Part shown: positions 1 to 64,000 of the stretch, in pieces
How the letters are laid out: each line of letters begins with the position of its first letter
Position numbering within the stretch: position 1 is the first letter of the stretch
NCBI RefSeq assembly: GCF_900188275.1
Contig: NZ_FZNY01000010.1
Coordinates: 62,001 to 126,000 of the forward strand
Origin: Dokdonia pacifica
GTDB lineage: Bacteria > Bacteroidota > Bacteroidia > Flavobacteriales > Flavobacteriaceae
Length of the DNA stretch: 64,000 bases
Direction: 5' to 3'
The notes under the pieces: model-generated
The model's database searches: none
Told to the model about the DNA's origin: nothing
The model's input: only the letters and a program-made list of their open reading frames with translations
Position numbers and translations under genes: made by a program

Positions 1-2171
1 GTACCAAAACAAATGAACAAGTAGTTCACTGGCAACGTTTTCAAAATAAAATTTTACTGAAAGTAAAATCATATAGAAATGTAGCAGATAGTACAAAGGC
101 AATTAGTAATTCTGTACGTGTTAATAATTACGAACCTACTCTATATGCTTTTGATATTAAAGCCTTTAATGAAGATTCTACGGCTGTGGTTGTAGATGTT
201 ACAAAACTGTTTTCTACAGATGTAAAAGCCATTAGTGGGTTACCTTCATTCTTACGTAAACAATATAAAGTAAAGCGATTAGATGCTTCTCGTAGTTTTA
301 TTAATAGTGTAAAAAGCTATCCATTGAATATAGAAGTAAAACAAGACTTTACCTATGATGCTTCAGAACCACCTACAGCTCGAAGTACAGAGTCTATTAG
401 TCTTCAAATGAATCAATCTATGATTCTATTACCTGAAGAGCCTATGCAACCTAGGATTTCAGATCCACGTGTAGGGTTTTTTACAGTAAGTCAATATGAC
501 TATGGGAGTGATGCTTTAAAAGCTGATGAGAAGACGTATATAGAAAGATGGCGTTTAGAGCCTAAAGATCCAGAAGCATATGCGAGAGGAGAGCTTGTAG
601 AACCAGTAAAACCTATTGTATATTATTTAGACCCTGGTACTCCTGAAAATTTACAAAAGTATATCAAACAAGGTATTGAAGATTGGCAAAAACCTTTTGA
701 AACTGCTGGATTTAAAAATGCAATTATAGCAAAAGATGCTCCTTCGCCAGAAGAAGATCCTGAATTTAGTCCTGAAGATATACGGTATTCTGTTGTACGT
801 TATGTAGCAAGTACTACACGTAATGCAGTAGGACCTAGTGTTTCTGATCCACGTAGTGGCGAGATTATAGAAAGTGATATTATATGGTATCATAACCACT
901 TGCGTAGTTATAGAAATCGGTATCTATTAGAAACAGGAGCAGCAAACCCAAGCGCTCGTACTTTAAATACTCCTGATGAAGAAATAGGAGAGATGATGCG
1001 TATGGTAATTGCACATGAGGTTGGACATGCCCTCGGATTCCCTCATAATATGGCTGCTAGTTATGCCTATGATGTAGAATCCTATAGAGATGGGGCTTTT
1101 ACTCAAGAAAATGGAATTGCCGCAAGTTTAATGGATTATGCACGATATAATTACATTGCACAGCCAGGAGATCAAAACATTCGCTTTGTTCGTCAAATGG
1201 GGCCTTATGATCATTATGCAGTAAATTGGGGATATAGATGGTTACCTAATGCTAAAACACCAGAAGCAGAACTAGCTACACTCAATAAGTGGATTGTAGA
1301 AAAAGCAGATAATCCTGTCTATAAATACGGTCGTCAGTCTAGTCGTTTTGATCCACAATCACAAACAGAAGGGATAGGGAATGATCCTATTAAAGCAAGT
1401 ACATATGGACTTAAAAACTTAAGATATGTAGCTCAAAATTTACCAGCTTGGACTTCTGATCAAACCAATAACTATCAAGATTTAGAAGAACTATATGGAG
1501 AATTACTAGGGGTGTATAGTAGGTATGTAGGTCATGTTGTAACCAATATAGGAGGGGTATATGAAAACCTTAAAAACCCTGATCAATCTGGAGTTGTGTA
1601 TACACACTTAGACAAAAATGCACAGCAAGAATCTATGCAATGGTTACAAGAAAATCTATTTAAAACTCAGGATTGGCTAGCTGATGCTTCAATATTGCAG
1701 AACATAGACCATGCTGGTTACTTTGAACGTATGCGTAGGGTACAATCTCGCTATTTAAATGGTCTTTTAAGTTTTGATCGTATAGGACGATTAATAGATG
1801 CCGAAACCATTAATCAAGAGTATTACAGTGCTTATGAGATGTTATCTCAATTACGTAAGGGATTATGGTCTGAAGCTTCGCGTGGTCAAAGTGTAGACAT
1901 TTATAGACGTAACTTACAGAAGTCGTATGTAGATAGAATGCAGTTTTTAATGACAGACGATGGACCTCCAAGAAGAAGAGGAAGGCCTGGTTTTGAAAGT
2001 ACGTTTGTATATGATACAAATACGTCAGATATTAAGTCACTAGTGCGTGGCGAGCTTACAACCTTACGTTCTATACTTAGAAACGCTAAAAATGGAAATG
2101 TAAATAGAATTACCAAATATCATTATCAGGATGTTATTGCTAGAATAGATGCTTTATTAGATCCTAAATAA
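1..2171 (+). CDS. zinc-dependent metalloprotease of the met-zincin (DUF5117/DUF4953-type) family, 5' end missing
   Basis: The frame is open from base 3 to the stop at 2171, so the N-terminus and true start lie left of the window; about 722 residues are visible. The codons at 1014-1046 spell HEVGHALGFPH, the HExGHxxGxxH zinc signature of metzincins, and SLMDY follows about 37 residues later as a likely Met-turn. Large Bacteroidota proteins of this type carry an N-terminal DUF5117/DUF5118 part and a C-terminal met-zincin part, and the visible half fits the latter. They are usually exported to the periplasm or cell surface; the signal peptide would be in the missing part. A GTG at 186 could be mistaken for a start, but upstream codons read as ordinary protein. 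A strong hairpin terminator follows. Confidence 0.9.
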   Translation, partial: TKTNEQVVHWQRFQNKILLKVKSYRNVADSTKAISNSVRVNNYEPTLYAFDIKAFNEDSTAVVVDVTKLFSTDVKAISGLPSFLRKQYKVKRLDASRSFINSVKSYPLNIEVKQDFTYDASEPPTARSTESISLQMNQSMILLPEEPMQPRISDPRVGFFTVSQYDYGSDALKADEKTYIERWRLEPKDPEAYARGELVEPVKPIVYYLDPGTPENLQKYIKQGIEDWQKPFETAGFKNAIIAKDAPSPEEDPEFSPEDIRYSVVRYVASTTRNAVGPSVSDPRSGEIIESDIIWYHNHLRSYRNRYLLETGAANPSARTLNTPDEEIGEMMRMVIAHEVGHALGFPHNMAASYAYDVESYRDGAFTQENGIAASLMDYARYNYIAQPGDQNIRFVRQMGPYDHYAVNWGYRWLPNAKTPEAELATLNKWIVEKADNPVYKYGRQSSRFDPQSQTEGIGNDPIKASTYGLKNLRYVAQNLPAWTSDQTNNYQDLEELYGELLGVYSRYVGHVVTNIGGVYENLKNPDQSGVVYTHLDKNAQQESMQWLQENLFKTQDWLADASILQNIDHAGYFERMRRVQSRYLNGLLSFDRIGRLIDAETINQEYYSAYEMLSQLRKGLWSEASRGQSVDIYRRNLQKSYVDRMQFLMTDDGPPRRRGRPGFESTFVYDTNTSDIKSLVRGELTTLRSILRNAKNGNVNRITKYHYQDVIARIDALLDPK

Positions 2172-2187
2172 CAATAAACTACATATA

Positions 2188-2223
2188 AAAGCGCTTACAG
2201 AACCTTCTGTAAACGCTTTTTTT
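2188..2223 (+). terminator. rho-independent terminator after the met-zincin gene
   Basis: The arms AAAGCGCTTACAGAA and TTCTGTAAACGCTTT form a long stem with one bulge and a tiny loop, followed by a run of seven T. It ends the plus-strand gene and faces the convergent dipeptidase gene. Confidence 0.85.
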
Positions 2224-2241
2224 ATGTTCTATATGTAGATA

Positions 2242-2856
2242 CTAATTCGTACAATCAAAATCAATATCTAGCACCTTTAATCCGTAATTTTTTGCATCGT
2301 AATTAAAATGCCACCATTCTGTTCTAATCACAGAAAAACCATTTTTTTTCATAACGTCCCATAATAATTTCCGATTCGCCTTTACAGTATCACTATGATG
2401 AGGGTGATCTATGTGCGCCTCTTTTCCAAAATGATCATAATCACTTCCCATATCCAAAGGGGTTCCATCCAATTTTACAATAGTCATATCAATAGCGGCT
2501 CCTCTATTATGGATAGAACCACTCTTATAAGGATTTCCTACATATGAAGGATTTGGAAAAATAGCCCACATTTTCTTTTGAACAGATAGCGGTCTGTAAC
2601 AATCAAAAAATTGGATTTTATATCCTAATTCGCAAAAATCATGATTGGCAGCAGCAATGGCTTCAGCAACTTCTGGTAAAAGCAAGCATTGGACACAATC
2701 GTATACCGTTGTTTTTAAAAAATTGTCATCGGTCGCATATTTGACATCATAGGCATAGTTTCCTCCATAAGTTTCGATATTTACAAGAGGAGAGTCTTGT
2801 GCACTACTTACATAAGAAAACAACAAAAAGGCTATTAAAAAATGATATATCTTCAT
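2242..2856 (-). CDS. D-alanyl-D-alanine dipeptidase, VanX/DdpX family (M15D)
   Basis: This is a zinc dipeptidase that splits D-Ala-D-Ala, most likely for peptidoglycan turnover in the periplasm. Counting from the ATG at 2856 (204 aa), the sequence shows DCYRP with the catalytic Arg at 88, SIHNRGAAID with zinc ligands His116 and Asp123, and EWWHF with catalytic Glu180 and ligand His183. This is the full VanX set in the right order and spacing. The N-terminus (MKIYHFLIAFLLFSYVSSAQ) is a clear signal peptide. A TTG 15 bases upstream extends the frame, but the ATG sits directly before the signal peptide and is preferred. No VanA or VanH partner is present, so this is housekeeping rather than glycopeptide resistance. 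Confidence 0.92.
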   Translation of the reverse strand: MKIYHFLIAFLLFSYVSSAQDSPLVNIETYGGNYAYDVKYATDDNFLKTTVYDCVQCLLLPEVAEAIAAANHDFCELGYKIQFFDCYRPLSVQKKMWAIFPNPSYVGNPYKSGSIHNRGAAIDMTIVKLDGTPLDMGSDYDHFGKEAHIDHPHHSDTVKANRKLLWDVMKKNGFSVIRTEWWHFNYDAKNYGLKVLDIDFDCTN

Positions 2857-2890
2857 AGCGTTAATGTACAAAAAATGACGGTGAAGTTGT

Positions 2891-2912
2891 ATACGCTTTC
2901 GCGAAAGCGTAT
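2891..2912. repeat. 22-bp perfect palindrome, CGCTTTCGCGAAAGCG family
   Basis: The 16-bp core plus ATA/TAT on each side is a perfect dyad centred between 2901 and 2902. It lies in the divergent gap between the dipeptidase and the M48 protease genes, so it cannot be a terminator for either. Confidence 0.95.
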
Positions 2913-2945
2913 AATTGCTTAATCTTGTTTTATTAAATACTATAT

Positions 2946-5039
2946 ATGAAATATCCAGATAACCCAGGAAATCTATCCGACGACTTTACAAGTGTACAGA
3001 ATAGTTATGTCAATAAGGTAATTATGGCTATTTCTGGATTGTTATTGTTCTTCTTATTATATTTTGGGATGGTCATTGGATTTGCGATGCTTACCTATTG
3101 GCAATTTGAAGAATTTAAGACCATTGATGGTGATGTGTTTAACCTTGCTGCTGCTGTAGGCGCTTTTATGTTATTCTTATTTACACTTAAATTTATTTTT
3201 AGAAGGAATAAACATAAAGATAAAATTAGTGTGGTTGTAAAACCTAAGGATGAACCCGAACTTTATAAATTTATTCATCGTATTGCAGATGATGCAAAAG
3301 CTCCTAAACCCAATAAAATAATCATTGATCACGATGTAAATGCATCGGTATCTTTTCACAGTACTTTTTTAAGCCTTTTCTATCCTGGAAAGAAAAATTT
3401 AAGAATAGGACTTGCACTTGTAAATGGATTAAACCTAACCGAATTTAAAGCAGTAATGGCACATGAGTTTGGTCACTTTTCTCAATCTAGTATGCGTGTA
3501 GGTAGTTATGTATACATGACCAATACCATTATTCATAACATGATATTTGAGCGTGATTATTGGGATAGAGCTCTAGAGATATGGAGAAGTATTGATATAC
3601 GTATCTCTTTTATAGCATGGATAATCACCCCTTTTGTATGGCTCATACGCCAACTCCTTTTTTTATTATACAAACTCTTAAATATACTGCATGCATCGCT
3701 ATCTAGAGAGATGGAATTCCATGCCGATAAAGTGGCAGTAAGTCTTACAGGAAGTAATGCTATCATTAATTCATTATGGAAACTAGAAAAAGCTTTTGAA
3801 TCATGGAATAAAACACTTGGTTATACAGGAACTGCTTCGCAACAAAAAGTATATACTACAAATTTATTTACGCATCAAGCAGAGTTATTAGAGGGTCTCA
3901 AAGAAGAAATGAATGCATCCATTCAAGAACGAGAGGTAGATTCAAATGGGCGTGCTATAGTGTTTAAGGAAAAAGAAACATTCTCTTCTTTAAATATGTA
4001 TGCTAGTCATCCATCAAATATGGATAGAGAGCAAAATGCTAAAAACCCTTTTGTAGATGGGATAGAAGATCACTCAAGCCCGTGGGGTCTTTTTAATAAC
4101 GCTAATGAAATTCAGACGACTCTTACTAAAAATCTATATATACATGGTATGGGGTTAAAGGAAGATGTGTATACACCTTCATTAGAAAAGATGCGTTCGT
4201 TTATTAATGATGAGAAGCAAACCGAACAAATATTTGGGAAAGAGTATTTAGATAATTTTCAACAACGTTATTTTTCTATTCCAAGTGCTGAAGAAGTAAG
4301 AGATAAAAACCTTTTTCTAAACGTAGATGTCTCAGAAATAAAGCAACAGTTTGAAAAACTAATTAAGGAACAATTAGTGACGCTCATGGCTCCTGTTAAA
4401 ATTATGGATGAGCAATATAAAAAGCTTGTTGATATTAGTACAGGTGCTATTAAAGCAAAAGTATTTGAATATGAAGGTACGGTTTATAAGAAGAAAAATT
4501 TTCAACACGCAGGAGATCGTATCCAACAAGAAAAATTACATTATTTTAAAGATTCTTTCAAAGATTGGGACAAGACTTTATTTCACTTAAGTTATATCGC
4601 TACTGCTCAAGAATCTCGAAAAACACAATTAGATCGTTTTAAACTATTAGAAATATTACAGCTAAATCTTGAAAGCTTTGTTGCAAAAAACAATACTATT
4701 ATTTCTGAATATCAGGTGCTGGTAGATTCTGGAGATGTTACTGAAGGCGATATTAATGCCTTTGCAAATCGATCTAATGAGATGATAAAGATTTTTGAAG
4801 CTGCGAAACAACGTCTTGAAGAGGTTCCTTTTGTACCTTTACCAAATATAGAAACTAAAGAAGAGTTATTATCTGTTTTGGTGCATTCTAATACATTATA
4901 TAGACTCAGTCAAAACTCTTTTAAAGGTGAAGGGTTTAGTACATTTATTAATTCAATAGACTCCATTATATTTCATTATAATCGCATTATTTTTAAATTG
5001 ACGTCAGATGTTTTAGTTCCTTTAGAAGCATTGTCTTAA
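2946..5039 (+). CDS. M48 family membrane metalloprotease
   Basis: A 697-residue protein related to HtpX/Ste24-type membrane peptidases. Two hydrophobic segments lie at about residues 25-50 and 60-85, and another hydrophobic stretch at about 205-245. HEFGH at 173-177 is the zinc motif, and E257 in the EFHAD motif (257-261) supplies the third ligand, as in M48 enzymes. The long C-terminal half is hydrophilic and without a recognised domain. These enzymes generally degrade or process envelope proteins. The gene begins 34 bases after a palindromic repeat, and an rRNA methyltransferase gene follows 34 bases downstream on the same strand. Confidence 0.9.
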   Translation: MKYPDNPGNLSDDFTSVQNSYVNKVIMAISGLLLFFLLYFGMVIGFAMLTYWQFEEFKTIDGDVFNLAAAVGAFMLFLFTLKFIFRRNKHKDKISVVVKPKDEPELYKFIHRIADDAKAPKPNKIIIDHDVNASVSFHSTFLSLFYPGKKNLRIGLALVNGLNLTEFKAVMAHEFGHFSQSSMRVGSYVYMTNTIIHNMIFERDYWDRALEIWRSIDIRISFIAWIITPFVWLIRQLLFLLYKLLNILHASLSREMEFHADKVAVSLTGSNAIINSLWKLEKAFESWNKTLGYTGTASQQKVYTTNLFTHQAELLEGLKEEMNASIQEREVDSNGRAIVFKEKETFSSLNMYASHPSNMDREQNAKNPFVDGIEDHSSPWGLFNNANEIQTTLTKNLYIHGMGLKEDVYTPSLEKMRSFINDEKQTEQIFGKEYLDNFQQRYFSIPSAEEVRDKNLFLNVDVSEIKQQFEKLIKEQLVTLMAPVKIMDEQYKKLVDISTGAIKAKVFEYEGTVYKKKNFQHAGDRIQQEKLHYFKDSFKDWDKTLFHLSYIATAQESRKTQLDRFKLLEILQLNLESFVAKNNTIISEYQVLVDSGDVTEGDINAFANRSNEMIKIFEAAKQRLEEVPFVPLPNIETKEELLSVLVHSNTLYRLSQNSFKGEGFSTFINSIDSIIFHYNRIIFKLTSDVLVPLEALS

Positions 5040-5073
5040 AAAAAATAGCCAACATTTCTTACTAGCATCCTAC

Positions 5074-6285
5074 ATGATCAAATTTCCACATATTAAAACA
5101 CAACGTTTAGCCATAAAATTAAAGGCTACAGCGGAGAAACTTGTGAAACAAGGACATCCTTGGATTTTTGAAGATAGTATTGCTAAACAAAATAAAGATG
5201 GAAATACAGGCGATATTGCGATTCTATTTGATCAGCGTAAGGATAAGGTGTTTGCTATTGGTCTTTATGACCCAGATTCTCCTATTAGAATTAAAGTAAT
5301 TAGCCCTGTTCCAGCAACTCCTGACAATGCTTTCTTTAAAGAAAAAATACATGTTGCTTTCTCAAAGAGAAATCAGTTATTAAAAACAGATACCGATAGT
5401 TACCGTCTACTATTTGGTGAGAATGATGGATTTCCAGGCTTAATAGCCGATGTTTATAAAGATGTTTTAGTTGTTAAGTTTTATACAGGCATATGGTTTC
5501 CATATATAGAGATGATCCTACCAGAATTGGTTGCTATTTCTAAAGTTGCAACAGTAGTTGTTCGGTTGAGTCGTAATTTACAGAAATCGGCTTTGCATGA
5601 ATTTAAGGATGGTCAAGTTATTCATGGTACATTATCATCTGAAGTTATTTACTTTAAAGAACATGGGATTCGCTTTTCTGCTAATGTAATACATGGACAT
5701 AAAACTGGTTATTTCTTAGATCATAGACATAATAGAAAACGTGTAGGAGAAATGTCTAAAGGAAAAAAAGTATTAGATGTTTTTAGCTATGCAGGAGGGT
5801 TTTCTGTACATGCTCTTGCCGGTGGTGCAACAGAAGTATTGAGTCTAGATATAAGCGCACAAGCTTTAGAAGTAGCTCTTGAGAATGGAAAATTGAATCC
5901 TAGTACTGGACAACATAAAATCATGGCTATAGATGCATTTGTAGGATTACAACAGCTTATCGATGATCATAAAAAATTTGATATTGTTGTAATTGATCCT
6001 CCAAGTTTTGCAAAGAGCGCAAGAGAAATTGAAAGTGCTAAACACAGTTATAATAGGTTAGCCGTTTTGGGAACACAATTGGTTGCTAAAAATGGAATTT
6101 TAGTACTAGCATCTTGCTCATCTAGAATAACAGCACAGCAATTTTTTGATATTTCTGAACAAGCAATTGTAAAAAGTAAACGTTCTTATAAAGTCATAGA
6201 GAAGACATTTCATGATAGCGATCATCCTATTGGATTTCCAGAAGGAGCCTATCTTAAATGTGGGTATTATCGATTAGAATCATAA
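5074..6285 (+). CDS. rlmI: class I SAM-dependent rRNA methyltransferase, RlmI-like (23S rRNA m5C)
   Basis: This 403-residue cytoplasmic enzyme has the RlmI layout: an N-terminal PUA-like domain (about 8-85, with the typical GHPWIFEDSI), a linker, and a C-terminal Rossmann methyltransferase domain. SAM motif I is DVFSYAGGFSVHA at about 235, the acidic motif LDIS follows, and motif IV is VIDPPSFAKS at about 308. The late ASCSS motif near 350 carries the Cys expected of an m5C enzyme. Members methylate C1962 of 23S rRNA (E. coli numbering) using S-adenosylmethionine; the exact target here is inferred. It lies 34 bases after the M48 gene and 17 bases before a GH20 gene. Confidence 0.88.
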   Translation: MIKFPHIKTQRLAIKLKATAEKLVKQGHPWIFEDSIAKQNKDGNTGDIAILFDQRKDKVFAIGLYDPDSPIRIKVISPVPATPDNAFFKEKIHVAFSKRNQLLKTDTDSYRLLFGENDGFPGLIADVYKDVLVVKFYTGIWFPYIEMILPELVAISKVATVVVRLSRNLQKSALHEFKDGQVIHGTLSSEVIYFKEHGIRFSANVIHGHKTGYFLDHRHNRKRVGEMSKGKKVLDVFSYAGGFSVHALAGGATEVLSLDISAQALEVALENGKLNPSTGQHKIMAIDAFVGLQQLIDDHKKFDIVVIDPPSFAKSAREIESAKHSYNRLAVLGTQLVAKNGILVLASCSSRITAQQFFDISEQAIVKSKRSYKVIEKTFHDSDHPIGFPEGAYLKCGYYRLES

Positions 6286-6302
6286 TTTAGTATTTTTTAT
6301 AG

Positions 6303-7856
6303 ATGAAAAAGCATATATATATTATAGTAACAGTGTTATACGTTTGTTTAAGCTGTACTCCAGAAAAAGCCCAAGTTCTTGTGCCTCTATCTGAACGTTC
6401 GCTCATTCCATATCCAAATGAAATAGTTACACATGAAGAAGGGTTTCTTATTGATGCAACAACGGTTATTTATGCAGGCACAAATCTAGAAAGTCAAGCA
6501 GTAGCTCAAGGGTTTTCTAATCGTTTTAGGGTACCAAGCGGGTTTATATTAGCCACAAAAAATGAAAGTAAACTAGCCACAAATAGTATTCACTTTGTTA
6601 TTGATGCGAGTGCTAGTGAAATTTCTAATGATGAAGGCTATATACTTAAAACATCTAAGGACCGTATCATTATCAGAGCACGTACAATGGTTGGGTTACA
6701 TATGGGGGTTCAAACATTATATCAATTACTCCCTGATGAAATTGAAAACAAGACTTTAACGCCAGATATGATTTGGGCCGTTCCAGGCGTCACTATAGAA
6801 GACGCTCCTTCATATGCTTACAGGGGAGCTATGCTAGATGTAGCAAGGCATTTCTTTTCTGTAGAAGATGTAAAACGATATATCGATCTAATAGCTAGTT
6901 ATAAAATCAATAAACTACACTTACACCTTACTGATGATCAAGGATGGCGTATAGAAATAAAATCATGGCCAAAACTTACAGAAATTGGAAGCACTAGTGC
7001 GGTAGGTGGAGATCAAGGAGGATTTTATACACAAGCTCAGTATAGAGATATTGTAGCTTACGCGAAATTACACCAGATTACTATTATACCTGAGATTGAT
7101 ATGCCAGGACATACCAATGCAGCCTTAGCATCTTATCCAGAACTAAATTGTGATGGAAAGGCAAGAGATTTATATACAGGAATGAAAGTAGGATTTAGTA
7201 CACTATGTGTAGATAGCGAAATCACTTATACTTTTCTTGACGATGTTATTAGAGAGTTGGCTTCACTTACCGATGGTGATTATATTCATTTAGGAGGTGA
7301 TGAGTCCCACGTTACTCCTAAAGAAGATTATAATCTGTTTTTGACAAAAGCGCAAGCTATCGTTAAAAAATACGGCAAGAATGTAATGGGTTGGGAAGAT
7401 ATTCAAAGTGCCGGTATTTCTGATGAAACGATCGTGCAACATTGGACAAATAATGACATTGCCACAAAAGGAGCTAAACAAGGAGCTTCTGTTGTATTAT
7501 CTCCAGCACCAAAAACGTATCTGGATATGAAATATACGAAAGACACTAAAATAGGTCTTACTTGGGCAGGTTTAACGCCTATTGATAGTGCCTATATTTG
7601 GAATCCTCGTACGCTCTTAAAAGATGTGCCTTCTTCACAAATTATTGGAATAGAATCTCCTTTATGGACAGAGACCGTAAAAGATATGGATGCCATTGAG
7701 TATTTGGTATTCCCAAGGCTTATAGGGCACGCAGAACTGGGTTGGTCTAGAGAAGACAATCTAGGATGGGATTCCTACCTAGAACGCCTTAAAATGCATA
7801 TAAACAGACTAGATATCAAAGAAGTAGATTATTATAAATCTCCGCTTTTAGAATGA
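6303..7856 (+). CDS. beta-N-acetylhexosaminidase, GH20 lipoprotein
   Basis: This 517-residue enzyme removes terminal N-acetylglucosamine or N-acetylgalactosamine from chitin-type or glycan chains. The N-terminus ends in the lipobox LSC, so it is a lipoprotein. A GH20b-type N-terminal domain (about 30-160) precedes the TIM-barrel domain, with HLHLTDDQGWRIEI at about 200 and IIPEIDMPGHT at about 260. The catalytic Asp-Glu pair is D333-E334 in HLGGDESH. It belongs to the same family as the larger enzyme at 15197-17632 but lacks that protein's C-terminal add-on domains. It ends 8 bases before a convergent gene. Confidence 0.95.
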   Translation: MKKHIYIIVTVLYVCLSCTPEKAQVLVPLSERSLIPYPNEIVTHEEGFLIDATTVIYAGTNLESQAVAQGFSNRFRVPSGFILATKNESKLATNSIHFVIDASASEISNDEGYILKTSKDRIIIRARTMVGLHMGVQTLYQLLPDEIENKTLTPDMIWAVPGVTIEDAPSYAYRGAMLDVARHFFSVEDVKRYIDLIASYKINKLHLHLTDDQGWRIEIKSWPKLTEIGSTSAVGGDQGGFYTQAQYRDIVAYAKLHQITIIPEIDMPGHTNAALASYPELNCDGKARDLYTGMKVGFSTLCVDSEITYTFLDDVIRELASLTDGDYIHLGGDESHVTPKEDYNLFLTKAQAIVKKYGKNVMGWEDIQSAGISDETIVQHWTNNDIATKGAKQGASVVLSPAPKTYLDMKYTKDTKIGLTWAGLTPIDSAYIWNPRTLLKDVPSSQIIGIESPLWTETVKDMDAIEYLVFPRLIGHAELGWSREDNLGWDSYLERLKMHINRLDIKEVDYYKSPLLE

Positions 7857-7864
7857 TACCTCTT

Positions 7865-8266
7865 TTACTTTAAAGAGGTAACCCATTTTATAGCATTTTC
7901 TAATGAATAAAAATTTCGGATTTTATGACGGAACATTTTCTTTTCACTCATAAAATTAATGAGCCCACTTTTATTATACGTAACAATAGCTAATGCTTTT
8001 AGCTGAAAACCTTCTTTGTAAAACTTTCTCCAATCGTCATATTTTATCTCATAGGTATTATATCTATTTGATATTAAAGAGATGTTTATTTTTTTCCCGT
8101 AATGACCTATGGCAATGTCTATAAGTTCTTGAGCGCTATCCCAAGTAATATACTCTCCTTCATTTATATGAGATATAATAAAATCTTTGTAAAAATGAAA
8201 TGTGCCACACTGTAAAATATACGTTTGTTCAAAGTGGGGTAAGGCTTTGTAGTCAAATGTTTTCAT
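7865..8266 (-). CDS. small protein of unknown function, paralogue of the 8410-8841 product (possible STAS/SpoIIAA-like fold)
   Basis: This 133-residue protein has no signal peptide or membrane segment and is probably cytoplasmic. It aligns along its whole length with the product of the next gene upstream: FYKDFIISHINEG versus FFEDFIISEINEG, ISNRYNTYEI versus ISNRIHSYSI, and YNKSGLINFM versus YSKSGLINVM. The alternation of strands and helices and the SNR...Y motif resemble SpoIIAA/STAS-like proteins of Bacteroidota, but that link is a recollection of pattern and not proven. The ATG at 8266 is preferred over a TTG five codons upstream. Confidence 0.75.
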   Translation of the reverse strand: MKTFDYKALPHFEQTYILQCGTFHFYKDFIISHINEGEYITWDSAQELIDIAIGHYGKKINISLISNRYNTYEIKYDDWRKFYKEGFQLKALAIVTYNKSGLINFMSEKKMFRHKIRNFYSLENAIKWVTSLK

Positions 8267-8409
8267 ATATGTAAAATACAATTAGTATTGTTTTATATGT
8301 ACATTGATGAGGAAAGCAAATACAATTCTAGATTAATGACATTTTTGTATAGTTAAAATACATGATGTCTTAATGAAATAGTTTGTAATGTGATTTTTTT
8401 GAAAAAAAA

Positions 8410-8841
8410 TTAGCTAACCATAGACTTATCTCTAATGGTTGGTTTGTGAGTACTTACCCATGCTGCAGCATCGTATAAATTTTCAAACGTCTTTATTTTT
8501 GATTTGAAAAATATTTTTTCCATCATTACATTAATTAAACCACTCTTAGAATAAGTCACAACAGCAAATGATCTTAACGTATGTCTTTGTTTAAAAAACT
8601 TTAACCAATCTTGTGCTTCAATAGAGTAGGAGTGAATCCTATTTGAGATATAAGATATTTTAGACCCACTACCGTAATGATTTAATGCTAGTTCTATAAT
8701 ATCCTGTGCGGCTTCCCAATTAAAGTGAACCCCTTCATTAATCTCTGAGATAATGAAATCTTCGAAGAAATAGAATACACCTGTAGATAAGATGTATACA
8801 TCTTCCAATTCATATTTTAAATTTGATTCAGCAACTAGCAT
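8410..8841 (-). CDS. small protein of unknown function, tandem paralogue (possible STAS/SpoIIAA-like fold)
   Basis: This 143-residue cytoplasmic protein is the second copy of the pair described at 7865-8266. Shared blocks are DFIISEINEG, WEAAQDIIELALNHYG, ISNRIHSYSI, DWLKFFKQ and SKSGLIN. The two genes point the same way with about 143 bases between them, typical of a tandem duplication. The start is the ATG at 8841. A possible -7 box (TAGATTTA) sits only a few bases upstream of that ATG. No enzyme motif is visible. Confidence 0.75.
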   Translation of the reverse strand: MLVAESNLKYELEDVYILSTGVFYFFEDFIISEINEGVHFNWEAAQDIIELALNHYGSGSKISYISNRIHSYSIEAQDWLKFFKQRHTLRSFAVVTYSKSGLINVMMEKIFFKSKIKTFENLYDAAAWVSTHKPTIRDKSMVS

Positions 8842-8951
8842 AGTATAAATCTACAGATGTTCTCTGATTAGATTTATGGAAAATACCTTTTTTTAAAACA
8901 TTAAAGACAAAAAGCATTAAATAATCGATAAAATACACAAATTAGAGTTGT

Positions 8952-10007
8952 TTATTGACATCCGCTGCTAAATCCTGTAGCGTCAAAAGTAGCTTCAACT
9001 ACACCAGTTCTTGTGTTTGAAATGGCTTGTATGACAAGATTATTCATTCCACTACCATCTCTTTTAGGGCTACAGTATTCAAATAAATAAAAGCTGTTTG
9101 CTTGATTTGCAACATTATTTGAAACTTGATTAAATACCGTTTCTAATTCTGAACTATCTGTTGCAAAAACACTTCCAGAAGTCCCTATTTGAGAAAGTGT
9201 ATTTTCATCTATTTCATCACCCAATCCAATGGTGAAAAATGAGATATTTTCATCGGCATTATTTACGGCGGTTAACGCTTCCTGTTCCGTAAAACGAGCT
9301 GCTTGATCTGTACCATCTGTAAAAATAACAATAGAAGCAGCACCAAAAATATCCTGCGCTTCTGCATTTGTGATGAGGTCTTCTGCCACTTGCGTCGATT
9401 TAATAACAGCACCATATAAATCTGTAGAAGGATCATTGCTTATATCTGGTGTGATGCTATTTATGGCATCCTGTAATACAGTAGCACTAGATGTAGGAGG
9501 TTGTAACTCATGTAATACATCTTCACCATCAAACCAATAAATACCCATTTGGAAAGAATTTGTAGGTATAGATGGGACCACATTTGTAATAAAACTAATA
9601 GATGCATCTTTTAATTCTTGTAAACTAGAACTCAATACACTATTACTTAAGTCAAGGACTAGGATGGTATTATTTACAAAAATTTGCGAATTAGGTGAGA
9701 TTTCTGCAGAAGACTCAGAACTTGATATTTCATTAAAGCACGCATCATTACGCCCTTGTTCAAAAATTCTAAAATCAGATGGATTTAATCCGGGCACTCC
9801 ATTGCCATCTAGATCGGTAACTCTAAAAAACACAGAAACCTTAGATGGAAGTGTCGTAAAAGAATCTTCTATCGTAAGTGTTAATTCTTGTGCTCCTAAA
9901 TTAAGGCACTCAATACCACTAGTTGAATTCCCGTCATCATCACGTGTACTGCATGCAGTGGTTATACATACTAGAAATGCTAAAAAATAAAAAACGTTGA
10001 TTTTCAT
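8952..10007 (-). CDS. von Willebrand factor A domain lipoprotein
   Basis: A 351-residue exported lipoprotein: the signal sequence ends in ITTAC, giving a lipidated Cys near residue 19. A linker and a beta-rich region (about 30-100) precede a vWA domain. The MIDAS metal-site motif is LVLDLSNS (DxSxS), and the later IVIFTDGTDQ carries the conserved Thr-Asp of the fold. vWA domains bind protein ligands through a divalent metal, so an adhesion or assembly role at the surface is likely but not specific. It is transcribed away from the 10216 gene across a 208-base gap. Confidence 0.85.
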   Translation of the reverse strand: MKINVFYFLAFLVCITTACSTRDDDGNSTSGIECLNLGAQELTLTIEDSFTTLPSKVSVFFRVTDLDGNGVPGLNPSDFRIFEQGRNDACFNEISSSESSAEISPNSQIFVNNTILVLDLSNSVLSSSLQELKDASISFITNVVPSIPTNSFQMGIYWFDGEDVLHELQPPTSSATVLQDAINSITPDISNDPSTDLYGAVIKSTQVAEDLITNAEAQDIFGAASIVIFTDGTDQAARFTEQEALTAVNNADENISFFTIGLGDEIDENTLSQIGTSGSVFATDSSELETVFNQVSNNVANQANSFYLFEYCSPKRDGSGMNNLVIQAISNTRTGVVEATFDATGFSSGCQ

Positions 10008-10215
10008 AAAGGTTCGATTTGATTGATGCTAGCATAACGCACATCATTCCTTTTTTATTTTAAGTACATTGTGTTAAGAGATACATAATTTTACGACCTA
10101 AGTAAAAGTTTAAGCCCATTTAAGCATGATTTTGGTACAAAACTTGTTAATGGATATGTTAAGTTTCATTTATTATTAATACGCATTTACTATCTTTACT
10201 CATCAAATAATTATT

Positions 10216-10917
10216 TTGAAAACTACACCTAAGACATCTATTTTACAAAGCTCCTTATTTTGGATTGCACTATTCTGTGTGAGTATAGGGTATGCACAAA
10301 TAGATGCGCCTCGTAAATCTATTAAGATTGAAGGGAAACAGAATAATGAAGCACCTAAGCCTATTTTGGTTTCTCCAGAAAATGCTTCTTCTAGTATTTC
10401 ATCAGAAACGGTAAGTGTAAAAAGTAAGGTTCGTTTAGGACAACCAGAAAGCGGCACAAAAAAACGAGAAGTCCGTTTTATGGAAGGGGAGGAGTTTGCT
10501 AAAAAAGATTATACTGCCCTAGAAAATAAGCTTAACAACAAGAATAATTATACAAAAGATGCTGGTTTAAAACCCGAATATTATAATGATCAACATTTTG
10601 GTGATTTTAAAAGCGGTTCTAAATTTGTACGTTTTTTATATAGAGATCATGAGTATGTAGATGGAGATAGAGTAAGTGTAGCTGTAAATGACACAATAAT
10701 ACATCCTAATATTCATCTAGCTGGAGAGTTTCAAGGCTTCTATATAGATCTTAAAACAGGTTTTAATAAAATAGACATCACTGCTTTAAACCAAGGTACT
10801 TCAGGGCCTAATACTGCTCAATTTGTGATGTACGATGATAATAGACAGGTTATTTCTTCCAATATATGGAATCTTGCCACGGGTGTAAAAGCCACTGTGA
10901 TTATCGTAAAAGATTAA
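10216..10917 (+). CDS. exported protein of unknown function
   Basis: A 233-residue protein with a signal peptide ending in GYAQ (residues 1-28). Next comes a low-complexity, Ser/Lys-rich stretch, then a C-terminal half (about 130-233) with the strand-rich look of a beta-sandwich. The only plausible start is TTG at 10216; it places the signal peptide correctly and no in-frame ATG is near. TATCTTTA at 10191-10198 resembles the Bacteroidota -7 box with one mismatch. I do not recognise the family. A 70-bp repeat element follows the stop codon. Confidence 0.75.
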   Translation: MKTTPKTSILQSSLFWIALFCVSIGYAQIDAPRKSIKIEGKQNNEAPKPILVSPENASSSISSETVSVKSKVRLGQPESGTKKREVRFMEGEEFAKKDYTALENKLNNKNNYTKDAGLKPEYYNDQHFGDFKSGSKFVRFLYRDHEYVDGDRVSVAVNDTIIHPNIHLAGEFQGFYIDLKTGFNKIDITALNQGTSGPNTAQFVMYDDNRQVISSNIWNLATGVKATVIIVKD

Positions 10918-10936
10918 TTTTTTTATAGAAATTCTT

Positions 10937-11006
10937 TATACGCTTTCGCGAAATCGAGCTTGTGAGATTCACGACCAAAGGGAGAGTGTAGCGTTAAAGC
11001 GTAAAC
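10937..11006 (+). repeat. 70-bp long form of the palindromic repeat (copy A)
   Basis: The left end TATACGCTTTCGCGAAA is the same as the short palindrome, but the sequence continues for about 50 bases to end in AGCGTTAAAGCGTA, an inverted copy of the left end. It matches the reverse complement of 53517-53586 at about 60 of 70 positions with no gaps, counted by hand. It fills the gap between two plus-strand exported-protein genes. Confidence 0.85.
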
Positions 11007-11029
11007 CCACCATACACCACTTATTATTT

Positions 11030-11617
11030 ATGAAATCAACCCTACTATTCTTGTTTTTATGTGCATTTATGACATCTTCTACGTTTGCTCAAGAAGAAAC
11101 ACTACTCTTGCAAATAGATGAACCGTGGCGTAGCGAGCAATTAACATTTCCTATTGCATTTGCACCATCCTTAGATTATAAAGGAATAGAAGAAGTACGC
11201 TTTGCAAAAGGATGGGGAAAACCAGAAAGTGAAGAATTCTGGACGTATGCTTTTTTATGGTACCTGGATGAAGATCCAAAACTCACTGAGCAAAAATTGG
11301 AAAAAGATATCGCAGCGTATTTTGATGGACTTATGGATGTGGTTGGAAAAGGCAATGGTGTTACTGATATTCCAGAAACAACAGTTGTTTTTGTGAAAAA
11401 AGAAATAACAAATACAACAACAACCTATATTGGAAAAGTAAAAGTATTTGATGCATTTTTCACAAAATCTATTCAAACACTACAAGTAAAAGCAGTTGCC
11501 GATTACTGTGCGGATACAAAGAAGTACACTGTTTTATTTACATTTTCCCCTCAAGCATATGACCATACAGTTTGGAAAACACTAGATGGGATCACGCTTT
11601 CAGTAGATTGTAAATAA
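11030..11617 (+). CDS. exported protein of unknown function
   Basis: A 195-residue protein with a signal peptide ending in TFAQ (residues 1-20). The mature part is rich in aromatic residues and strands (EFWTYAFLWYLDED, TTVVFVKKEI), with two cysteines (ADYC and the near C-terminal SVDCK) that could form a disulfide. No domain is recognised. The gene starts just after a 70-bp repeat and ends 8 bases before a convergent channel gene. Confidence 0.75.
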   Translation: MKSTLLFLFLCAFMTSSTFAQEETLLLQIDEPWRSEQLTFPIAFAPSLDYKGIEEVRFAKGWGKPESEEFWTYAFLWYLDEDPKLTEQKLEKDIAAYFDGLMDVVGKGNGVTDIPETTVVFVKKEITNTTTTYIGKVKVFDAFFTKSIQTLQVKAVADYCADTKKYTVLFTFSPQAYDHTVWKTLDGITLSVDCK

Positions 11618-11625
11618 GTATATCC

Positions 11626-12876
11626 TTAATTTTTAGGTACGTATACGCCTGTACTTGGTAGTTCAAATAATTCTAAATCAAAATAAGATACAGATGCTAG
11701 AAAGTGGTCAAAAATATCTGCCATGATATATTCATAGTTTTGCCATCGTTTATCACTACTAAAGCAATATATTTCTAAGGGAACTCCTTGAGAAGTAGGA
11801 GCCAGTTGCCTAGCCATAATCATCATATCTTTATTAACCGCAGAGTGTTGTGAGATATAAGTTTCCATATATTTTCTAAATACCCCAATATTAGTAAGAT
11901 TACGCCCATTCACTTGAAGCTCTCTAGAAATTCCTAATGAAGTATTTGAAGCATCTATTTTTTCCTGACGATCGGAGAGGTATGTAGTAATGAGTTCGAT
12001 TTTTTTAAGCTGTTCAATAGCATCAGAAGTTAAAAACTTTATACTCTCTTGTTTGATATAAATAGCTCTTTTAATACGTCTTCCATCAGAATCATTCATG
12101 CCTCGCCAGTTCTTAAAACTGTCAGAAATTAGTGCATATGTAGGAATGGTTGTGATGGTTTTATCAAAGTTTTGAACTTTTACAGTAGCAAGATTAATTT
12201 CTATCACATCTCCATCGGCGCCATATTTATCAAATGTAATCCAGTCACCTATGCGTACAATATCATTGGTTGCTACTTGAATACTTGCTACAAATCCTAA
12301 TATGGTATCTCTAAATACTAAAATAATCACAGCAGAGATGGTCCCCAATCCTGCTAAAAATTTCCATAAATCAATATCTGCAACTACTGCAAGAGCTAGA
12401 AATACACCAGCAAACCAAGCAAAAATCATAAAGACCTGAATATAACTGTCTATAGGTTTATCCTTGAGCCTTGGTTTGGTTTTAAAGTAACTTTTTAATG
12501 AGTTTAAAAAAGCACGTGCTATTCGTAATACCAATACAATAGCCAGTAATTTTAAAAAGATAATGGCTGCTTTTTGGGTTTGAGGAAAGTCCTGAAAAAT
12601 ATGAGGAACTGTCCAATAAGCAATCATAAATGGAATTAAATGACCTACGCGTCTGGGAACTCTATTTTCTATGAGTAAATCATCGAGTTTTGTTTTTGAA
12701 GCGGTAGCAATCCCGCTAGATACTTTGCGTAAAATTTTTCGCGAAAGCATATCTATAACTAATAATACAGCAACTAAAAGGATACATAAAACAATAACAT
12801 TGAGATAGGTGGCCATCGTTTCAGAAAACTCTTTCTTTATCAAAAAATCATATAACCAATGGCTTATTTTTTTCAT
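11626..12876 (-). CDS. mechanosensitive ion channel, MscS superfamily (YbdG-like)
   Basis: An inner-membrane channel that opens under membrane tension to release solutes. The 416-residue protein has about five hydrophobic segments before residue 175, then the MscS pore-lining helix and beta domain (ATNDIVRIGDWITFDKYG, IPTYALISDSFKNW). Its length and the C-terminal block near YCFSSDKRWQNYEYI fit the E. coli YbdG branch rather than small MscS. The ATG at 12876 is chosen; a GTG seven codons upstream is less likely. The codons for LSRK near residue 43 contain a partial copy of the palindromic repeat (12737-12746 core). Confidence 0.9.
   Translation of the reverse strand: MKKISHWLYDFLIKKEFSETMATYLNVIVLCILLVAVLLVIDMLSRKILRKVSSGIATASKTKLDDLLIENRVPRRVGHLIPFMIAYWTVPHIFQDFPQTQKAAIIFLKLLAIVLVLRIARAFLNSLKSYFKTKPRLKDKPIDSYIQVFMIFAWFAGVFLALAVVADIDLWKFLAGLGTISAVIILVFRDTILGFVASIQVATNDIVRIGDWITFDKYGADGDVIEINLATVKVQNFDKTITTIPTYALISDSFKNWRGMNDSDGRRIKRAIYIKQESIKFLTSDAIEQLKKIELITTYLSDRQEKIDASNTSLGISRELQVNGRNLTNIGVFRKYMETYISQHSAVNKDMMIMARQLAPTSQGVPLEIYCFSSDKRWQNYEYIMADIFDHFLASVSYFDLELFELPSTGVYVPKN
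12735..12752. repeat. degenerate copy of the CGCTTTCGCGAAAGCG palindrome inside the MscS gene
   Basis: TTTCGCGAAAGC is intact, but the left arm has decayed to AATTT. On the coding (minus) strand it is read LSRK. Confidence 0.5.
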
Positions 12877-13042
12877 CTTGAATCGTACAATTTGCACAAA
12901 AATACTACTAATTATACGTAGTTTATTGTCATTAATTGATTTGATGCATTATATCTATATATTATTTAGAAAATTGAAATGACTTTGATCAAGCGTGCTT
13001 AGTTTTAGTATATTTATTTTTTTTAATAGTCTATACATTGAA

Positions 13043-13744
13043 ATGTTCAAAAAGGTAGTTCACATATGTTTGTTTCTTCAAGTCTTTAGCGTTTTTTCTC
13101 AGGATATTGATATTCCAGATAAGAATTTTTTAAATGCTTTATTGATAGCTGGTACAGAAGAAAGTGATGACACGCTACTTGGTAATACAATTATAGATAA
13201 AAATGGTGACGGAAAAATACAAGAAGAAGAGGCTTTAAAAATTTTAAAACTTACTGTTTCTGGTAAACATATAAAATCATTACAGGGAATAGCGCATTTT
13301 AAACATTTAATGTACTTGAATGTTGCTATAAATGATCTAACAACAATTGATTTAAGTAAAAATAAGTATTTAGAAATCTTAGATGTAAGAGGTAATGATT
13401 TAAAAGAACTCCAATTAGAAAAACTTAGTAATCTATATTGGCTATCCTGTTCATTTAATAATTTGCAAGAATTGAATTTTAGTAAAAACCTAAATTTAAA
13501 AATATTAGATTGTAAATTGAATTCTATTAAACGCCTAGACCTAAGTATGCTTACAAAAGTGCATACGATATACTGTGGCTATAATAATGATTTAGAATAC
13601 CTTAACCTTTTAAATAATAAAAACCTCTCAACCCTTAGAGTAGAAGGTACAGAGAAACTTCAATGTATTCTTGTAGAGGATGGACTGGAATTATCAAATT
13701 TTCAAAAAGATGAACATCAAATTTTAGGACGTACATGCAATTAA
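13043..13744 (+). CDS. exported EF-hand and leucine-rich-repeat protein
   Basis: A 233-residue protein starting with a signal peptide (MFKKVVHICLFLQVFSVFSQ). It carries one textbook EF-hand calcium loop, DKNGDGKIQEEE, near residues 50-61. From about 75 to the end there are short leucine-rich repeats of the LDLSKNKYLEIL / LDCKLNSIKRLDLS type. This arrangement is common in Bacteroidota surface proteins that bind proteins or glycans. The frame extends to 12995, but the ATG at 13043 puts the signal peptide at the N-terminus. No type IX sorting domain is visible at the C-terminus. The acetyltransferase gene follows 6 bases later. Confidence 0.8.
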   Translation: MFKKVVHICLFLQVFSVFSQDIDIPDKNFLNALLIAGTEESDDTLLGNTIIDKNGDGKIQEEEALKILKLTVSGKHIKSLQGIAHFKHLMYLNVAINDLTTIDLSKNKYLEILDVRGNDLKELQLEKLSNLYWLSCSFNNLQELNFSKNLNLKILDCKLNSIKRLDLSMLTKVHTIYCGYNNDLEYLNLLNNKNLSTLRVEGTEKLQCILVEDGLELSNFQKDEHQILGRTCN

Positions 13745-13750
13745 TAAACT

Positions 13751-14290
13751 ATGATTTATATGCCTAAAAACTTTTCAGATTTTGCGCCTTTACAAACAGA
13801 ACGGTTATACATTCGTGCGCCAAGGATAGGAGATAGAGAAGCAATTTTTTATATGCGTTCTGCTCCTGAAGTAAATGCATATATCCAACGTGTACCTCCA
13901 ACGTCGTTACAACAAATAGACCTTTTTATTAAAGATCGTTTACATGATAGACAAGTAGGAGCGAGTATTTATTGGGTACTCACATTAAAAGAACATCAAG
14001 ATCAATATATAGGCGCCATATCGCTTTGGAATTTTTCTAAGGATAGAAAAACAGCAGAGGTAGGATATGATTTACATCCAGATTATCAAGGAAAAGGATA
14101 TATGAGTGAAGCATTAACTGCTGTGATGAATTTTGGCTATAACCTTCTTCAAATAGAAACTATTCTCGCATATACACATATAGAGAATCTTCCCTCTAAA
14201 CGGTTATTAGAACAGCATGGTTTTATGCTCACAGATATGAAAGATGTAGGTCTCCCTCATAATATTGTATACAAAAAAGAAGCCCCTTAA
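13751..14290 (+). CDS. GNAT family N-acetyltransferase (RimJ/RimL type)
   Basis: A 179-residue cytoplasmic enzyme that transfers an acetyl group from acetyl-CoA to an amine. The start FAPLQTERLYIRAP is typical of the RimL-like group, and the acetyl-CoA loop is LHPDYQGKGYMSEAL (about residues 111-125), matching the R/Q-x-x-G-x-G/A rule. The late NLPSKRLLEQHGF motif is also conserved. The substrate may be a protein N-terminus or a small molecule and cannot be told from the sequence. It follows the LRR gene by 6 bases and stops 4 bases before a convergent regulator gene. Confidence 0.9.
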   Translation: MIYMPKNFSDFAPLQTERLYIRAPRIGDREAIFYMRSAPEVNAYIQRVPPTSLQQIDLFIKDRLHDRQVGASIYWVLTLKEHQDQYIGAISLWNFSKDRKTAEVGYDLHPDYQGKGYMSEALTAVMNFGYNLLQIETILAYTHIENLPSKRLLEQHGFMLTDMKDVGLPHNIVYKKEAP

Positions 14291-14294
14291 AAAG

Positions 14295-14618
14295 TTATTC
14301 TTTTTGATCTAAAAAATCTCCTAATTGATCTAGTTTTGTATCCCAGAATTTCTCGTAAAAACTTACCCAATTTTTCACCTCTTGTAAAGGAGCAGCTTCT
14401 GCTTTACAAAAACGTTCTCTACCAGAGGTAGTAATGGTAATTAAGCCTGCATTTTCTAATGTTTTTAAATGTTTTGTAATCCCTTGTCTTGTAATATTAA
14501 ACTGTGCAGAAACCTGTGTAATAGGCAATGCTGTAGCTGCGATCACTAAGGCGTGAAATAATTCACGCCTTGTAGGATCAGAAATCGCTTTTAATATTTT
14601 TGTAATATTATCCTGCAT
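14295..14618 (-). CDS. ArsR/SmtB-type winged-helix transcriptional regulator
   Basis: A 107-residue regulator with a helix-turn-helix core: ISDPTRRELFHAL, then ITQVSAQFNITRQGITKHLKTLENAGLI, then a wing (ITTSGRERFCKAE). It lacks the paired cysteines of metal-sensing ArsR proteins, so it fits the metal-independent SRPBCC-linked branch. Its ATG overlaps the end of the upstream SRPBCC gene by 11 bases, indicating one transcript and probable translational coupling. It most likely represses its own operon through the paired dyads at 15056-15112. Confidence 0.9.
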   Translation of the reverse strand: MQDNITKILKAISDPTRRELFHALVIAATALPITQVSAQFNITRQGITKHLKTLENAGLITITTSGRERFCKAEAAPLQEVKNWVSFYEKFWDTKLDQLGDFLDQKE

Positions 14619-15033
14619 GTACGATATCTTTTAAATAACCGCTAAGTCCTGTTAAACAATTATCCCAACCTCCATTAAAACTTTGAAACATTTCAATAGC
14701 GGTCTCTCCATGATAGTTTGAAATCCCAGAATGTTCCAAATATAATTTTGTGCCACCCTCTACTTCTTCTAATACCCATTTTACAATAGTTTCCATAGGG
14801 TTTTCTGTAACAATCCAAGAATAGATAAGTGTGTAAGGAGTTGCTTCTAATACTTCACCACGTATAGGAGAGCATTCTCCTCCAGCCGCATTAAATGAGT
14901 ATTGAAATCCTTTTTCTGCTTTAAATGTAGCTGGAATAAACCACGTTGAGATTTGCTCTTGATTGGTAATTGCATCCCATACTTTCTGAATGGGATGATT
15001 AAATAACTGTTCTTTTGAAATAATGTCTTTCAT
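14608..15033 (-). CDS. SRPBCC (AHSA1/Hsp90 ATPase activator-like) domain protein
   Basis: A 141-residue protein of the START/SRPBCC fold. It begins with the typical KEQLFNHPIQKVWDAITNQEQISTWF pattern in broken form (HPIQKVWDAIT, then ISTWFIP) and ends with a helix (FNGGWDNCLTGLSGYL) that caps the ligand cavity. Such proteins bind small hydrophobic ligands, and pairing with an ArsR gene is a common arrangement in many bacteria. The ATG at 15033 is preferred over an upstream extension. It is the first gene of the two-gene operon. Confidence 0.88.
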   Translation of the reverse strand: MKDIISKEQLFNHPIQKVWDAITNQEQISTWFIPATFKAEKGFQYSFNAAGGECSPIRGEVLEATPYTLIYSWIVTENPMETIVKWVLEEVEGGTKLYLEHSGISNYHGETAIEMFQSFNGGWDNCLTGLSGYLKDIVHAG

Positions 15034-15055
15034 TGGTATTGATTTTTTGATTAAT

Positions 15056-15112
15056 GCAACTAATTGGTTGCTAAAATACAAAAACTATTTTAATATGCAA
15101 CTTTTTGGTTGC
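15056..15112 (-). promoter_or_regulatory. promoter with two dyad operators for the SRPBCC/ArsR operon
   Basis: Two copies of GCAAC-N6-GTTGC lie at 15056-15071 and 15097-15112, exactly 41 bases apart. On the minus strand the promoter-proximal dyad overlaps a -7 box TATTTTAG (15071-15078, one mismatch to TAnnTTTG). The other dyad contains the -33 TTG (15098-15100), leaving 19 bases between them. This placement is what a repressor that covers its own promoter would use. Confidence 0.7.
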
Positions 15113-15196
15113 TTATTGTGATGTGTTATTTTAGTAGCTTCGTTGTAGCCTTTTCATTTTTAGATAGAAGGGGAGTGGTTTTAATACTTTATCGAT

Positions 15197-17632
15197 ATGA
15201 ATATTTTTTATAGGCTCATTGTATTTTGTTTATATATCTCTATTGTAAGTTGTACTGAGCAAGCGCGTATCGATACTTATGAATATTCTATTGTGCCTGT
15301 ACCACAAGAAGTTACTCTTACGGGTGCCTTTATAAATCTTTTAAAACCACTTAGCGATCAACCTACCACTGTAAAAAAGTTTGGAGATTATCAGTATATA
15401 TTGGACCAAGTTATTTTTAATCCAAATGCTTCAACTCCTAATTTAGAAAGTCAATTGTCAAGCAGATTAGAACTTTCCATTGATATTGCGATGCCTGAAG
15501 AAGCGTATCAACTTGATATTTCTGAAGAATCTATACGTATACAAGCCGGAAGCGACCGTGCTGTTCGGTTTGGTATTATGACCTTATCTCAGCTTATTAC
15601 GGAACAAGGTACGGTTCCAGTAGGTAGCATTAAGGACCAACCAGATTATGAGTACCGTTCAGTAATGATTGACTTATCTCGTAATTGGCATTCGGTAAAT
15701 ACCTTGAAACAGCTTATTGTTTTAGCTGGATTTTATAAGGTAAAATATGTGCATTTACATCTCACCGATGATGGTTTATTTACTTTTTCTAGTGATGCAT
15801 TTCCAGAGTTACGTACTGAGAAGCATTATTCTAAAGAAGATTTGATGGTTTTAAACGCTTTCGCGAAAGCGTATGGAGTCACCTTAATTCCAGAAATTGA
15901 TATGCCTGGACATTCAAGTGCTTTTATTCGCGCCGATGCGCAACGTTGGGGCATTGAAAATAGTAAAGAAAACTACTATACGTTAAATATGGGAAGTGAG
16001 CAGGTGTATGAAGGGATCCAAACCTTATTAGAAGAAGTAGCTGAAGCTTTTCCAGAGAGTCCGTATATCCATATTGGAGGTGATGAGGTATATATGGGTG
16101 GGTTTGAGAATGACACACAAGTACAGGCGTATATGAAAGCACACGAATTAGAATCATTGACAGATCTATACCATCATTTTATTGTTCGTGTAGGAACACA
16201 AGTGAAAGCTATCGGAAAAACTCCGATGATCTGGACAGGTTTTGAATTGGAAAGTGAGGTGAAGATTCCGAAGGATTTTGTAATTATGGCGTGGAATATG
16301 ACCGATTATACTCCTCAAAAATTGGCACAAGATGGGTATACTGTCATTAATGCTTCTTGGCAACCTCTATATGTTGTTAATAATCGTAAATGGTCTCCAG
16401 AAACGATCTATGATTGGTCACCCAACCAATGGAAAAGTGATCAAACGCCTAAAGAATTACCAGGGCATCGCGTTAAAGACAGTGCATCTATGATTATTGG
16501 AGGAAGCATGTGTGCTTGGGAACAAGGACAGTATAAAGAATTAATCACTTTACGAAAACGTTTAGCAGCTATGAGCGAACGTTTATGGAATACAAATGCC
16601 ACTGATTATGCTACATATGCTTCTAGAAATCAAAAATCTGACCAACAGTTAGAAGCGATTTTATTTCCTTTTACACTGACTGAAAGTGGATTAACTCAAG
16701 GTGATTGGGACGATGCAAATCGTTATGAGAATTTTGAATTTGAAGATCTATTGTCATTGCACATTAAGTCGGCTCACAATGACATAGCGGTTCGTTATAC
16801 CCAAGATGGACGTATCCCCACAAATACGGATCGTATGTATTCTTTACCTATTATATTAAAAGAATCGGGACTGGTTTCTTTTCAAGCTTTTAGAAATGGT
16901 ACGCCTATCGGACAAACGTTAGAAAAGAAGTATTTCTTAGCACCTATTCAGGCTAAGGTTACAGGACTTGTTAATGATTTATCTCCTCATAGTTGGGAGA
17001 ATCATAAGTTTGCAGATACAGCAACCTTTCATTTTTCTTCAAAACGTGATGGGGTTTTACGATATACTACAGATGGAAGTACACCTACAGCGATAAGCAG
17101 TATATATACAGATCCTATCGTACTTAAGGATTCTAAAACAATAAAGGTTGGCTTGTTTGATACGGCTGGTGATCAGATAGGTGCTTCTTGGTATGAAGAA
17201 TACGTACAATTAGGATTAGAAACGAGTTTAACTACAGGGAAACCAGTGAGTACCTGTCATGGTGATAATGAGTTAGGTGTTCCTTCCCTTATCAATAATG
17301 GAGAGATTGCCCGTTGGGATCATTGGGGAACACATACCAATGGTGATAATTGGGTGATCATAGACTTAGAACAAGCTCATGAACTTACACGTTTTAAAAC
17401 CTATACCTTTTGGGATGGGTATCGGTATTATGAATATACGATTGATGTATCATTAGACGGTACATCATGGAAACAAGCAGTAGATCAAAGTGAGAACAGA
17501 AAATTATCAGTCCCTGAAGGACAAGAAGATATTATAAAACCCACAAAAGCTCGATATGTTCGTCTTAACCTGATTCGTAATAGTGCTAATCCAGGATTGC
17601 ATCTAGTCGAATTTCAAGCGTTTGCGGATTAA
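15197..17632 (+). CDS. multidomain beta-N-acetylhexosaminidase, GH20 lipoprotein with C-terminal binding domains
   Basis: An 811-residue surface lipoprotein (lipobox IVSC near residue 20). An N-terminal GH20b-like domain (about 30-145) leads into the GH20 barrel (about 150-470) with HLHLTDDG, PEIDMPGHS and the catalytic pair D296-E297 in HIGGDEVYM. Two similar strand-rich repeats follow (about 515-590 and 610-680), each with a YTxDGxxPT motif as in chitobiase-type C-terminal modules. The last 130 residues look like an F5/8 type C (CBM32-type) sugar-binding domain. Substrate is probably chitin oligomers or GlcNAc-bearing glycans. Residues 220-226 (NAFAKAY) are encoded by a perfect palindromic repeat. 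Confidence 0.93.
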   Translation: MNIFYRLIVFCLYISIVSCTEQARIDTYEYSIVPVPQEVTLTGAFINLLKPLSDQPTTVKKFGDYQYILDQVIFNPNASTPNLESQLSSRLELSIDIAMPEEAYQLDISEESIRIQAGSDRAVRFGIMTLSQLITEQGTVPVGSIKDQPDYEYRSVMIDLSRNWHSVNTLKQLIVLAGFYKVKYVHLHLTDDGLFTFSSDAFPELRTEKHYSKEDLMVLNAFAKAYGVTLIPEIDMPGHSSAFIRADAQRWGIENSKENYYTLNMGSEQVYEGIQTLLEEVAEAFPESPYIHIGGDEVYMGGFENDTQVQAYMKAHELESLTDLYHHFIVRVGTQVKAIGKTPMIWTGFELESEVKIPKDFVIMAWNMTDYTPQKLAQDGYTVINASWQPLYVVNNRKWSPETIYDWSPNQWKSDQTPKELPGHRVKDSASMIIGGSMCAWEQGQYKELITLRKRLAAMSERLWNTNATDYATYASRNQKSDQQLEAILFPFTLTESGLTQGDWDDANRYENFEFEDLLSLHIKSAHNDIAVRYTQDGRIPTNTDRMYSLPIILKESGLVSFQAFRNGTPIGQTLEKKYFLAPIQAKVTGLVNDLSPHSWENHKFADTATFHFSSKRDGVLRYTTDGSTPTAISSIYTDPIVLKDSKTIKVGLFDTAGDQIGASWYEEYVQLGLETSLTTGKPVSTCHGDNELGVPSLINNGEIARWDHWGTHTNGDNWVIIDLEQAHELTRFKTYTFWDGYRYYEYTIDVSLDGTSWKQAVDQSENRKLSVPEGQEDIIKPTKARYVRLNLIRNSANPGLHLVEFQAFAD
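15855..15872. repeat. 18-bp palindrome inside the GH20 gene, read NAFAKAY
   Basis: ACGCTTTCGCGAAAGCGT is a perfect dyad at this position and supplies residues A221-A225. The related enzyme at 6303 has VAYAKLHQIT where this one has NAFAKAYGVT, with no gap. Confidence 0.95.
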
Positions 17633-17637
17633 ATGGA

Positions 17638-20070
17638 CTAATTTTGGATTCTAGCCTTTTCACTATCGGCGCTAGATCTACTATTTCCTTCTTTTACTTT
17701 TGTATTTCCAAACGGATAGGAGAAACTGAGTCGCCAGATACTTGATACTGCAGATTCTGGTAAAAAACGCACATCAAATACATTATCATAGGCTTCTCGT
17801 GTAAGATCACCTACTTGTGACTTAATATCAATGCTTTTAAAGATATCGGTGACACTTAGTTGTAAACTACTTCCATTTTTAAATTCTTTTTTAAGTCCTG
17901 CATTTACAGTTCCAAACCCTTGCACAGTGGCACTTCCATTAAAATGTTTTGATGTATACCACCCTGAAATTTCTAAAGATATTTTTGATGGAAATTGTAT
18001 AGTCTGGCTTCCATTAAAATTATAATGCACATAATCATGCGTGAGTTGCTCTCTTGTATGGAGTAATTTAAATTGTCGTACACCAATGGTTCCATTTAGA
18101 TTTAATTGCCACCAATTATTTATTTTGACAGGAATATTAGATTGGAAGTCTATGCTATTCTGATATTTCAAGTTTTGTGGAGCAATAATAGCAAGATCAC
18201 TTCGGTCATCTTCAGTAACCTGAAAACGCGCTAATGGATTATCTTCCTGTGTTGCTATTACAGAAAAACTATAGGCTTTATACGCATAGGTAATTGTGAG
18301 GCTATTGGTAATAGCAGGTGAGAGTTGCGGATTTCCACTAAAAACAGAGGTGGGGCTATTGTAACTTAAAAAAGAAGCAAGATCATTATAGCTTGGTCGT
18401 GTAATTCGGCGGTTGTAAGCGAGGTTCCAGCTTTTTGTATCTGAAAGTGTCTTGGTGAGAAATACAGACGGAAATAATTGTCCAAAACTACGATCTAAGC
18501 TAGCATCATCAAACTCTTGATTCCAATATTCATAGCGTACACCTAATTGTGCATTTATAGAATTGCTAAGTGTGTAATTTGCTATTCCATAAACAGCACC
18601 AATTTGCTCTGTATTTTCATTGATATTTACAAATCTAGGATCTGTAATAAACGTATCGCCTTCTTGTATCTCAATGCGTGCATTGTTGGTTGTTTTTGAA
18701 AGAGAGCCTTTTATACCTCCTTCTAGCGTGAGCTTTTCATTGATAGGTCTACTATAATCTATTTTTAAAACACCTACATCTATAGAAGTGCTATTTGTTC
18801 CTCGATTTCCATTATTATAAATCTCACCTTCGGGTTGAAAAGGAATACCATTTTCATCAAGATATATGCTTTGTACGTTGTTTGGGGTATCATTCTTATA
18901 GTTTATATAATCTGCCGTAATACCAAAAGTATGATTGTCATTTTTAGTTTCATAGAAAGCAGAGGTATTGTAATTTTTCCATTGGCCATTAGCTCTAAGA
19001 TTGATACGTGCATCCAGAAAAGGATTGATAGGGAAATTATACAAGCCACGGTTATCTGTTTGAATAGATGGATTTGATTGATTGTAGGTGATACTCGCTC
19101 CAAAAAGCGAGGCTTTATTGAGTTGATATTCGATACCCGATGTTAGGTTATGATTTCTATTGAGTTGGGAGGTTTCACTGGTAAAATCAATAAATGTTTC
19201 TCCCCCAAATACGGGAATATTGGTACTCCCAAGGCCATTCCAAGTACTATAGGTATCGTCATATGAGAATGAATAATAACCATATAGCGTTGTTTTTTCG
19301 CTACCGTAATTAAGCGATACACTTGATGTTTGTTTTACTCCTTCTCCATATCCTGCAGAAACGGTAGCATTACCACGTGTACCTAATGCTTCATTTTTAG
19401 TCATAACAATATTGATAATACCTGCATTCCCATCGGCATCATAGCGAGCAGAGGGATTGATGAGTAATTCTATTTTCTGAATATTGTCGGCACTCATTCC
19501 TTGTAACAGTGTAATAAGGTCTGAAGTAGGGATGCGTTGTGTTTTTCCGTTAATCATAATGGTAGTGCCACTCTTTCCATTTAGAGAAAAACTATTGTTT
19601 CGCTGATCTAAAATGACTCCTGGTGAACGTTCTAATACTTGTAAAGCAGAGCTTCCCTTGGTCAAAATACTACTTTGCACATTAATCACACTCCCTTCTT
19701 GAGTGCGTTCTATGAGTTTCTTTTTGGCGACAATAGCCACTTCGTCCAGTGCGGTTGCTTCCTCTAATAGTATGATGTTTGGGAATGTTTTTGTATCCGC
19801 TTTCGCGAAAGCGAACGACTCTGAATTCCATGTTTGATATGAAATCAAATGTATTTGTACGGTATAATGTCCATCTGGGATATCATCTATATAAAAAGCA
19901 CCAGTTTCACTAGTGATGACACCTTTTGTAAGTTCTTTTGTGAGGTCATTATAGAGTATCACATTGGCAAATGGAATAGGGGTGTTATTGGCATCTATAA
20001 CTTGGCCACTTATTTGACTATAGCTTACATATGTGGTCATTAGCAGGATAAATAGAATACGAATTCTCAT
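17638..20070 (-). CDS. TonB-dependent-type outer-membrane barrel receptor with carboxypeptidase-like regulatory domain
   Basis: An 810-residue outer-membrane protein. The signal peptide (MRIRILFILLMTTYVSYSQ) is followed by a carboxypeptidase-regulatory-like beta domain (about 20-105), a plug region (about 120-215, with GTTIMINGKTQRIP and the AGIINIVM motif), and a long beta-barrel (OMP_b-brl_3 type). Such receptors import or display polymers or peptides at the outer membrane. The reading frame continues upstream to 20214, but the ATG at 20070 gives the signal peptide at the N-terminus. Codons for SFAFAKAD in the first domain contain a palindromic repeat. It is transcribed divergently from LytS/LytTR pair 1 and ends 5 bases from the convergent GH20 gene. 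Confidence 0.9.
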   Translation of the reverse strand: MRIRILFILLMTTYVSYSQISGQVIDANNTPIPFANVILYNDLTKELTKGVITSETGAFYIDDIPDGHYTVQIHLISYQTWNSESFAFAKADTKTFPNIILLEEATALDEVAIVAKKKLIERTQEGSVINVQSSILTKGSSALQVLERSPGVILDQRNNSFSLNGKSGTTIMINGKTQRIPTSDLITLLQGMSADNIQKIELLINPSARYDADGNAGIINIVMTKNEALGTRGNATVSAGYGEGVKQTSSVSLNYGSEKTTLYGYYSFSYDDTYSTWNGLGSTNIPVFGGETFIDFTSETSQLNRNHNLTSGIEYQLNKASLFGASITYNQSNPSIQTDNRGLYNFPINPFLDARINLRANGQWKNYNTSAFYETKNDNHTFGITADYINYKNDTPNNVQSIYLDENGIPFQPEGEIYNNGNRGTNSTSIDVGVLKIDYSRPINEKLTLEGGIKGSLSKTTNNARIEIQEGDTFITDPRFVNINENTEQIGAVYGIANYTLSNSINAQLGVRYEYWNQEFDDASLDRSFGQLFPSVFLTKTLSDTKSWNLAYNRRITRPSYNDLASFLSYNSPTSVFSGNPQLSPAITNSLTITYAYKAYSFSVIATQEDNPLARFQVTEDDRSDLAIIAPQNLKYQNSIDFQSNIPVKINNWWQLNLNGTIGVRQFKLLHTREQLTHDYVHYNFNGSQTIQFPSKISLEISGWYTSKHFNGSATVQGFGTVNAGLKKEFKNGSSLQLSVTDIFKSIDIKSQVGDLTREAYDNVFDVRFLPESAVSSIWRLSFSYPFGNTKVKEGNSRSSADSEKARIQN
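19798..19813. repeat. 16-bp palindrome inside the outer-membrane receptor gene, read AFAKA
   Basis: CGCTTTCGCGAAAGCG is perfect here. On the coding strand it gives AFAKA in the tail of the carboxypeptidase-like domain, a loop-rich region before the plug. Confidence 0.95.
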
Positions 20071-20285
20071 AATTTTAGGATTGTTTGTGTCGCAATAACC
20101 ATAGAGAATACGTAGAAAGAAAATAGGATTGCTGAGATGTAGAAGATTCTTTATAAGCGGTGTATCATCGTGTAAAGAGGCATTTGTAGTGTATGATTTT
20201 TTGCAAATTACCACTCGTCAATTATTTCTTACTTCTTGTCAAGTAATGTTTAGTAATTACTCATGGCTTATTGTATTTTTATGGG

Positions 20286-21419
20286 ATGACTAAGAAGTTA
20301 CATTTGATACTTTCTCAACTAATGCGGTACAAACTCCACCATGTTGCTTTATGGGCTTTATACAATTTTGTGTGGTGGTCTGTTTATGAAGGAAGTGTTT
20401 TTGGCATTTTTGAAACATTGCAAGAACCACATAATATTGTGAAGTACTTTAGTTATGTGAGCTTTCATACTCTTAGCGTTTATTTCTGTGTACACGTACT
20501 GATTCCTAGGTTTTTAGAAAAACACAGATACATCCCCTTTTTTGGCGCTCTTATTGCTACAATAGTAGTTACTGCAACCCTCATCACATGTAATTATTAT
20601 ATAGCGGGTGCTATTGCGGGAACTTCTCCTTATGAATTATTTAAAATTGTCCCAGCATCTCCTGTCACTATCTTTAAGAATAATGCATTTCCTTCTTGTG
20701 TTGCAGCGATGACATTAGGGATGAGTATTAAATTGGCTAAGAATTGGTTGTTATCTCAAAAAAAACAACAACTTTTAGAAAAGGAAAAACTAGAGACAGA
20801 GCTTAAGTTTTTGAAATCACAGTTTAATCCTCACTTCTTGTTCAACACGATTAATTCTATTTTTGTTCTGATTAATAAGAATACAGAAATGGCTTCAGAA
20901 TCTCTTGTGAAGTTTTCTAGTTTACTACGTTATCAATTATATGAATGCAATACTCCTACGATTCAATTAAGTAATGAAATACAGTACATTAAGAGTTTTA
21001 TTGAATTAGAAAGCTTACGTCAGAATGCTAATTTTTCTTTAAAAGAATCGTATCCGGAAACGGTATCGACCAATGTGATGATAGCTCCTTTTATTTTAAT
21101 TCCTTTTATAGAAAATGCATTTAAACATTTGGCAGAAGATCATCAATTAAAGAAATGGATTCAATTTGATTTAAGTTTACAAGAAAATACATTGACACTT
21201 TTTATAGCCAATAGTGCTAACTTTCAAATTCAGACACATACCTTAGAAGATGCTTCTTACAAGGGATTAGGGCTTAAAAATGTAAAGCGTCGCCTTGATT
21301 TATTATATCCAGATACATATACATTGGTGGTTACAGAAAATAAAGATCGATATACTGTACAGCTTTCTTTACTGTTAACAACGCAAGCACATGTTCAACT
21401 TCAAAAAGTAACGGCATGA
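20286..21419 (+). CDS. LytS-type sensor histidine kinase (pair 1)
   Basis: A 378-residue inner-membrane kinase with four hydrophobic segments (to about residue 155), a short coiled linker, and the His_kinase domain typical of LytS/YpdA proteins. The phospho-accepting histidine is H183 in FNPHFLFNTINS; the ATP-binding part holds PFIENAFKHL and GLGLKNVKRRLDLLY. The ATG at 20286 is chosen over a TTG five codons upstream. Its last four bases overlap the start of the response regulator, so the two are co-translated. It stands divergent to the outer-membrane receptor, which may be its target or its sensor partner. Confidence 0.92.
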   Translation: MTKKLHLILSQLMRYKLHHVALWALYNFVWWSVYEGSVFGIFETLQEPHNIVKYFSYVSFHTLSVYFCVHVLIPRFLEKHRYIPFFGALIATIVVTATLITCNYYIAGAIAGTSPYELFKIVPASPVTIFKNNAFPSCVAAMTLGMSIKLAKNWLLSQKKQQLLEKEKLETELKFLKSQFNPHFLFNTINSIFVLINKNTEMASESLVKFSSLLRYQLYECNTPTIQLSNEIQYIKSFIELESLRQNANFSLKESYPETVSTNVMIAPFILIPFIENAFKHLAEDHQLKKWIQFDLSLQENTLTLFIANSANFQIQTHTLEDASYKGLGLKNVKRRLDLLYPDTYTLVVTENKDRYTVQLSLLLTTQAHVQLQKVTA

Positions 21420-22144
21420 TAAAGTGTATTGTTATAGATGATGAGCCTTTAGCAAGAGAGTGTATTACCAATTATATTCAAGAAATTGATTTTCTTAGTT
21501 GTATGGGGAGTTTTAGTACGGTTCTAGAAATGAATTCGTCGCTGAATATAGAAGATATCGATGTATTATTTTTAGATATTCAAATGCCTGTTATTAATGG
21601 GTTGGATTTTTTGAAGATGACCAAAAACCCTCCTATAACTATCCTTACGACGGCATTTCCTAACTATGCCATAGAAGGGTTTGAACTGAATGTGTTGGAT
21701 TATTTATTAAAACCTATTTCGTTTAATCGTTTTTTTGCTGCGGTTTCTAAAGCAAAAACCCAATATGTTTTAAAACAATCTATAGAGGATACCGAAACTC
21801 TTCAAGAAGAGCAAGATTGTTTTTTTATTAAATGCGATGGGAAGTACGAAAAGATACATGTAAATGCTATTCTTTTTGTACAAGCCATGCAAAATTATGT
21901 CATTATTCAAACGACGGAAAGACGTTATATCACCTTACTTTTTCTTAAAAATGTGATAGAAAAACTAGATAAAAATGCTTTTATACGAGTGCATAAATCC
22001 TATGTGGTTGCTATCTCAAAAATAGATACGATAGAATCTCATGAGATTCATGTTAAGGATTTTAAAATCCCACTAAGTAGAAATTATAAAAAGGAAGTGA
22101 TGCCTATTATTATAGGTAATAAACTTTGGAATGATGCAAAGTAA
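21416..22144 (+). CDS. LytTR-family response regulator (pair 1)
   Basis: A 242-residue regulator with a receiver domain (about 1-120) and a LytTR DNA-binding domain (about 140-240). The acidic pocket is VIDDEP, the phosphorylated residue D54 lies in FLDIQMP, and the conserved Lys is in YLLKP. The LytTR part shows FIRVHKSYVVAISKI. It overlaps the kinase gene by 4 bases (ATGA), the standard arrangement for these pairs. Confidence 0.95.
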   Translation: MIKCIVIDDEPLARECITNYIQEIDFLSCMGSFSTVLEMNSSLNIEDIDVLFLDIQMPVINGLDFLKMTKNPPITILTTAFPNYAIEGFELNVLDYLLKPISFNRFFAAVSKAKTQYVLKQSIEDTETLQEEQDCFFIKCDGKYEKIHVNAILFVQAMQNYVIIQTTERRYITLLFLKNVIEKLDKNAFIRVHKSYVVAISKIDTIESHEIHVKDFKIPLSRNYKKEVMPIIIGNKLWNDAK

Positions 22145-22184
22145 AAAATGAGATTATTTTAAGAATAGGGTTTATACTTTGACC

Positions 22185-22192
22185 TATCTTTG
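22185..22192 (+). promoter_or_regulatory. candidate Bacteroidota -7 promoter box upstream of the ABC exporter
   Basis: TATCTTTG matches TAnnTTTG exactly and lies 25 bases before the ATG at 22218. No convincing -33 TTG is visible at the usual distance. Confidence 0.5.
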
Positions 22193-22217
22193 AGGTACTC
22201 TATGTATTTATGTATTC

Positions 22218-23996
22218 ATGAAAGAATTTGCACAAACTCCTCCCAAAAACGCTAAAAATCAAGAAAGGTCTAGAATTACTATAGGAAAAGCATTTAAAAC
22301 AATTATTTGGCCACGCCGTAACTTGGTTTTTATAGGATTGATTCTTATTGCTATTAGCCGATTAGCTAGCTTAGTATTGCCATGGCAAACGCAAGTATTA
22401 ATTGATGAGATTGTATTCTGTAAATATATGGATAGGCTAGATAATGTTTTGTGGCTTGTTGGAGCGGCGTTATTAATACAAGCAATTACTTCTTTTTTAC
22501 TAACACGTATTTTAAGTGTACAAGCACAATATGTGATATCAGAACTGCGTGCTCAAGTACAAAAAAAGGTATTGTCTCTTCCTATTAGTTTTTTTGATAA
22601 TGAAAAATCAGGTGCTTTGGTATCACGTATTATGAGTGATGTAGAAGGTGTGCGAAATCTTATTGGTACAGGATTGGTACAATTGGTAGGAGGGACGATT
22701 ACGGCAGTAGTTTCTATTGTGTTATTAATACAAATTAATCCGTGGATGACACTTTTTGTGTTTTTGCCTGTTGGTATTTTTGGGTATGTGGCATTACGTG
22801 CTTTTAAATATATCCGCCCTATTTTTAGAAATAGAGGAAAAATCAATGCAGAGGTAAAGGGTAGATTAACAGAAACATTGGCTGGGGTTCGAGTTATTAA
22901 GGGATTTAATGCAGAAGATCAAGAAAATAAATCATTTGAAAAAGGAGTGGATTTACTATTCCAGAATGTAAAGAAAAGTTTGACAGCCACTGCTGTAATG
23001 TCGAGTTCTTCTACATTTTTACTAGGGCTTGCTTCTGTTGGAATTATGGGGATTGGAGGGTATTTTATGATTCAAGATGAAATGTCTACGGGTCAATTCT
23101 TATCGTTTACATTATATCTAGGATTGATGATAGCTCCTATTGTACAGATGAGTAATATAGGAAGCCAGTTGACAGAAGCGCTTGCAGGGTTAGATCGTAC
23201 AGAAGAACTGATGAATATGACTCCTGAAGATGAGGTTGGAGATCGTACTGTTGAATTAACAGACTTTAAAGGTAATTTGAGTTTTGATAAGGTGTCATTT
23301 GCCTATGAAGAAGGGAAAGAAGTGATACATGATATAAGCTTTAAAGCCCCTGCGGGTTCTGTGATTGCGCTGGTAGGAAGTTCTGGTTCTGGAAAATCCA
23401 CTATCGCAGGACTGAGTGCTACCTTCTTAAATCCAGATTCAGGAACAATTTCTATTGATAGTCAGGATTTGTCTAAAGTGAAATTGAGTAGCTTTAGAAA
23501 GCATTTAGGCGTTGTGTTACAAGATGAGTTTTTATTTGAAGGCACTATACGTGAAAACATTTTGTTTCCTAGACCGAATGCTAGCGAAGAACAATTACAG
23601 CAAGCTGTAAAAGCAGGCTATGTCAATGAGTTTACAGATCGTTTTGAAGAGGGATTAGACACTTTGATAGGAGAGCGTGGTGTTAAGCTTTCTGGAGGAC
23701 AACGACAACGTATCGCTATTGCTAGAGCGATTCTTGCAGACCCTAAAATTATCATTCTTGATGAAGCAACTTCTAACTTAGATACAGAAAGTGAAGCCTT
23801 GATTCAGAAGTCACTAGCTGAACTTGTAAAAGATAGAACAACGATTGTGATTGCGCATCGCTTAAGTACCATAAAAAAAGCTGATCAAATTCTAGTGATA
23901 GAAGCTGGGCGTATTGCTGAACAAGGGACTCATGATGAACTTATAGCGCAAGAGGGAAGATACTTTGATTTATATACCTATCAGGCGAAGATATAG
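22218..23996 (+). CDS. ABC-type exporter, fused membrane and ATPase domains (MsbA-like)
   Basis: A 592-residue half-transporter: a six-helix type I exporter domain (about 35-325) fused to an ATPase domain (about 350-590). Walker A is GSSGSGKST near 386, the signature is LSGGQRQR near 491, Walker B is IIILDEATS, and the switch histidine is IAHRLST. These dimers export lipids, peptides or drugs; the substrate is not readable here. There is no N-terminal C39 peptidase domain, so it is not a leader-cleaving bacteriocin exporter even though two GG-leader peptides lie 1-3 kb away. Confidence 0.95.
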   Translation: MKEFAQTPPKNAKNQERSRITIGKAFKTIIWPRRNLVFIGLILIAISRLASLVLPWQTQVLIDEIVFCKYMDRLDNVLWLVGAALLIQAITSFLLTRILSVQAQYVISELRAQVQKKVLSLPISFFDNEKSGALVSRIMSDVEGVRNLIGTGLVQLVGGTITAVVSIVLLIQINPWMTLFVFLPVGIFGYVALRAFKYIRPIFRNRGKINAEVKGRLTETLAGVRVIKGFNAEDQENKSFEKGVDLLFQNVKKSLTATAVMSSSSTFLLGLASVGIMGIGGYFMIQDEMSTGQFLSFTLYLGLMIAPIVQMSNIGSQLTEALAGLDRTEELMNMTPEDEVGDRTVELTDFKGNLSFDKVSFAYEEGKEVIHDISFKAPAGSVIALVGSSGSGKSTIAGLSATFLNPDSGTISIDSQDLSKVKLSSFRKHLGVVLQDEFLFEGTIRENILFPRPNASEEQLQQAVKAGYVNEFTDRFEEGLDTLIGERGVKLSGGQRQRIAIARAILADPKIIILDEATSNLDTESEALIQKSLAELVKDRTTIVIAHRLSTIKKADQILVIEAGRIAEQGTHDELIAQEGRYFDLYTYQAKI

Positions 23997-24108
23997 AAGT
24001 AATATTTCATTGCTTAATAACTTATCCAGTATTTATATTCTCTTTGTTTAGAATTAAACAATTGATAATAAATAAATTAAGTGTTTCTATTAACAACTTT
24101 TAAATGAT

Positions 24109-24129
24109 ATTAACATTTGAATTGTTAAT
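24109..24129. promoter_or_regulatory. dyad ATTAACA-N7-TGTTAAT, possible operator
   Basis: A perfect 7-base inverted repeat with a 7-base spacer lies about 90 bases upstream of a small membrane-protein gene. A half-site, TATTAACAA, also occurs about 20 bases further upstream. Function is unproven. Confidence 0.3.
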
Positions 24130-24217
24130 GTAATGTGGAACTTCAATAGTATTTAGATTACAAAACATGTTGAATTATTTCATAATATGCAGTCTTAACA
24201 ATAAAGAGTTGATTATT

Positions 24218-24412
24218 ATGAATATAGATCTTTTAATGTGGATGATTTTTTCTGTGGTGTTGGTGGTTTTATTATGGATTATGCCTAACACTAAAATAAA
24301 TGCAATAAGAAAACTATTAACCTCATTACTTCAAGTGTTACCTATTACTAAAGTTGCACAAGCTTATATAACATTTTTGGAGAGAAGTACGAATCGAATG
24401 AACGACTCTTGA
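24218..24412 (+). CDS. small single-span membrane protein of unknown function
   Basis: A 64-residue protein starting MNIDLLMWMIFSVVLVVLLW: one strong transmembrane segment (about 5-25) and an amphipathic, basic C-terminal half. The frame opens further upstream to 24167, but that leader looks non-coding. No family is recognised. It stands alone between the ABC exporter and a convergent gene, with a palindromic repeat just after its stop. Confidence 0.5.
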   Translation: MNIDLLMWMIFSVVLVVLLWIMPNTKINAIRKLLTSLLQVLPITKVAQAYITFLERSTNRMNDS

Positions 24413-24422
24413 TCGACATGTA

Positions 24423-24442
24423 TACGCTTTCGCGAAAGCGTA
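24423..24442. repeat. 20-bp perfect palindrome, CGCTTTCGCGAAAGCG family
   Basis: The core plus TA on each side is a perfect dyad lying in a convergent gap. It lacks a T-run, so a simple terminator role is unlikely. Confidence 0.95.
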
Positions 24443-24480
24443 AAAAGTATAGTGCCAGATATAAAAGTCTTTATGAATAT

Positions 24481-25002
24481 TTATAAAAAGCTCAATCTTT
24501 TTAGCGTAATCTTCATCTGTCCTTGATGATTAATTTCATCATCTATGATGTGTCTTATGTGATAATAGTAATTCCCTATATTTTTACCATTGGAAAGGAT
24601 TATTTCTTCAAAGAGCCATTCATCTTTAAGATTTTTTAAATACGACAATGTATTTTCTCTAACCGACTCTAATTCTTTTAAATAGAAATCTAAATCGTTT
24701 CCATAGATACCTCGTTTATTCATAGTAGATGGCATAGCATGACGATACAATTTGAATTCATCTTCCGTTATATTTCTCTTATAAAAATTGTTTAATTGAA
24801 ATTTGAATTCATGGCAAGCAATATGTAATAATAGAGTTCCAATACTATTACTATATGCATCAAAATTAAAATCTAGTTCACTGGTGGCTAATTTTTGTGT
24901 TTTTAATAATCTATAGGTTTCATTTCTCACATATTCCATCTCGGAAACTAAGATTCCTATCTGAAAATCAAACCCTTTTTTGGAAATTATATGCATTTTC
25001 AT
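24481..25002 (-). CDS. DinB/DUF664-fold protein
   Basis: A 173-residue protein of the DinB four-helix-bundle superfamily. Candidate metal-ligand histidines occur in LLHIACHEFKFQ and in DDEINHQGQMK near the C-terminus, the usual positions for this fold. Members include thiol-dependent S-transferases and many proteins of unknown activity. The start at 25002 is chosen because the longer frame to 25041 would be translated through a hairpin. It is the last gene of a minus-strand row that begins with two peptide precursors, so a link with them is possible but unproven. Confidence 0.75.
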   Translation of the reverse strand: MKMHIISKKGFDFQIGILVSEMEYVRNETYRLLKTQKLATSELDFNFDAYSNSIGTLLLHIACHEFKFQLNNFYKRNITEDEFKLYRHAMPSTMNKRGIYGNDLDFYLKELESVRENTLSYLKNLKDEWLFEEIILSNGKNIGNYYYHIRHIIDDEINHQGQMKITLKRLSFL

Positions 25003-25012
25003 TTTAAGTTTT

Positions 25013-25053
25013 AAGCACGCATGGCCTATCAATAAGACCATGCATGCTTTTTA
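25013..25053 (-). terminator. hairpin between the second peptide precursor and the DinB gene
   Basis: The arms AAGCACGCATGG and CCATGCATGCTT pair with one mismatch around a 13-base loop. The T-run lies on the plus-strand side, so for the minus-strand transcript it would act as a partial terminator or an mRNA-stabilising stem after the precursor gene. Confidence 0.55.
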
Positions 25054-25055
25054 GA

Positions 25056-25268
25056 TTAATTACCTAAACATAAATCTGCATTAGAAGCGTCTGCTTGGCC
25101 TTGAGACCAATAACACTCATTTGCAAATGATTCTTGTCCACCTGGTTTAGGTGCATCACATGCAATACATGATGTAAATGATGTACCTCCACCTTTTATA
25201 GTGTCACTTGCAAGTTTTGAAATTGTTTCTTTTTTAAGTTTTAATTCATTAAGATTCTTATTTTTCAT
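25056..25268 (-). CDS. GG-leader peptide precursor (RiPP/bacteriocin-like), copy 1
   Basis: A 70-residue peptide. The leader (1-27) reads NLNELKLKKETISKL and ends in IKGG, the leader and double-glycine cleavage site of the Bacteroidota GG-leader precursors (class I lanthipeptide-type leaders). The predicted core of about 43 residues starts at GTSFTSC. It contains four Cys and many Ser/Thr, so thioether or disulfide rings are both possible. It shares ECYWSxGxxDxxN...LC with the neighbouring peptide. No LanB/LanC-type enzyme or C39 peptidase transporter is in the window. The ATG is preceded by ATCACA, the same as in copy 2, 37 bases upstream. Confidence 0.8.
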   Translation of the reverse strand: MKNKNLNELKLKKETISKLASDTIKGGGTSFTSCIACDAPKPGGQESFANECYWSQGQADASNADLCLGN

Positions 25269-25305
25269 TGTGATATCTATTTATAGGTTACTATTTTAAA
25301 TACTA

Positions 25306-25494
25306 TTAGCATAGGTTAGTAATATCTTCCGAGCCCTTAGACCAATAGCATTCGAGATCAAATGATGGTAATGGTTCTTCAATTTGTATGTTTCCAGGGC
25401 CACATCCAGCAGACCCTCCTTTGATTTTTTTACTAATGGGTTTAGAGATAATTTCTTTTTTAAGTTTCAGGTCATTAAGGTTTCTTTTTTTCAT
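25306..25494 (-). CDS. GG-leader peptide precursor (RiPP/bacteriocin-like), copy 2
   Basis: A 62-residue peptide with the same leader (NLNDLKLKKEIISK, ending IKGG) and a predicted core of about 35 residues beginning SAGCGPG. The core has three Cys and ends in ECYWSKGSEDITNLC, closely matching the C-terminal half of the other peptide. The rest of the core has diverged, as expected of duplicated natural-product precursors under selection on their mature parts. Both genes share the ATCACAATGAAAAA start context. Modification and export functions must come from elsewhere in the genome if they exist. Confidence 0.8.
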   Translation of the reverse strand: MKKRNLNDLKLKKEIISKPISKKIKGGSAGCGPGNIQIEEPLPSFDLECYWSKGSEDITNLC

Positions 25495-25628
25495 TGTGAT
25501 AAAATTAAAAGGTTATATGTAATTGTTTAATATTCAGCATATTTCATGTAAAAAAAGTAAAACCCGATAATGGTTTACAACGAGTATCATTGTATTCATG
25601 AATTCAGATCTCTATTCATTTAAAATAG

Positions 25629-25661
25629 AAAAGCTATACGTTCTAAACGTATAGCTTTTTT
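25629..25661. terminator. bidirectional terminator between the Cys-rich membrane protein and peptide precursors
   Basis: A perfect 13-base stem (AAAAGCTATACGT / ACGTATAGCTTTT) with a 5-base loop is flanked by A- and T-runs. It closes the minus-strand unit ending at 25684 and implies that the precursors have their own promoter. Confidence 0.85.
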
Positions 25662-25683
25662 AATGTTAAGCGGTATGATTACC

Positions 25684-26028
25684 TTATCTACAATAACCAG
25701 GTAAACATTCATTGTCACAGACGTCATGTGCGCGTTGGCATATTTTATCCCTTTTATTTATCTCTGTTTGATGCAGTCTAAATAATACGATATATGTTGC
25801 TAAAAGCGCCACTGTAGATCCACCAATCACCCAACCTATTACTGGAATAGCGTTTACTGCGGCTTTTTTAGAGATCCATACAATGATTGCGGCTGTTGAT
25901 AGTCCTGCAGTTATTCCTAATGCATTACCTACCTTATCTCTTCTTTCTTTACGTCGTTTAACTCTTGCATTAGACCTCGCTAGTTCTTTAAGAATCTGTT
26001 TACATTGTTGTTCGTTACAATTTGCCAT
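25684..26028 (-). CDS. Cys-rich protein with two hydrophobic helices, unknown function
   Basis: A 114-residue protein: a Cys-x5-Cys N-terminus (CNEQQC near residues 4-9), a basic helix, then two hydrophobic segments (about 36-58 and 62-84) joined by NAIPVIGW, and a C-terminal tail with five Cys ending CLPGYC. The hydrophobic hairpin with cysteine-rich ends recalls small membrane-active or immunity proteins, but no family is recognised. It lies 44 bases after the signal-less metzincin gene on the same strand, probably in the same transcript. Confidence 0.7.
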   Translation of the reverse strand: MANCNEQQCKQILKELARSNARVKRRKERRDKVGNALGITAGLSTAAIIVWISKKAAVNAIPVIGWVIGGSTVALLATYIVLFRLHQTEINKRDKICQRAHDVCDNECLPGYCR

Positions 26029-26072
26029 GATATAAATTTTTAGAATTAATATGTATTGTTATAAGGTTTGAT

Positions 26073-28532
26073 TTAACAAGCTTCATCTTGTAGTAATGGC
26101 GTTTCTCTATAGGATAGATAAAGACACCAATTAAGTGTTTCAAACCTATTTATAAGATCTCTAATGGCATCAAATGAATGCGCATCTGACTCTTGATTTT
26201 CGATAGTACGATATAGCTTTTCATATGCATAATCCATATCTGCAAATAGATAGGCTTCTTCTGCATTCTTTAGTAACGTCTCTTGTAATTTTTTTAGACT
26301 ATCTACTTTATCTCTGAATAGCATTGTCAATGTAGTAGAAGAGGAACATCCATTTCTTCGTATTTCTTGTAATTCTTTACATAGACAGTCCCAATTTGAC
26401 GGACCAGCAATTTCACCAAAGTCAGCAAAAGCACCTTGTATTCTATCTATGAGTTGCGATATTGCATTTGAGTTTTTACCAGTTTTTAAGCTAAAGCCAT
26501 AACCTACAATTTTGGTATCACCTAGGATAGGTGTTATCCCTACCGCTTCTTGTACATTACCGATATCAACACTGGCTTTGTTCATTTTTGCTCTGGCGAT
26601 CATCAATACTTTAGTACCTGGGCGTAAGGAATCTGTTATTTCAACAGTAAGATTTTCTCCAGGTTTTACCATGATACATTTATCCATACTAGGGAATACC
26701 AATTCAACAGCGTCAATAGCTTTGTTTTCAGCAATTGTTGCCTCTATTTGTAAGGGCACAGTTTTTAATCCTTTTTCGTCTGGATAGTCAATAATAATAG
26801 GCTGAAATGAAAGTTGCTCTTCGGCGATATTACCAAAATTCATAAGTGTACTTTCAATAGTTAAGTTTCTTTGAGCCCAATCATTATCATCACGAACTAG
26901 TTGTTCGGTTTGATTCCAGTTAAGCGCTGTGATATCTTCACTAGGCTCAGCTGGAGTATGTACCACTGCAAATACACAACTATGTGTTGGACTGCCATTA
27001 GGTACTGTCCAAGGAAGTGATACTGTTTGTGTAGTTCCTGGAGTAAGTGTTCCTGTAATTGGGGCAGCTCCTAATAGTTGAAGATTAGCGGCTCCGCCAC
27101 CTGCACCAGGATGTTTTAAGTAAAAACGAACTTCGGCATCTCTTACACGTAGGTTTTCTAACACATCAACTTTAGCAAACAAATAATTGGTGTGTAAAGT
27201 GACACCATCCATTTCAAATTTTGCAGGGTTTTCATGATCTGGAGTTCCATCGGCATTTAAACCTCCTGCTGCATTGGCTTGACGGTTCCATACATTTGAC
27301 ATGGAGTAGAAGTTTCTACCAGGAAATCCAGGATTAGATTCGGTACCCGTATCTTCTGGAAAATCTTTTAATACAGTATCTGGAATATCATGCATTAAAC
27401 AACACGTATTTGTAGATGTACTCAATGCAGGATTTGCAACATTAATACAATTCCAATGAGTATTATTTGTTGAGTTTGGATTATTAGGTGAATTAGATGG
27501 TGTCATCACCGTATTATCGTCTGGTTCTGTACAACCAGTAAACGTTGCTCCTGGATGCCCTAAGCCTAGAATATGTCCTAATTCATGTGACAATAATTGT
27601 GGGTTTCCAGCATTGTTATCACTCATTACTACATTTCCTAATATAGAGTTGCAGGCATTGGCAACACCACCTCCTATAGAAGGTAAATTATTGTCTACAA
27701 AAAATACTTCAATAGCATTAGCATTTGGAGATGCATATGAAGCTCGGATATTTGTAATATTACTACTTGTTTTAAGGGTTGCATCCGTAATGATGTGAAT
27801 AGGTAGTACATTAAAATTAATACAGCATTTACCCCATATGTTGGTTGCAGATGCCATCTGAACCGCTAATGATTGTCCCGTTGGAGATGTATCGGCAGTG
27901 CTGCTTCTATATCCTACAGGTTGGATCGTAAGTGTACGCTCATTGACTTCAAGATCAGGATGACAATTTCCTATATTGCCAATATCACCAAATGTAGAGC
28001 CCGCTAAAAGGAATGTAGAAGGACGTTTTTGATATAGGTATAAGCTATCTACTAAACGAATACCTCCATTTTTATAGCGCATAGTAATCGTAAGGTCTCT
28101 TAATTGATATTTACCTTCATTATCAGAAGAAACATCAAATTTTCCAGAAACGATAGTCTCAAAAATTTCAGATTCTACAGTTGTTACATGATCACTAATC
28201 CAGTTTACTCCTAATTCGTCCTCAATAGCTTTGTAAACAATGTCTGAGGTAGTTTGTATCGTAAATGAGAGCCCTTCTTTCTCTCGTTTTATAGTACTTT
28301 TACCAAAATGAGCCATTCCGCTTATTTTACCAGTATTTTTTCCTTTTGATGCTACGCCTAGGCCATACCATCCTAGTTTTGCTAGTTTTATACAAACACT
28401 TTTATCATGTTTCTCTACAATTTGGAGTTTCATCTCTCCTTCAATAAAGTTTCTTTTCCCTTCTTCTTCTGAATTTACCTGAAGATTTCCTTGTAACTTC
28501 ACAAGAATATTCTCTTTAAATGTCGCTTTCAT
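26073..28532 (-). CDS. large metzincin-like zinc metalloprotease without a signal peptide
   Basis: An 819-residue protein. HELGHILGLGH at 316-326 is a complete HExxHxxGxxH zinc site, and TVMTPS about 20 residues later is a probable Met-turn. The N-terminal 190 residues are strand-rich and unlike known propeptides; a beta-sandwich-like part (about 420-560) and a C-terminal helical region follow. There is no signal peptide or lipobox at the ATG (28532), nor at any upstream start, and no type IX sorting tail. It is therefore either cytoplasmic, exported by an unusual route, or released by lysis. Its neighbours are the Cys-rich membrane protein and two peptide precursors. Confidence 0.8.
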   Translation of the reverse strand: MKATFKENILVKLQGNLQVNSEEEGKRNFIEGEMKLQIVEKHDKSVCIKLAKLGWYGLGVASKGKNTGKISGMAHFGKSTIKREKEGLSFTIQTTSDIVYKAIEDELGVNWISDHVTTVESEIFETIVSGKFDVSSDNEGKYQLRDLTITMRYKNGGIRLVDSLYLYQKRPSTFLLAGSTFGDIGNIGNCHPDLEVNERTLTIQPVGYRSSTADTSPTGQSLAVQMASATNIWGKCCINFNVLPIHIITDATLKTSSNITNIRASYASPNANAIEVFFVDNNLPSIGGGVANACNSILGNVVMSDNNAGNPQLLSHELGHILGLGHPGATFTGCTEPDDNTVMTPSNSPNNPNSTNNTHWNCINVANPALSTSTNTCCLMHDIPDTVLKDFPEDTGTESNPGFPGRNFYSMSNVWNRQANAAGGLNADGTPDHENPAKFEMDGVTLHTNYLFAKVDVLENLRVRDAEVRFYLKHPGAGGGAANLQLLGAAPITGTLTPGTTQTVSLPWTVPNGSPTHSCVFAVVHTPAEPSEDITALNWNQTEQLVRDDNDWAQRNLTIESTLMNFGNIAEEQLSFQPIIIDYPDEKGLKTVPLQIEATIAENKAIDAVELVFPSMDKCIMVKPGENLTVEITDSLRPGTKVLMIARAKMNKASVDIGNVQEAVGITPILGDTKIVGYGFSLKTGKNSNAISQLIDRIQGAFADFGEIAGPSNWDCLCKELQEIRRNGCSSSTTLTMLFRDKVDSLKKLQETLLKNAEEAYLFADMDYAYEKLYRTIENQESDAHSFDAIRDLINRFETLNWCLYLSYRETPLLQDEAC

Positions 28533-28745
28533 TGCTTTATAGTTTAAAATAATACAAGACAAAGCTCCATATTTAATTACAGTAAATTATAAGTTAAATA
28601 GCTCATTATTAGATAATAAAAACCCTTTTTTAATAAGGTGTATCCACTTGTTGTACATGTGTTTTCAGGAATACTCAATTAGAAATAAAAGTGTTTTTAT
28701 GTCACAAAACTTTACAAAAAGCGTCTATCTTAGTATACCTAATGA

Positions 28746-29555
28746 ATGCCTATGTTATTTGAACCTCAAATTCCAGAATTGCAACGCCACATCGATCATT
28801 ATTGGATTGTAGAAGATATTACACAGTTGTCTTTTGGGAATAATCAATTATATGCCTACCCAGGAATTACACCGGATATGATTATTGTATTGGAGGGATA
28901 TTACACCATTGATTATATGGGCAAACGTCTCAAGTCTAATAAGAGTCAACTCTTTAGTTTTATTCATAAAGAAGTTGTGATGGATTTGACACACCTCAAA
29001 TCGTGCATTATTATTAAGTTTAAGTCTAGAGGTCTTTCTTCTTTAAAACCTTTTTTAGACCTCAATTCAGATGCCCTTATGAGGGATTCTATTGCATATA
29101 TTGATGATGTGTTTGATTCTAAAATAGAGCGTTTTAAAGTACATTTACAAACTCTTACAACAGCAGAGATGGCAGCAGAGTTAGATCAGTGGTTGTTTAC
29201 ACATTATACGAAGGAACGTGAAGGCTTTGTGGTTGAAATGGCACAAGAGATAAGTGCTTCTTGTGACCTTAAAACTATTATGGAAGCGACAAAGTATTCT
29301 TACTCTACATTAGAGCGTCATTTTAAAAGAGATACAGGATTAACCCCCAAAAAATTCCAATCATTACAGCGCTATAAGCAAGCCATTCGTGAGTTGTATA
29401 CGACTCAAAATGCAGATTGGCAACATTATATACATACATATGGATATTATGATCAGAGTCATTTTATCAAAGAAATTAAACGGTACACTTCATTTACACC
29501 TGCGCAATTATTGCAAACGCCGGCCTTTATACAAGTTCGCCCAAAATATTCATGA
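28746..29555 (+). CDS. AraC-family transcriptional regulator
   Basis: A 269-residue regulator: an N-terminal ligand/oligomerisation domain of the Bacteroidota AraC type (LFEPQIPELQRHIDHYW at about 3-19) and a C-terminal double helix-turn-helix (about 165-262). KYSYSTLERHFKRDTG and YGYYDQSHFIKEIKRYT mark the two DNA-binding units. TATCTTAG at 28726-28733 could be its -7 box (one mismatch). It lies directly before a serine-hydrolase gene, which it probably regulates. Confidence 0.93.
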   Translation: MPMLFEPQIPELQRHIDHYWIVEDITQLSFGNNQLYAYPGITPDMIIVLEGYYTIDYMGKRLKSNKSQLFSFIHKEVVMDLTHLKSCIIIKFKSRGLSSLKPFLDLNSDALMRDSIAYIDDVFDSKIERFKVHLQTLTTAEMAAELDQWLFTHYTKEREGFVVEMAQEISASCDLKTIMEATKYSYSTLERHFKRDTGLTPKKFQSLQRYKQAIRELYTTQNADWQHYIHTYGYYDQSHFIKEIKRYTSFTPAQLLQTPAFIQVRPKYS

Positions 29556-29573
29556 CGAATTTTTACAATGGTA

Positions 29574-29587
29574 GCTTTCGCGAAAGC
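29574..29587. repeat. 14-bp palindrome GCTTTCGCGAAAGC between the AraC and serine-hydrolase genes
   Basis: A perfect core dyad sits in the short gap upstream of the hydrolase start. If the longer hydrolase frame were used it would be read SFRES, a frame not seen in any confident gene of the window. Confidence 0.92.
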
Positions 29588-29611
29588 GTAATCTTTGTAA
29601 AAAACAATATA

Positions 29612-30754
29612 ATGACAATTAGATATTACATATTAGGCTTGGCGCTATGCCTCATGAGCTGCAAAAGTCAAAAAGAAATTATAAACTATACAGGATCTCC
29701 TGATGAGGTGCTTTCTGGTATTCTAGAAGAAGAAGTGCAATCTACAGATGCCGCTGTTGCTGGGGTATCACTTACGGTCATTTCTCCTCAACTCGGTATT
29801 GATTTCTCAGGAGCATCGGGATATGATAGTATGATAAAAGATCATGTACTTACTCCTGACCAGCCTTTTCGAATAGCGAGTTTAACCAAAACGTTTGTAG
29901 CTACGAGTATTTTACGCTTACGCGAAAAAGGACTTGTAACCATAGATGACCCGATTACAAATTATATTTCTAAAGAACATATTGCCATTTTAGAAAATGG
30001 CGGGTATACGCCTTCTAAAATAACGGTAAAACAATGTATGATGCATACCAGTGGTCTTTTTGACTATGCCGAAGGAAATATGGATTATATCAATGAAGCT
30101 TCTAAAGATCCCAATAAACGTTGGACCCGTACAGAACAGATACAATGGGCGATGGATCACGGAAAACCACAAGGAGCACCAGGAGAAAATTATCATTATA
30201 GTGATACGGGCTATGTTTTACTGGGAGAAATTATAGAAAAACAAACTGGGAAAGGCCTTGCGCAAGGCATGCGAGAATTACTAAAATTTGATGAACTAGG
30301 CATGTCTTCTACATGGTTAGAATCATTAGAAGATCGTCCAAATGGATTACCAACATCAGTAAGAAGATATATGGATACCTTAGATGCTTCAGATTGGGAT
30401 AACTCTGTAGATTTATATGGAGGTGGTGGCTTACAGTCTACCACAAGAGATTTGGCAGTATACTTACAAGCATTATTTTCAGATAAGATTTATGAACAAT
30501 CTGAAACCATACCCGTAATGCTATTAAAATCAGAATTTTCTGGAGACCCATTGACTGAGTATCGCTTAGGTTTTGGATATATTAAGGGAAAATCAGGTAT
30601 AGAAGCCTATTTACATTCTGGCTTTTGGGGAACATTATTTATACATTTTCCAGCATATAATTGTTCTATAGCGATAAATCATACGAATGACGAAAGTAAT
30701 GGCGCTTTACAAAAAGTAATAAACTATGTACAATGGCTTGCTGAGAATCAATAA
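29612..30754 (+). CDS. serine hydrolase, beta-lactamase/PBP4-like (class C fold) lipoprotein
   Basis: A 380-residue periplasmic or surface lipoprotein (lipobox LMSC near residue 17). It carries the class C/DD-peptidase motifs: SxxK as S90-L-T-K93 and the second motif as Y196-S-D198, followed by GYVLLGEIIEKQTGKG. A YSD in place of YSN is common in this broad family of esterases and peptidases. The frame can start at 29552, overlapping the AraC stop, but that extension buries the lipobox and reads through a repeat, so the ATG at 29612 is chosen. A drug-resistance role is not implied. Confidence 0.9.
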   Translation: MTIRYYILGLALCLMSCKSQKEIINYTGSPDEVLSGILEEEVQSTDAAVAGVSLTVISPQLGIDFSGASGYDSMIKDHVLTPDQPFRIASLTKTFVATSILRLREKGLVTIDDPITNYISKEHIAILENGGYTPSKITVKQCMMHTSGLFDYAEGNMDYINEASKDPNKRWTRTEQIQWAMDHGKPQGAPGENYHYSDTGYVLLGEIIEKQTGKGLAQGMRELLKFDELGMSSTWLESLEDRPNGLPTSVRRYMDTLDASDWDNSVDLYGGGGLQSTTRDLAVYLQALFSDKIYEQSETIPVMLLKSEFSGDPLTEYRLGFGYIKGKSGIEAYLHSGFWGTLFIHFPAYNCSIAINHTNDESNGALQKVINYVQWLAENQ

Positions 30755-30783
30755 TGGGTTTACTGTTACTCATCATAAGGTCT

Positions 30784-31857
30784 TCATTCTATAGAGAAAG
30801 AAAGTTCTAAGATTGGTGGTGTTCTTTTGGCTGTAATATCCTGATCAAATAATCGTTCTAAATTATTACCTGAAAGATCTTCAATAATAGGTTTACATTT
30901 TAATGTGTAAGTATTTTTATTCCAATTGTTTAATGGTGTGAAATAAATATTTTTTTGATTTGCTGCTATGATGAATTTTCCTTTTATTCTATTTCCAGAA
31001 GTGTCTACAATTTGCAAGGTGTTTTGAAGACTACCATAGTCTAATTGTTCTTGATATTGTAGTATGATAGGATCTTTCGTATTTGCTAATGGTAGTTGTA
31101 ATTTCCAAGATGTGATAGATGGTTTTTTTCTATCGGGATCACTGACACTAAAGGAATGCTTAAAATTCATTTTCATAGAAATTCCTTGACGATCTTTTAA
31201 ATGTTCATCAATGATTAATGTATAAGATTCACCAGGTATAAGAACTTCTCCTAAACGTTCATTGGGGCCTAAGTCTCTTTTCTGTCGTCCAGGTTCAATC
31301 CATAGGGTGAGTAATGTCCCATCGTCTGATAATAAAGGAGTTTCTAATGGTAATAATGCGCGATCTACTGTAGTATTATCGCTATTATTGATAAGAGAAA
31401 TATGATCGTATATTTTTGATGGGCTTATAGGTTTTGAAAATTGGATGTACCATTTTAAAAAGTTAGATGGTAGCGTGTCTGAATTAGGATACACTTCAGT
31501 GATCTGTAAATGTTTGTATGACGCATCTAAATCTATTGTAAATGGATATACTTCATTTTCATAGACTACCGTATAGCGGTTGTTTTTTTGAAAGGGGAGG
31601 ATAGGAATAAAATAGAGTTCCCCATTGTTTTGCGCATAATTCCCTAGAATAGCTTTTTTATCTAACGTTTGATGTATAGATGTATATGCTCCTTTGTATA
31701 CTTTAAAATGTGACTCTTTTGAATGATCAGGCTTTTTTAAAGTTACGGTATCACTAGTAAAAGAAAACCTTGGAGATTGAGCATTCATCTCCAAGGCTAT
31801 GATTATTAGAAGTATACTAACGATACTTCTTTTTTTATATAGATATTTTATAACCAA
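30784..31857 (-). CDS. exported protein with bacterial Ig-like domains, unknown function
   Basis: A 357-residue protein with a signal peptide ending EMNAQ (about residue 27). The mature part is strand-rich and has the pattern of SbsA-type Ig-like domains (LPSNFLKWYIQFSKPIS, then SLQNTLQIVDTSGNRIKGKF and YTLKCKPIIEDLSGNNLE). The start is TTG at 31857, overlapping the upstream gene by 10 bases, so the two are probably coupled. An adhesin or cell-wall scaffold role is an inference only. Confidence 0.8.
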   Translation of the reverse strand: MVIKYLYKKRSIVSILLIIIALEMNAQSPRFSFTSDTVTLKKPDHSKESHFKVYKGAYTSIHQTLDKKAILGNYAQNNGELYFIPILPFQKNNRYTVVYENEVYPFTIDLDASYKHLQITEVYPNSDTLPSNFLKWYIQFSKPISPSKIYDHISLINNSDNTTVDRALLPLETPLLSDDGTLLTLWIEPGRQKRDLGPNERLGEVLIPGESYTLIIDEHLKDRQGISMKMNFKHSFSVSDPDRKKPSITSWKLQLPLANTKDPIILQYQEQLDYGSLQNTLQIVDTSGNRIKGKFIIAANQKNIYFTPLNNWNKNTYTLKCKPIIEDLSGNNLERLFDQDITAKRTPPILELSFSIE

Positions 31858-32945
31858 CGGTTACTACTAGTTTTCAGTGCTAATTTTCCAGATGCTTCTC
31901 GTTGAATAAATACAAACTCTGTAGCATTTAATTTATCTAATTGTTGCACATTTACAAATGGAAGATTAATAAAATCAACGCCAGCAGTATCAGCACGTTC
32001 AGCTACCCGCGTAGTTAATGAATTTCCAAAAGATTCAATGTCTGCGACTTTAATTTTCATGAGTGCTCTATTGGTATTAGCCATTAAGATGTAACGAGCG
32101 CCTTCTTTTTCCATTTCAATAATATCCAAAGGTGTGTTCCAATTACCTAACTCAGCAACAGTACGTCCTTTGGTATGTGCGCCTGATTTTAATTCGCTTA
32201 AAGGAAATACTACTAATGGCGTGCAGGTGTAACTAGCGATAAGATGTGGTTCATTATTGATTTGAGTTGTTGTAAAAGCTTTGATAGGTGATGCAGTTTC
32301 GTATTGCCCATGTGCAGCATGATAAATCTCTAAAGAGCTTTCTTCTTGTTTTTGAGTAAAAGGAAATGGAATGGATCTAAAAGTAGATGCAAATTCAGCA
32401 TTACTTAATCCCGAAACCATAACTTGTCCGTTTGCATATTTTATATCAGAGATGGCCCATTTGCGTAATGGTCTTCCTCGACGATCCTTTGCTTCTGTAG
32501 CAATTGCATTAGAAACTGCTGTGTTACTATATGAAACCGATTGCAAAGGCACCATTTCTAATGAATTGTTATTCACTAAAAAGAGGAATGATTTTCCAGA
32601 ACTGTGTTGTGCTCCAATATAAATGTTTTGATTTGCAGGATTTACAACCATATCTACAATCTGTAATTGGTCGCTATCTGCTCCTAAAAGTTCGCTTAAA
32701 AGCAATTCTACGTCAGGAATATTTAATTTTTCATTAGTAGCAGTTGGAGCCGTGCTTAAGTCAATAGCAACTACTTGAGCTCCTTGACTATCACCTATAA
32801 ATAAAATGCTCTCCGGACCAAAGGTCATCGCATTTATAGAGCCTATTTCAGGATTTCCAATATTAAATCCATCTGTAAGTGAAGTGTTTGCAAATAAGGG
32901 AGTACATAGTACACCTAACACTATTGTAAAAAGTATCTTTCTCAT
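31848..32945 (-). CDS. exported protein, possible beta-propeller, unknown function
   Basis: A 365-residue protein with signal peptide MRKILFTIVLGVLCTPLFA. Repeating strand patterns with GxxxxIFIGDSQGAQVVAIDL, NPANQNIYIGAQ and YILMANTNRALMKI suggest a beta-propeller, but no blade signature is certain. It heads a two-gene unit with the Ig-like protein and probably works with it at the cell surface or in the periplasm. Confidence 0.78.
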   Translation of the reverse strand: MRKILFTIVLGVLCTPLFANTSLTDGFNIGNPEIGSINAMTFGPESILFIGDSQGAQVVAIDLSTAPTATNEKLNIPDVELLLSELLGADSDQLQIVDMVVNPANQNIYIGAQHSSGKSFLFLVNNNSLEMVPLQSVSYSNTAVSNAIATEAKDRRGRPLRKWAISDIKYANGQVMVSGLSNAEFASTFRSIPFPFTQKQEESSLEIYHAAHGQYETASPIKAFTTTQINNEPHLIASYTCTPLVVFPLSELKSGAHTKGRTVAELGNWNTPLDIIEMEKEGARYILMANTNRALMKIKVADIESFGNSLTTRVAERADTAGVDFINLPFVNVQQLDKLNATEFVFIQREASGKLALKTSSNRWL

Positions 32946-33227
32946 TTTGGTGGTTTTATGATAAAAGTAATTAAAATGCAGGTATACTTGCGTGAAAGAA
33001 ATGTTAAGTGTTTTACAACATGTTGTTTGTGAGTAATTTACTTGATATTGTGTAATTTACAACTCCTGTTCCCTCATCAAAAAGTAGTATTCCCTCATTA
33101 TAGATTTTATATGTAAATATTGACGTGTAATTTTATATCCTATTGAAAGTAGTATCTATTTTGTCATGGCACAATACTTGATTTAATGGTGAACAATCAT
33201 CCAAAGCTTCATTTTAAACCATCAATT

Positions 33228-36047
33228 ATGAAAAAAGCGATTCTTTTAGGACTATTATGTCTCTATTCTATTTCCCATGCTCAAAAAATCCCTGTTGTTA
33301 CAGTAGATGATAAACCTCTAGGACTTTCTTCTTTAAAAATAGATGTTGTTGTTACAGGTAATATCGCTACGACAACCTACGATATGCAATTCTATAACCC
33401 TACCAATGCTGTTTTAGAAGGAACATTAGATTTTCCATTAGGTGATGGATTTTCTGTATCTCGATTTGCACTTGATATTAATGGAAAGCTAAGAGAAGCT
33501 GTTGTTGTAGATAAAGAATTAGGGCGTGTCGCTTTTGAGGCTGTCGTACGAAGACGTGTAGATCCGGCATTATTAGAAAAGGGAACAGGTAATAATTATA
33601 AAGCACGTATTTATCCAATACCTGCCAAAGGATATAAACGCATTGTACTGGCTTATGAACAAGAATTAAAACTTACAGATGGTAAGCATTACTATGATTT
33701 ACCATTGGCGTTTCAAAACGAGTTAGAAACTTTTGATCTTACCATCACTGTATTTGATCAAAAAACAAAACCTATTATAGAAAAAGGGACGATCAACGGT
33801 TTAGGATTTACGCCTTGGAAACAGAACTTTACAACTTCAGTACAAAAAGAGAACTATAAACCCGATACACCTATACGTATTCAAATTCCTTTAGAAAAAA
33901 TAGCTAGTAAACAGTTACGTACTGAAGAATACTTATATGTGTATACAATAGTAGATCAAGAGAAAAGAGCTCGAAAAAAACCAAAAATGATAACACTATT
34001 ATGGGACGCTTCTTTGAGTATAAAAAAAAGAGAACTTCAAAAAGAATTAAATCTTCTAGATGCTTACTTTCAGAATCTTTCAGATGTAGAAGTAACACTT
34101 ATTACATTTAGTAATACAATTAGAAATAGTGCTATCTATGAGGTGAAAAATAAACAATGGACTGCGCTCAAAAATGCATTAGAAAATACGACCTATGATG
34201 GGGGAACTAATTATTCAATACTAGCCGATCAAAAATTAAAAGGAGATGCTATTTTATTGTTTACTGATGGGATGCATACCTTAAGTAAATTTGATATGTA
34301 TAGTAATATACCTGTATTTACTGTAAATAGTATGGTGAAAGCAAATCATCAGGTTTTACGTCAACTAGCAACTACTACACATGGAGGATATATCAATCTT
34401 ATTGATACAGACACAAATGAAGGATTAGCTACACTTACCGAGCAATCTTTTCAGTTCTTAGGCTATACTACTACCAATACGGAAGCAGAAATCTATCCTA
34501 ACACATCACAAACAGTAACGAATGATTTTTCAATGGCTGGAAAAAATCTAAAAAATGGAGATCGTATTACGTTACAATTTGGATATGATGGGAATGTGAC
34601 TCAAGAAATCGAGATTGTTATTACTAACGCTTTCGCGAAAAGCGATATTGTAAAACGCCTTTGGGCAAAGGAGAAACTCCAAGAATTGTCACAAAACGTA
34701 AAAGAAAATAAAGAAGCTATAACAACACTTGGGACAACCTATCAGTTAGTTACAGATTATACGTCCCTTATTGTACTGGATGATGTGATGGATTACGTAC
34801 GTTATAAAATTACACCACCTGAAGAATTATTAGAAGAATACAACCGAATCCTCTCACAAAAAAAGAGTGTTGGTGCAGTAGAGGTAATTATTGATGATGC
34901 GCAAATAACCGATAATACAGCATCAGAACGAAGAGCAGATACTACATTTAGAGGTTTTGCTCAAGGAGTTTCTGTAGATAGAGAGACCGAATTTGATTTG
35001 AATATGGAATCGCCAGCTGTTCCTGAAAGTATAGAAGTAGTAGAAGATGAGGAGATCGTTGAAGAAATAACGTTGTTAGAGGTTTCGCCTCAAGGAAATG
35101 CAAATGCTAAGTCTAAGTATACAGGAAAACTCATCGTAAAAGACAGAACAGTGAATACGCCGTATTTAAATGAATTACGCGAGATCAAAGATGTAGATAA
35201 AGCGTATGAGTATTATCTCATACAACGTACTTCGTATCAGAAAGAGCCTGCTTATTTTATTGATGTGGCCAATTTCTTTAAACATACATTTGACCATCAC
35301 ATATATGCTAGACGTATCGTATCTAATATTCCAGAAATAGATGGCGATAATTATGAACTCTTAAAAGTGTTTGGTTACCAAATGCAATTAGAAGATGCGC
35401 ATGATATAGCTGCTTATATTTTTGAGCGTATCCTAGAATTACGTCCTGAAGATTCACAATCTTATAGAGACTTAGCTTTAGCTTATGAAAACATTGGAAA
35501 ATGCCAAGAAGCATTAGATTTATTACTCCCTATTGTAGATGGAAGTATCTATAAAAATAACCAACGACGTAATTTTGAAGGTGTAAAAACCATTTCTGAA
35601 AATGAAATTAAACATCTAGTAAACGAATATAAAGAAGAGCTTAAATTAGATAGTATTCCTAATGCTCTTAAGGATATGAGTCCTATGGATATTCGTGTGG
35701 TGGTAGATTGGAATCATAATGATACAGATATCGATCTACATATCATAGACCCGAATCTTGAAGAGTGTTATTATAGTCATAATAAAACAGCGATAGGAGG
35801 AAGGATGTCTCAAGATATGACCCAAGGATTTGGCCCAGAAGAATATACCGTTCAGAAGGCTATAAAAGGAGATTACTTTATTAAAATTCGATATTATGGA
35901 GATCGATATCAGAAAGTAGAAAATCCTACTTTTATGAAGGTAACCATCTTTAAGTATTATGGAACTCGTAAGGAAACCAAAGAAACACAGCTTTTACGTC
36001 TTACTAAAGCCGACAATGAAGACATTATAGCGAAGCTTACATTCTGA
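33228..36047 (+). CDS. exported VIT / von Willebrand A / DUF2135 protein
   Basis: A 939-residue exported protein. After the signal peptide (MKKAILLGLLCLYSISHAQ) come a VIT domain (about 20-150, with NPTNAVLEGTLDFPLGDG), a vWA-like domain (about 265-430, metal motif LLWDASLS), a linker with two-helix repeat units (SYRDLALAYENIGKCQEALDL in broken form at about 755), and a C-terminal DUF2135 domain (about 825-935: WNHNDTDIDLHI, GPEEYTV). Such proteins are surface-located in Bacteroidota and may bind proteins or metal. The ATG at 33228 is chosen over 33186. ITNAFAKSD near residue 468 contains an altered copy of the palindromic repeat. Confidence 0.88.
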   Translation: MKKAILLGLLCLYSISHAQKIPVVTVDDKPLGLSSLKIDVVVTGNIATTTYDMQFYNPTNAVLEGTLDFPLGDGFSVSRFALDINGKLREAVVVDKELGRVAFEAVVRRRVDPALLEKGTGNNYKARIYPIPAKGYKRIVLAYEQELKLTDGKHYYDLPLAFQNELETFDLTITVFDQKTKPIIEKGTINGLGFTPWKQNFTTSVQKENYKPDTPIRIQIPLEKIASKQLRTEEYLYVYTIVDQEKRARKKPKMITLLWDASLSIKKRELQKELNLLDAYFQNLSDVEVTLITFSNTIRNSAIYEVKNKQWTALKNALENTTYDGGTNYSILADQKLKGDAILLFTDGMHTLSKFDMYSNIPVFTVNSMVKANHQVLRQLATTTHGGYINLIDTDTNEGLATLTEQSFQFLGYTTTNTEAEIYPNTSQTVTNDFSMAGKNLKNGDRITLQFGYDGNVTQEIEIVITNAFAKSDIVKRLWAKEKLQELSQNVKENKEAITTLGTTYQLVTDYTSLIVLDDVMDYVRYKITPPEELLEEYNRILSQKKSVGAVEVIIDDAQITDNTASERRADTTFRGFAQGVSVDRETEFDLNMESPAVPESIEVVEDEEIVEEITLLEVSPQGNANAKSKYTGKLIVKDRTVNTPYLNELREIKDVDKAYEYYLIQRTSYQKEPAYFIDVANFFKHTFDHHIYARRIVSNIPEIDGDNYELLKVFGYQMQLEDAHDIAAYIFERILELRPEDSQSYRDLALAYENIGKCQEALDLLLPIVDGSIYKNNQRRNFEGVKTISENEIKHLVNEYKEELKLDSIPNALKDMSPMDIRVVVDWNHNDTDIDLHIIDPNLEECYYSHNKTAIGGRMSQDMTQGFGPEEYTVQKAIKGDYFIKIRYYGDRYQKVENPTFMKVTIFKYYGTRKETKETQLLRLTKADNEDIIAKLTF
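34627..34644. repeat. imperfect palindrome inside the VIT/vWA gene, read AFAKS
   Basis: GCTTTCGCGAAA is followed by AGCG, so one extra A interrupts the right arm. The reading frame is still AFAK. Confidence 0.8.
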
Positions 36048-36081
36048 TAGATCGTGTGTTATTTACTAAAGATTTAGTTGT

Positions 36082-36103
36082 ATACGCTTTCGCGAAAGCG
36101 TAT
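36082..36103. repeat. 22-bp perfect palindrome, CGCTTTCGCGAAAGCG family
   Basis: It has the same 22 bases as the copies at 2891 and 47791, and lies between two plus-strand genes. Confidence 0.95.
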
Positions 36104-36235
36104 GCATAAATCCAGTAATGGTATAGCATTTTGAAAGTGATCTACTTAAATGCACAGGTAAATATTTATAGGAAATTACCATTGGTATATAGTAATCATA
36201 TATTTTTATGATACCATGACAACAAACCAATCACT

Positions 36236-36727
36236 ATGAAAAAAATAATACTCTTGCTTTGTATGGCTACTTTTCTTGTAAATACTACGGTGGCTCAGGA
36301 AAAGAAGTCTAAAAAAGAAATCAAACTTGAAAAGAAAAAAGCAAAATTTAAAGCTCAAAAAAAAGCTATGGAAATTGGACAGTTTGGTTTTGCCATACGC
36401 AAGGTACTTTCTTCAAATGTAAATACAAGTGATTTTGCTGCTGGTATCTTATATGTGAGAGGAGACAAAGGTCAACTGGATGAGGTGTCATGGTATAAAA
36501 CAATAGGAGAGAGAATACGCTTAAACAAAGATTTTGATGTATTAAATTACTATGTAATTACTTCAGATAACGGTCAGAAAATGACTGCCTCTTATCAAGG
36601 AATAGTTGATGGCATACGTTATTCTTTTACAACAGAGATTGCTTTTGGTGAAAAACCTAAACTCAAAATTGAGAGCACAAATGGTATTCAGATCTGGTAT
36701 ACAGGAGTTTTTGACACCAGAAATTGA
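36236..36727 (+). CDS. small exported protein of unknown function
   Basis: A 163-residue protein with a signal peptide ending VAQ (about 1-20), then a highly charged Lys-rich helix (KKSKKEIKLEKKKAKFK) and a strand-rich C-terminal part. No family is recognised. It follows the VIT/vWA gene by 188 bases and precedes LytS/LytTR pair 2, which might control it. Confidence 0.7.
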   Translation: MKKIILLLCMATFLVNTTVAQEKKSKKEIKLEKKKAKFKAQKKAMEIGQFGFAIRKVLSSNVNTSDFAAGILYVRGDKGQLDEVSWYKTIGERIRLNKDFDVLNYYVITSDNGQKMTASYQGIVDGIRYSFTTEIAFGEKPKLKIESTNGIQIWYTGVFDTRN

Positions 36728-36814
36728 TGTGTTTTTTTAATGTATTTGCGAGAAGTTATACATCACTCTATTCTATTGAACGTTTTTTTAACCCTATTCA
36801 TCGTTTTACTATGG

Positions 36815-36822
36815 TAGATTTG
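36815..36822 (+). promoter_or_regulatory. candidate -7 promoter box upstream of kinase pair 2
   Basis: TAGATTTG matches TAnnTTTG exactly, 36 bases before the GTG start of the kinase. No clear -33 element is visible. Confidence 0.5.
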
Positions 36823-36857
36823 TAGTAAAATGAAAAATAGTACCTTATTTTTAAACT

Positions 36858-37877
36858 GTGATTTCGCTCAAGTTTAATAAATCGGATTATAAAATGATAC
36901 TCATTTTTACCATAACTATGGTAATATGGTTGTTTTTAAAGTTTTATACCGAAAACTATTCATTAGGACAAATACTATTTGATATTCCCATTATTGTTCT
37001 CAAAACACTTGCGGCTTTATTTCTTATACGTTGGATTGCACAAAAGTTTTTTGTAGAAAGACAACAATACGTACTGTTTATACTATTTAGTATCGCAGCA
37101 CTTACCATTACGGGTTTTGTTGATCTGTTACGGGATTATTTAGGTTCAGGGCGTACGTGGAGCGATTTGCCATCTACAGGGTATATTCTTGTACACAGTT
37201 TTTATTATTCTTCGGCAGATCTTGCAGTACCTTTCCTAATCATTATGATTAAAAAGTATTTTGAAAACCAAACTTCGCTTGCCATTACAAAAGAGCAACA
37301 AAAGGATACAGAATTAAAACTACTTCGATCACAATTAAGCCCTCATTTTTTATTTAATAACCTCAATACGGTAGATGCACTTATAGATTCAGATACACAA
37401 AAAGCAAAAACATATATCGCTAGATTATCTTCTTTATATCGTTATTTTATAAAGACAAAAGAGGATGATATTGTTCCTTTACAGGAAGAACTGAAAATGG
37501 CCAAAGATTATTTTTATTTAATAGAGACACGATTTGGCAATGCATATACATTTGAAGTGGTAGAGGAGTCCGCTTTCGCGAAAGCGTATATACCATCAGG
37601 AGCACTTCAAACGGTCATTGAGAACGTTGTTAAGCATAATAAAATTAAAGACGGCGTCTCTGTACATACAGCCCTTAGAATTACAGAAGATGCTATTATA
37701 CTTACAAATATCAAAGGAAATACAACTCTAAAAGAACCAGCCGAATCTACTAGAACAGGCCTTAAAAATTTAAAAGAACGCTATGAGTTATTGGTTGGAA
37801 AAACCATTTTAATAACAGACACAAGTACTCATTTTCAAGTACGTTTACCACTGGTAACTTTAACAAATATAGACTAA
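36858..37877 (+). CDS. LytS-type sensor histidine kinase (pair 2)
   Basis: A 339-residue inner-membrane kinase with four hydrophobic segments (to about 125) and a LytS-type catalytic part. The phospho-accepting H163 lies in SPHFLFNNLNT, and the ATP-binding part has TVIENVVKHN and GLKNLKERYELL. GTG at 36858 is the likely start, with an ATG at 36894 as the alternative. SAFAKAY near 240 is encoded by a palindromic repeat just before the ATP-binding N-box. Its stop overlaps the regulator's ATG by one base (TAATG). Confidence 0.9.
   Translation: MISLKFNKSDYKMILIFTITMVIWLFLKFYTENYSLGQILFDIPIIVLKTLAALFLIRWIAQKFFVERQQYVLFILFSIAALTITGFVDLLRDYLGSGRTWSDLPSTGYILVHSFYYSSADLAVPFLIIMIKKYFENQTSLAITKEQQKDTELKLLRSQLSPHFLFNNLNTVDALIDSDTQKAKTYIARLSSLYRYFIKTKEDDIVPLQEELKMAKDYFYLIETRFGNAYTFEVVEESAFAKAYIPSGALQTVIENVVKHNKIKDGVSVHTALRITEDAIILTNIKGNTTLKEPAESTRTGLKNLKERYELLVGKTILITDTSTHFQVRLPLVTLTNID
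37571..37586. repeat. 16-bp palindrome inside kinase pair 2, read AFAKA
   Basis: CGCTTTCGCGAAAGCG is perfect and codes ESAFAKAYIPS between a strand and the N-box helix of the kinase. Confidence 0.95.
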
Positions 37878-38629
37878 TGCATATTCTTATTATAGAAGAC
37901 GAAATACCTGCTTTTGAGAAATTGCGTTTGTATATAGCTCATTATTTGAAAGGAGACTTCACCTATGATTGGGCTAGGTCTATTACAGAGACACATCATT
38001 TTTTAGAAACACATTCATATAGTATTATCTTTTCCGATATTCAATTATTAGATGGACTCTCATTTGAAGTTTTTGAAAAAACCACTCTTAAAACGCCTAT
38101 TATTTTTTGTTCTGCATATGATGCCTTTCTTTTAGATGCTTTTAAAAGTAATGGTATCGCATATATTTTAAAACCTTATACCCAAGAAGATATTAATCAG
38201 GCGTTTAGTAAGTATACTTCCTTATTTACAGAACAGATCAACCCTCAAGTATATACGGATATAAAACATACGTTATCAGATGTAAAAGACACTTATAAAA
38301 AGCGATTTGTTATTAAAAGTAAAAAAGGATTGCATATTTTAGAAAGTGCACAGATTGCTTTAATTCATGCTGAAGGCGATTTTTGTAAGCTGATAGATTG
38401 TGATGGTCATACACATTTATATTCTCAAAATATTGGCAATATCTATGCAGTGCTAGATCCGCATCAGTTTTTCAGAATCAATAGAAGTCAAGTGATACAG
38501 TTATCTTATATTCTTAAAATGGAAAGCCACTTTAAAAATAGATTAGTATTAAGCATGAAAGGTTTGAAAGATAAAGTGATGACAAGCTCTGGAACTACTG
38601 CAAATTTTAGGCTTTGGCTAGATAGGTAA
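37877..38629 (+). CDS. LytTR-family response regulator (pair 2)
   Basis: A 250-residue regulator with a receiver domain (acidic pair IIEDE; phospho-acceptor D54 in FSDIQLL; Lys in YILKPY) and a C-terminal LytTR DNA-binding domain (about 145-250, HQFFRINRSQVIQLSYI). Start and stop overlap with the kinase as TAATG. The next gene in the same direction encodes a secreted serine hydrolase. Confidence 0.94.
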   Translation: MHILIIEDEIPAFEKLRLYIAHYLKGDFTYDWARSITETHHFLETHSYSIIFSDIQLLDGLSFEVFEKTTLKTPIIFCSAYDAFLLDAFKSNGIAYILKPYTQEDINQAFSKYTSLFTEQINPQVYTDIKHTLSDVKDTYKKRFVIKSKKGLHILESAQIALIHAEGDFCKLIDCDGHTHLYSQNIGNIYAVLDPHQFFRINRSQVIQLSYILKMESHFKNRLVLSMKGLKDKVMTSSGTTANFRLWLDR

Positions 38630-38741
38630 TATTTGGATTGCCCCACTTTGTCTTATTTTTAACCTAACTCATCTATTCTTACTTTTCTATAAATATGTAT
38701 TTATTGATTTTTGGTGTATTAATCAAAAAATCAACAACCTT

Positions 38742-39812
38742 ATGACAACACTTATTAAATGGACAATAATAGGGCTTATAAGCTTTTCTGTATCTGGTCA
38801 AACTATTAAGAATCCAATAGGGCAGGATATTCCTGTAGAAGACATTAACGCTTTTTTTGATAAACAAATGGAAGCTACAGGAACTCCCGGAGTTTCTTTA
38901 GCCATTATAAATGATGGAAAAATCGTATATCATACTGTAAAAGGCTACAGTGCGCCTGATACTCCTATAAGTCCGAAGACTATTTTTGAAGGAGCATCAT
39001 TATCAAAACCGCTGTTTGCTTTTTTTGTGATGCAACTTGTAGAAGATGGTGTACTTGATTTAGACACACCTTTGTACACCTATCTTCCTTATAAGGATAT
39101 TGCGCATGATGAACGCTATAAAAAAATAACAGCACGTATGGTATTATCTCATACAACAGGCTTTCCTAACTGGCGAAATGAAAATGGAAGAACGGGACTT
39201 ACCATAGATTTTGAACCAGGCACACAATTTCAATACTCAGGAGAAGGGTATCAATATCTAGCTTTAGTATTACAAGAATTATTAAAAACTGACCCAAAAG
39301 GACTTCAAAAACGTTTTCATAAACAAATAGCAAAACCCTTTGGTCTTGATGTAACTCGATATATTCCCAATACCAAAAACCAAAAAAATAAAGCACAACC
39401 CTTTAAGAATAATGAGTGGCTTCCAATTACTAATCAAGGAAAAGACGAATTTGGAGCTGCATATGGAGTGAATTCTGAAGCAAAAGATTGGGCAAAACTT
39501 ATTATTGCTTGGATGAATAAAGAGGGCTTAAGCAATGATGGATATGCAGAGTTATTTAAAAAACAAACAGCACTCCCAGATGATAATCCAAACAGAGCCT
39601 CAGGTATTTCTCATCTTACGCTAGGTTTTTATAATGGAACATTCCCTTTTGGTGATGTGTATGGACACGGAGGTAATAATAACAAACGATTTACATCATT
39701 ATTTTTCTTTATCCCAGAAAGTAAATGGGGAGCTGTTTTATTTACAAATTCAGGTTTCGGAGAACAAATGGGTATTGAGTTTTTTCAATACATTCTTTCA
39801 GTAGGAAATTAA
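38742..39812 (+). CDS. exported serine hydrolase, beta-lactamase/class C fold
   Basis: A 356-residue protein with a signal peptide ending VSGQ (about 1-20). The active-site motif SxxK is S86-L-S-K89 (GASLSKPLF), with a second motif YSGEGYQYL near 165 and HGGNNN near 312. These are the marks of class C beta-lactamase/D-Ala-D-Ala peptidase/esterase relatives; the substrate cannot be named. It follows pair 2 by 112 bases and ends at a strong shared terminator. Confidence 0.9.
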   Translation: MTTLIKWTIIGLISFSVSGQTIKNPIGQDIPVEDINAFFDKQMEATGTPGVSLAIINDGKIVYHTVKGYSAPDTPISPKTIFEGASLSKPLFAFFVMQLVEDGVLDLDTPLYTYLPYKDIAHDERYKKITARMVLSHTTGFPNWRNENGRTGLTIDFEPGTQFQYSGEGYQYLALVLQELLKTDPKGLQKRFHKQIAKPFGLDVTRYIPNTKNQKNKAQPFKNNEWLPITNQGKDEFGAAYGVNSEAKDWAKLIIAWMNKEGLSNDGYAELFKKQTALPDDNPNRASGISHLTLGFYNGTFPFGDVYGHGGNNNKRFTSLFFFIPESKWGAVLFTNSGFGEQMGIEFFQYILSVGN

Positions 39813-39819
39813 AAAAAGT

Positions 39820-39855
39820 GAAAGAGCCGTATATCGCTAGATATATGGCTCTTTC
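39820..39855. terminator. bidirectional terminator between convergent genes
   Basis: The arms GAAAGAGCCGTATAT and ATATATGGCTCTTTC form a stem with one G-T pair around a 6-base loop, with A-rich and T-rich flanks for both directions. Confidence 0.85.
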
Positions 39856-39875
39856 TATATATAGTGGAAGTGTTT

Positions 39876-40595
39876 CTATTTTATAGCAGTGATATCAGAA
39901 TCACCTTTAGCAATTTGCTTTACCTTTGAAGGATTTCCAGCATAGCGTAATTCGCTATCTCCGCTAGCTATAGCATCTAATGTATTGGTTACAGTAACAA
40001 CGGCTTCACTATCACCATTCAATACAATTTTTAAATCTTGTACTTTAAAATCTCTATTTTTAAACTCACTATCTGACTTTAAATTTGCAGTCATTTTTTT
40101 TGCAGATCCTGTTATTTTTATTTCTGCATCAGATTTTGCATTAACGAGTAATGTGTCGGCAGTAATGTTTCCTTTAAATACAGCATCTCCTTTACAATTT
40201 ATACGCACTGTATCTGATGTAAGCGGTGTATTTAGTATTACTATCGCATCAGAAGATGCGTTATAATCTGTAATCATATTTGTAGAAAGTTGTACGTCTA
40301 AAATCATTTTTCCTTTAAACCAAGTATTCTTCTTTAATCTTAGAAATAACGTGTTTCCTTCTTTATAGATATTTACATATTCCATAAGATTACTATTTGC
40401 ATTTACTGTAATTGCATCTTGCTGTCCCAAAGAAACATTCACATGAAAATCACTAGCGACATCTAATTGTGTATACCCTGAGTAATCAAAAGATTTTGTT
40501 GTAGTGTCTGAAGAAAGTTTTACAGGCTTCTGTGCAAATGCTTGCATACTTAAAAAACTTACGAGAACGATGGTGATAATTGATTTGAAAGTCAT
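39876..40595 (-). CDS. GIN-domain (DUF2807) exported protein
   Basis: A 239-residue protein with a signal peptide ending AFAQ, followed by a head-GIN domain: repeated strands such as FDYSGYTQLDVASDFHVNV, ILDVQLS, VLVNAKSDAEI-like turns and KGDAVFKGNI. The fold is a right-handed beta-helix-like stack common in Bacteroidota exported proteins, with no proven activity. A convergent terminator separates it from the serine hydrolase. Confidence 0.88.
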   Translation of the reverse strand: MTFKSIITIVLVSFLSMQAFAQKPVKLSSDTTTKSFDYSGYTQLDVASDFHVNVSLGQQDAITVNANSNLMEYVNIYKEGNTLFLRLKKNTWFKGKMILDVQLSTNMITDYNASSDAIVILNTPLTSDTVRINCKGDAVFKGNITADTLLVNAKSDAEIKITGSAKKMTANLKSDSEFKNRDFKVQDLKIVLNGDSEAVVTVTNTLDAIASGDSELRYAGNPSKVKQIAKGDSDITAIK

Positions 40596-40669
40596 AACTA
40601 TAAATTTTAAGATTGATGTTTTGTGTTTGTTTGTAGTAGAGACCTTAAGAAAAGTGGAATGTTACAGTT

Positions 40670-41386
40670 TTATCTTAAAAGCGTGTATATATGCTTTCGC
40701 GAAAGCGTAAAAAGAAGAATTACAATTGCTGTCCAAACAGTAACTAGGATAGGAGATCCAAGAATCCAATACGTATCCAATACACCATTAGTAAGTAATG
40801 TATTCATCCCTCCAAGAACTATTAAAACATCAATAAATGTAGGGGCAATAAAAAATAGTAAAAACCATAATAATCTTCTTTTTGAAATTGCTGTATAGGC
40901 TTTATATAATGGATATATACAAATGCATAGTATAATTATAGATCCAATAATCCATGCTAGAGTGTCATTTTCCATAAAGTGCTTTAAGGTATATACTTCA
41001 TCACCGCCTCCCATAGCTATAGCCGTTAATAAACGTGCAAATGGCATATTTGCAAATATGAGCGCATACCCAATGGATTTTTGAGATGTTGTATTTGTGT
41101 TTTTTAATAAAGAAGCACCCCACCACATCATGAGAAAGGAGAATAGAGGACCTGCTAATGTTGCAATAAACCCTAAATCTTGTGATACAGCACACGTATT
41201 ACATAACCCCCAAACATTAAAGTCACGTTCACCCCAACACCCACATAATAAGCGCCCTATAGCTGTATGGGCAATTTCATGCGCCTCATGCATCATGAAT
41301 AGTAATGCTAAAAATGCAATACTGTTTTTTAGTGTTAATTTTAGTTCACTTTTGGTAGTGCGAACATCTTGGATAGTTGCATTCAT
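40670..41386 (-). CDS. polytopic membrane protein, M50-like (HEIAH motif), function unknown
   Basis: A 238-residue protein with about six hydrophobic segments. The first contains HEAHEIAHTAIGR, an HExxH zinc-like motif in a membrane helix, and LAGPLFSFLMMW follows, reminiscent of the second half-site of M50 site-2 proteases but lacking an obvious NPDG. A Cys pair (CGCWGERD, CNTC) could bind metal. The C-terminal LSRKHIYTLLR is partly encoded by a palindromic repeat. Protease activity is uncertain. Confidence 0.75.
   Translation of the reverse strand: MNATIQDVRTTKSELKLTLKNSIAFLALLFMMHEAHEIAHTAIGRLLCGCWGERDFNVWGLCNTCAVSQDLGFIATLAGPLFSFLMMWWGASLLKNTNTTSQKSIGYALIFANMPFARLLTAIAMGGGDEVYTLKHFMENDTLAWIIGSIIILCICIYPLYKAYTAISKRRLLWFLLFFIAPTFIDVLIVLGGMNTLLTNGVLDTYWILGSPILVTVWTAIVILLFTLSRKHIYTLLR
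40693..40706. repeat. 14-bp palindrome at the 3' end of the M50-like gene, read LSRK
   Basis: GCTTTCGCGAAAGC is perfect. It codes LSRK ten residues before the stop on the minus strand, so this gene's C-terminal tail runs through the repeat. Confidence 0.93.
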
Positions 41387-41409
41387 AATCGTAAATTAAG
41401 TATGGATTT

Positions 41410-42696
41410 TTAATAATTTTCTACGAGTCCTTTAGATTTTTGATCTAATGGTAGAATTAATTGGTAATCATAACCGTCTATCAGTGCTTTTATTCGATGA
41501 TAATCTCCATTTTTTGGTAGTATGACTTTTCCGTTAATGATGTCATCACGTATACTCTTTAAATTAATGATGACCCATTGATCTTTTTTAGCAAGAGACA
41601 TAAAAGATTGTAGTCTGTTATAATAATTGCTGTATTTTTCTAGATAGTCTATTTCAGTGCCATCATCATCTATATAGTATCTATTCCAAGAATTAATAGT
41701 TGTTGCTTGCGTTCCATTCTTCAGGGCTAATTGTGTGACTAAATCCCCTAGATCATAACAATTACCTGTTAGAATTTTAGAAGTGTGTAAACTTCCAAAC
41801 TTTAATAACACTTTAGGTTCGCTTTCTTTTTCTAAAGCTTTTGTATATGCATTCATAAAGTTTGTACGCATATAACTAATACGATCTGCATGAGAATCAT
41901 CACGCCAACGAGAATAAATATCCCAACTTATCTCTAAATCATTGATAATCTCACGTGTATTTTCCATCTTTCGAAAATGAGATAGATAACTCTGTACCGT
42001 GGTATCCTTCTGAATTTCTTCAAATAAATCTATCTCTCTACTTTCATCATCATCAATATCGGACCATTTTTTTATAATTGCTTTTACTTTTTGGTGGGTC
42101 ATTTTAATCTCTTCATACTTTGGATGATCTGTTGCGTATACGAGTAATTCATCCATAAAATATTCACTAGAAGAATAGTATTCTTGATCTAATCCCCATA
42201 AGTTCATATGGTGGCTTCTTGCAGTTTTTAAAAATTTTGCATCAGAAATAGCCCTGAAGAATGGAATAGGTATAGAATAACTTTCATTACCGGCATACTT
42301 TGCAATAAACTCAGTAAGATTCTTTTCTGTATCTTCAATAGGGGTACTTAATTGTTTGAGTTTTTTTGCAGAATGAGGCCCAACTTCTATTGCAAAATGA
42401 TGATAACCTGTAGTATCTAATATTGGAAGTATTGCATCTACTAGTTGAGATGTGGCTTCAGAATCATGCCGTTCTCCAAGTGCCACAAATTGAGATTGTG
42501 TTATTAGTTCTTTCCATACGTTAAGTCCGTCACCTTTTATAGTTCCATTGTTAATAGTGAAATATGCGGCTTTTTGTGAGATGTATGCTTCACTAAGTTG
42601 AATAGGAAGTTCTAAAGTTTCTTTATTTATTACTGTTTCTTTATGATTACAAGAAATTAAAAATATAATACTTAGAATATAGATAATTGACTTCAT
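41410..42696 (-). CDS. erythromycin-esterase-like lipoprotein
   Basis: A 428-residue lipoprotein (lipobox LISC near residue 16). The order of motifs (VALGERHDSEATSQLVD, HHFAIEVGPHSAKKL, then VLLKFGSLHTSKI late in the protein) follows the erythromycin esterase/ChaN-like fold, with His, Glu and Asp at expected places. Family members in Bacteroidota are mostly of unknown substrate, and resistance should not be inferred. A -7 box (TAGATTTG on the minus strand at 42714-42721) lies 17 bases before the ATG. Confidence 0.8.
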   Translation of the reverse strand: MKSIIYILSIIFLISCNHKETVINKETLELPIQLSEAYISQKAAYFTINNGTIKGDGLNVWKELITQSQFVALGERHDSEATSQLVDAILPILDTTGYHHFAIEVGPHSAKKLKQLSTPIEDTEKNLTEFIAKYAGNESYSIPIPFFRAISDAKFLKTARSHHMNLWGLDQEYYSSSEYFMDELLVYATDHPKYEEIKMTHQKVKAIIKKWSDIDDDESREIDLFEEIQKDTTVQSYLSHFRKMENTREIINDLEISWDIYSRWRDDSHADRISYMRTNFMNAYTKALEKESEPKVLLKFGSLHTSKILTGNCYDLGDLVTQLALKNGTQATTINSWNRYYIDDDGTEIDYLEKYSNYYNRLQSFMSLAKKDQWVIINLKSIRDDIINGKVILPKNGDYHRIKALIDGYDYQLILPLDQKSKGLVENY

Positions 42697-42713
42697 AATA
42701 GATGTGTTTTACA

Positions 42714-42721
42714 CAAATCTA
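42714..42721 (-). promoter_or_regulatory. candidate -7 promoter box for the erythromycin-esterase-like gene
   Basis: On the minus strand the sequence is TAGATTTG, an exact TAnnTTTG match, 17 bases before the ATG at 42696. Confidence 0.5.
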
Positions 42722-42863
42722 TATGGATGTCTTCTTTTTATATTTGAGATTACATCAAACAGATATTTCATCTGACCAACTAAGAAAACTACTATATCAA
42801 TACATTGGTTGTGTATTTTAAGGGTTTGATATAAAGAAATTCAGTATTAATACGATCTATTTA

Positions 42864-42892
42864 TTGTCATAGCCTACAAATACCTAGATTTG
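42864..42892 (+). promoter_or_regulatory. Bacteroidota-type promoter for kinase pair 3, close to the start codon
   Basis: TTG at 42864-42866 and TAGATTTG at 42885-42892 are 18 bases apart, a good -33/-7 pair. The -7 box ends only four bases before the ATG at 42897, so the transcript would be leaderless or nearly so. Confidence 0.6.
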
Positions 42893-42896
42893 TTTT

Positions 42897-43937
42897 ATGA
42901 AGCCTGTACAACAGAAATGGAGATATCATCTATTATTAATATTCTTAGTAATAGCATTAGATTTATATGGTGATTATGTATATCTAAACAAACCTGGTTT
43001 TTTAAATAACTTTCTATATCCAGGATTTTTATATGTGTGCTCAATGTACATTACTTTTTTCTCTATTTATTTTATAAATTTCACATGGTTATCGCCTTAT
43101 ACGCTTATTAAGAAAAAATATGTTGCCTATATCATTGGAGCAATTGGACTTACTTTTTTATTTGCAGGCATACGTTATGTTTTAGAAGAAGTAATTATTT
43201 TTTCAATCACTGGCAATCATAATTATGCAGATCGTACTAGGGTGTTTGATTACTATATATTTGATAACTCATATTATTCAATTAAAGCAATATTATTTAG
43301 TACGACCTTATTTTTACTATTTCGATTTATAGAGAATCAAACAAAATTATTCCAATTACAATTAGAAAATAAGAAGACCGAATTACGGTTTTTGAAATCT
43401 CAATTAGAACCTCATTTTTTATTTAATACACTTAATAGTTTTTATTCGGAATTAATTGAAGATCAGCCTAAAATAGCAAAAGACATTCACCGATTATCTG
43501 ATTTGTTGCGATTTGTAACCTATGATTCACAGGAAGACTTTGTATCATTAGAGAAAGATCTAAAATTTATCGAGGATTATATTTATTTCTTCAGAAAACG
43601 ATTTGAAACAAACTTTTTTGTTGATTATACAGTCTCTGGTGAAGTAACCAATCAAAAAGTACCTTCTATGATGTTAATTCATTTTGTAGAAAATGTATTT
43701 AAGCATGGGATACTCCATGATGCATCTGTTCGTGCAGAAATTAAAATTAAAGTTGATATAGATACTATTAAAATATATACAAAGAATAAAATCAATACTT
43801 CAGAAAATTATACTGAATCCGGAATAGGACATACTAGTTTAAAACGTAGATTAGATATGTTATTTGAAGAGTCATATGTATTAAATAATAAACAAGAAGT
43901 TTCAATATTTGAAGCTTCATTACAAATGCCATTATGA
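42897..43937 (+). CDS. LytS-type sensor histidine kinase (pair 3)
   Basis: A 346-residue inner-membrane kinase with four hydrophobic segments (to about 150) and the LytS-type catalytic part: phospho-accepting H173 in EPHFLFNTLNS, then HFVENVFKHGI and GHTSLKRRLDMLF. The ATG is chosen although a -7 box is almost adjacent. It overlaps the regulator gene by 4 bases. Downstream lies a DUF4251 exported protein that could be the target of the pair. Confidence 0.92.
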   Translation: MKPVQQKWRYHLLLIFLVIALDLYGDYVYLNKPGFLNNFLYPGFLYVCSMYITFFSIYFINFTWLSPYTLIKKKYVAYIIGAIGLTFLFAGIRYVLEEVIIFSITGNHNYADRTRVFDYYIFDNSYYSIKAILFSTTLFLLFRFIENQTKLFQLQLENKKTELRFLKSQLEPHFLFNTLNSFYSELIEDQPKIAKDIHRLSDLLRFVTYDSQEDFVSLEKDLKFIEDYIYFFRKRFETNFFVDYTVSGEVTNQKVPSMMLIHFVENVFKHGILHDASVRAEIKIKVDIDTIKIYTKNKINTSENYTESGIGHTSLKRRLDMLFEESYVLNNKQEVSIFEASLQMPL

Positions 43938-44644
43938 ATACTAAAAAATATAGGTGTCTCATTGTAGATGACGAACCTCCGGCGATTAGACTCTTAGAAA
44001 ATTATATTTCAAAAGTTTCTTTTCTAGAAAAGGTAGGGAGTACAACAAGTGCTTTAGAAGCGTTACAGATTATTGAATCACAAGAGATAGATTTAGTTTT
44101 TTTGGATATTCAAATGCCAGAGCTCTCAGGAATACAAGTTTCTAAAATAGTTAAAGGAAAAACTAAAATTATTTTTACAACAGCATACCCTCAATTTGCT
44201 ATAGAAAGTTATGATCTTCATGCTATAGATTACCTTTTGAAGCCTTCTGAGTTTGAGCGTTTTTACGAAGCTGTTCTTAAGATTAGAAAAAATGAAACTC
44301 CTAAAGAAGTAACCACAAATGACACCTTTTTATTTGTAAAAACAGATGGGAAAAATAATTATGAAAAAGTATATCAAAACGAAATCTGTTATATAGAGGG
44401 GTTAAAGAATTATGTAGCAGTTCATCTACTTGATAAAGTAGTGATTACATATAATACATTAAAGCATATTGAAGAGTCTTTAGGGAATTCTCATTTTGTA
44501 AAAGTGCATAAATCATATATTGTTGCAATAAAACATATTATTAAAACAGATTCTATAACAGTGTATATAAAAGAGAAAGCACTTCCTATAGGTGATACTT
44601 ATAAAAAGAACTTTTTTGAAAAAATAGAAAGCTATAAATTATAA
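43934..44644 (+). CDS. LytTR-family response regulator (pair 3)
   Basis: A 236-residue regulator: receiver domain (IVDDEPPA, phospho-acceptor D58 in FLDIQMPEL, Lys in YLLKPS) and a LytTR DNA-binding domain (about 130-236, VKVHKSYIVAIKHI). It is translationally coupled to the kinase through a 4-base overlap. Confidence 0.95.
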   Translation: MNTKKYRCLIVDDEPPAIRLLENYISKVSFLEKVGSTTSALEALQIIESQEIDLVFLDIQMPELSGIQVSKIVKGKTKIIFTTAYPQFAIESYDLHAIDYLLKPSEFERFYEAVLKIRKNETPKEVTTNDTFLFVKTDGKNNYEKVYQNEICYIEGLKNYVAVHLLDKVVITYNTLKHIEESLGNSHFVKVHKSYIVAIKHIIKTDSITVYIKEKALPIGDTYKKNFFEKIESYKL

Positions 44645-44708
44645 AGAATAATTCATTTTATAACTAAGGAATGATTTTTGATTATTAATTTGAATAAATT
44701 TATTGCTT

Positions 44709-45245
44709 ATGAAAACGTATTTGCTTGCCATTAGTTTTTTGTTAACCATTTCTCAAGTAGGATGGTCACAATCACGATCAGAAAAAAAAGCACTAAAAAT
44801 AGAAGTAGAAACCAAAGCGTATGAAAAGGTAAAGTCATTACTAGATGATGGCGCCTTTTTCTTTAATGCAGATTGGGTATATCCTCGGTCAATGAATCAA
44901 ATCAACTTAATTAATAACCCTGGGATTATTAGATTTACATCTGCCGATTCTGTAAAAATACATTTACCATATTTTGGAGTGGTACGAATAGGAGGAGGGT
45001 TTAACCAATCTACAGCTATCCAGCATCAAGGAGCTGTATCTGATTTTAAGGTTGTTCATAATGATAAAAAACGCTCATCTGTGATTACATTTATAGCAAA
45101 ATCACCCTCCGAAACATACGATATAAGTATGACTGTATTTAGTAATGGGAATGCATCTATTTTTGTAAATAGTACCAAGAGAGATGGAATTCGATATCGA
45201 GGAACAATGGCATATATAGATGAAACGTTACTTACAAAGAGCTAA
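44709..45245 (+). CDS. DUF4251 exported protein
   Basis: A 178-residue protein with a signal peptide ending GWSQ. It carries the DUF4251 pattern: FFFNADWVYPRSMNQINLIN, then LPYFGVVRIGGGFN. Function of the family is not known. The start is the ATG at 44709; the frame opens two codons earlier with TTG. Its last 14 bases overlap the convergent pseudouridine synthase gene. Confidence 0.82.
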   Translation: MKTYLLAISFLLTISQVGWSQSRSEKKALKIEVETKAYEKVKSLLDDGAFFFNADWVYPRSMNQINLINNPGIIRFTSADSVKIHLPYFGVVRIGGGFNQSTAIQHQGAVSDFKVVHNDKKRSSVITFIAKSPSETYDISMTVFSNGNASIFVNSTKRDGIRYRGTMAYIDETLLTKS

Positions 45246-45843
45246 CAGCTATCACCTGAGAGTTCATATCGGTTGTAGTGATTGTTTTCACTTCAGAGGG
45301 CTGCAATCCATCTAAAGTTATATTACCTACACGTACTCGTACAAGTCTAAGGGTAGGATATCCTACCGCAGAAGTCATTTTGCGTACCTGTCTAAATTTT
45401 CCTTCTCGAAGAATAACTCGTATCCAAGTAGTAGGGCCATGTCTATCATCACGTAGTTTTTTTGAGCGCTCTGGAAGTTCCGGAACTCTATCTAGTATTG
45501 AAACAATACAGGGCTTTGTTTTATATTTTCTGCCGTCAAATCCTATTACAACACCATGTGATAATTGTTCAATAGCTTCTTGAGTAATAGCGCCATCTAC
45601 TTGTGCGTAATATTCTTTTTCGATACCAGATCGGTTGATGGTATCACTTAATTTTCCATCAGTAGTAAGTAATAACAATCCTTCAGATTTTTCATCAAGA
45701 CGTCCTATAGCCATAATCCCTTTCGGGAAATCGTATAATGTACGTAAGAACTTCTTTTTCCGAGCTTGGCGCTTATCATTACTCATCATTTGGCTAATGT
45801 AACCGTAGGGTTTATAGAGTTTGAAATGGAAATGCTCTGTCAT
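45232..45843 (-). CDS. rRNA pseudouridine synthase, RsuA/RluE-like
   Basis: A 203-residue enzyme that turns a uridine of rRNA into pseudouridine. The catalytic Asp is in GRLDEKSEGLLLLT (about 40-60), and the late REGKFRQVRKM motif is typical of the RsuA/RluE group. There is no N-terminal S4 domain, which fits RluE-like members. The overlap with the convergent DUF4251 gene means the two transcripts are complementary at their 3' ends. Confidence 0.92.
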   Translation of the reverse strand: MTEHFHFKLYKPYGYISQMMSNDKRQARKKKFLRTLYDFPKGIMAIGRLDEKSEGLLLLTTDGKLSDTINRSGIEKEYYAQVDGAITQEAIEQLSHGVVIGFDGRKYKTKPCIVSILDRVPELPERSKKLRDDRHGPTTWIRVILREGKFRQVRKMTSAVGYPTLRLVRVRVGNITLDGLQPSEVKTITTTDMNSQVIAVSSL

Positions 45844-45914
45844 ATAGATTGGAATCGCAAATTAAAAAGAAGTATACGTATTTTAATTTATTAAATACTT
45901 TAAAATCTATAATT

Positions 45915-46760
45915 TTAGTACGCATTAAAACTCCAAGTGAGTATCCTACTTTTCTTATGTCCTTGTTGCATATCAATTATTTGATGAGTAGCAGCGAGTT
46001 TTTTTAATAGCTTTACTAGTTTTGGAAGGTTTTCTTTTTTAGAAATTAAAGTTGTGAAAACGCCAACTTGATCTTTGAAATCAAGACTTTGTTTGATCAT
46101 TCTCTTTACAAATAATGCTTCGCCACCATTACACCATAACTCATTAGACACTCCTCCAAAATTTCTATCTATTGTTTTTGATAGGTGCAGTTTTTTATTC
46201 TTTTGAGTATTTGCTTTTTGTGCATCTTGAGCCGAAGCATAAAATGGAGGATTACACATGGTAAAATCAAAATACTCTTCACTTTGAATAATTCCTTTAA
46301 AAATATGTGCTGGTGTCTCTTGTAGTCGTATTTCGATATCAGTGAAAGCCTCCGTTGCATTTTGCTTTGCAATAGCAACCGAAGACTTACTGATGTCTGC
46401 CCCAACCATATTCCATTTGTAGATTTGTGTTGCTAGTAAAGGATAGATACAATTTGCACCTACCCCTATGTCTAGCCCCCTACAGTATTCTTTTGTATGT
46501 ACAATGTCTGCTATATAATGTATGTAATCAACTCGATTAGGAATAGGAGGGCAGAGGTAGCCTTCAGGTATATCCCAATGTTTGATATCATAATAATGAC
46601 TTAATAATGCTTTATTAAGTGCTTTTACAGCTAACGCATTTGAAAAATCAATTGTTTTAGTGTTATATTCATTTACAAAAACAAACTCTTTTAAAAGGGG
46701 AGTATGCTTTTGTAATATTTCAAAATTATATGCAGTGTTATGAAGGTTATTAGGATGCAA
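45915..46760 (-). CDS. rlmF: 23S rRNA (adenine1618-N6)-methyltransferase
   Basis: A 281-residue SAM-dependent methyltransferase. It begins HPNNLHNTAYNFEIL, the hallmark of RlmF, then has the SAM site LDIGVGANCIYPLLA and catalytic MCNPPFYAS (NPPF/Y motif of N6-adenine methylases). The only sensible start is TTG at 46760, since a TAA stop lies five codons upstream and no ATG intervenes. It makes m6A1618 in 23S rRNA (E. coli numbering). Confidence 0.93.
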   Translation of the reverse strand: MHPNNLHNTAYNFEILQKHTPLLKEFVFVNEYNTKTIDFSNALAVKALNKALLSHYYDIKHWDIPEGYLCPPIPNRVDYIHYIADIVHTKEYCRGLDIGVGANCIYPLLATQIYKWNMVGADISKSSVAIAKQNATEAFTDIEIRLQETPAHIFKGIIQSEEYFDFTMCNPPFYASAQDAQKANTQKNKKLHLSKTIDRNFGGVSNELWCNGGEALFVKRMIKQSLDFKDQVGVFTTLISKKENLPKLVKLLKKLAATHQIIDMQQGHKKSRILTWSFNAY

Positions 46761-46805
46761 AATAGATGTGTTTTATTTGTGCAAGATACTCAATAACCTA
46801 TGAGA

Positions 46806-47513
46806 TTATTTAATATACACCTCTACCGTCATATTTGCATTTCCCCAATTATAATTTGCTCCTGATTGAGCGTATCTATTAAATACGTATGTGATATCAT
46901 CTACTTCTGCATTTTGTTCTATATAACCATCTAAAGAAAACGTAAATGTGCGATCTGAAGAAGTGGCAGGAAGTATTTCTGTATATAATGCAGAAAGCGT
47001 GTTCATTTTTGCAATGTGAGATGAATGCCCTGCGGCATCACCTTGAAGTGGTAATGAAAACTTTCTAGATCCAGCTGAAGCTTCTATACCATTTTTTAAG
47101 AAACGAATTCCCATGTATGTACCTAGTGGTATTTCTTCTACTTCAGCTCCCATAGGAACAGAGTATGTCACTTTGATTACAGCTTCGTAATTTGCAGGGA
47201 TGGTAATGGTTTGAGATAATCCAATATCTAGATCATTTATAGTACTGGTTCCAGCAGAAAGTGTAGTTCTAATACTATTTGCAGCTTCTGTAGTGGCAAT
47301 ATCGTATAGCGATAATCTATTCGATTTTACAACATTTCCATTATTGTCTACAGCAAGTGTTGTAGCTGGTGTAGATCCTTCGACAGGTGTGTTGCGAATT
47401 CTTAATTCACCATTTACATCAAGTGTTTTTGTAGGATCTGTTGTGTTAATTCCAATTTGAGCATGCGCAAAAGATGCAGCAGCTAGCATAACTAATATAA
47501 GCGACTTTTTCAT
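46806..47513 (-). CDS. exported protein with 'IGINTTDP' N-terminal motif, unknown function
   Basis: A 235-residue protein with a signal peptide ending HAQ. IGINTTDPTKTLDVNGELRIR (shown here in parts: IGINTTDP, LDVNGELRIR) is the opening of many Bacteroidota exported proteins that resemble phage tail-fibre or trimeric adhesin stalks. The remainder is strand-rich. The ATG at 47513 is chosen over the longer frame. A -33/-7 pair is visible upstream on the minus strand. Confidence 0.78.
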   Translation of the reverse strand: MKKSLILVMLAAASFAHAQIGINTTDPTKTLDVNGELRIRNTPVEGSTPATTLAVDNNGNVVKSNRLSLYDIATTEAANSIRTTLSAGTSTINDLDIGLSQTITIPANYEAVIKVTYSVPMGAEVEEIPLGTYMGIRFLKNGIEASAGSRKFSLPLQGDAAGHSSHIAKMNTLSALYTEILPATSSDRTFTFSLDGYIEQNAEVDDITYVFNRYAQSGANYNWGNANMTVEVYIK

Positions 47514-47534
47514 TTTAATCAGATTTGGGTGAGA

Positions 47535-47561
47535 CAAAACTAGAGAAAACAAAGTGCTCAA
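47535..47561 (-). promoter_or_regulatory. promoter of the IGINTTDP exported-protein gene
   Basis: On the minus strand TTG (47559-47561) is followed after 16 bases by TAGTTTTG (47535-47542), an exact TAnnTTTG match, 21 bases before the ATG. Confidence 0.6.
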
Positions 47562-47696
47562 TTTTAATCTTTATTTCACTTTTCGATAACCGCAAGAAAA
47601 AAATCGTTTAACTCCACAATTTTTGCTAATTATTCTTACAAAAAAAGGAAAAAACGCATCGATTTTATGGTATTTTTTGCTTTTTGTTACGGTTTT

Positions 47697-47721
47697 ACCA
47701 TCGCGAAAACGATGGTTTTTT
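47697..47721 (+). terminator. hairpin with T-run in the divergent gap (terminator-like, function unclear)
   Basis: ACCATCG and CGATGGT form a 7-base stem over CGAAAA, followed by six T in the plus direction. No plus-strand gene ends here, so it may be an attenuator-like or chance structure. Confidence 0.4.
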
Positions 47722-47790
47722 ATGTAAAAAGTGACATTTTTTAATGATAAATAGTGCTCAATTTTGTCTTTAAAATTGTAAAAAAGTAGT

Positions 47791-47812
47791 ATACGCTTTC
47801 GCGAAAGCGTAT
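47791..47812. repeat. 22-bp perfect palindrome, CGCTTTCGCGAAAGCG family
   Basis: Identical to the copies at 2891 and 36082, here in a divergent gap about 110 bases before the type IX secreted protein gene. Confidence 0.95.
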
Positions 47813-47898
47813 ATTAAAACATCAAAAAGTATAAATGTATACCTATATCTTAACATTAAAATATGGGAGTTCATACTATATAAAGGGGTATGATTGTT

Positions 47899-47906
47899 TA
47901 TTTTTG
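47899..47906 (+). promoter_or_regulatory. candidate -7 promoter box of the type IX secreted protein gene
   Basis: TATTTTTG is an exact TAnnTTTG match, 17 bases before the ATG at 47924. A -33 element is not evident. Confidence 0.5.
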
Positions 47907-47923
47907 CAGGGCTATTATAAAGA

Positions 47924-50266
47924 ATGAAACATCCAATTTTATTTTTACTTTCTCTTTTCCCACTCTTTGCCTTTGGTCAAAGTATACAAGTGGATAGTAA
48001 TAGCTTTACTCCGCAACAATTAATAGAAGATATTCTTATAGATAGTAATTGTATAGATAGTGTCGTTGTAACAAATGTAGTAGGAGGTGATTTTGGAGGG
48101 AATGATCAGAGTTATGGATATTTTGATGCAACCAATACATCATTTCCATTTGAAGAAGGGATTGTTCTTAGTACAGGACGTTTACAAAATACACAAGGGC
48201 CGAATACAAGTTTAAGTGATGATGATGCCCCTGGATGGATAGGAGATACCGATTTAGAAATTGTTCTTGATGAGTCTAATACTACAAATGCTACGATATT
48301 AGAATTTCAATTTAGTTCATCGGCTTCAGAAATTAGTTTTCGTTACATATTTGCTTCAGAAGAGTATCAAGAAGGAAACCCAAATACATGCCAGTTTTCT
48401 GATCTTTTTGGGTTTTTAATACGCCCTTTAGGAGAAGAACAGTATGAAAATATTGCCTTAGTTCCAGATACACAAACTCCTGTAAAAGTAACAACGGTGC
48501 ATCCAGAGATTCCTGGAGGATGCCCAGCGGAGAATGAATTCTTTTTTGAAAGTTTTAATGGTGCTAATGTCCCTATTAACTTTAATGGGCAGACCAAAGT
48601 TATAGAAGCCACGGCACAGCTTATTCCTAATACTACCTATGAAGTGAAATTGGTGATTGCCGATGAGCAAAACTTTAGATTTGACTCTGCAGTGTTCTTA
48701 GAAGCTGGAAGTTTTGAGTTGGCTACAGAATTGGGCCCTAATAGATTATTAAGTACTGGAAATGCTTTGTGTGAAAATGAAACCTTGGTTTTAGACGCTA
48801 CAGAAGTAGATGCTACAGGATATACTTGGTTTAGAGATGGGGTTGTATTGCCTTCAGAAACTTCTGAAATGCTTACAGTAGATGCTCCAGGTATTTATGA
48901 AGTGACGGTTGCATTGCAAAATGGATGTGAATCCTTTGGAGAAATTATTATTGAATTTGGAGAGACACCTATGGCAGTAGATGTTTCTGTAGAGGTGTGT
49001 GATATAGATCAAGATGGAAGCCTGACCTATAATCTATTTGATACGAATGATGCCGTTACTAATAATGACAGCGCTATTTTTATTTCTAACTTCTTTCAGG
49101 ATGCTTCAGATGCTATGTCAAACATCGATCCAATAGAAACACCTACTGCTTATGAGATCACAAGTCCTGGTGAAACATTGTTTGCTAGAGTAGAGAATCA
49201 ACCAGGGTGTTTTACTATTGCTGAAGTTACAATTACCTTAACGACTACGGTTACACCTTTACAAATCGATCCTTTTCAGATATGTGATGATATCCCTATA
49301 GATGGTTTTGCTAGTTTTTCTTTATCAGAGATTACAACCACTTTTAATGGTCAATTGCCTTCTGATGCCATTGTACAGTATTATGAATCACAGAATGATG
49401 CTTCTCTAGATGAAAATCGTTTGAGTACTCCATTTATAAATACACTAGCAAATAACCAAGAAATCTTTGTTAGGGTTTTTAGTGAAACTGATTGTATTGC
49501 TATTAGCTCTGTACTGCTTGAAGTACTCAGTACACCAGCACTTGATGAAGATATATCACTTCAGTATTGTTTAAATGATTTCCCTAGTACTATCATACTT
49601 AATAGTGGTGTTCTAGGAAATACAAGCGGACTGTCCTATAGTTGGACATTTAATGGGAGTACTTTGGGTGCAACTACATCTTCTATTGCTATTAATGAAC
49701 CTGGGAATTATGTAGTCACTGTATCCAATACGAATGGGTGTAGTGCAACGCGCAGTATTTCGGTACAACCTTCAGATGTAGCTACTATAGAAAGTATTAC
49801 AGTAGATGATCAAAACCAAAGTACTACAGTGACAGTGACGGTTTCTGGCGAAGGAGATTATGAATATGCATTAGATAATGTATTTGGACCTTATGTGGAG
49901 TCACCTGTTTTTACAGATGTTTCTTCTGGATTCCATACCATATATGTAAGAGATAGAAATGGATGTGGGATTGTAACGGGTGAAGTGGCTGTGATTGGTT
50001 TTCCAACTTTCTTTACACCTAATGGTGATGGTATCCATGATACTTGGAAAATAGATGGAGCTAGCAATACATTAAACCCAACAGAACAATTTGTGATTTT
50101 TGACCGTTATGGGAAAATCTTATTCTCAAGTCGTCGTATGGGGAATGGGTGGGATGGTACCTATCAAGGCAAAATTATGCCCTCTAATGATTATTGGTAC
50201 CTCATTACATTTACAGACGGACGCACCTTTAGAGGACATTTTTCTTTGATTAAGAGAGGAGGGTAA
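47924..50266 (+). CDS. type IX-secreted protein with choice-of-anchor L domain and gliding-type C-terminal domain
   Basis: A 780-residue exported protein. After the signal peptide (ending FGQ) comes a choice-of-anchor-L domain (about 35-265; FEEGIVLSTGRL, FRYIFASEEYQEGNP). Several Ig-like segments follow, and the last 90 residues form the type B sorting domain (FFTPNGDGIHDTWKI, then FDRYGKILF and GWDGTYQG). This tail directs export through the type IX secretion system and attachment to the cell surface. An adhesin or matrix role is likely. It abuts the convergent small membrane-protein gene with no gap. Confidence 0.93.
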   Translation: MKHPILFLLSLFPLFAFGQSIQVDSNSFTPQQLIEDILIDSNCIDSVVVTNVVGGDFGGNDQSYGYFDATNTSFPFEEGIVLSTGRLQNTQGPNTSLSDDDAPGWIGDTDLEIVLDESNTTNATILEFQFSSSASEISFRYIFASEEYQEGNPNTCQFSDLFGFLIRPLGEEQYENIALVPDTQTPVKVTTVHPEIPGGCPAENEFFFESFNGANVPINFNGQTKVIEATAQLIPNTTYEVKLVIADEQNFRFDSAVFLEAGSFELATELGPNRLLSTGNALCENETLVLDATEVDATGYTWFRDGVVLPSETSEMLTVDAPGIYEVTVALQNGCESFGEIIIEFGETPMAVDVSVEVCDIDQDGSLTYNLFDTNDAVTNNDSAIFISNFFQDASDAMSNIDPIETPTAYEITSPGETLFARVENQPGCFTIAEVTITLTTTVTPLQIDPFQICDDIPIDGFASFSLSEITTTFNGQLPSDAIVQYYESQNDASLDENRLSTPFINTLANNQEIFVRVFSETDCIAISSVLLEVLSTPALDEDISLQYCLNDFPSTIILNSGVLGNTSGLSYSWTFNGSTLGATTSSIAINEPGNYVVTVSNTNGCSATRSISVQPSDVATIESITVDDQNQSTTVTVTVSGEGDYEYALDNVFGPYVESPVFTDVSSGFHTIYVRDRNGCGIVTGEVAVIGFPTFFTPNGDGIHDTWKIDGASNTLNPTEQFVIFDRYGKILFSSRRMGNGWDGTYQGKIMPSNDYWYLITFTDGRTFRGHFSLIKRGG

Positions 50267-50659
50267 TTATTCTATGCCTTTCTTATGTTCTTTAGTATAA
50301 TGCATAAGAGCTTTATACTGATTTAACCCCATACCTAATACTATAATTGCAACAATGCTAATGCTATAAATACCTGTATTCGTTATATGAAAGGGATTTG
50401 TAATGATGAGTATAATACTTCCTAAAACCCATAAAAAATCTTGAACGATAATAGCTATCACACCAGACTTACGTAATTTGAATATTTCATAAGTTATTGT
50501 TGCCGAAAAAAATAATAGTAAACTACCTATTATCCAAAATACACTATTATTTCCTGTCCCAAATTCATGTGCTATCCGTTGATTTGCTATCATCAAAATG
50601 AGACCTGATAAAGAGGAAAATACAGCGTTTAGAGTTAATGCTTTTTGTAATTTATTCAT
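50267..50659 (-). CDS. small four-helix membrane protein of unknown function
   Basis: A 130-residue protein with four hydrophobic segments (about 10-30, 42-60, 67-85, 92-110) and short loops. The family is not recognised with certainty. It is the last gene of the minus-strand unit acylase, Crp/Fnr regulator, membrane protein, following the regulator by 56 bases. Confidence 0.8.
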   Translation of the reverse strand: MNKLQKALTLNAVFSSLSGLILMIANQRIAHEFGTGNNSVFWIIGSLLLFFSATITYEIFKLRKSGVIAIIVQDFLWVLGSIILIITNPFHITNTGIYSISIVAIIVLGMGLNQYKALMHYTKEHKKGIE

Positions 50660-50715
50660 CTTAAAATAATTTATTCAAAAGTATTTCTAAGACAAATAAA
50701 AACGCTTGACATTTG

Positions 50716-51291
50716 TCAAGAATTTGATCCTAACCCTTTTCTTAATCTACTTAATGATTCTGGTGTAATACCTAGCATGGAGGCTATATATTGTAATGGT
50801 ACATGATTAAAAAGTGAAGGTTCTTCTTGGAATAGTTTTTCAAATCGTTGTTTTGCCGTAGTATGTAAATGTGAAAACATTTTTTGCTCTAAAAGCGCAA
50901 ATGAACTAGCTAATAATAGATTATCAAATTCTAACCATTTTGGTTGACTTTGACATAAATTAAAATGATCTTTTCTACTTAGAATATATACTTCGGCGTT
51001 AGTGATTGCCGTAATATTCCAATAATTTGATGTTTGAAAAACAAAACTAGATACTGATGTAATAAACTTTCCTTGACTTCCTATCCATAGCGTAATTTCT
51101 TTCCCATCAGAAATGTCATACATTCTTAGATAACCAGATGCAATAAAAATTAATTGATTTGAAATACTCCCAGACTCTAGTAAAAATGTTCCCTTAGATA
51201 CTGTAACTGGTTCAAAGAATGATACAATTGTCTCAAGAGTTTCGTTTTGAACTGATACGTGTTTTGTGATACAATCTTTTAATTGCTGCAT
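50716..51291 (-). CDS. Crp/Fnr-family transcriptional regulator
   Basis: A 191-residue protein with an N-terminal cyclic-nucleotide-binding-like beta-roll (about 25-115: KGTFLLESGSISNQLIFIASGYLRM in parts) and a C-terminal helix-turn-helix (VPLQYIASMLGITPESLSRLRK). No cysteines for an iron-sulfur cluster appear at the N-terminus. It lies 6 bases after the acylase gene and probably shares its transcript. Confidence 0.92.
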   Translation of the reverse strand: MQQLKDCITKHVSVQNETLETIVSFFEPVTVSKGTFLLESGSISNQLIFIASGYLRMYDISDGKEITLWIGSQGKFITSVSSFVFQTSNYWNITAITNAEVYILSRKDHFNLCQSQPKWLEFDNLLLASSFALLEQKMFSHLHTTAKQRFEKLFQEEPSLFNHVPLQYIASMLGITPESLSRLRKGLGSNS

Positions 51292-51297
51292 ACACTA

Positions 51298-53487
51298 TTA
51301 TTTCTCCCCAGGATGGTATGTTTTCTTTGCTCTTTTTAAGACATCTTCTTTGTAATACGCTACTTCTTTAAATTCACCATTTACATAGTCTTCTATTTGA
51401 TCATCAAAGTGAGGAGAATCTGGATCACCACTTTGTCCACCAGCAAGGCTAGTTTTTGCTTTTACTTTATCTCCAAACTCAACCACGGCAACAAAACTAT
51501 TCCCACGAGTACCGTATATTTTCTTAGTACCATTGTTATAACGCTCTCCATAGGCTGCAAGTGCTCCCCAACGACCAGATGCTAAACCAACAGGCGTACT
51601 TGGAAGGTCATCATTAAAGGGTTGACGAATATCTCCATTAATACGTTGAAAACGATGTACGTCTCCCCAAGGAATCAATGCCGTTCCAAAATCAGTTTCT
51701 AATTGATCAATGACTGTTTTAAAGATTTCCATACGTTCTTCTAGCGGTGATTCTTTTCCAAAGTAGGAGAGGAGGTGCATAGCAGATAATCGCTCTTCTG
51801 GACGTTCTCCATTTCTAAAATAAGCTGTACCATAATAATGCGCTAGTGTCATCGCTTTAGATGTTGTAGACGTTCTATAATCCCAATTACGAAGTACTTC
51901 TATATAAGCACCCGTCTCTTTGGTGCGATCTATTTTGTCATATGCTTCTACCAGTCCAGGAATTAAAGCCTCAAATGCGGGTAGATAAGAATCATATCCT
52001 AAGTCTATCAAGCTTTCTAGTGTATAGTCTTTGCCTTCTTTTAAAAGTTCAATCGCATGTACCCCTCTAAAATTCTCCCTGTCTATAGACATATAATTCG
52101 GATAGTCTTCTTTTTTGGGACTGAACTCTAAAGCCGCTGTAAAGGGTGTTGAATTACAATTCTGTAACCATCCATTTTCAGGATTTAAAAGCATAATAGT
52201 TTCATCTACGCTATGTAATCCTTGCCAATCTGTTTTTGGATTACTCCCATCTACAGGTTGTGTATAATCAAAAGAAGTATCTCGTTTCGGAATATAATTT
52301 CCATGGAAATACGCAATATTCCCTTCGGCATCTGCATAGACAGTGTTATTTGAAGAGTTGGTACGGATATCCATCATTTCCCTAAACCCTTTATACCCAT
52401 CTTGTTTTGATCGAATATAAGATTGCTTTAATGCATTTACAGGTTCCCACATGAGTGCAGAAGCGACCCACTTACCATCTTTCATATGTGTAATAGGACC
52501 ATGATGGGTTCTATAAGCAGGAAGCACTTTTTCTTTCATTTCTTCTCCATCCTTATAACGTATTGTCATTTCGTACTGTTCTACAGGTCGATATACATCT
52601 CCGTATTTATAAACAAGTGCTCCGTTTTCATCTTTTTCTACAGTTTCGACAAATTCATCTATCACATCAGTATAAGTAGAGGTATGCATCCAACCTGTTT
52701 TTTCATTAAATCCTTGATATACAAAAAACTGCCCCCAAGTAACCGCACCATAAGCATTCAGTCCTTCTTCACTTACAACATGTACTTCCCCTCTAAAGTA
52801 AAAAGAGGTATGCGGATTAATTAGGAGTAGTGGATTTCCAGATTTGGTAAGCTTTCCAGAAATCGCAATTCCATTAGAACCTTGTGGTTCTTGCATTTCT
52901 TGTTCTTGAATCATAGCCACTTCTAATGCTTTCGGAATTTCCATACCACTTTCATACATTGCTTTGATTTTTCTCGTAGCAACACGTTCTATATCACCAC
53001 CTATAGACCCTTCACTAAAATACATAGGCATCCAAGGTTCAAAATGCGTAATTACTCTAGGCGTCACTTCGGGATGTGTTTCTAAGTAGTAATTAATCCC
53101 ATCTGCAAAAGCAATACATAATTTCTTTAACCATTCAGGACTACGCTCATAATTGGCAATAGCTTCTTCTTGTGTCATATACAATTTAGCACGTACATCA
53201 CTATAGATAGCTTCTTCTCCTTCAACTTCTGCAAGACGTCCTGTCGCCCAAATATAGTTTTGTTCTACACGATTAAAATCATCTTCGCTTTGCGCATAGA
53301 GTAATCCAAAAACAGCATCGGCATCCGTTTTTCCATAGACATGAGGGACTCCAAAGTCATCTCTAATAATGGTAGTGTTTTGAGCATGTGCTTCCCATCG
53401 TTGCTGTTCTGCAGTTTTTGCAGGTTCGGTTTTACAAGAAACAATGAGTAAAAATGCAGTGTAGAGAAAGAATGTATATAATCGCAT
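51298..53487 (-). CDS. penicillin acylase-family (S45) N-terminal-nucleophile amidase, lipoprotein
   Basis: A 729-residue precursor exported as a lipoprotein (lipobox IVSC near residue 18). Family members cleave themselves to free a beta-subunit whose N-terminal Ser is the nucleophile; here that is S204 in the GSNGIAI motif. RDDFGVPHVYG near residue 41 is the typical start of the alpha-subunit. Known relatives hydrolyse amide bonds of penicillins, acyl-homoserine lactones or lipopeptides; the substrate here cannot be told. It is first in an operon with a Crp/Fnr regulator. Confidence 0.92.
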   Translation of the reverse strand: MRLYTFFLYTAFLLIVSCKTEPAKTAEQQRWEAHAQNTTIIRDDFGVPHVYGKTDADAVFGLLYAQSEDDFNRVEQNYIWATGRLAEVEGEEAIYSDVRAKLYMTQEEAIANYERSPEWLKKLCIAFADGINYYLETHPEVTPRVITHFEPWMPMYFSEGSIGGDIERVATRKIKAMYESGMEIPKALEVAMIQEQEMQEPQGSNGIAISGKLTKSGNPLLLINPHTSFYFRGEVHVVSEEGLNAYGAVTWGQFFVYQGFNEKTGWMHTSTYTDVIDEFVETVEKDENGALVYKYGDVYRPVEQYEMTIRYKDGEEMKEKVLPAYRTHHGPITHMKDGKWVASALMWEPVNALKQSYIRSKQDGYKGFREMMDIRTNSSNNTVYADAEGNIAYFHGNYIPKRDTSFDYTQPVDGSNPKTDWQGLHSVDETIMLLNPENGWLQNCNSTPFTAALEFSPKKEDYPNYMSIDRENFRGVHAIELLKEGKDYTLESLIDLGYDSYLPAFEALIPGLVEAYDKIDRTKETGAYIEVLRNWDYRTSTTSKAMTLAHYYGTAYFRNGERPEERLSAMHLLSYFGKESPLEERMEIFKTVIDQLETDFGTALIPWGDVHRFQRINGDIRQPFNDDLPSTPVGLASGRWGALAAYGERYNNGTKKIYGTRGNSFVAVVEFGDKVKAKTSLAGGQSGDPDSPHFDDQIEDYVNGEFKEVAYYKEDVLKRAKKTYHPGEK

Positions 53488-53516
53488 GGTTGTATGTTAT
53501 AAATATAATGGTGACT

Positions 53517-53586
53517 GTATACGCTTTAACGCTTCGCTTTCCCTCTGGTTATGAACCTCACAAGTTCGCTTTCGCGAAAGCGTATA
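53517..53586 (-). repeat. 70-bp long form of the palindromic repeat (copy B)
   Basis: The minus strand begins TATACGCTTTCGCGAAAGCG and ends AGCGTTAAAGCGTATAC, so the two ends are inverted copies of each other. It aligns without gaps to 10937-11006. It contains a perfect 16-bp core at 53567-53582. It sits between the acylase and LamG lipoprotein genes. Confidence 0.9.
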
Positions 53587-53591
53587 AAACA

Positions 53592-54521
53592 TTAATCTAA
53601 TAATTGATGCACGCCTTTTTCTAATGAATATAGCGTTGTAATTTCTTCTTGTGACAGGTGTTTATTATAAATAGATAATTCATCCATAAGTCCTATATAA
53701 CCAAGGCCTAAGTAGATATTTGATTTTTCTAATTCCCAAGTAAATGGGTCTTTAATGTCTTTTCGAATCCCTTTAAGCTCTCCATTCATATAAAGGGCTG
53801 CTTTTCCGTGATCGGTGTTTAAACTTGTATAATTAATAAGAATATGTGTCCACGTTCCTTTTGCAAATGGAGGGTTAGACACACCTGCTAATTGTTCTAT
53901 AAAAATAGGGTTTTCATTATCAGGCCCTTCTGGTGTAGGGTTCCAACTATCGCGATCTCCAATGACACCCAATCGAAAATCTCTAGGGTTTTCTTTGGTG
54001 AAATCCACCCAAATAGCCGCATCATTATAACTTACATCAGTAATCTGGATAGGGTCACAATAACCTGGGTCTAAGTCGGTAGCCGGGTCAAGACTCAACC
54101 AAAATGAAATGGCTCCTTCCCAACTTTCTGTATTATATGCAATATTGTTTTTACTAGGGTAGTAGATGTATCCTTTACTGTCTTCTGTGTATAATAACCC
54201 ATTTCCATATTTTCCTGCTCCTTCAGCAATTCGAACGCCTTCTTTGTGAAGACCTATTTGCGCAGAATCTCTTGCTTTTCTATTGGGCACAGAATATAAT
54301 TGCGCATCTCCTAATGCAAAATCGGCATTGATGCCATTATCAAAAGAAGCATAGAGTGTTAATGCATTTTTTAAGGATGCATTTGCTGGATTTTCTTTCG
54401 TAACCTCTGGGGTAATAGCTTCTTTTTTTGAAGTATCATTTTTGCAAGAAATGTTCGTTATTACGAATGCAGTTGCACAAAAAAGAGAGATGTAGGGAGT
54501 TTTAAAAAGCTTGAGAATCAT
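53592..54521 (-). CDS. LamG (concanavalin A-like) domain lipoprotein
   Basis: A 309-residue lipoprotein (lipobox ISC near residue 26). The mature part has the LamG/concanavalin A-like jelly-roll pattern: ALTLYASFDNGINADF at the start, YTEDSKGYIYYPS, GAISFWLSLDP, TWTHILINY, LYMNGELKGI and GLGYIGLMDELSIYN at the end. Such domains bind sugars or proteins. It is probably surface exposed. Confidence 0.88.
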   Translation of the reverse strand: MILKLFKTPYISLFCATAFVITNISCKNDTSKKEAITPEVTKENPANASLKNALTLYASFDNGINADFALGDAQLYSVPNRKARDSAQIGLHKEGVRIAEGAGKYGNGLLYTEDSKGYIYYPSKNNIAYNTESWEGAISFWLSLDPATDLDPGYCDPIQITDVSYNDAAIWVDFTKENPRDFRLGVIGDRDSWNPTPEGPDNENPIFIEQLAGVSNPPFAKGTWTHILINYTSLNTDHGKAALYMNGELKGIRKDIKDPFTWELEKSNIYLGLGYIGLMDELSIYNKHLSQEEITTLYSLEKGVHQLLD

Positions 54522-54729
54522 GGCAATTGTTTTAAAGGTGTGATTTTTGATTTAAATGTACGAAAATAGCTATAGTAAAATACTATATGGCATCATTTAT
54601 GTTGCACGATATATTCACTTTTATGGAACGAATTGTGATAGTTTTCTTAAAGAAATTTTAAAAATTACGACTACTATCATCATACGTACTTGTAAGTACT
54701 ATTTTAGCAACCCAAATCAATGATTTCTT

Positions 54730-55929
54730 ATGATAGCCCCAAGCATACCTCATAATGAACGTAAACGTCAAAAAGCTGTTGAGAGCTACGGTTTACTAGA
54801 TACGCAAGAAGAAGAGAAATATGATAATATTACGAGTATCATTTCTCAAATATGCGATGCTCCTATTGCATTAATTACTTTACTAGATAAGGAGCGAAAT
54901 TTTTTAAAATCACATTTAGGAGTTCCTTTTAATGAATCACCTCGTGATATTTCTTTTTGTGGTCACGCAATTAATGAAGATGATCCCATGATGATCGTAG
55001 AAGATGCCAGAAAAGATGATCGTTTTCATGACAATCCTTTGGTAAAGGATTACAATGCTATTTTTTATGCAGGTGTTTCTCTCGTGAATAAAGAGGGGTA
55101 TAAACTAGGAACGCTTTGTGTATATGACCATAAACCTAGAACTTTAAATACAGAACAGAAAAATGTGCTACAGAGTCTCGCCAAACAAGTGGTAATGCTT
55201 TTTGAACAGCGTGTTCAAAATGATGAATTACGATTATTAAGAGATAATCTTGAACGTAAGAATAAGAACTTAGAAAAGTTTGCAGCTGTAGTGTCACATG
55301 ACTTAAAATCTCCTGTAAATAACATCATTAGTTTAACCAATTTACTAAAAGAAGAAAATCAAGACCTTTCTGAAGACTCTCTACAATACATTGATTATTT
55401 ACAACAATCATCAGCATCTTTACGTAATTATATAGACGGAGTTTTGCGTTTTTATAAAAGTGATGAGATATTAGGATTAGATAAGAATACTGTTGTACTC
55501 AAGTCACTTATAGAAGATTGTAAACATATTGCAGATGCTAATAATCAAGCTAATATTCGTTTGCATGCTGTGCTTGACACTGTTTTTATAAATGAAGCGG
55601 CTATCAAACAAGTATTAATTAATTTATTGACTAATGCCATAAAATATAATGATAAGGATCAAATACAGATTGACATGCATTGTAAAGAAGATGAAGATTT
55701 TTATTATTGGGAGGTAACCGATAATGGCATTGGAATCCCAGAAAAGGATCTTGTTAAAATCTTTGGTCTTTTTGAAAGATTAGGAGTCGTAGATCGATTT
55801 GGGAATCAGGGGAATGGTATTGGCTTAGCTACTACGCAAAAAATAGTTACTAGGTTAGGTGGAAAAATTAATGTTAGTTCAACACTTGGTCAAGGCACTA
55901 CATTTACATTTACTGTAGAAAAAGATTAA
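54730..55929 (+). CDS. GAF-domain sensor histidine kinase
   Basis: A 399-residue cytoplasmic kinase without membrane segments. A GAF domain (about 20-165) is followed by a coiled linker, the dimerisation/phospho-acceptor helix with H190 in SHDLKSPVNN, and an ATPase domain (about 275-395: NLLTNAIKYND, DNGIGIPEKDL, GNGIGLATTQKIV). The signal is unknown. No response regulator gene is adjacent. Its last 4 bases overlap the convergent mscL gene. Confidence 0.92.
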   Translation: MIAPSIPHNERKRQKAVESYGLLDTQEEEKYDNITSIISQICDAPIALITLLDKERNFLKSHLGVPFNESPRDISFCGHAINEDDPMMIVEDARKDDRFHDNPLVKDYNAIFYAGVSLVNKEGYKLGTLCVYDHKPRTLNTEQKNVLQSLAKQVVMLFEQRVQNDELRLLRDNLERKNKNLEKFAAVVSHDLKSPVNNIISLTNLLKEENQDLSEDSLQYIDYLQQSSASLRNYIDGVLRFYKSDEILGLDKNTVVLKSLIEDCKHIADANNQANIRLHAVLDTVFINEAAIKQVLINLLTNAIKYNDKDQIQIDMHCKEDEDFYYWEVTDNGIGIPEKDLVKIFGLFERLGVVDRFGNQGNGIGLATTQKIVTRLGGKINVSSTLGQGTTFTFTVEKD

Positions 55930-56384
55930 GAAGTTTCTTTCTTATTCTTAGAGAGTAGTAACTCGTTTTGTTTTTCTAATTGATTACTAATCTTGTCTAG
56001 TAATTCGATTTCTTTAGGTGTTCTAACTTTTTCATTTTTAGGATCCTGTGCTTTATTTTTTAGCCTGTTCATAAACTTAACAATCACAAACACCGTAAAA
56101 CCGATAATTAGAAAATCAATACTTACTTCCAGTAATTTCCCATATTTAATCGCAATCTCTTCACTTATAATGGCTCCATTGTCTACTACTGCTTCTTTTA
56201 AAACCCACTTTTTGTTTTCTATAGTTACCCCATCAGTCATATAGGTAAGCGGAGGTAGAAACACTTCTTTTACAAGTACATCTATCACTTTATTAAATGC
56301 AGCACCTATGATTACACCAATAGCGATGTCTATCATATTTCCTTTTACGGCAAACTCCTTAAACTCTTGAAATAGCTTTATCAC
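55926..56384 (-). CDS. mscL: large-conductance mechanosensitive channel MscL
   Basis: A 152-residue inner-membrane channel that opens at high tension and protects against hypo-osmotic shock. FKEFAVKGNMIDIAIGVIIGAAFNKVID is the characteristic first helix (FKEFAVKGN, then AIGVIIGAAFN); a second membrane helix lies near 80-100 (IDFLIIGFTVFVIVKFMN). The periplasmic loop and C-terminal helix are of typical length. It overlaps the convergent kinase gene by 4 bases. Confidence 0.96.
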   Translation of the reverse strand: MIKLFQEFKEFAVKGNMIDIAIGVIIGAAFNKVIDVLVKEVFLPPLTYMTDGVTIENKKWVLKEAVVDNGAIISEEIAIKYGKLLEVSIDFLIIGFTVFVIVKFMNRLKNKAQDPKNEKVRTPKEIELLDKISNQLEKQNELLLSKNKKETS

Positions 56385-56438
56385 GATACCTAATTATTAT
56401 TTATATGGTTTGTAAATCAAAAATAAGAGAATAGATAT

Positions 56439-57500
56439 TTATAACCATTTCTTCTTTCTAAAAAGAATAAGTAGCATTATAAATATGGCAAGCATTACTC
56501 CCAATAATACAAAATAGCCATATCTGTATTGAAGTTCTGGGATATATTCAAAGTTCATCCCATAAATACCTGCCAAAAATGTTAACGGAATAAATATTAC
56601 AGAAATTAGCGTAAGTAATTGCATTACTTTATTCATTTTGAAACTTACTTCTGCAATAAATAAATCCTGTAAGCTAGTAAGCATATCTCTATATGAATCG
56701 ATACTATCGGTTATTTGTACTGTATTTTCATACAGGTTTCTAATAAATATCTGTGTAGTATTCTTAATCACTTCACTTTCACTTTTTGAAAATTTACTAA
56801 TGACCTCTCGTAACGGAGCAATAGATTTTCGCAATACAACAAGTTCTTTTTTAAGTTTATGTATGACTGCTTTATCAGAACTACGCTGTTCTTCTGTTAT
56901 ACGGTCTTCTATCTCTTCAATAGTTTCTTCAAAGCGATCTAAAGTGATATGATAATTATCAATAAGTGTATCTAATAGCGCAAATAGAAGGTAATCAGCC
57001 CCTCTTTGACGCACTCTACTCATAGTATTACTCATTCTCTTTCTTACTGATTCAAAAAGATCAGAAGGAGTTTCTTGAAAAGTAAGTAGCACATTATGTT
57101 TTAAAAAGATGGCAACATGTTCTTTGGATACACTTATCGTATTCTTATCAAAAGAAAGTGCTTTTACAATAATAAAAATACCATTCTCATACTCTTCAAA
57201 ACTAGGCCTTTGGTATACATCTACAATACTTTCTTGTAGTAAAGGGTGTATTTTAAATAAAGAAGAAATGGACGATATAACCTCAATATTTTGCATACCG
57301 CGTAGATCAATCCAATCTATTAAATCACTATCAGAATTTTTATTGATTTTAATCTCTTTCTCATTTTTGACAACACTGTCTTTGATTGAATCACTGGTAA
57401 ATTGTAAATGATGAATCATAGTATCGGTTATCGCTTTATCTCCTGTATAAATAATAGACCCAGGAGCCATACCCGTTTTGATTCTTTTATTTTTTGCCAT
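56439..57500 (-). CDS. corA: CorA-type magnesium/cobalt transporter
   Basis: A 353-residue inner-membrane channel. A long cytoplasmic N-terminal domain with coiled helices leads to two C-terminal membrane helices. The selectivity motif GMN occurs in YGMNFEYIPEL directly after the first helix (TFLAGI). The ATG at 57500 is chosen, since the upstream start would be TTG. It lies 54 bases from the mscL gene on the same strand. Confidence 0.95.
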   Translation of the reverse strand: MAKNKRIKTGMAPGSIIYTGDKAITDTMIHHLQFTSDSIKDSVVKNEKEIKINKNSDSDLIDWIDLRGMQNIEVISSISSLFKIHPLLQESIVDVYQRPSFEEYENGIFIIVKALSFDKNTISVSKEHVAIFLKHNVLLTFQETPSDLFESVRKRMSNTMSRVRQRGADYLLFALLDTLIDNYHITLDRFEETIEEIEDRITEEQRSSDKAVIHKLKKELVVLRKSIAPLREVISKFSKSESEVIKNTTQIFIRNLYENTVQITDSIDSYRDMLTSLQDLFIAEVSFKMNKVMQLLTLISVIFIPLTFLAGIYGMNFEYIPELQYRYGYFVLLGVMLAIFIMLLILFRKKKWL

Positions 57501-57635
57501 GTTGTTATGGTTCAAATATGAATAGCCAATAGAATTAAAATAATAAACAAGATAGAAAATCTTATAGTTACATAGTAATATAAGATGTACATAATATGAT
57601 TTGGTTGTAATAAGTTTTGTATTTTATTACATCCT

Positions 57636-59063
57636 ATGGAAAATAAAAAACGAATACTTCTTACTGGCGCAACAGGATATATAGGCAAACGATTACTTCC
57701 TATACTAGTAGAGCAAGGATATCATGTGATATGTTGTGTAAGGGATGTAAAACGATTTTCGCCTCCACAATCTTTAAAAAACGCAATTACAGTCATTAAA
57801 ATTGATCTTTTAGATAAACAATCCTTACAAAATATACCCAACGATATTGATGGCGCCTATTATCTAGTTCATTCTATGTCTAGTAGTGATAATTATAAAA
57901 AACTTGAGCTAGAATGTGCTGTGAATTTTAGAACAGCTCTAGAAAAGACGACTGTATCACATCTTATCTACTTAAGTGGTATTGTAAATGAAGATCACCT
58001 TTCTAAACACTTATCCTCTCGTAAAGATGTAGAAATAGAGTTGTCCAAAGCAACATATAATGTTACAACACTACGAGCAGGTATTATTATAGGCTCAGGA
58101 AGTGCATCATTTGAGATTATACGTGATATTGTAGAAAAACTACCTATTATGGTCGCGCCTAAATGGTTGAATACAAAATGTCAACCTGTAGGAATTACCG
58201 ATGTACTTGCCTTTTTATCTAAAACATTGTTTCATAAAGAAACCTATAATCAAAATTTTGATATTGGGGGATCAGATATCCTATCTTATAAAAATATGTT
58301 ATTAGGGTTTGGAGAAAAACGTAATTTGAAGCGAAGTATTTTTATTATTCCAGTAATGACTCCTAGATTATCTTCCTACTGGTTGTATTTTGTAACATCT
58401 ACTTCATATAAATTGGCAACAGCTTTAGTAAATAGCATGAAAGTAGAAGTGGTATGTAGAGATAATAAATTAGCTGACATTCTAAATATACAACCGCTGT
58501 CATATAGAGAAACACTGGATAAAGCATTTGTGAAAATTCAAAGTAATCAAATTGCTTCCAGTTGGAAAGATGCCCTTATTAGTGGTGATATGGATATGAA
58601 AATATCAGATTTCATTAAAGTGCCTAGTTTTGGTTGTTTTATAGATAAACGTTCAAAACCGTTTGCAAATAAACTGAATACGATAGATAGAATTTGGAGG
58701 ATAGGAGGCAAAACAGGATGGTATTATGCTACTTGGTTATGGAAAATAAGAGGGTATATTGATAAACTTTTTGGAGGTGTTGGACTTCGCAGAGGAAGAA
58801 CCAATGAAACAAAACTTATTGCTGGAGACTCCGTCGATTTTTGGCGTGTCCTATATGCAAATAAAGAAGAAGGGCGATTGCTTTTATTTGCCGAGATGAA
58901 ATTACCAGGAGAGGCTTGGTTAGAATTTAAAATTGAAAATAATCAATTACTACAAACCGCTACATTTAGACCATTAGGGCTCTCAGGACGTTTGTATTGG
59001 TTTGCTGTATTGCCTTTTCATGGCTTTATTTTTAAAGGGATGCTTGCGAAACTTACAGCATAA
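57636..59063 (+). CDS. SDR-type NAD(P)-binding protein with C-terminal DUF2867-like domain
   Basis: A 475-residue protein. The N-terminal Rossmann fold has LLTGATGYIGKRLLP as nucleotide-binding loop (about 8-22) and YYLVHSM and YLSGIV further on, close to the NmrA/YbjT atypical SDR group. The C-terminal 150 residues match DUF2867-type SDR proteins (DSVDFWRVL, WLEFKI, RPLGLSGRLYWFAVLPFH in part). It may act on lipid or quinone-like substrates; this is an inference. Confidence 0.87.
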   Translation: MENKKRILLTGATGYIGKRLLPILVEQGYHVICCVRDVKRFSPPQSLKNAITVIKIDLLDKQSLQNIPNDIDGAYYLVHSMSSSDNYKKLELECAVNFRTALEKTTVSHLIYLSGIVNEDHLSKHLSSRKDVEIELSKATYNVTTLRAGIIIGSGSASFEIIRDIVEKLPIMVAPKWLNTKCQPVGITDVLAFLSKTLFHKETYNQNFDIGGSDILSYKNMLLGFGEKRNLKRSIFIIPVMTPRLSSYWLYFVTSTSYKLATALVNSMKVEVVCRDNKLADILNIQPLSYRETLDKAFVKIQSNQIASSWKDALISGDMDMKISDFIKVPSFGCFIDKRSKPFANKLNTIDRIWRIGGKTGWYYATWLWKIRGYIDKLFGGVGLRRGRTNETKLIAGDSVDFWRVLYANKEEGRLLLFAEMKLPGEAWLEFKIENNQLLQTATFRPLGLSGRLYWFAVLPFHGFIFKGMLAKLTA

Positions 59064-59154
59064 ATTTTGCCTTCATAATACATATGCTTATTTTCAAGGC
59101 ATCAAATCTTTTGTGATCTATCACCTATCACATATAATTAGACCCTAAAATTAC

Positions 59155-61167
59155 ATGAAAACATTCCTCTATTCTATATTTTTCTTATGTGTAACTATCA
59201 CTGTGGCACAAGAAAATACCCGTTGGCAAATTGCTGAATCTAATGCTATCCAGTGGGCGATAGCGAGTAGTAATTTACCTCATAACGATAATATCGAAAT
59301 GGCTGGAACTAAAGTAGCTGGAATTGTCTCTTATGATGTAAATAAAGATGGGGAATTACAAATAGAGCGCCAGTTGTTTTACCCGCAATTGCATCCACAT
59401 ATTAAAGAATCAGATCCAGATTGGTATGTGTTTAGAGCGTATCTCAAAGAAACCTATACAGATGATGTATTACCAACATTTTATATCAACGAAAAACAGT
59501 TTACACCAGGCACTTTAAAAGAAGTATTCATCAATGGAATGATCACATTTGAACATACGGAAAGTAAAAGTGGTATTACGCTTTCGCGAAAGCTATATCC
59601 GTCTGCAGACCAACGTTTGTTTATAGAAGAATTACATCTTACCAACACATCAAATTCACCAGTTACTATTGTATATGAAGGAGTGTCAAGAAACGCCTCC
59701 AAACAAGGAATAGGAGGGACGTTTACCTATAGTGTGCAGAGCAAAGGAAAAGATCAAATTCTTTTGGAAGCTGGAGCTACCGCTACTTATCAACTTCATT
59801 TTACAGCACAACTCAATGAAGAACCAACTGTAGTAGATGATCATAGCCTTGAAAAACGAACACGTTTCCTAGAAGCAATGCAGCAAAATTTAATTTTAGA
59901 AACACCCAATCCTGTATTTAATCAGCTATTTGAGTTTTCTAAAATTCGAGCTTCCGAAAGTATTTTTGATTCAAAATTAGGACTCATACACTCACCAGGA
60001 GGCGGACGTTATTATGTTGGAATCTGGGCAAATGATCAAGCAGAGTATGTAAGCGCCTTTTTTCCATATCTAGGCTACGATATAGGAAACCAAAGTGCTA
60101 TGAATTGCTATCGCGCATTTGATCGTGTCAAATCACCTGATTATGAAGCCATACAGTATGCTTTTGAAGTTGAAGAACGTAAACCACCTTCCTTGTTAGA
60201 TAGAGGAGATGCTGCCATGATTGCATATGGAGCAACACAATATGCATTAGCAAGAGGAGATCAAGCCGAAGCCGAAGAGCTATGGGATTTAATCATGTGG
60301 TGTTTAGCATACAATGACCGTAATTTGAATGAAGCTGGCGTCGTTAAATCACAATCAGATGAAATGGAAGGACGTATAGAAACAGGAAATGCAAACCTTT
60401 CTACATCATCGCTTTACTATGGAGCATTAACAAATGCAATATATCTTGCCAAAGAACTTGATAAACCTTCTAAGCTAATAGCAAAGTATACCAAAGATGC
60501 TTCTCAACTTAAAACCGCTATCGAACATTATTTTGGAGCAACTATAGAAGGGTTAGATACCTATAAATATTATAAAGAACATACCACACTTAGACATTGG
60601 ATATGTTTGCCATTAGTAGTAGATATTAATGATCGAGCGGCAGCAACTACAGAAGCATTATTTGATCGTTTATGGACTGATAATGGAGTGCATGTTGAGA
60701 AGAATAATCCCGACAAAAAAGTTTCAGAAATTTTTTGGGATAGAGGAACACTATATGCATTACGAGGGGCATTAAGAGCTGGCGCTACAGAACAATCTAT
60801 AGAACGATTAGCACAATTTTCTAAAACACGTTTATTAGGAGAACGCGTACCTTATGTCGTAGAAGCATTCCCAGAAGGGAATATGGCACACCTCTCTGCA
60901 GAAAGCGGCTTGTATTGCCGAGTTTTTACTGAAGGACTCTTTGGAATCACTCCTACAGGATTTGATAGTTTTACCATTCAACCAAGATTACCAAAAGATT
61001 GGAATGAAATGGCATTGCGTCATGTTCGTCTTTTCGGAAAAGATTTCGATATTGAAATTAAACGTAATGGAATCAAAATGGATGTCGTAATTAAAGATGC
61101 AAACTCAGGAAAACTCATTCATAAAAAGAAAACAAAGGGTGATACGCCTATATCATTTAAGATATAA
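59155..61167 (+). CDS. exported six-hairpin (alpha/alpha)6 glycosidase-like enzyme
   Basis: A 670-residue protein with a signal peptide ending VAQ. An N-terminal beta-sandwich part (about 25-235) precedes an (alpha/alpha)6-barrel-like part (about 255-600; SPGGGRYYVGIWANDQAEY, NEAGVVKSQSDEMEGR, WICLPLVVDINDRAA in part), ending in a small beta domain. The layout resembles GH63/GH78/GH15-type six-hairpin glycosidases, but the exact family and sugar are not clear. TLSRKL near 143 is encoded by a palindromic repeat. Confidence 0.75.
   Translation: MKTFLYSIFFLCVTITVAQENTRWQIAESNAIQWAIASSNLPHNDNIEMAGTKVAGIVSYDVNKDGELQIERQLFYPQLHPHIKESDPDWYVFRAYLKETYTDDVLPTFYINEKQFTPGTLKEVFINGMITFEHTESKSGITLSRKLYPSADQRLFIEELHLTNTSNSPVTIVYEGVSRNASKQGIGGTFTYSVQSKGKDQILLEAGATATYQLHFTAQLNEEPTVVDDHSLEKRTRFLEAMQQNLILETPNPVFNQLFEFSKIRASESIFDSKLGLIHSPGGGRYYVGIWANDQAEYVSAFFPYLGYDIGNQSAMNCYRAFDRVKSPDYEAIQYAFEVEERKPPSLLDRGDAAMIAYGATQYALARGDQAEAEELWDLIMWCLAYNDRNLNEAGVVKSQSDEMEGRIETGNANLSTSSLYYGALTNAIYLAKELDKPSKLIAKYTKDASQLKTAIEHYFGATIEGLDTYKYYKEHTTLRHWICLPLVVDINDRAAATTEALFDRLWTDNGVHVEKNNPDKKVSEIFWDRGTLYALRGALRAGATEQSIERLAQFSKTRLLGERVPYVVEAFPEGNMAHLSAESGLYCRVFTEGLFGITPTGFDSFTIQPRLPKDWNEMALRHVRLFGKDFDIEIKRNGIKMDVVIKDANSGKLIHKKKTKGDTPISFKI
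59580..59593. repeat. 14-bp palindrome inside the six-hairpin glycosidase gene, read LSRK
   Basis: GCTTTCGCGAAAGC is perfect and gives ITLSRKLYPS in a beta-strand of the N-terminal domain. Confidence 0.93.
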
Positions 61168-61242
61168 TCTGTAAATCACGTAGTTTCACTTAGCTGTATC
61201 TCATATTTTAAGTTGATATTTAGAGACTAAAACTCAACCCTT

Positions 61243-62694
61243 ATGGACACATCACAGTTAAACAATCAGCATGATGATCTTTTTGATGACATTCTTCTAA
61301 AATTAAAAAAACTTTCTGCTCAAAAAGAGCAAATTGATATATCACCATTAGACGACTTTTGGAGTTATTTACAGAAATGTGAAGCTATTTTTACAAATGA
61401 AAGTTATCATGATGCTTCTGTCAATCCTGATGATATGGAAAACATATTATCATTACACATATTAAACCACCGAATTCCTAAAGAACTTACCAAACTTTTA
61501 CAAGAGCTTGGACTACCGGTAAGTAAGGTAGAGAAAGATATCGCAGAGTCACACCCCATTTGGGATGGATGGGTGTATAATAACGGTACTTTATTTGCTT
61601 TTGCAAAATACTGCCAGCTAGATCCAATGTGGGCAATCGTTCTAGTATATTATGCTTTCTATAAAATCTTTCCTAAAGAAAAACATTCCTTTATAGCACA
61701 ACCTAAAGTAGGTGATCAATTTAATAGTAGTTCTCCAAATGGGGCGAGAATTGCCATTATAGGCGATTGGGGAACAGGAGCATATAAAGATGGCAATGTT
61801 GAAAAATGTCCAGCTCAATTAGTGATAGATGGCATTATGAATCTTGAGCATATTCCTGATTATATTATTCATTTAGGAGATGTGTATTACGCAGGAACTA
61901 AAAATGAAGAACGAAAAAATCTCTTGAATATGTTACCTCCTAGTTTTAAAGGGAAACTTTTCACCATGAATAGCAATCATGAGATGTATGACGGGGCAAA
62001 TGGCTTATTTGATGAAACTATTAGCAATTCTAAATTTGAATCTCAAAATGGCAGTACCTATTTCTCTGTAGAAGTGGGTGATTGGATCATTGTAGGATTG
62101 GATTCTGCATATTATGATAAAAGCCATTTATATATGGATGGTGCCATTTTCAATAAAGACGGAGGACAAGAACAAGTTAAATTCCTCAGAGAGAAAGCAG
62201 CTATTGAAGGAAAACAATTATTACTACTAACACACCATAACCCGATAGAGTATGATGGTTCTAGCTTTGTAGATTCAGATAAAAATGAAGGGTCGTTATG
62301 GCATCAAGTTGTAGATGTAACATTAAACGGAGCAATACCAGATGCTTGGTACTGGGGACATATACATAATGGAATTGTATATGAAAACCTTGAGTTATTA
62401 AATGGAATGAAAACACTAAGCGGAAACCCTGCAAAGTTACGTTGTTGCGGTCATGCTTCTATACCTTATGGCAAAGGATCTGGACTCTTTAATAAAGACA
62501 CAGGTAAAAACAACCCTGGAATCGCTTATTTTGGAGAAACTCCTATGAATCCTCCAAAACCAACACTTTCACAACATCTTAGAGTATTAAACGGATTTGC
62601 AGTTATAGATATAAATGGCTCTAAAATTAAAGAAACTTTTTATGAAGTGTCTAATAATTATAATGGTTGTAAGCCTAAACCAGTATGGCCTTAA
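61243..62694 (+). CDS. metallophosphoesterase (calcineurin-like), cytoplasmic
   Basis: A 483-residue protein without a signal peptide. The N-terminal 160 residues are helical and unassigned. The phosphoesterase motifs follow in order: IAIIGDWGTGA, IIHLGDVYYAG, MNSNHEMYD, LLLLTHHNPI and WGHIHNG (D-x-H-like first motif changed to D-W; the rest is standard), together binding two metal ions. The substrate is unknown. It is preceded by the glycosidase gene by 75 bases. Confidence 0.88.
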   Translation: MDTSQLNNQHDDLFDDILLKLKKLSAQKEQIDISPLDDFWSYLQKCEAIFTNESYHDASVNPDDMENILSLHILNHRIPKELTKLLQELGLPVSKVEKDIAESHPIWDGWVYNNGTLFAFAKYCQLDPMWAIVLVYYAFYKIFPKEKHSFIAQPKVGDQFNSSSPNGARIAIIGDWGTGAYKDGNVEKCPAQLVIDGIMNLEHIPDYIIHLGDVYYAGTKNEERKNLLNMLPPSFKGKLFTMNSNHEMYDGANGLFDETISNSKFESQNGSTYFSVEVGDWIIVGLDSAYYDKSHLYMDGAIFNKDGGQEQVKFLREKAAIEGKQLLLLTHHNPIEYDGSSFVDSDKNEGSLWHQVVDVTLNGAIPDAWYWGHIHNGIVYENLELLNGMKTLSGNPAKLRCCGHASIPYGKGSGLFNKDTGKNNPGIAYFGETPMNPPKPTLSQHLRVLNGFAVIDINGSKIKETFYEVSNNYNGCKPKPVWP

Positions 62695-62795
62695 CAAATG
62701 CACTAAAATATAATTCTAAACACATATTTTAGATATTTTTTGCGAGGTATAAGGAGTTGGATTCTAAAAGAATCTCTGTAACTTCGACAGCTGTT

Positions 62796-63695
62796 ATGAA
62801 GAAGCAAACGTATCTAATTGTTATTGCCTTTTTTTCTATATATGTCTTTTGGGGATCAACCTATTTGTGGAATAAAATAGCTGTTACAGAACTTCCGCCT
62901 TTCATGCTAGCATCTATGCGTTTTTCAAGCGCTGGACTTATTATTTTTACAATAGCTCGCAGTATGGGGCTATCTCTTAAAATCTCCAAAAAAGAATTTT
63001 TAAACTGCTTATTAGCTGGGTTTCTTTTTCTTGGGTATGGAAACGGAGTTTTTGTATGGGCGCTTAAATATGTAGATAGTAGTTTTGGAGCTTTACTCGC
63101 TTCTATTCAGCCTATTGTAATTTTATTGTTAATGCGATTATGGCACCGCAATAAAATCAAATCAAAATCAATTATAGGTATTACATTAGGAATTATTGGG
63201 ATGTATTTACTAGTAAGTCAGAAAGGATTGGTATTACAAGAAAGAAGCGTTTTAGGGATCATTATGATTTTTACCTGTATTATAAGTTGGAGTATAGGAA
63301 GTGTGTTTGTAGCTCAAGCTGCAATGCCCAAAAACTTTTTTATTACAACAGGATATCAAATGCTTACTGCGGGAATTACGTTAGCTTTTGCTAGCCTCTT
63401 TATGGGTGAATTCTGGAGTAATCCTATGGACTGGAGTACCAAGACTCAAGGTTCATTAATCGCATTGATTCTCTTTGGAAGTATTGCTGCTTTTACATCT
63501 TTTAATTATTTACTTAAAGTAGTTTCTACAGAAAAAGTTTCTACATCGGCATATGTAAATCCTATTGTTGCATTACTATTGGGATGGTATTTTTTGGATG
63601 AGGTGATTACATTACAAACTACGATAGCTGCAATTATTCTTCTTGCAGGCGTTTATTTTATAAACAGTGCTAAAAAAGGAAAGAAATATACATAA
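62796..63695 (+). CDS. EamA/DMT-family transporter
   Basis: A 299-residue membrane protein with ten predicted hydrophobic segments in two EamA halves; FFSIYVFWGSTYLWNK near the N-terminus is the typical start of the family, and STSAYVNPIVALLLGW near the end is its conserved second half. These carriers export amino acids or other metabolites. The ATG at 62796 is chosen over the TTG at 62757. A terminator follows. Confidence 0.92.
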   Translation: MKKQTYLIVIAFFSIYVFWGSTYLWNKIAVTELPPFMLASMRFSSAGLIIFTIARSMGLSLKISKKEFLNCLLAGFLFLGYGNGVFVWALKYVDSSFGALLASIQPIVILLLMRLWHRNKIKSKSIIGITLGIIGMYLLVSQKGLVLQERSVLGIIMIFTCIISWSIGSVFVAQAAMPKNFFITTGYQMLTAGITLAFASLFMGEFWSNPMDWSTKTQGSLIALILFGSIAAFTSFNYLLKVVSTEKVSTSAYVNPIVALLLGWYFLDEVITLQTTIAAIILLAGVYFINSAKKGKKYT

Positions 63696-63700
63696 GTATT

Positions 63701-63735
63701 AAAAAAGGTGTACTTCATAAGAAATACACCTTTTT
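63701..63735. terminator. bidirectional terminator between the EamA transporter and the M28 peptidase
   Basis: AAAAAGGTGTA and TACACCTTTTT pair around a 12-base loop and have A- and T-runs on both sides, serving the two convergent genes. Confidence 0.85.
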
Positions 63736-63744
63736 AATTGTTGA

Positions 63745-63766
63745 GTACGTTTTCGCGAAAGCGTAT
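63745..63766. repeat. palindromic repeat with one changed base, between convergent genes
   Basis: GTACGTTTTCGCGAAAGCGTAT differs from the 22-bp form by a T in the left arm and an outer base. It lies next to a separate terminator, so it is not itself needed for termination. Confidence 0.88.
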
Positions 63767-63772
63767 ATAGCT

Positions 63773-64000
63773 TTAATCCAGTCCACCTTTACGGTTTGGA
63801 CTTCTAGGCGATGGCCATACACGAGGCTCTCCTGTTCTTGAATCTACAGGAAGAACACTTTTTACGCGTGATGTTTTTTCAGGATCTTCACTAGCCATAT
63901 AGGTGAGTATTGCTGTAAGAATCGCATTATTACGCACATCATCAAAGATAATTTTGTCGTACGTATCTCTATTGGTATGCCATGTATAATTCCAATATGA
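63773..64000 (-). CDS. C-terminal fragment of an M28-type zinc peptidase, cut by the window edge
   Basis: The minus strand is open for 75 codons from the right edge to the TAA at 63773-63775. It begins SYWNYTWHTNRDTYDKI, which matches the last metal-binding region of M28 aminopeptidases (WHTNxDTYDKI), followed by NNAILTAILTYMASED and a short polar tail ending RKGGLD. The start lies beyond base 64000. These enzymes cut N-terminal residues from peptides and are often exported in Bacteroidota. Confidence 0.75.
   Translation of the reverse strand, partial: SYWNYTWHTNRDTYDKIIFDDVRNNAILTAILTYMASEDPEKTSRVKSVLPVDSRTGEPRVWPSPRSPNRKGGLD

Follow-up and report, generated by a model that had tools for sequence, protein, structure and literature searches.

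Orphan GG-leader peptides of probable class I lanthipeptide type and their DinB-fold partner in Dokdonia pacifica and related genomes

The weight of the evidence leans towards two small genes of Dokdonia pacifica being orphan precursors of class I (LanB/LanC-type) lanthipeptides, in a probable operon with a DinB-fold protein dedicated to them. The genes lie in a stretch of 64,000 nucleotides (positions 62,001 to 126,000 of contig NZ_FZNY01000010.1), here called the window, and belong to a cassette of one or two GG-leader precursors, a stem-loop and a DinB-fold gene. The cassette is present in five genomes of three genera within one family, with seven precursors in all. The window's own genome (G000, 5.52 Mb in 31 contigs) and G007 are of one genus and G602 and G1274 of another, so that the five genomes, with G382, amount to some three or four independent lineages. 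The cassette of the window is made up as follows.

25306-25494, minus strand: precursor peptide 2, 62 aa; leader 25414-25494 with an IKGG end; core from SAGC to SFDLECYWSKGSEDITNLC
25056-25268, minus strand: precursor peptide 1, 70 aa; leader 25188-25268 with an IKGG end; core from GTSF to SFANECYWSQGQADASNADLCLGN
25013-25049, minus strand: stem-loop in the spacer that separates precursor 1 from the DinB gene; -24.8 kcal/mol, z -7.1
24481-25002, minus strand: DinB-fold (S-transferase-like) protein, with no Tat-like start, unlike most paralogues

Precursors, stem-loop and distribution of the cassette

The original prediction of two GG-leader open reading frames on the minus strand holds, the frames at 25306-25494 and 25056-25268 being separated by 37 bases and followed by the DinB_2 gene. 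The likeness of the two peptides is beyond chance in both parts, since local alignment gives 89 for the leaders and 61 for the cores, where the best of 5000 shuffles reached 50 in each case; the match between the peptides in their own genome has an E value of 3.8e-10. One core has four Cys and seven Ser/Thr, the other three Cys and five Ser/Thr. The prediction also gave the pair a shared ECYWSxG...LC core. The centre of this motif extends to the whole family, as S-x4-C-x-W-S in all seven cassette precursors, but the C-terminal LC is confined to the window pair (two of seven). In fuller form the conserved element reads S-[FA]-x3-C-x-W-S-[EQK]-[GH], again in every precursor, with F48 and the G after [EQK] each found in six. 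Loss of the GG site and of the Cys positions in relatives had been named as the outcome that would speak against the prediction; in the seven-precursor alignment the GG, Ser47, Cys52, Trp54 and Ser55 (peptide 1 numbering) are invariant, so the GG and one shared Cys are kept throughout, and the remaining Cys vary in number and place.

The leaders, which end in GG in all seven precursors, resemble a known type. A leader motif LxLxKx5L together with GG has been described for Bacteroidetes class I LanAs (accessible part of PMC7268733). The motif is strict in four of the seven, including peptide 1, and is found in all seven if L, I, V or P is allowed at the last place, which in peptide 2 is Pro. 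Against the NF038153 model (cut-off 22), peptide 1 scores 14.8 bits and peptide 2 gives no match, and the four other cassette precursors scored are likewise below the cut-off (G602 19.0, G007 21.2, both from G382 none). One precursor from within a LanC cluster of G000 also falls short, at 20.8.

The spacer between the last precursor and the DinB gene folds better than its shuffles at all five loci (z -7.1, -5.1, -4.4, -3.9 and -3.7), and the spacer between tandem precursors does not fold significantly at either of the two loci that have one (z -1.3 and 0.0). The minimum-energy fold of the G1274 spacer goes beyond a single hairpin and forms a larger structure. The stem sequences differ among loci, and the stem-loop is thus conserved by position rather than by sequence. 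In RiPP operons, precursor genes often have a partial terminator after them. If the genes are co-transcribed, a stem-loop 3' of the precursor gene would keep the precursor mRNA above that of the DinB part.

The cassette is rare. With peptide 1 as query, 197 relatives yielded two genomes with matches, G007 and G094. The first has one precursor, with the core DCNWSQ, and then a DinB gene 75% identical to that of the window; the G094 peptide (E 8.5e-5) was rejected as a cassette member, having a core without C-x-W-S and no DinB match beside it. When 397 genomes of the family were searched with the DinB protein, 97 had matches, and among the matches listed none exceeded 39% identity except the window's own and one close relative in G382 (55%), where two precursors (ECRWSEGTDD and NCPWSEGTDD) lie upstream of the DinB gene. 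A profile of five precursors matched 11 of 395 genomes of the order, only G602 (E 1.7e-11) being new with a C-x-W-S core, and here too the DinB gene is directly downstream of the precursor. A DinB profile run against 155 genomes of the genus of G602 found G1274, with the same gene arrangement. No new close DinB member was found in 395 genomes of the class (best other match 2.4e-32, against 5.0e-94 for the window) or in a second genome of the genus of G382, and among the loci read a six-precursor profile gave nothing beyond G000 and G382 in 397 genomes of the family.

No gene besides that for DinB is kept beside all five cassettes in the stretches read, and in G000, G007 (on a contig of just 5.1 kb) and G382 it is the only one of the candidate enzymes near the cassette. 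The suggestion that unusual neighbours might act with the peptides thus survives for DinB, at five of five cassettes, and fails for the other two proteins proposed. Neither the metzincin (26073-28562) nor the Cys-rich membrane protein (25684-26028) has a tblastn match at E <=0.1 in stretches of 5 to 34 kb round the four other cassettes, that of G007 being just 5.1 kb. Both lie upstream of the cassette; the metzincin-like protein matches M12/M43 at scores under the Pfam cut-offs, and the small Cys-rich protein has weak SLATT/PspM-like matches. An MsbA-like ABC protein (22218-23996) was also rejected as the exporter, its list of Pfam matches being without Peptidase_C39.

Separately, the window has 11 copies of a 14-base palindrome, GCTTTCGCGAAAGC (at 2895, 15857, 19799, 24426, 29574, 36086, 37572, 40693, 47795, 53568 and 59580). 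Locus L043 (5.1 kb) has one copy, and the four stretches read round the G382, G602 and G1274 cassettes have none. It is perhaps a highly iterated palindrome of the window's genus.

Lanthionine enzymes beside the cassette and elsewhere

Two of the relatives have the cassette next to lanthionine enzymes. In G602 it is divergent from, and adjoins, genes for LanC (PF05147), LanB (PF04738) and, encoded separately, a LanB C-terminal protein (PF14028, TIGR03891). As the reading frame of this LanC continues upstream past the listed ATG as far as 8983, translation probably begins at a codon other than ATG, with about 150 bases between it and the start of the precursor. In G1274 these three genes keep their order and again adjoin the cassette, from which they diverge. 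A pattern scan of the 17 kb of G602 and 34 kb of G1274 that were read gave no other GG-leader peptide. In G007 and G382, LanB is present on contigs other than that of the cassette.

For the window itself, the prediction was right that no LanB, LanC or C39 lies nearby: the window contains none of them, and all matches in its genome at E <=0.001 (one LanB, one LanC and three C39, the last at three places, one of them weak) are on other contigs. Nor did radical-SAM or YcaO proteins, which were also expected to be missing nearby, appear in a Pfam scan of 34 of the 40 window ORFs of at least 200 aa. The suggestion that remote enzymes act on the peptides has become probable, since LanB, LanC and C39 are found together with precursors of the same leader type on contig 17 of G000, where LanC, LanB, a LanB C-terminal protein, a C39-ABC protein and HlyD lie within about 14 kb. 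The four precursors of this cluster all have the strict LxLxKx5L motif, two ending in GG and two in GAG or GQG.

Some further features of this genome may be recorded here. The four precursors directly before LanC on contig 17 (67000-86000, L086) all share a PPPG-x-QC[YF] C-terminus, and regulators of TPR-AraC type lie between the GG-leader peptides of this region. Contig 15 (60000-79000, L009) has five more GG-leader peptides, near a thioesterase, a penicillin-amidase-like protein, an ABC protein and a 2003-aa ORF.

LanB is found in all five cassette genomes, against 12 of the 51 other genomes of one search (54 hand-chosen genomes less G007, G382 and G602), a contrast that is suggestive only, because related genomes share both traits: LanB is present in 7 of 19 of the others from cassette genera and in 5 of 32 from other genera. 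The zinc-ligand motifs of LanC are kept in the four LanCs compared, that of G007 being left out; these LanCs thus appear intact, and the idea that DinB replaces a defunct LanC was discarded.

Taken with the known type of the leader, the position of two relatives beside LanC/LanB indicates that the window peptides are most likely not a wholly unknown RiPP class but are of the Bacteroidetes LxLxKx5L...GG type, modified in trans. The proposal of an undescribed RiPP family therefore stands for the core family, which is new, and not for the class. Two formal tests failed, the NF038153 cut-off and the presence of LanB/LanC in the cluster, the cassette not being known beside these enzymes in three of the five genomes. 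Both count against the lanthipeptide label, and the peptides are thus best said to work like class I precursors rather than filed under NF038153.

The steps of such a pathway, and their order, can be proposed as follows. A split LanB from another contig would bind the LxLxKx5L-type leader and dehydrate Ser/Thr of the core. LanC would then close a lanthionine, most simply between Ser47 and Cys52 (the ring S-x4-C), and a C39 transporter would cut after GG and export the peptide. DinB would most likely act on the dehydrated core as a tailoring enzyme; it might, for instance, join a low-molecular-weight thiol to a leftover dehydroalanine, such as one from the invariant Ser55.

The DinB-fold protein and its possible roles

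The ORF at 24481-25041 matches Pfam DinB_2 with 29.3 bits (gathering cut-off 24.8). The likely start of the protein is at 25002 or 24996; the longer ATG at 25041 falls inside the stem-loop. All five cassette DinB proteins are short and directly follow a C-x-W-S precursor, and all but that of G007 score above the Pfam cut-off for DinB or DinB_2. In a tree rooted at its midpoint, with bootstrap values not fully settled, they group in a single clade (100/99), to which none of 40 Bacteroidota paralogues belongs. The row nearest to the clade is a Niallia plasmid protein and not any of these paralogues, which were kept from 42 loci (one gene occurs twice, and L027 has no ORF fitting both patterns). 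By a simple pattern, a Tat-like start is present in 32 of 39 paralogue rows (one gene counted twice, as L016 and L095) and in none of the clade. The dN/dS ratios of the ten pairs within the clade, 0.08-0.30, point to purifying selection, many of the pairs having near-saturated synonymous sites.

A pattern scan of 28 paralogue loci (L015-L042, flanks up to about 1.5 kb) gave no leader-like GG peptide beside DinB. Relatives on plasmids number eight records with 31-44% identity, the best of which (Cytobacillus) is apparently interrupted by an in-frame stop, and no GG-leader precursor was seen in two of the eight neighbourhoods (one read as annotation and 1.3 kb of ORFs, the other as annotation only). 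No relative in viral contigs was confirmed. DinB matches are few in G000 (three places) and G382 (two places), and the other GG-leader peptides of these genomes are on other contigs or far off; DinB thus goes with the C-x-W-S core family.

The only PDB match of the window protein at E <0.01 is 2ou6 (E 3.3e-13). Alignment gives a candidate metal site of H58, D153 and H157 (numbered from the M at 24996); it is taken from sequence alone, a structure prediction of two rows having been set aside with a mean pLDDT of 38. The three-His site is absent, the residues being His, Asp and His in all five clade members, where the middle position is His in 40 of 40 Bacteroidota paralogues. The Asp is not a mark unique to the clade, since the Niallia protein and 2ou6 have it as well. 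Mycothiol-dependent maleylpyruvate isomerase uses His, Glu and His, so a carboxylate at the middle place need not abolish metal binding. Even so, the Asp is counted against thiol transfer.

A tailoring role for DinB, acting on the dehydrated core by thiol addition or the like, is nevertheless the most likely one, because tested members of the fold use a metal to activate a thiol. The eight S-transferase-like (STL) enzymes of B. subtilis transfer bacillithiol in a metal-dependent manner, and the biosynthesis of lincomycin and of ergothioneine involves DinB-domain proteins (both from the accessible part of PMC5815605). Addition of a zinc-bound thiolate to Dha/Dhb is the reaction of LanC and LanCL (PMC9934072, likewise in part). 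In E. coli, glutathione can react with dehydroamino acids even when no enzyme of the kind proposed here is present (PMC9576775). The more specific proposal, that a DinB/STL metalloprotein is a dedicated RiPP tailoring enzyme, forming a C-S (or other) bond on the dehydrated S-x4-C-x-W-S core and so giving, for example, thiol-decorated lanthipeptides, is tentative, and we would put it at somewhat under an even chance.

The main rival keeps the same lanthipeptide precursors and makes the DinB-fold protein an immunity or detoxifying protein for their product instead of a biosynthetic enzyme. This is rather unlikely, but a small protein whose gene follows the precursors immediately, in one copy for each cassette irrespective of the number of precursors (one or two), would suit it, as would the tie of DinB to the C-x-W-S core family and its place as the sole gene beside all five cassettes as far as these were read. 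STL enzymes have also been discussed as detoxifying electrophiles (PMC5815605, in the part available). The presence of DinB with the precursor at the LanB/LanC locus of G602 and G1274 suits a tailoring enzyme equally well. Lantibiotic immunity proteins, such as LanI lipoproteins and LanFEG transporters, work at the membrane, and DinB is without a Tat-like start by the simple pattern, which counts somewhat against immunity.

It is improbable that DinB is the sole modifying enzyme, which would make the peptides a new RiPP class with a lanthipeptide-type leader used for export only. Just DinB is seen nearby in G000, G007 and G382, and it is the one gene common to all the cassettes; against this, LanB is present in every cassette genome, two cassettes abut LanC/LanB, and the invariant S-x4-C would suit a lanthionine. 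There is likewise little to be said for unmodified, C39-exported GG-leader peptides of bacteriocin- or pheromone-like kind beside a DinB of unrelated function, since the scattered GG-leader peptides of some flavobacterial genomes and the three C39 places of G000 fit such peptides, but S47, C52, W54 and S55 are invariant in otherwise divergent cores, the DinB partner is constant, and LanB/LanC stand beside the cassette in two genomes.

Relation to known systems

The cassette precursors are like Bacteroidetes class I LanAs (PMC7268733, as far as accessible; NF038153) in their leader motif, strict or in a similar form, a GG end and a core of Ser/Thr/Cys, and also in that LanB, LanC and C39 occur in G000 and LanB/LanC lie beside the cassette in two relatives. 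They differ in their scores below the NF038153 cut-off, in the S-x4-C-x-W-S core, seen here only with DinB, and in that three of the five genomes have no LanB/LanC known near the cassette. The cassette DinB in turn resembles the DinB/YfiT STL proteins (BstA-H and the mycothiol transferases; available part of PMC5815605) in its Pfam match (four of five), its relation to 2ou6 and its first and third His, and departs from them in the Asp for the middle His, its place behind a RiPP precursor, its own clade and the lack of a Tat-like start. LanCL proteins, which add glutathione to Dha/Dhb, offer a works-like comparison, a metal-bound thiolate acting on a dehydroamino acid; their fold is an alpha,alpha-toroid, unlike DinB, and no sequence relation between the two is claimed (PMC9934072, accessible part).

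As with the prochlorosins, whose many precursors share one promiscuous synthetase (compare PMC10783134), the cassette precursors are located away from the synthetase and are apparently modified in trans. Unlike the prochlorosins, their leaders are of class I LanB/LanC type and not Nif11/ProcM, and each cassette has its own DinB partner. A loose first look with the precursor profile gave 168, 157 and 68 candidates in G274, G447 and G382, and of 15 scored in each all 15 matched. This suggests large scattered sets of GG-leader peptides in these genomes, which might be the class I equivalent of the prochlorosin system.

What is new here is the core family with its DinB partner of thiol-transferase fold, DinB being the novel part. 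The main texts of PMC7268733 (searched for DinB and Flavobacteri-) and PMC10352776 (searched for DinB) make no mention of these, and searches of the open-licence literature gave no account of DinB at a lanthipeptide locus, a result that is no proof of absence.

Two orphan small ORFs can thus be assigned to a defined family of precursors whose partner is conserved and which stands beside lanthionine enzymes in relatives. As class I precursors away from their likely LanB/LanC, they are an example of what LanC-centred genome mining would miss. The DinB/STL superfamily has more than 30,000 putative members (PMC5815605, accessible part), and tailoring by DinB, if true, would give this very large superfamily a role in RiPP biosynthesis not found in the open-licence literature. 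The cassette allows a direct test of whether the superfamily includes peptide-tailoring enzymes.
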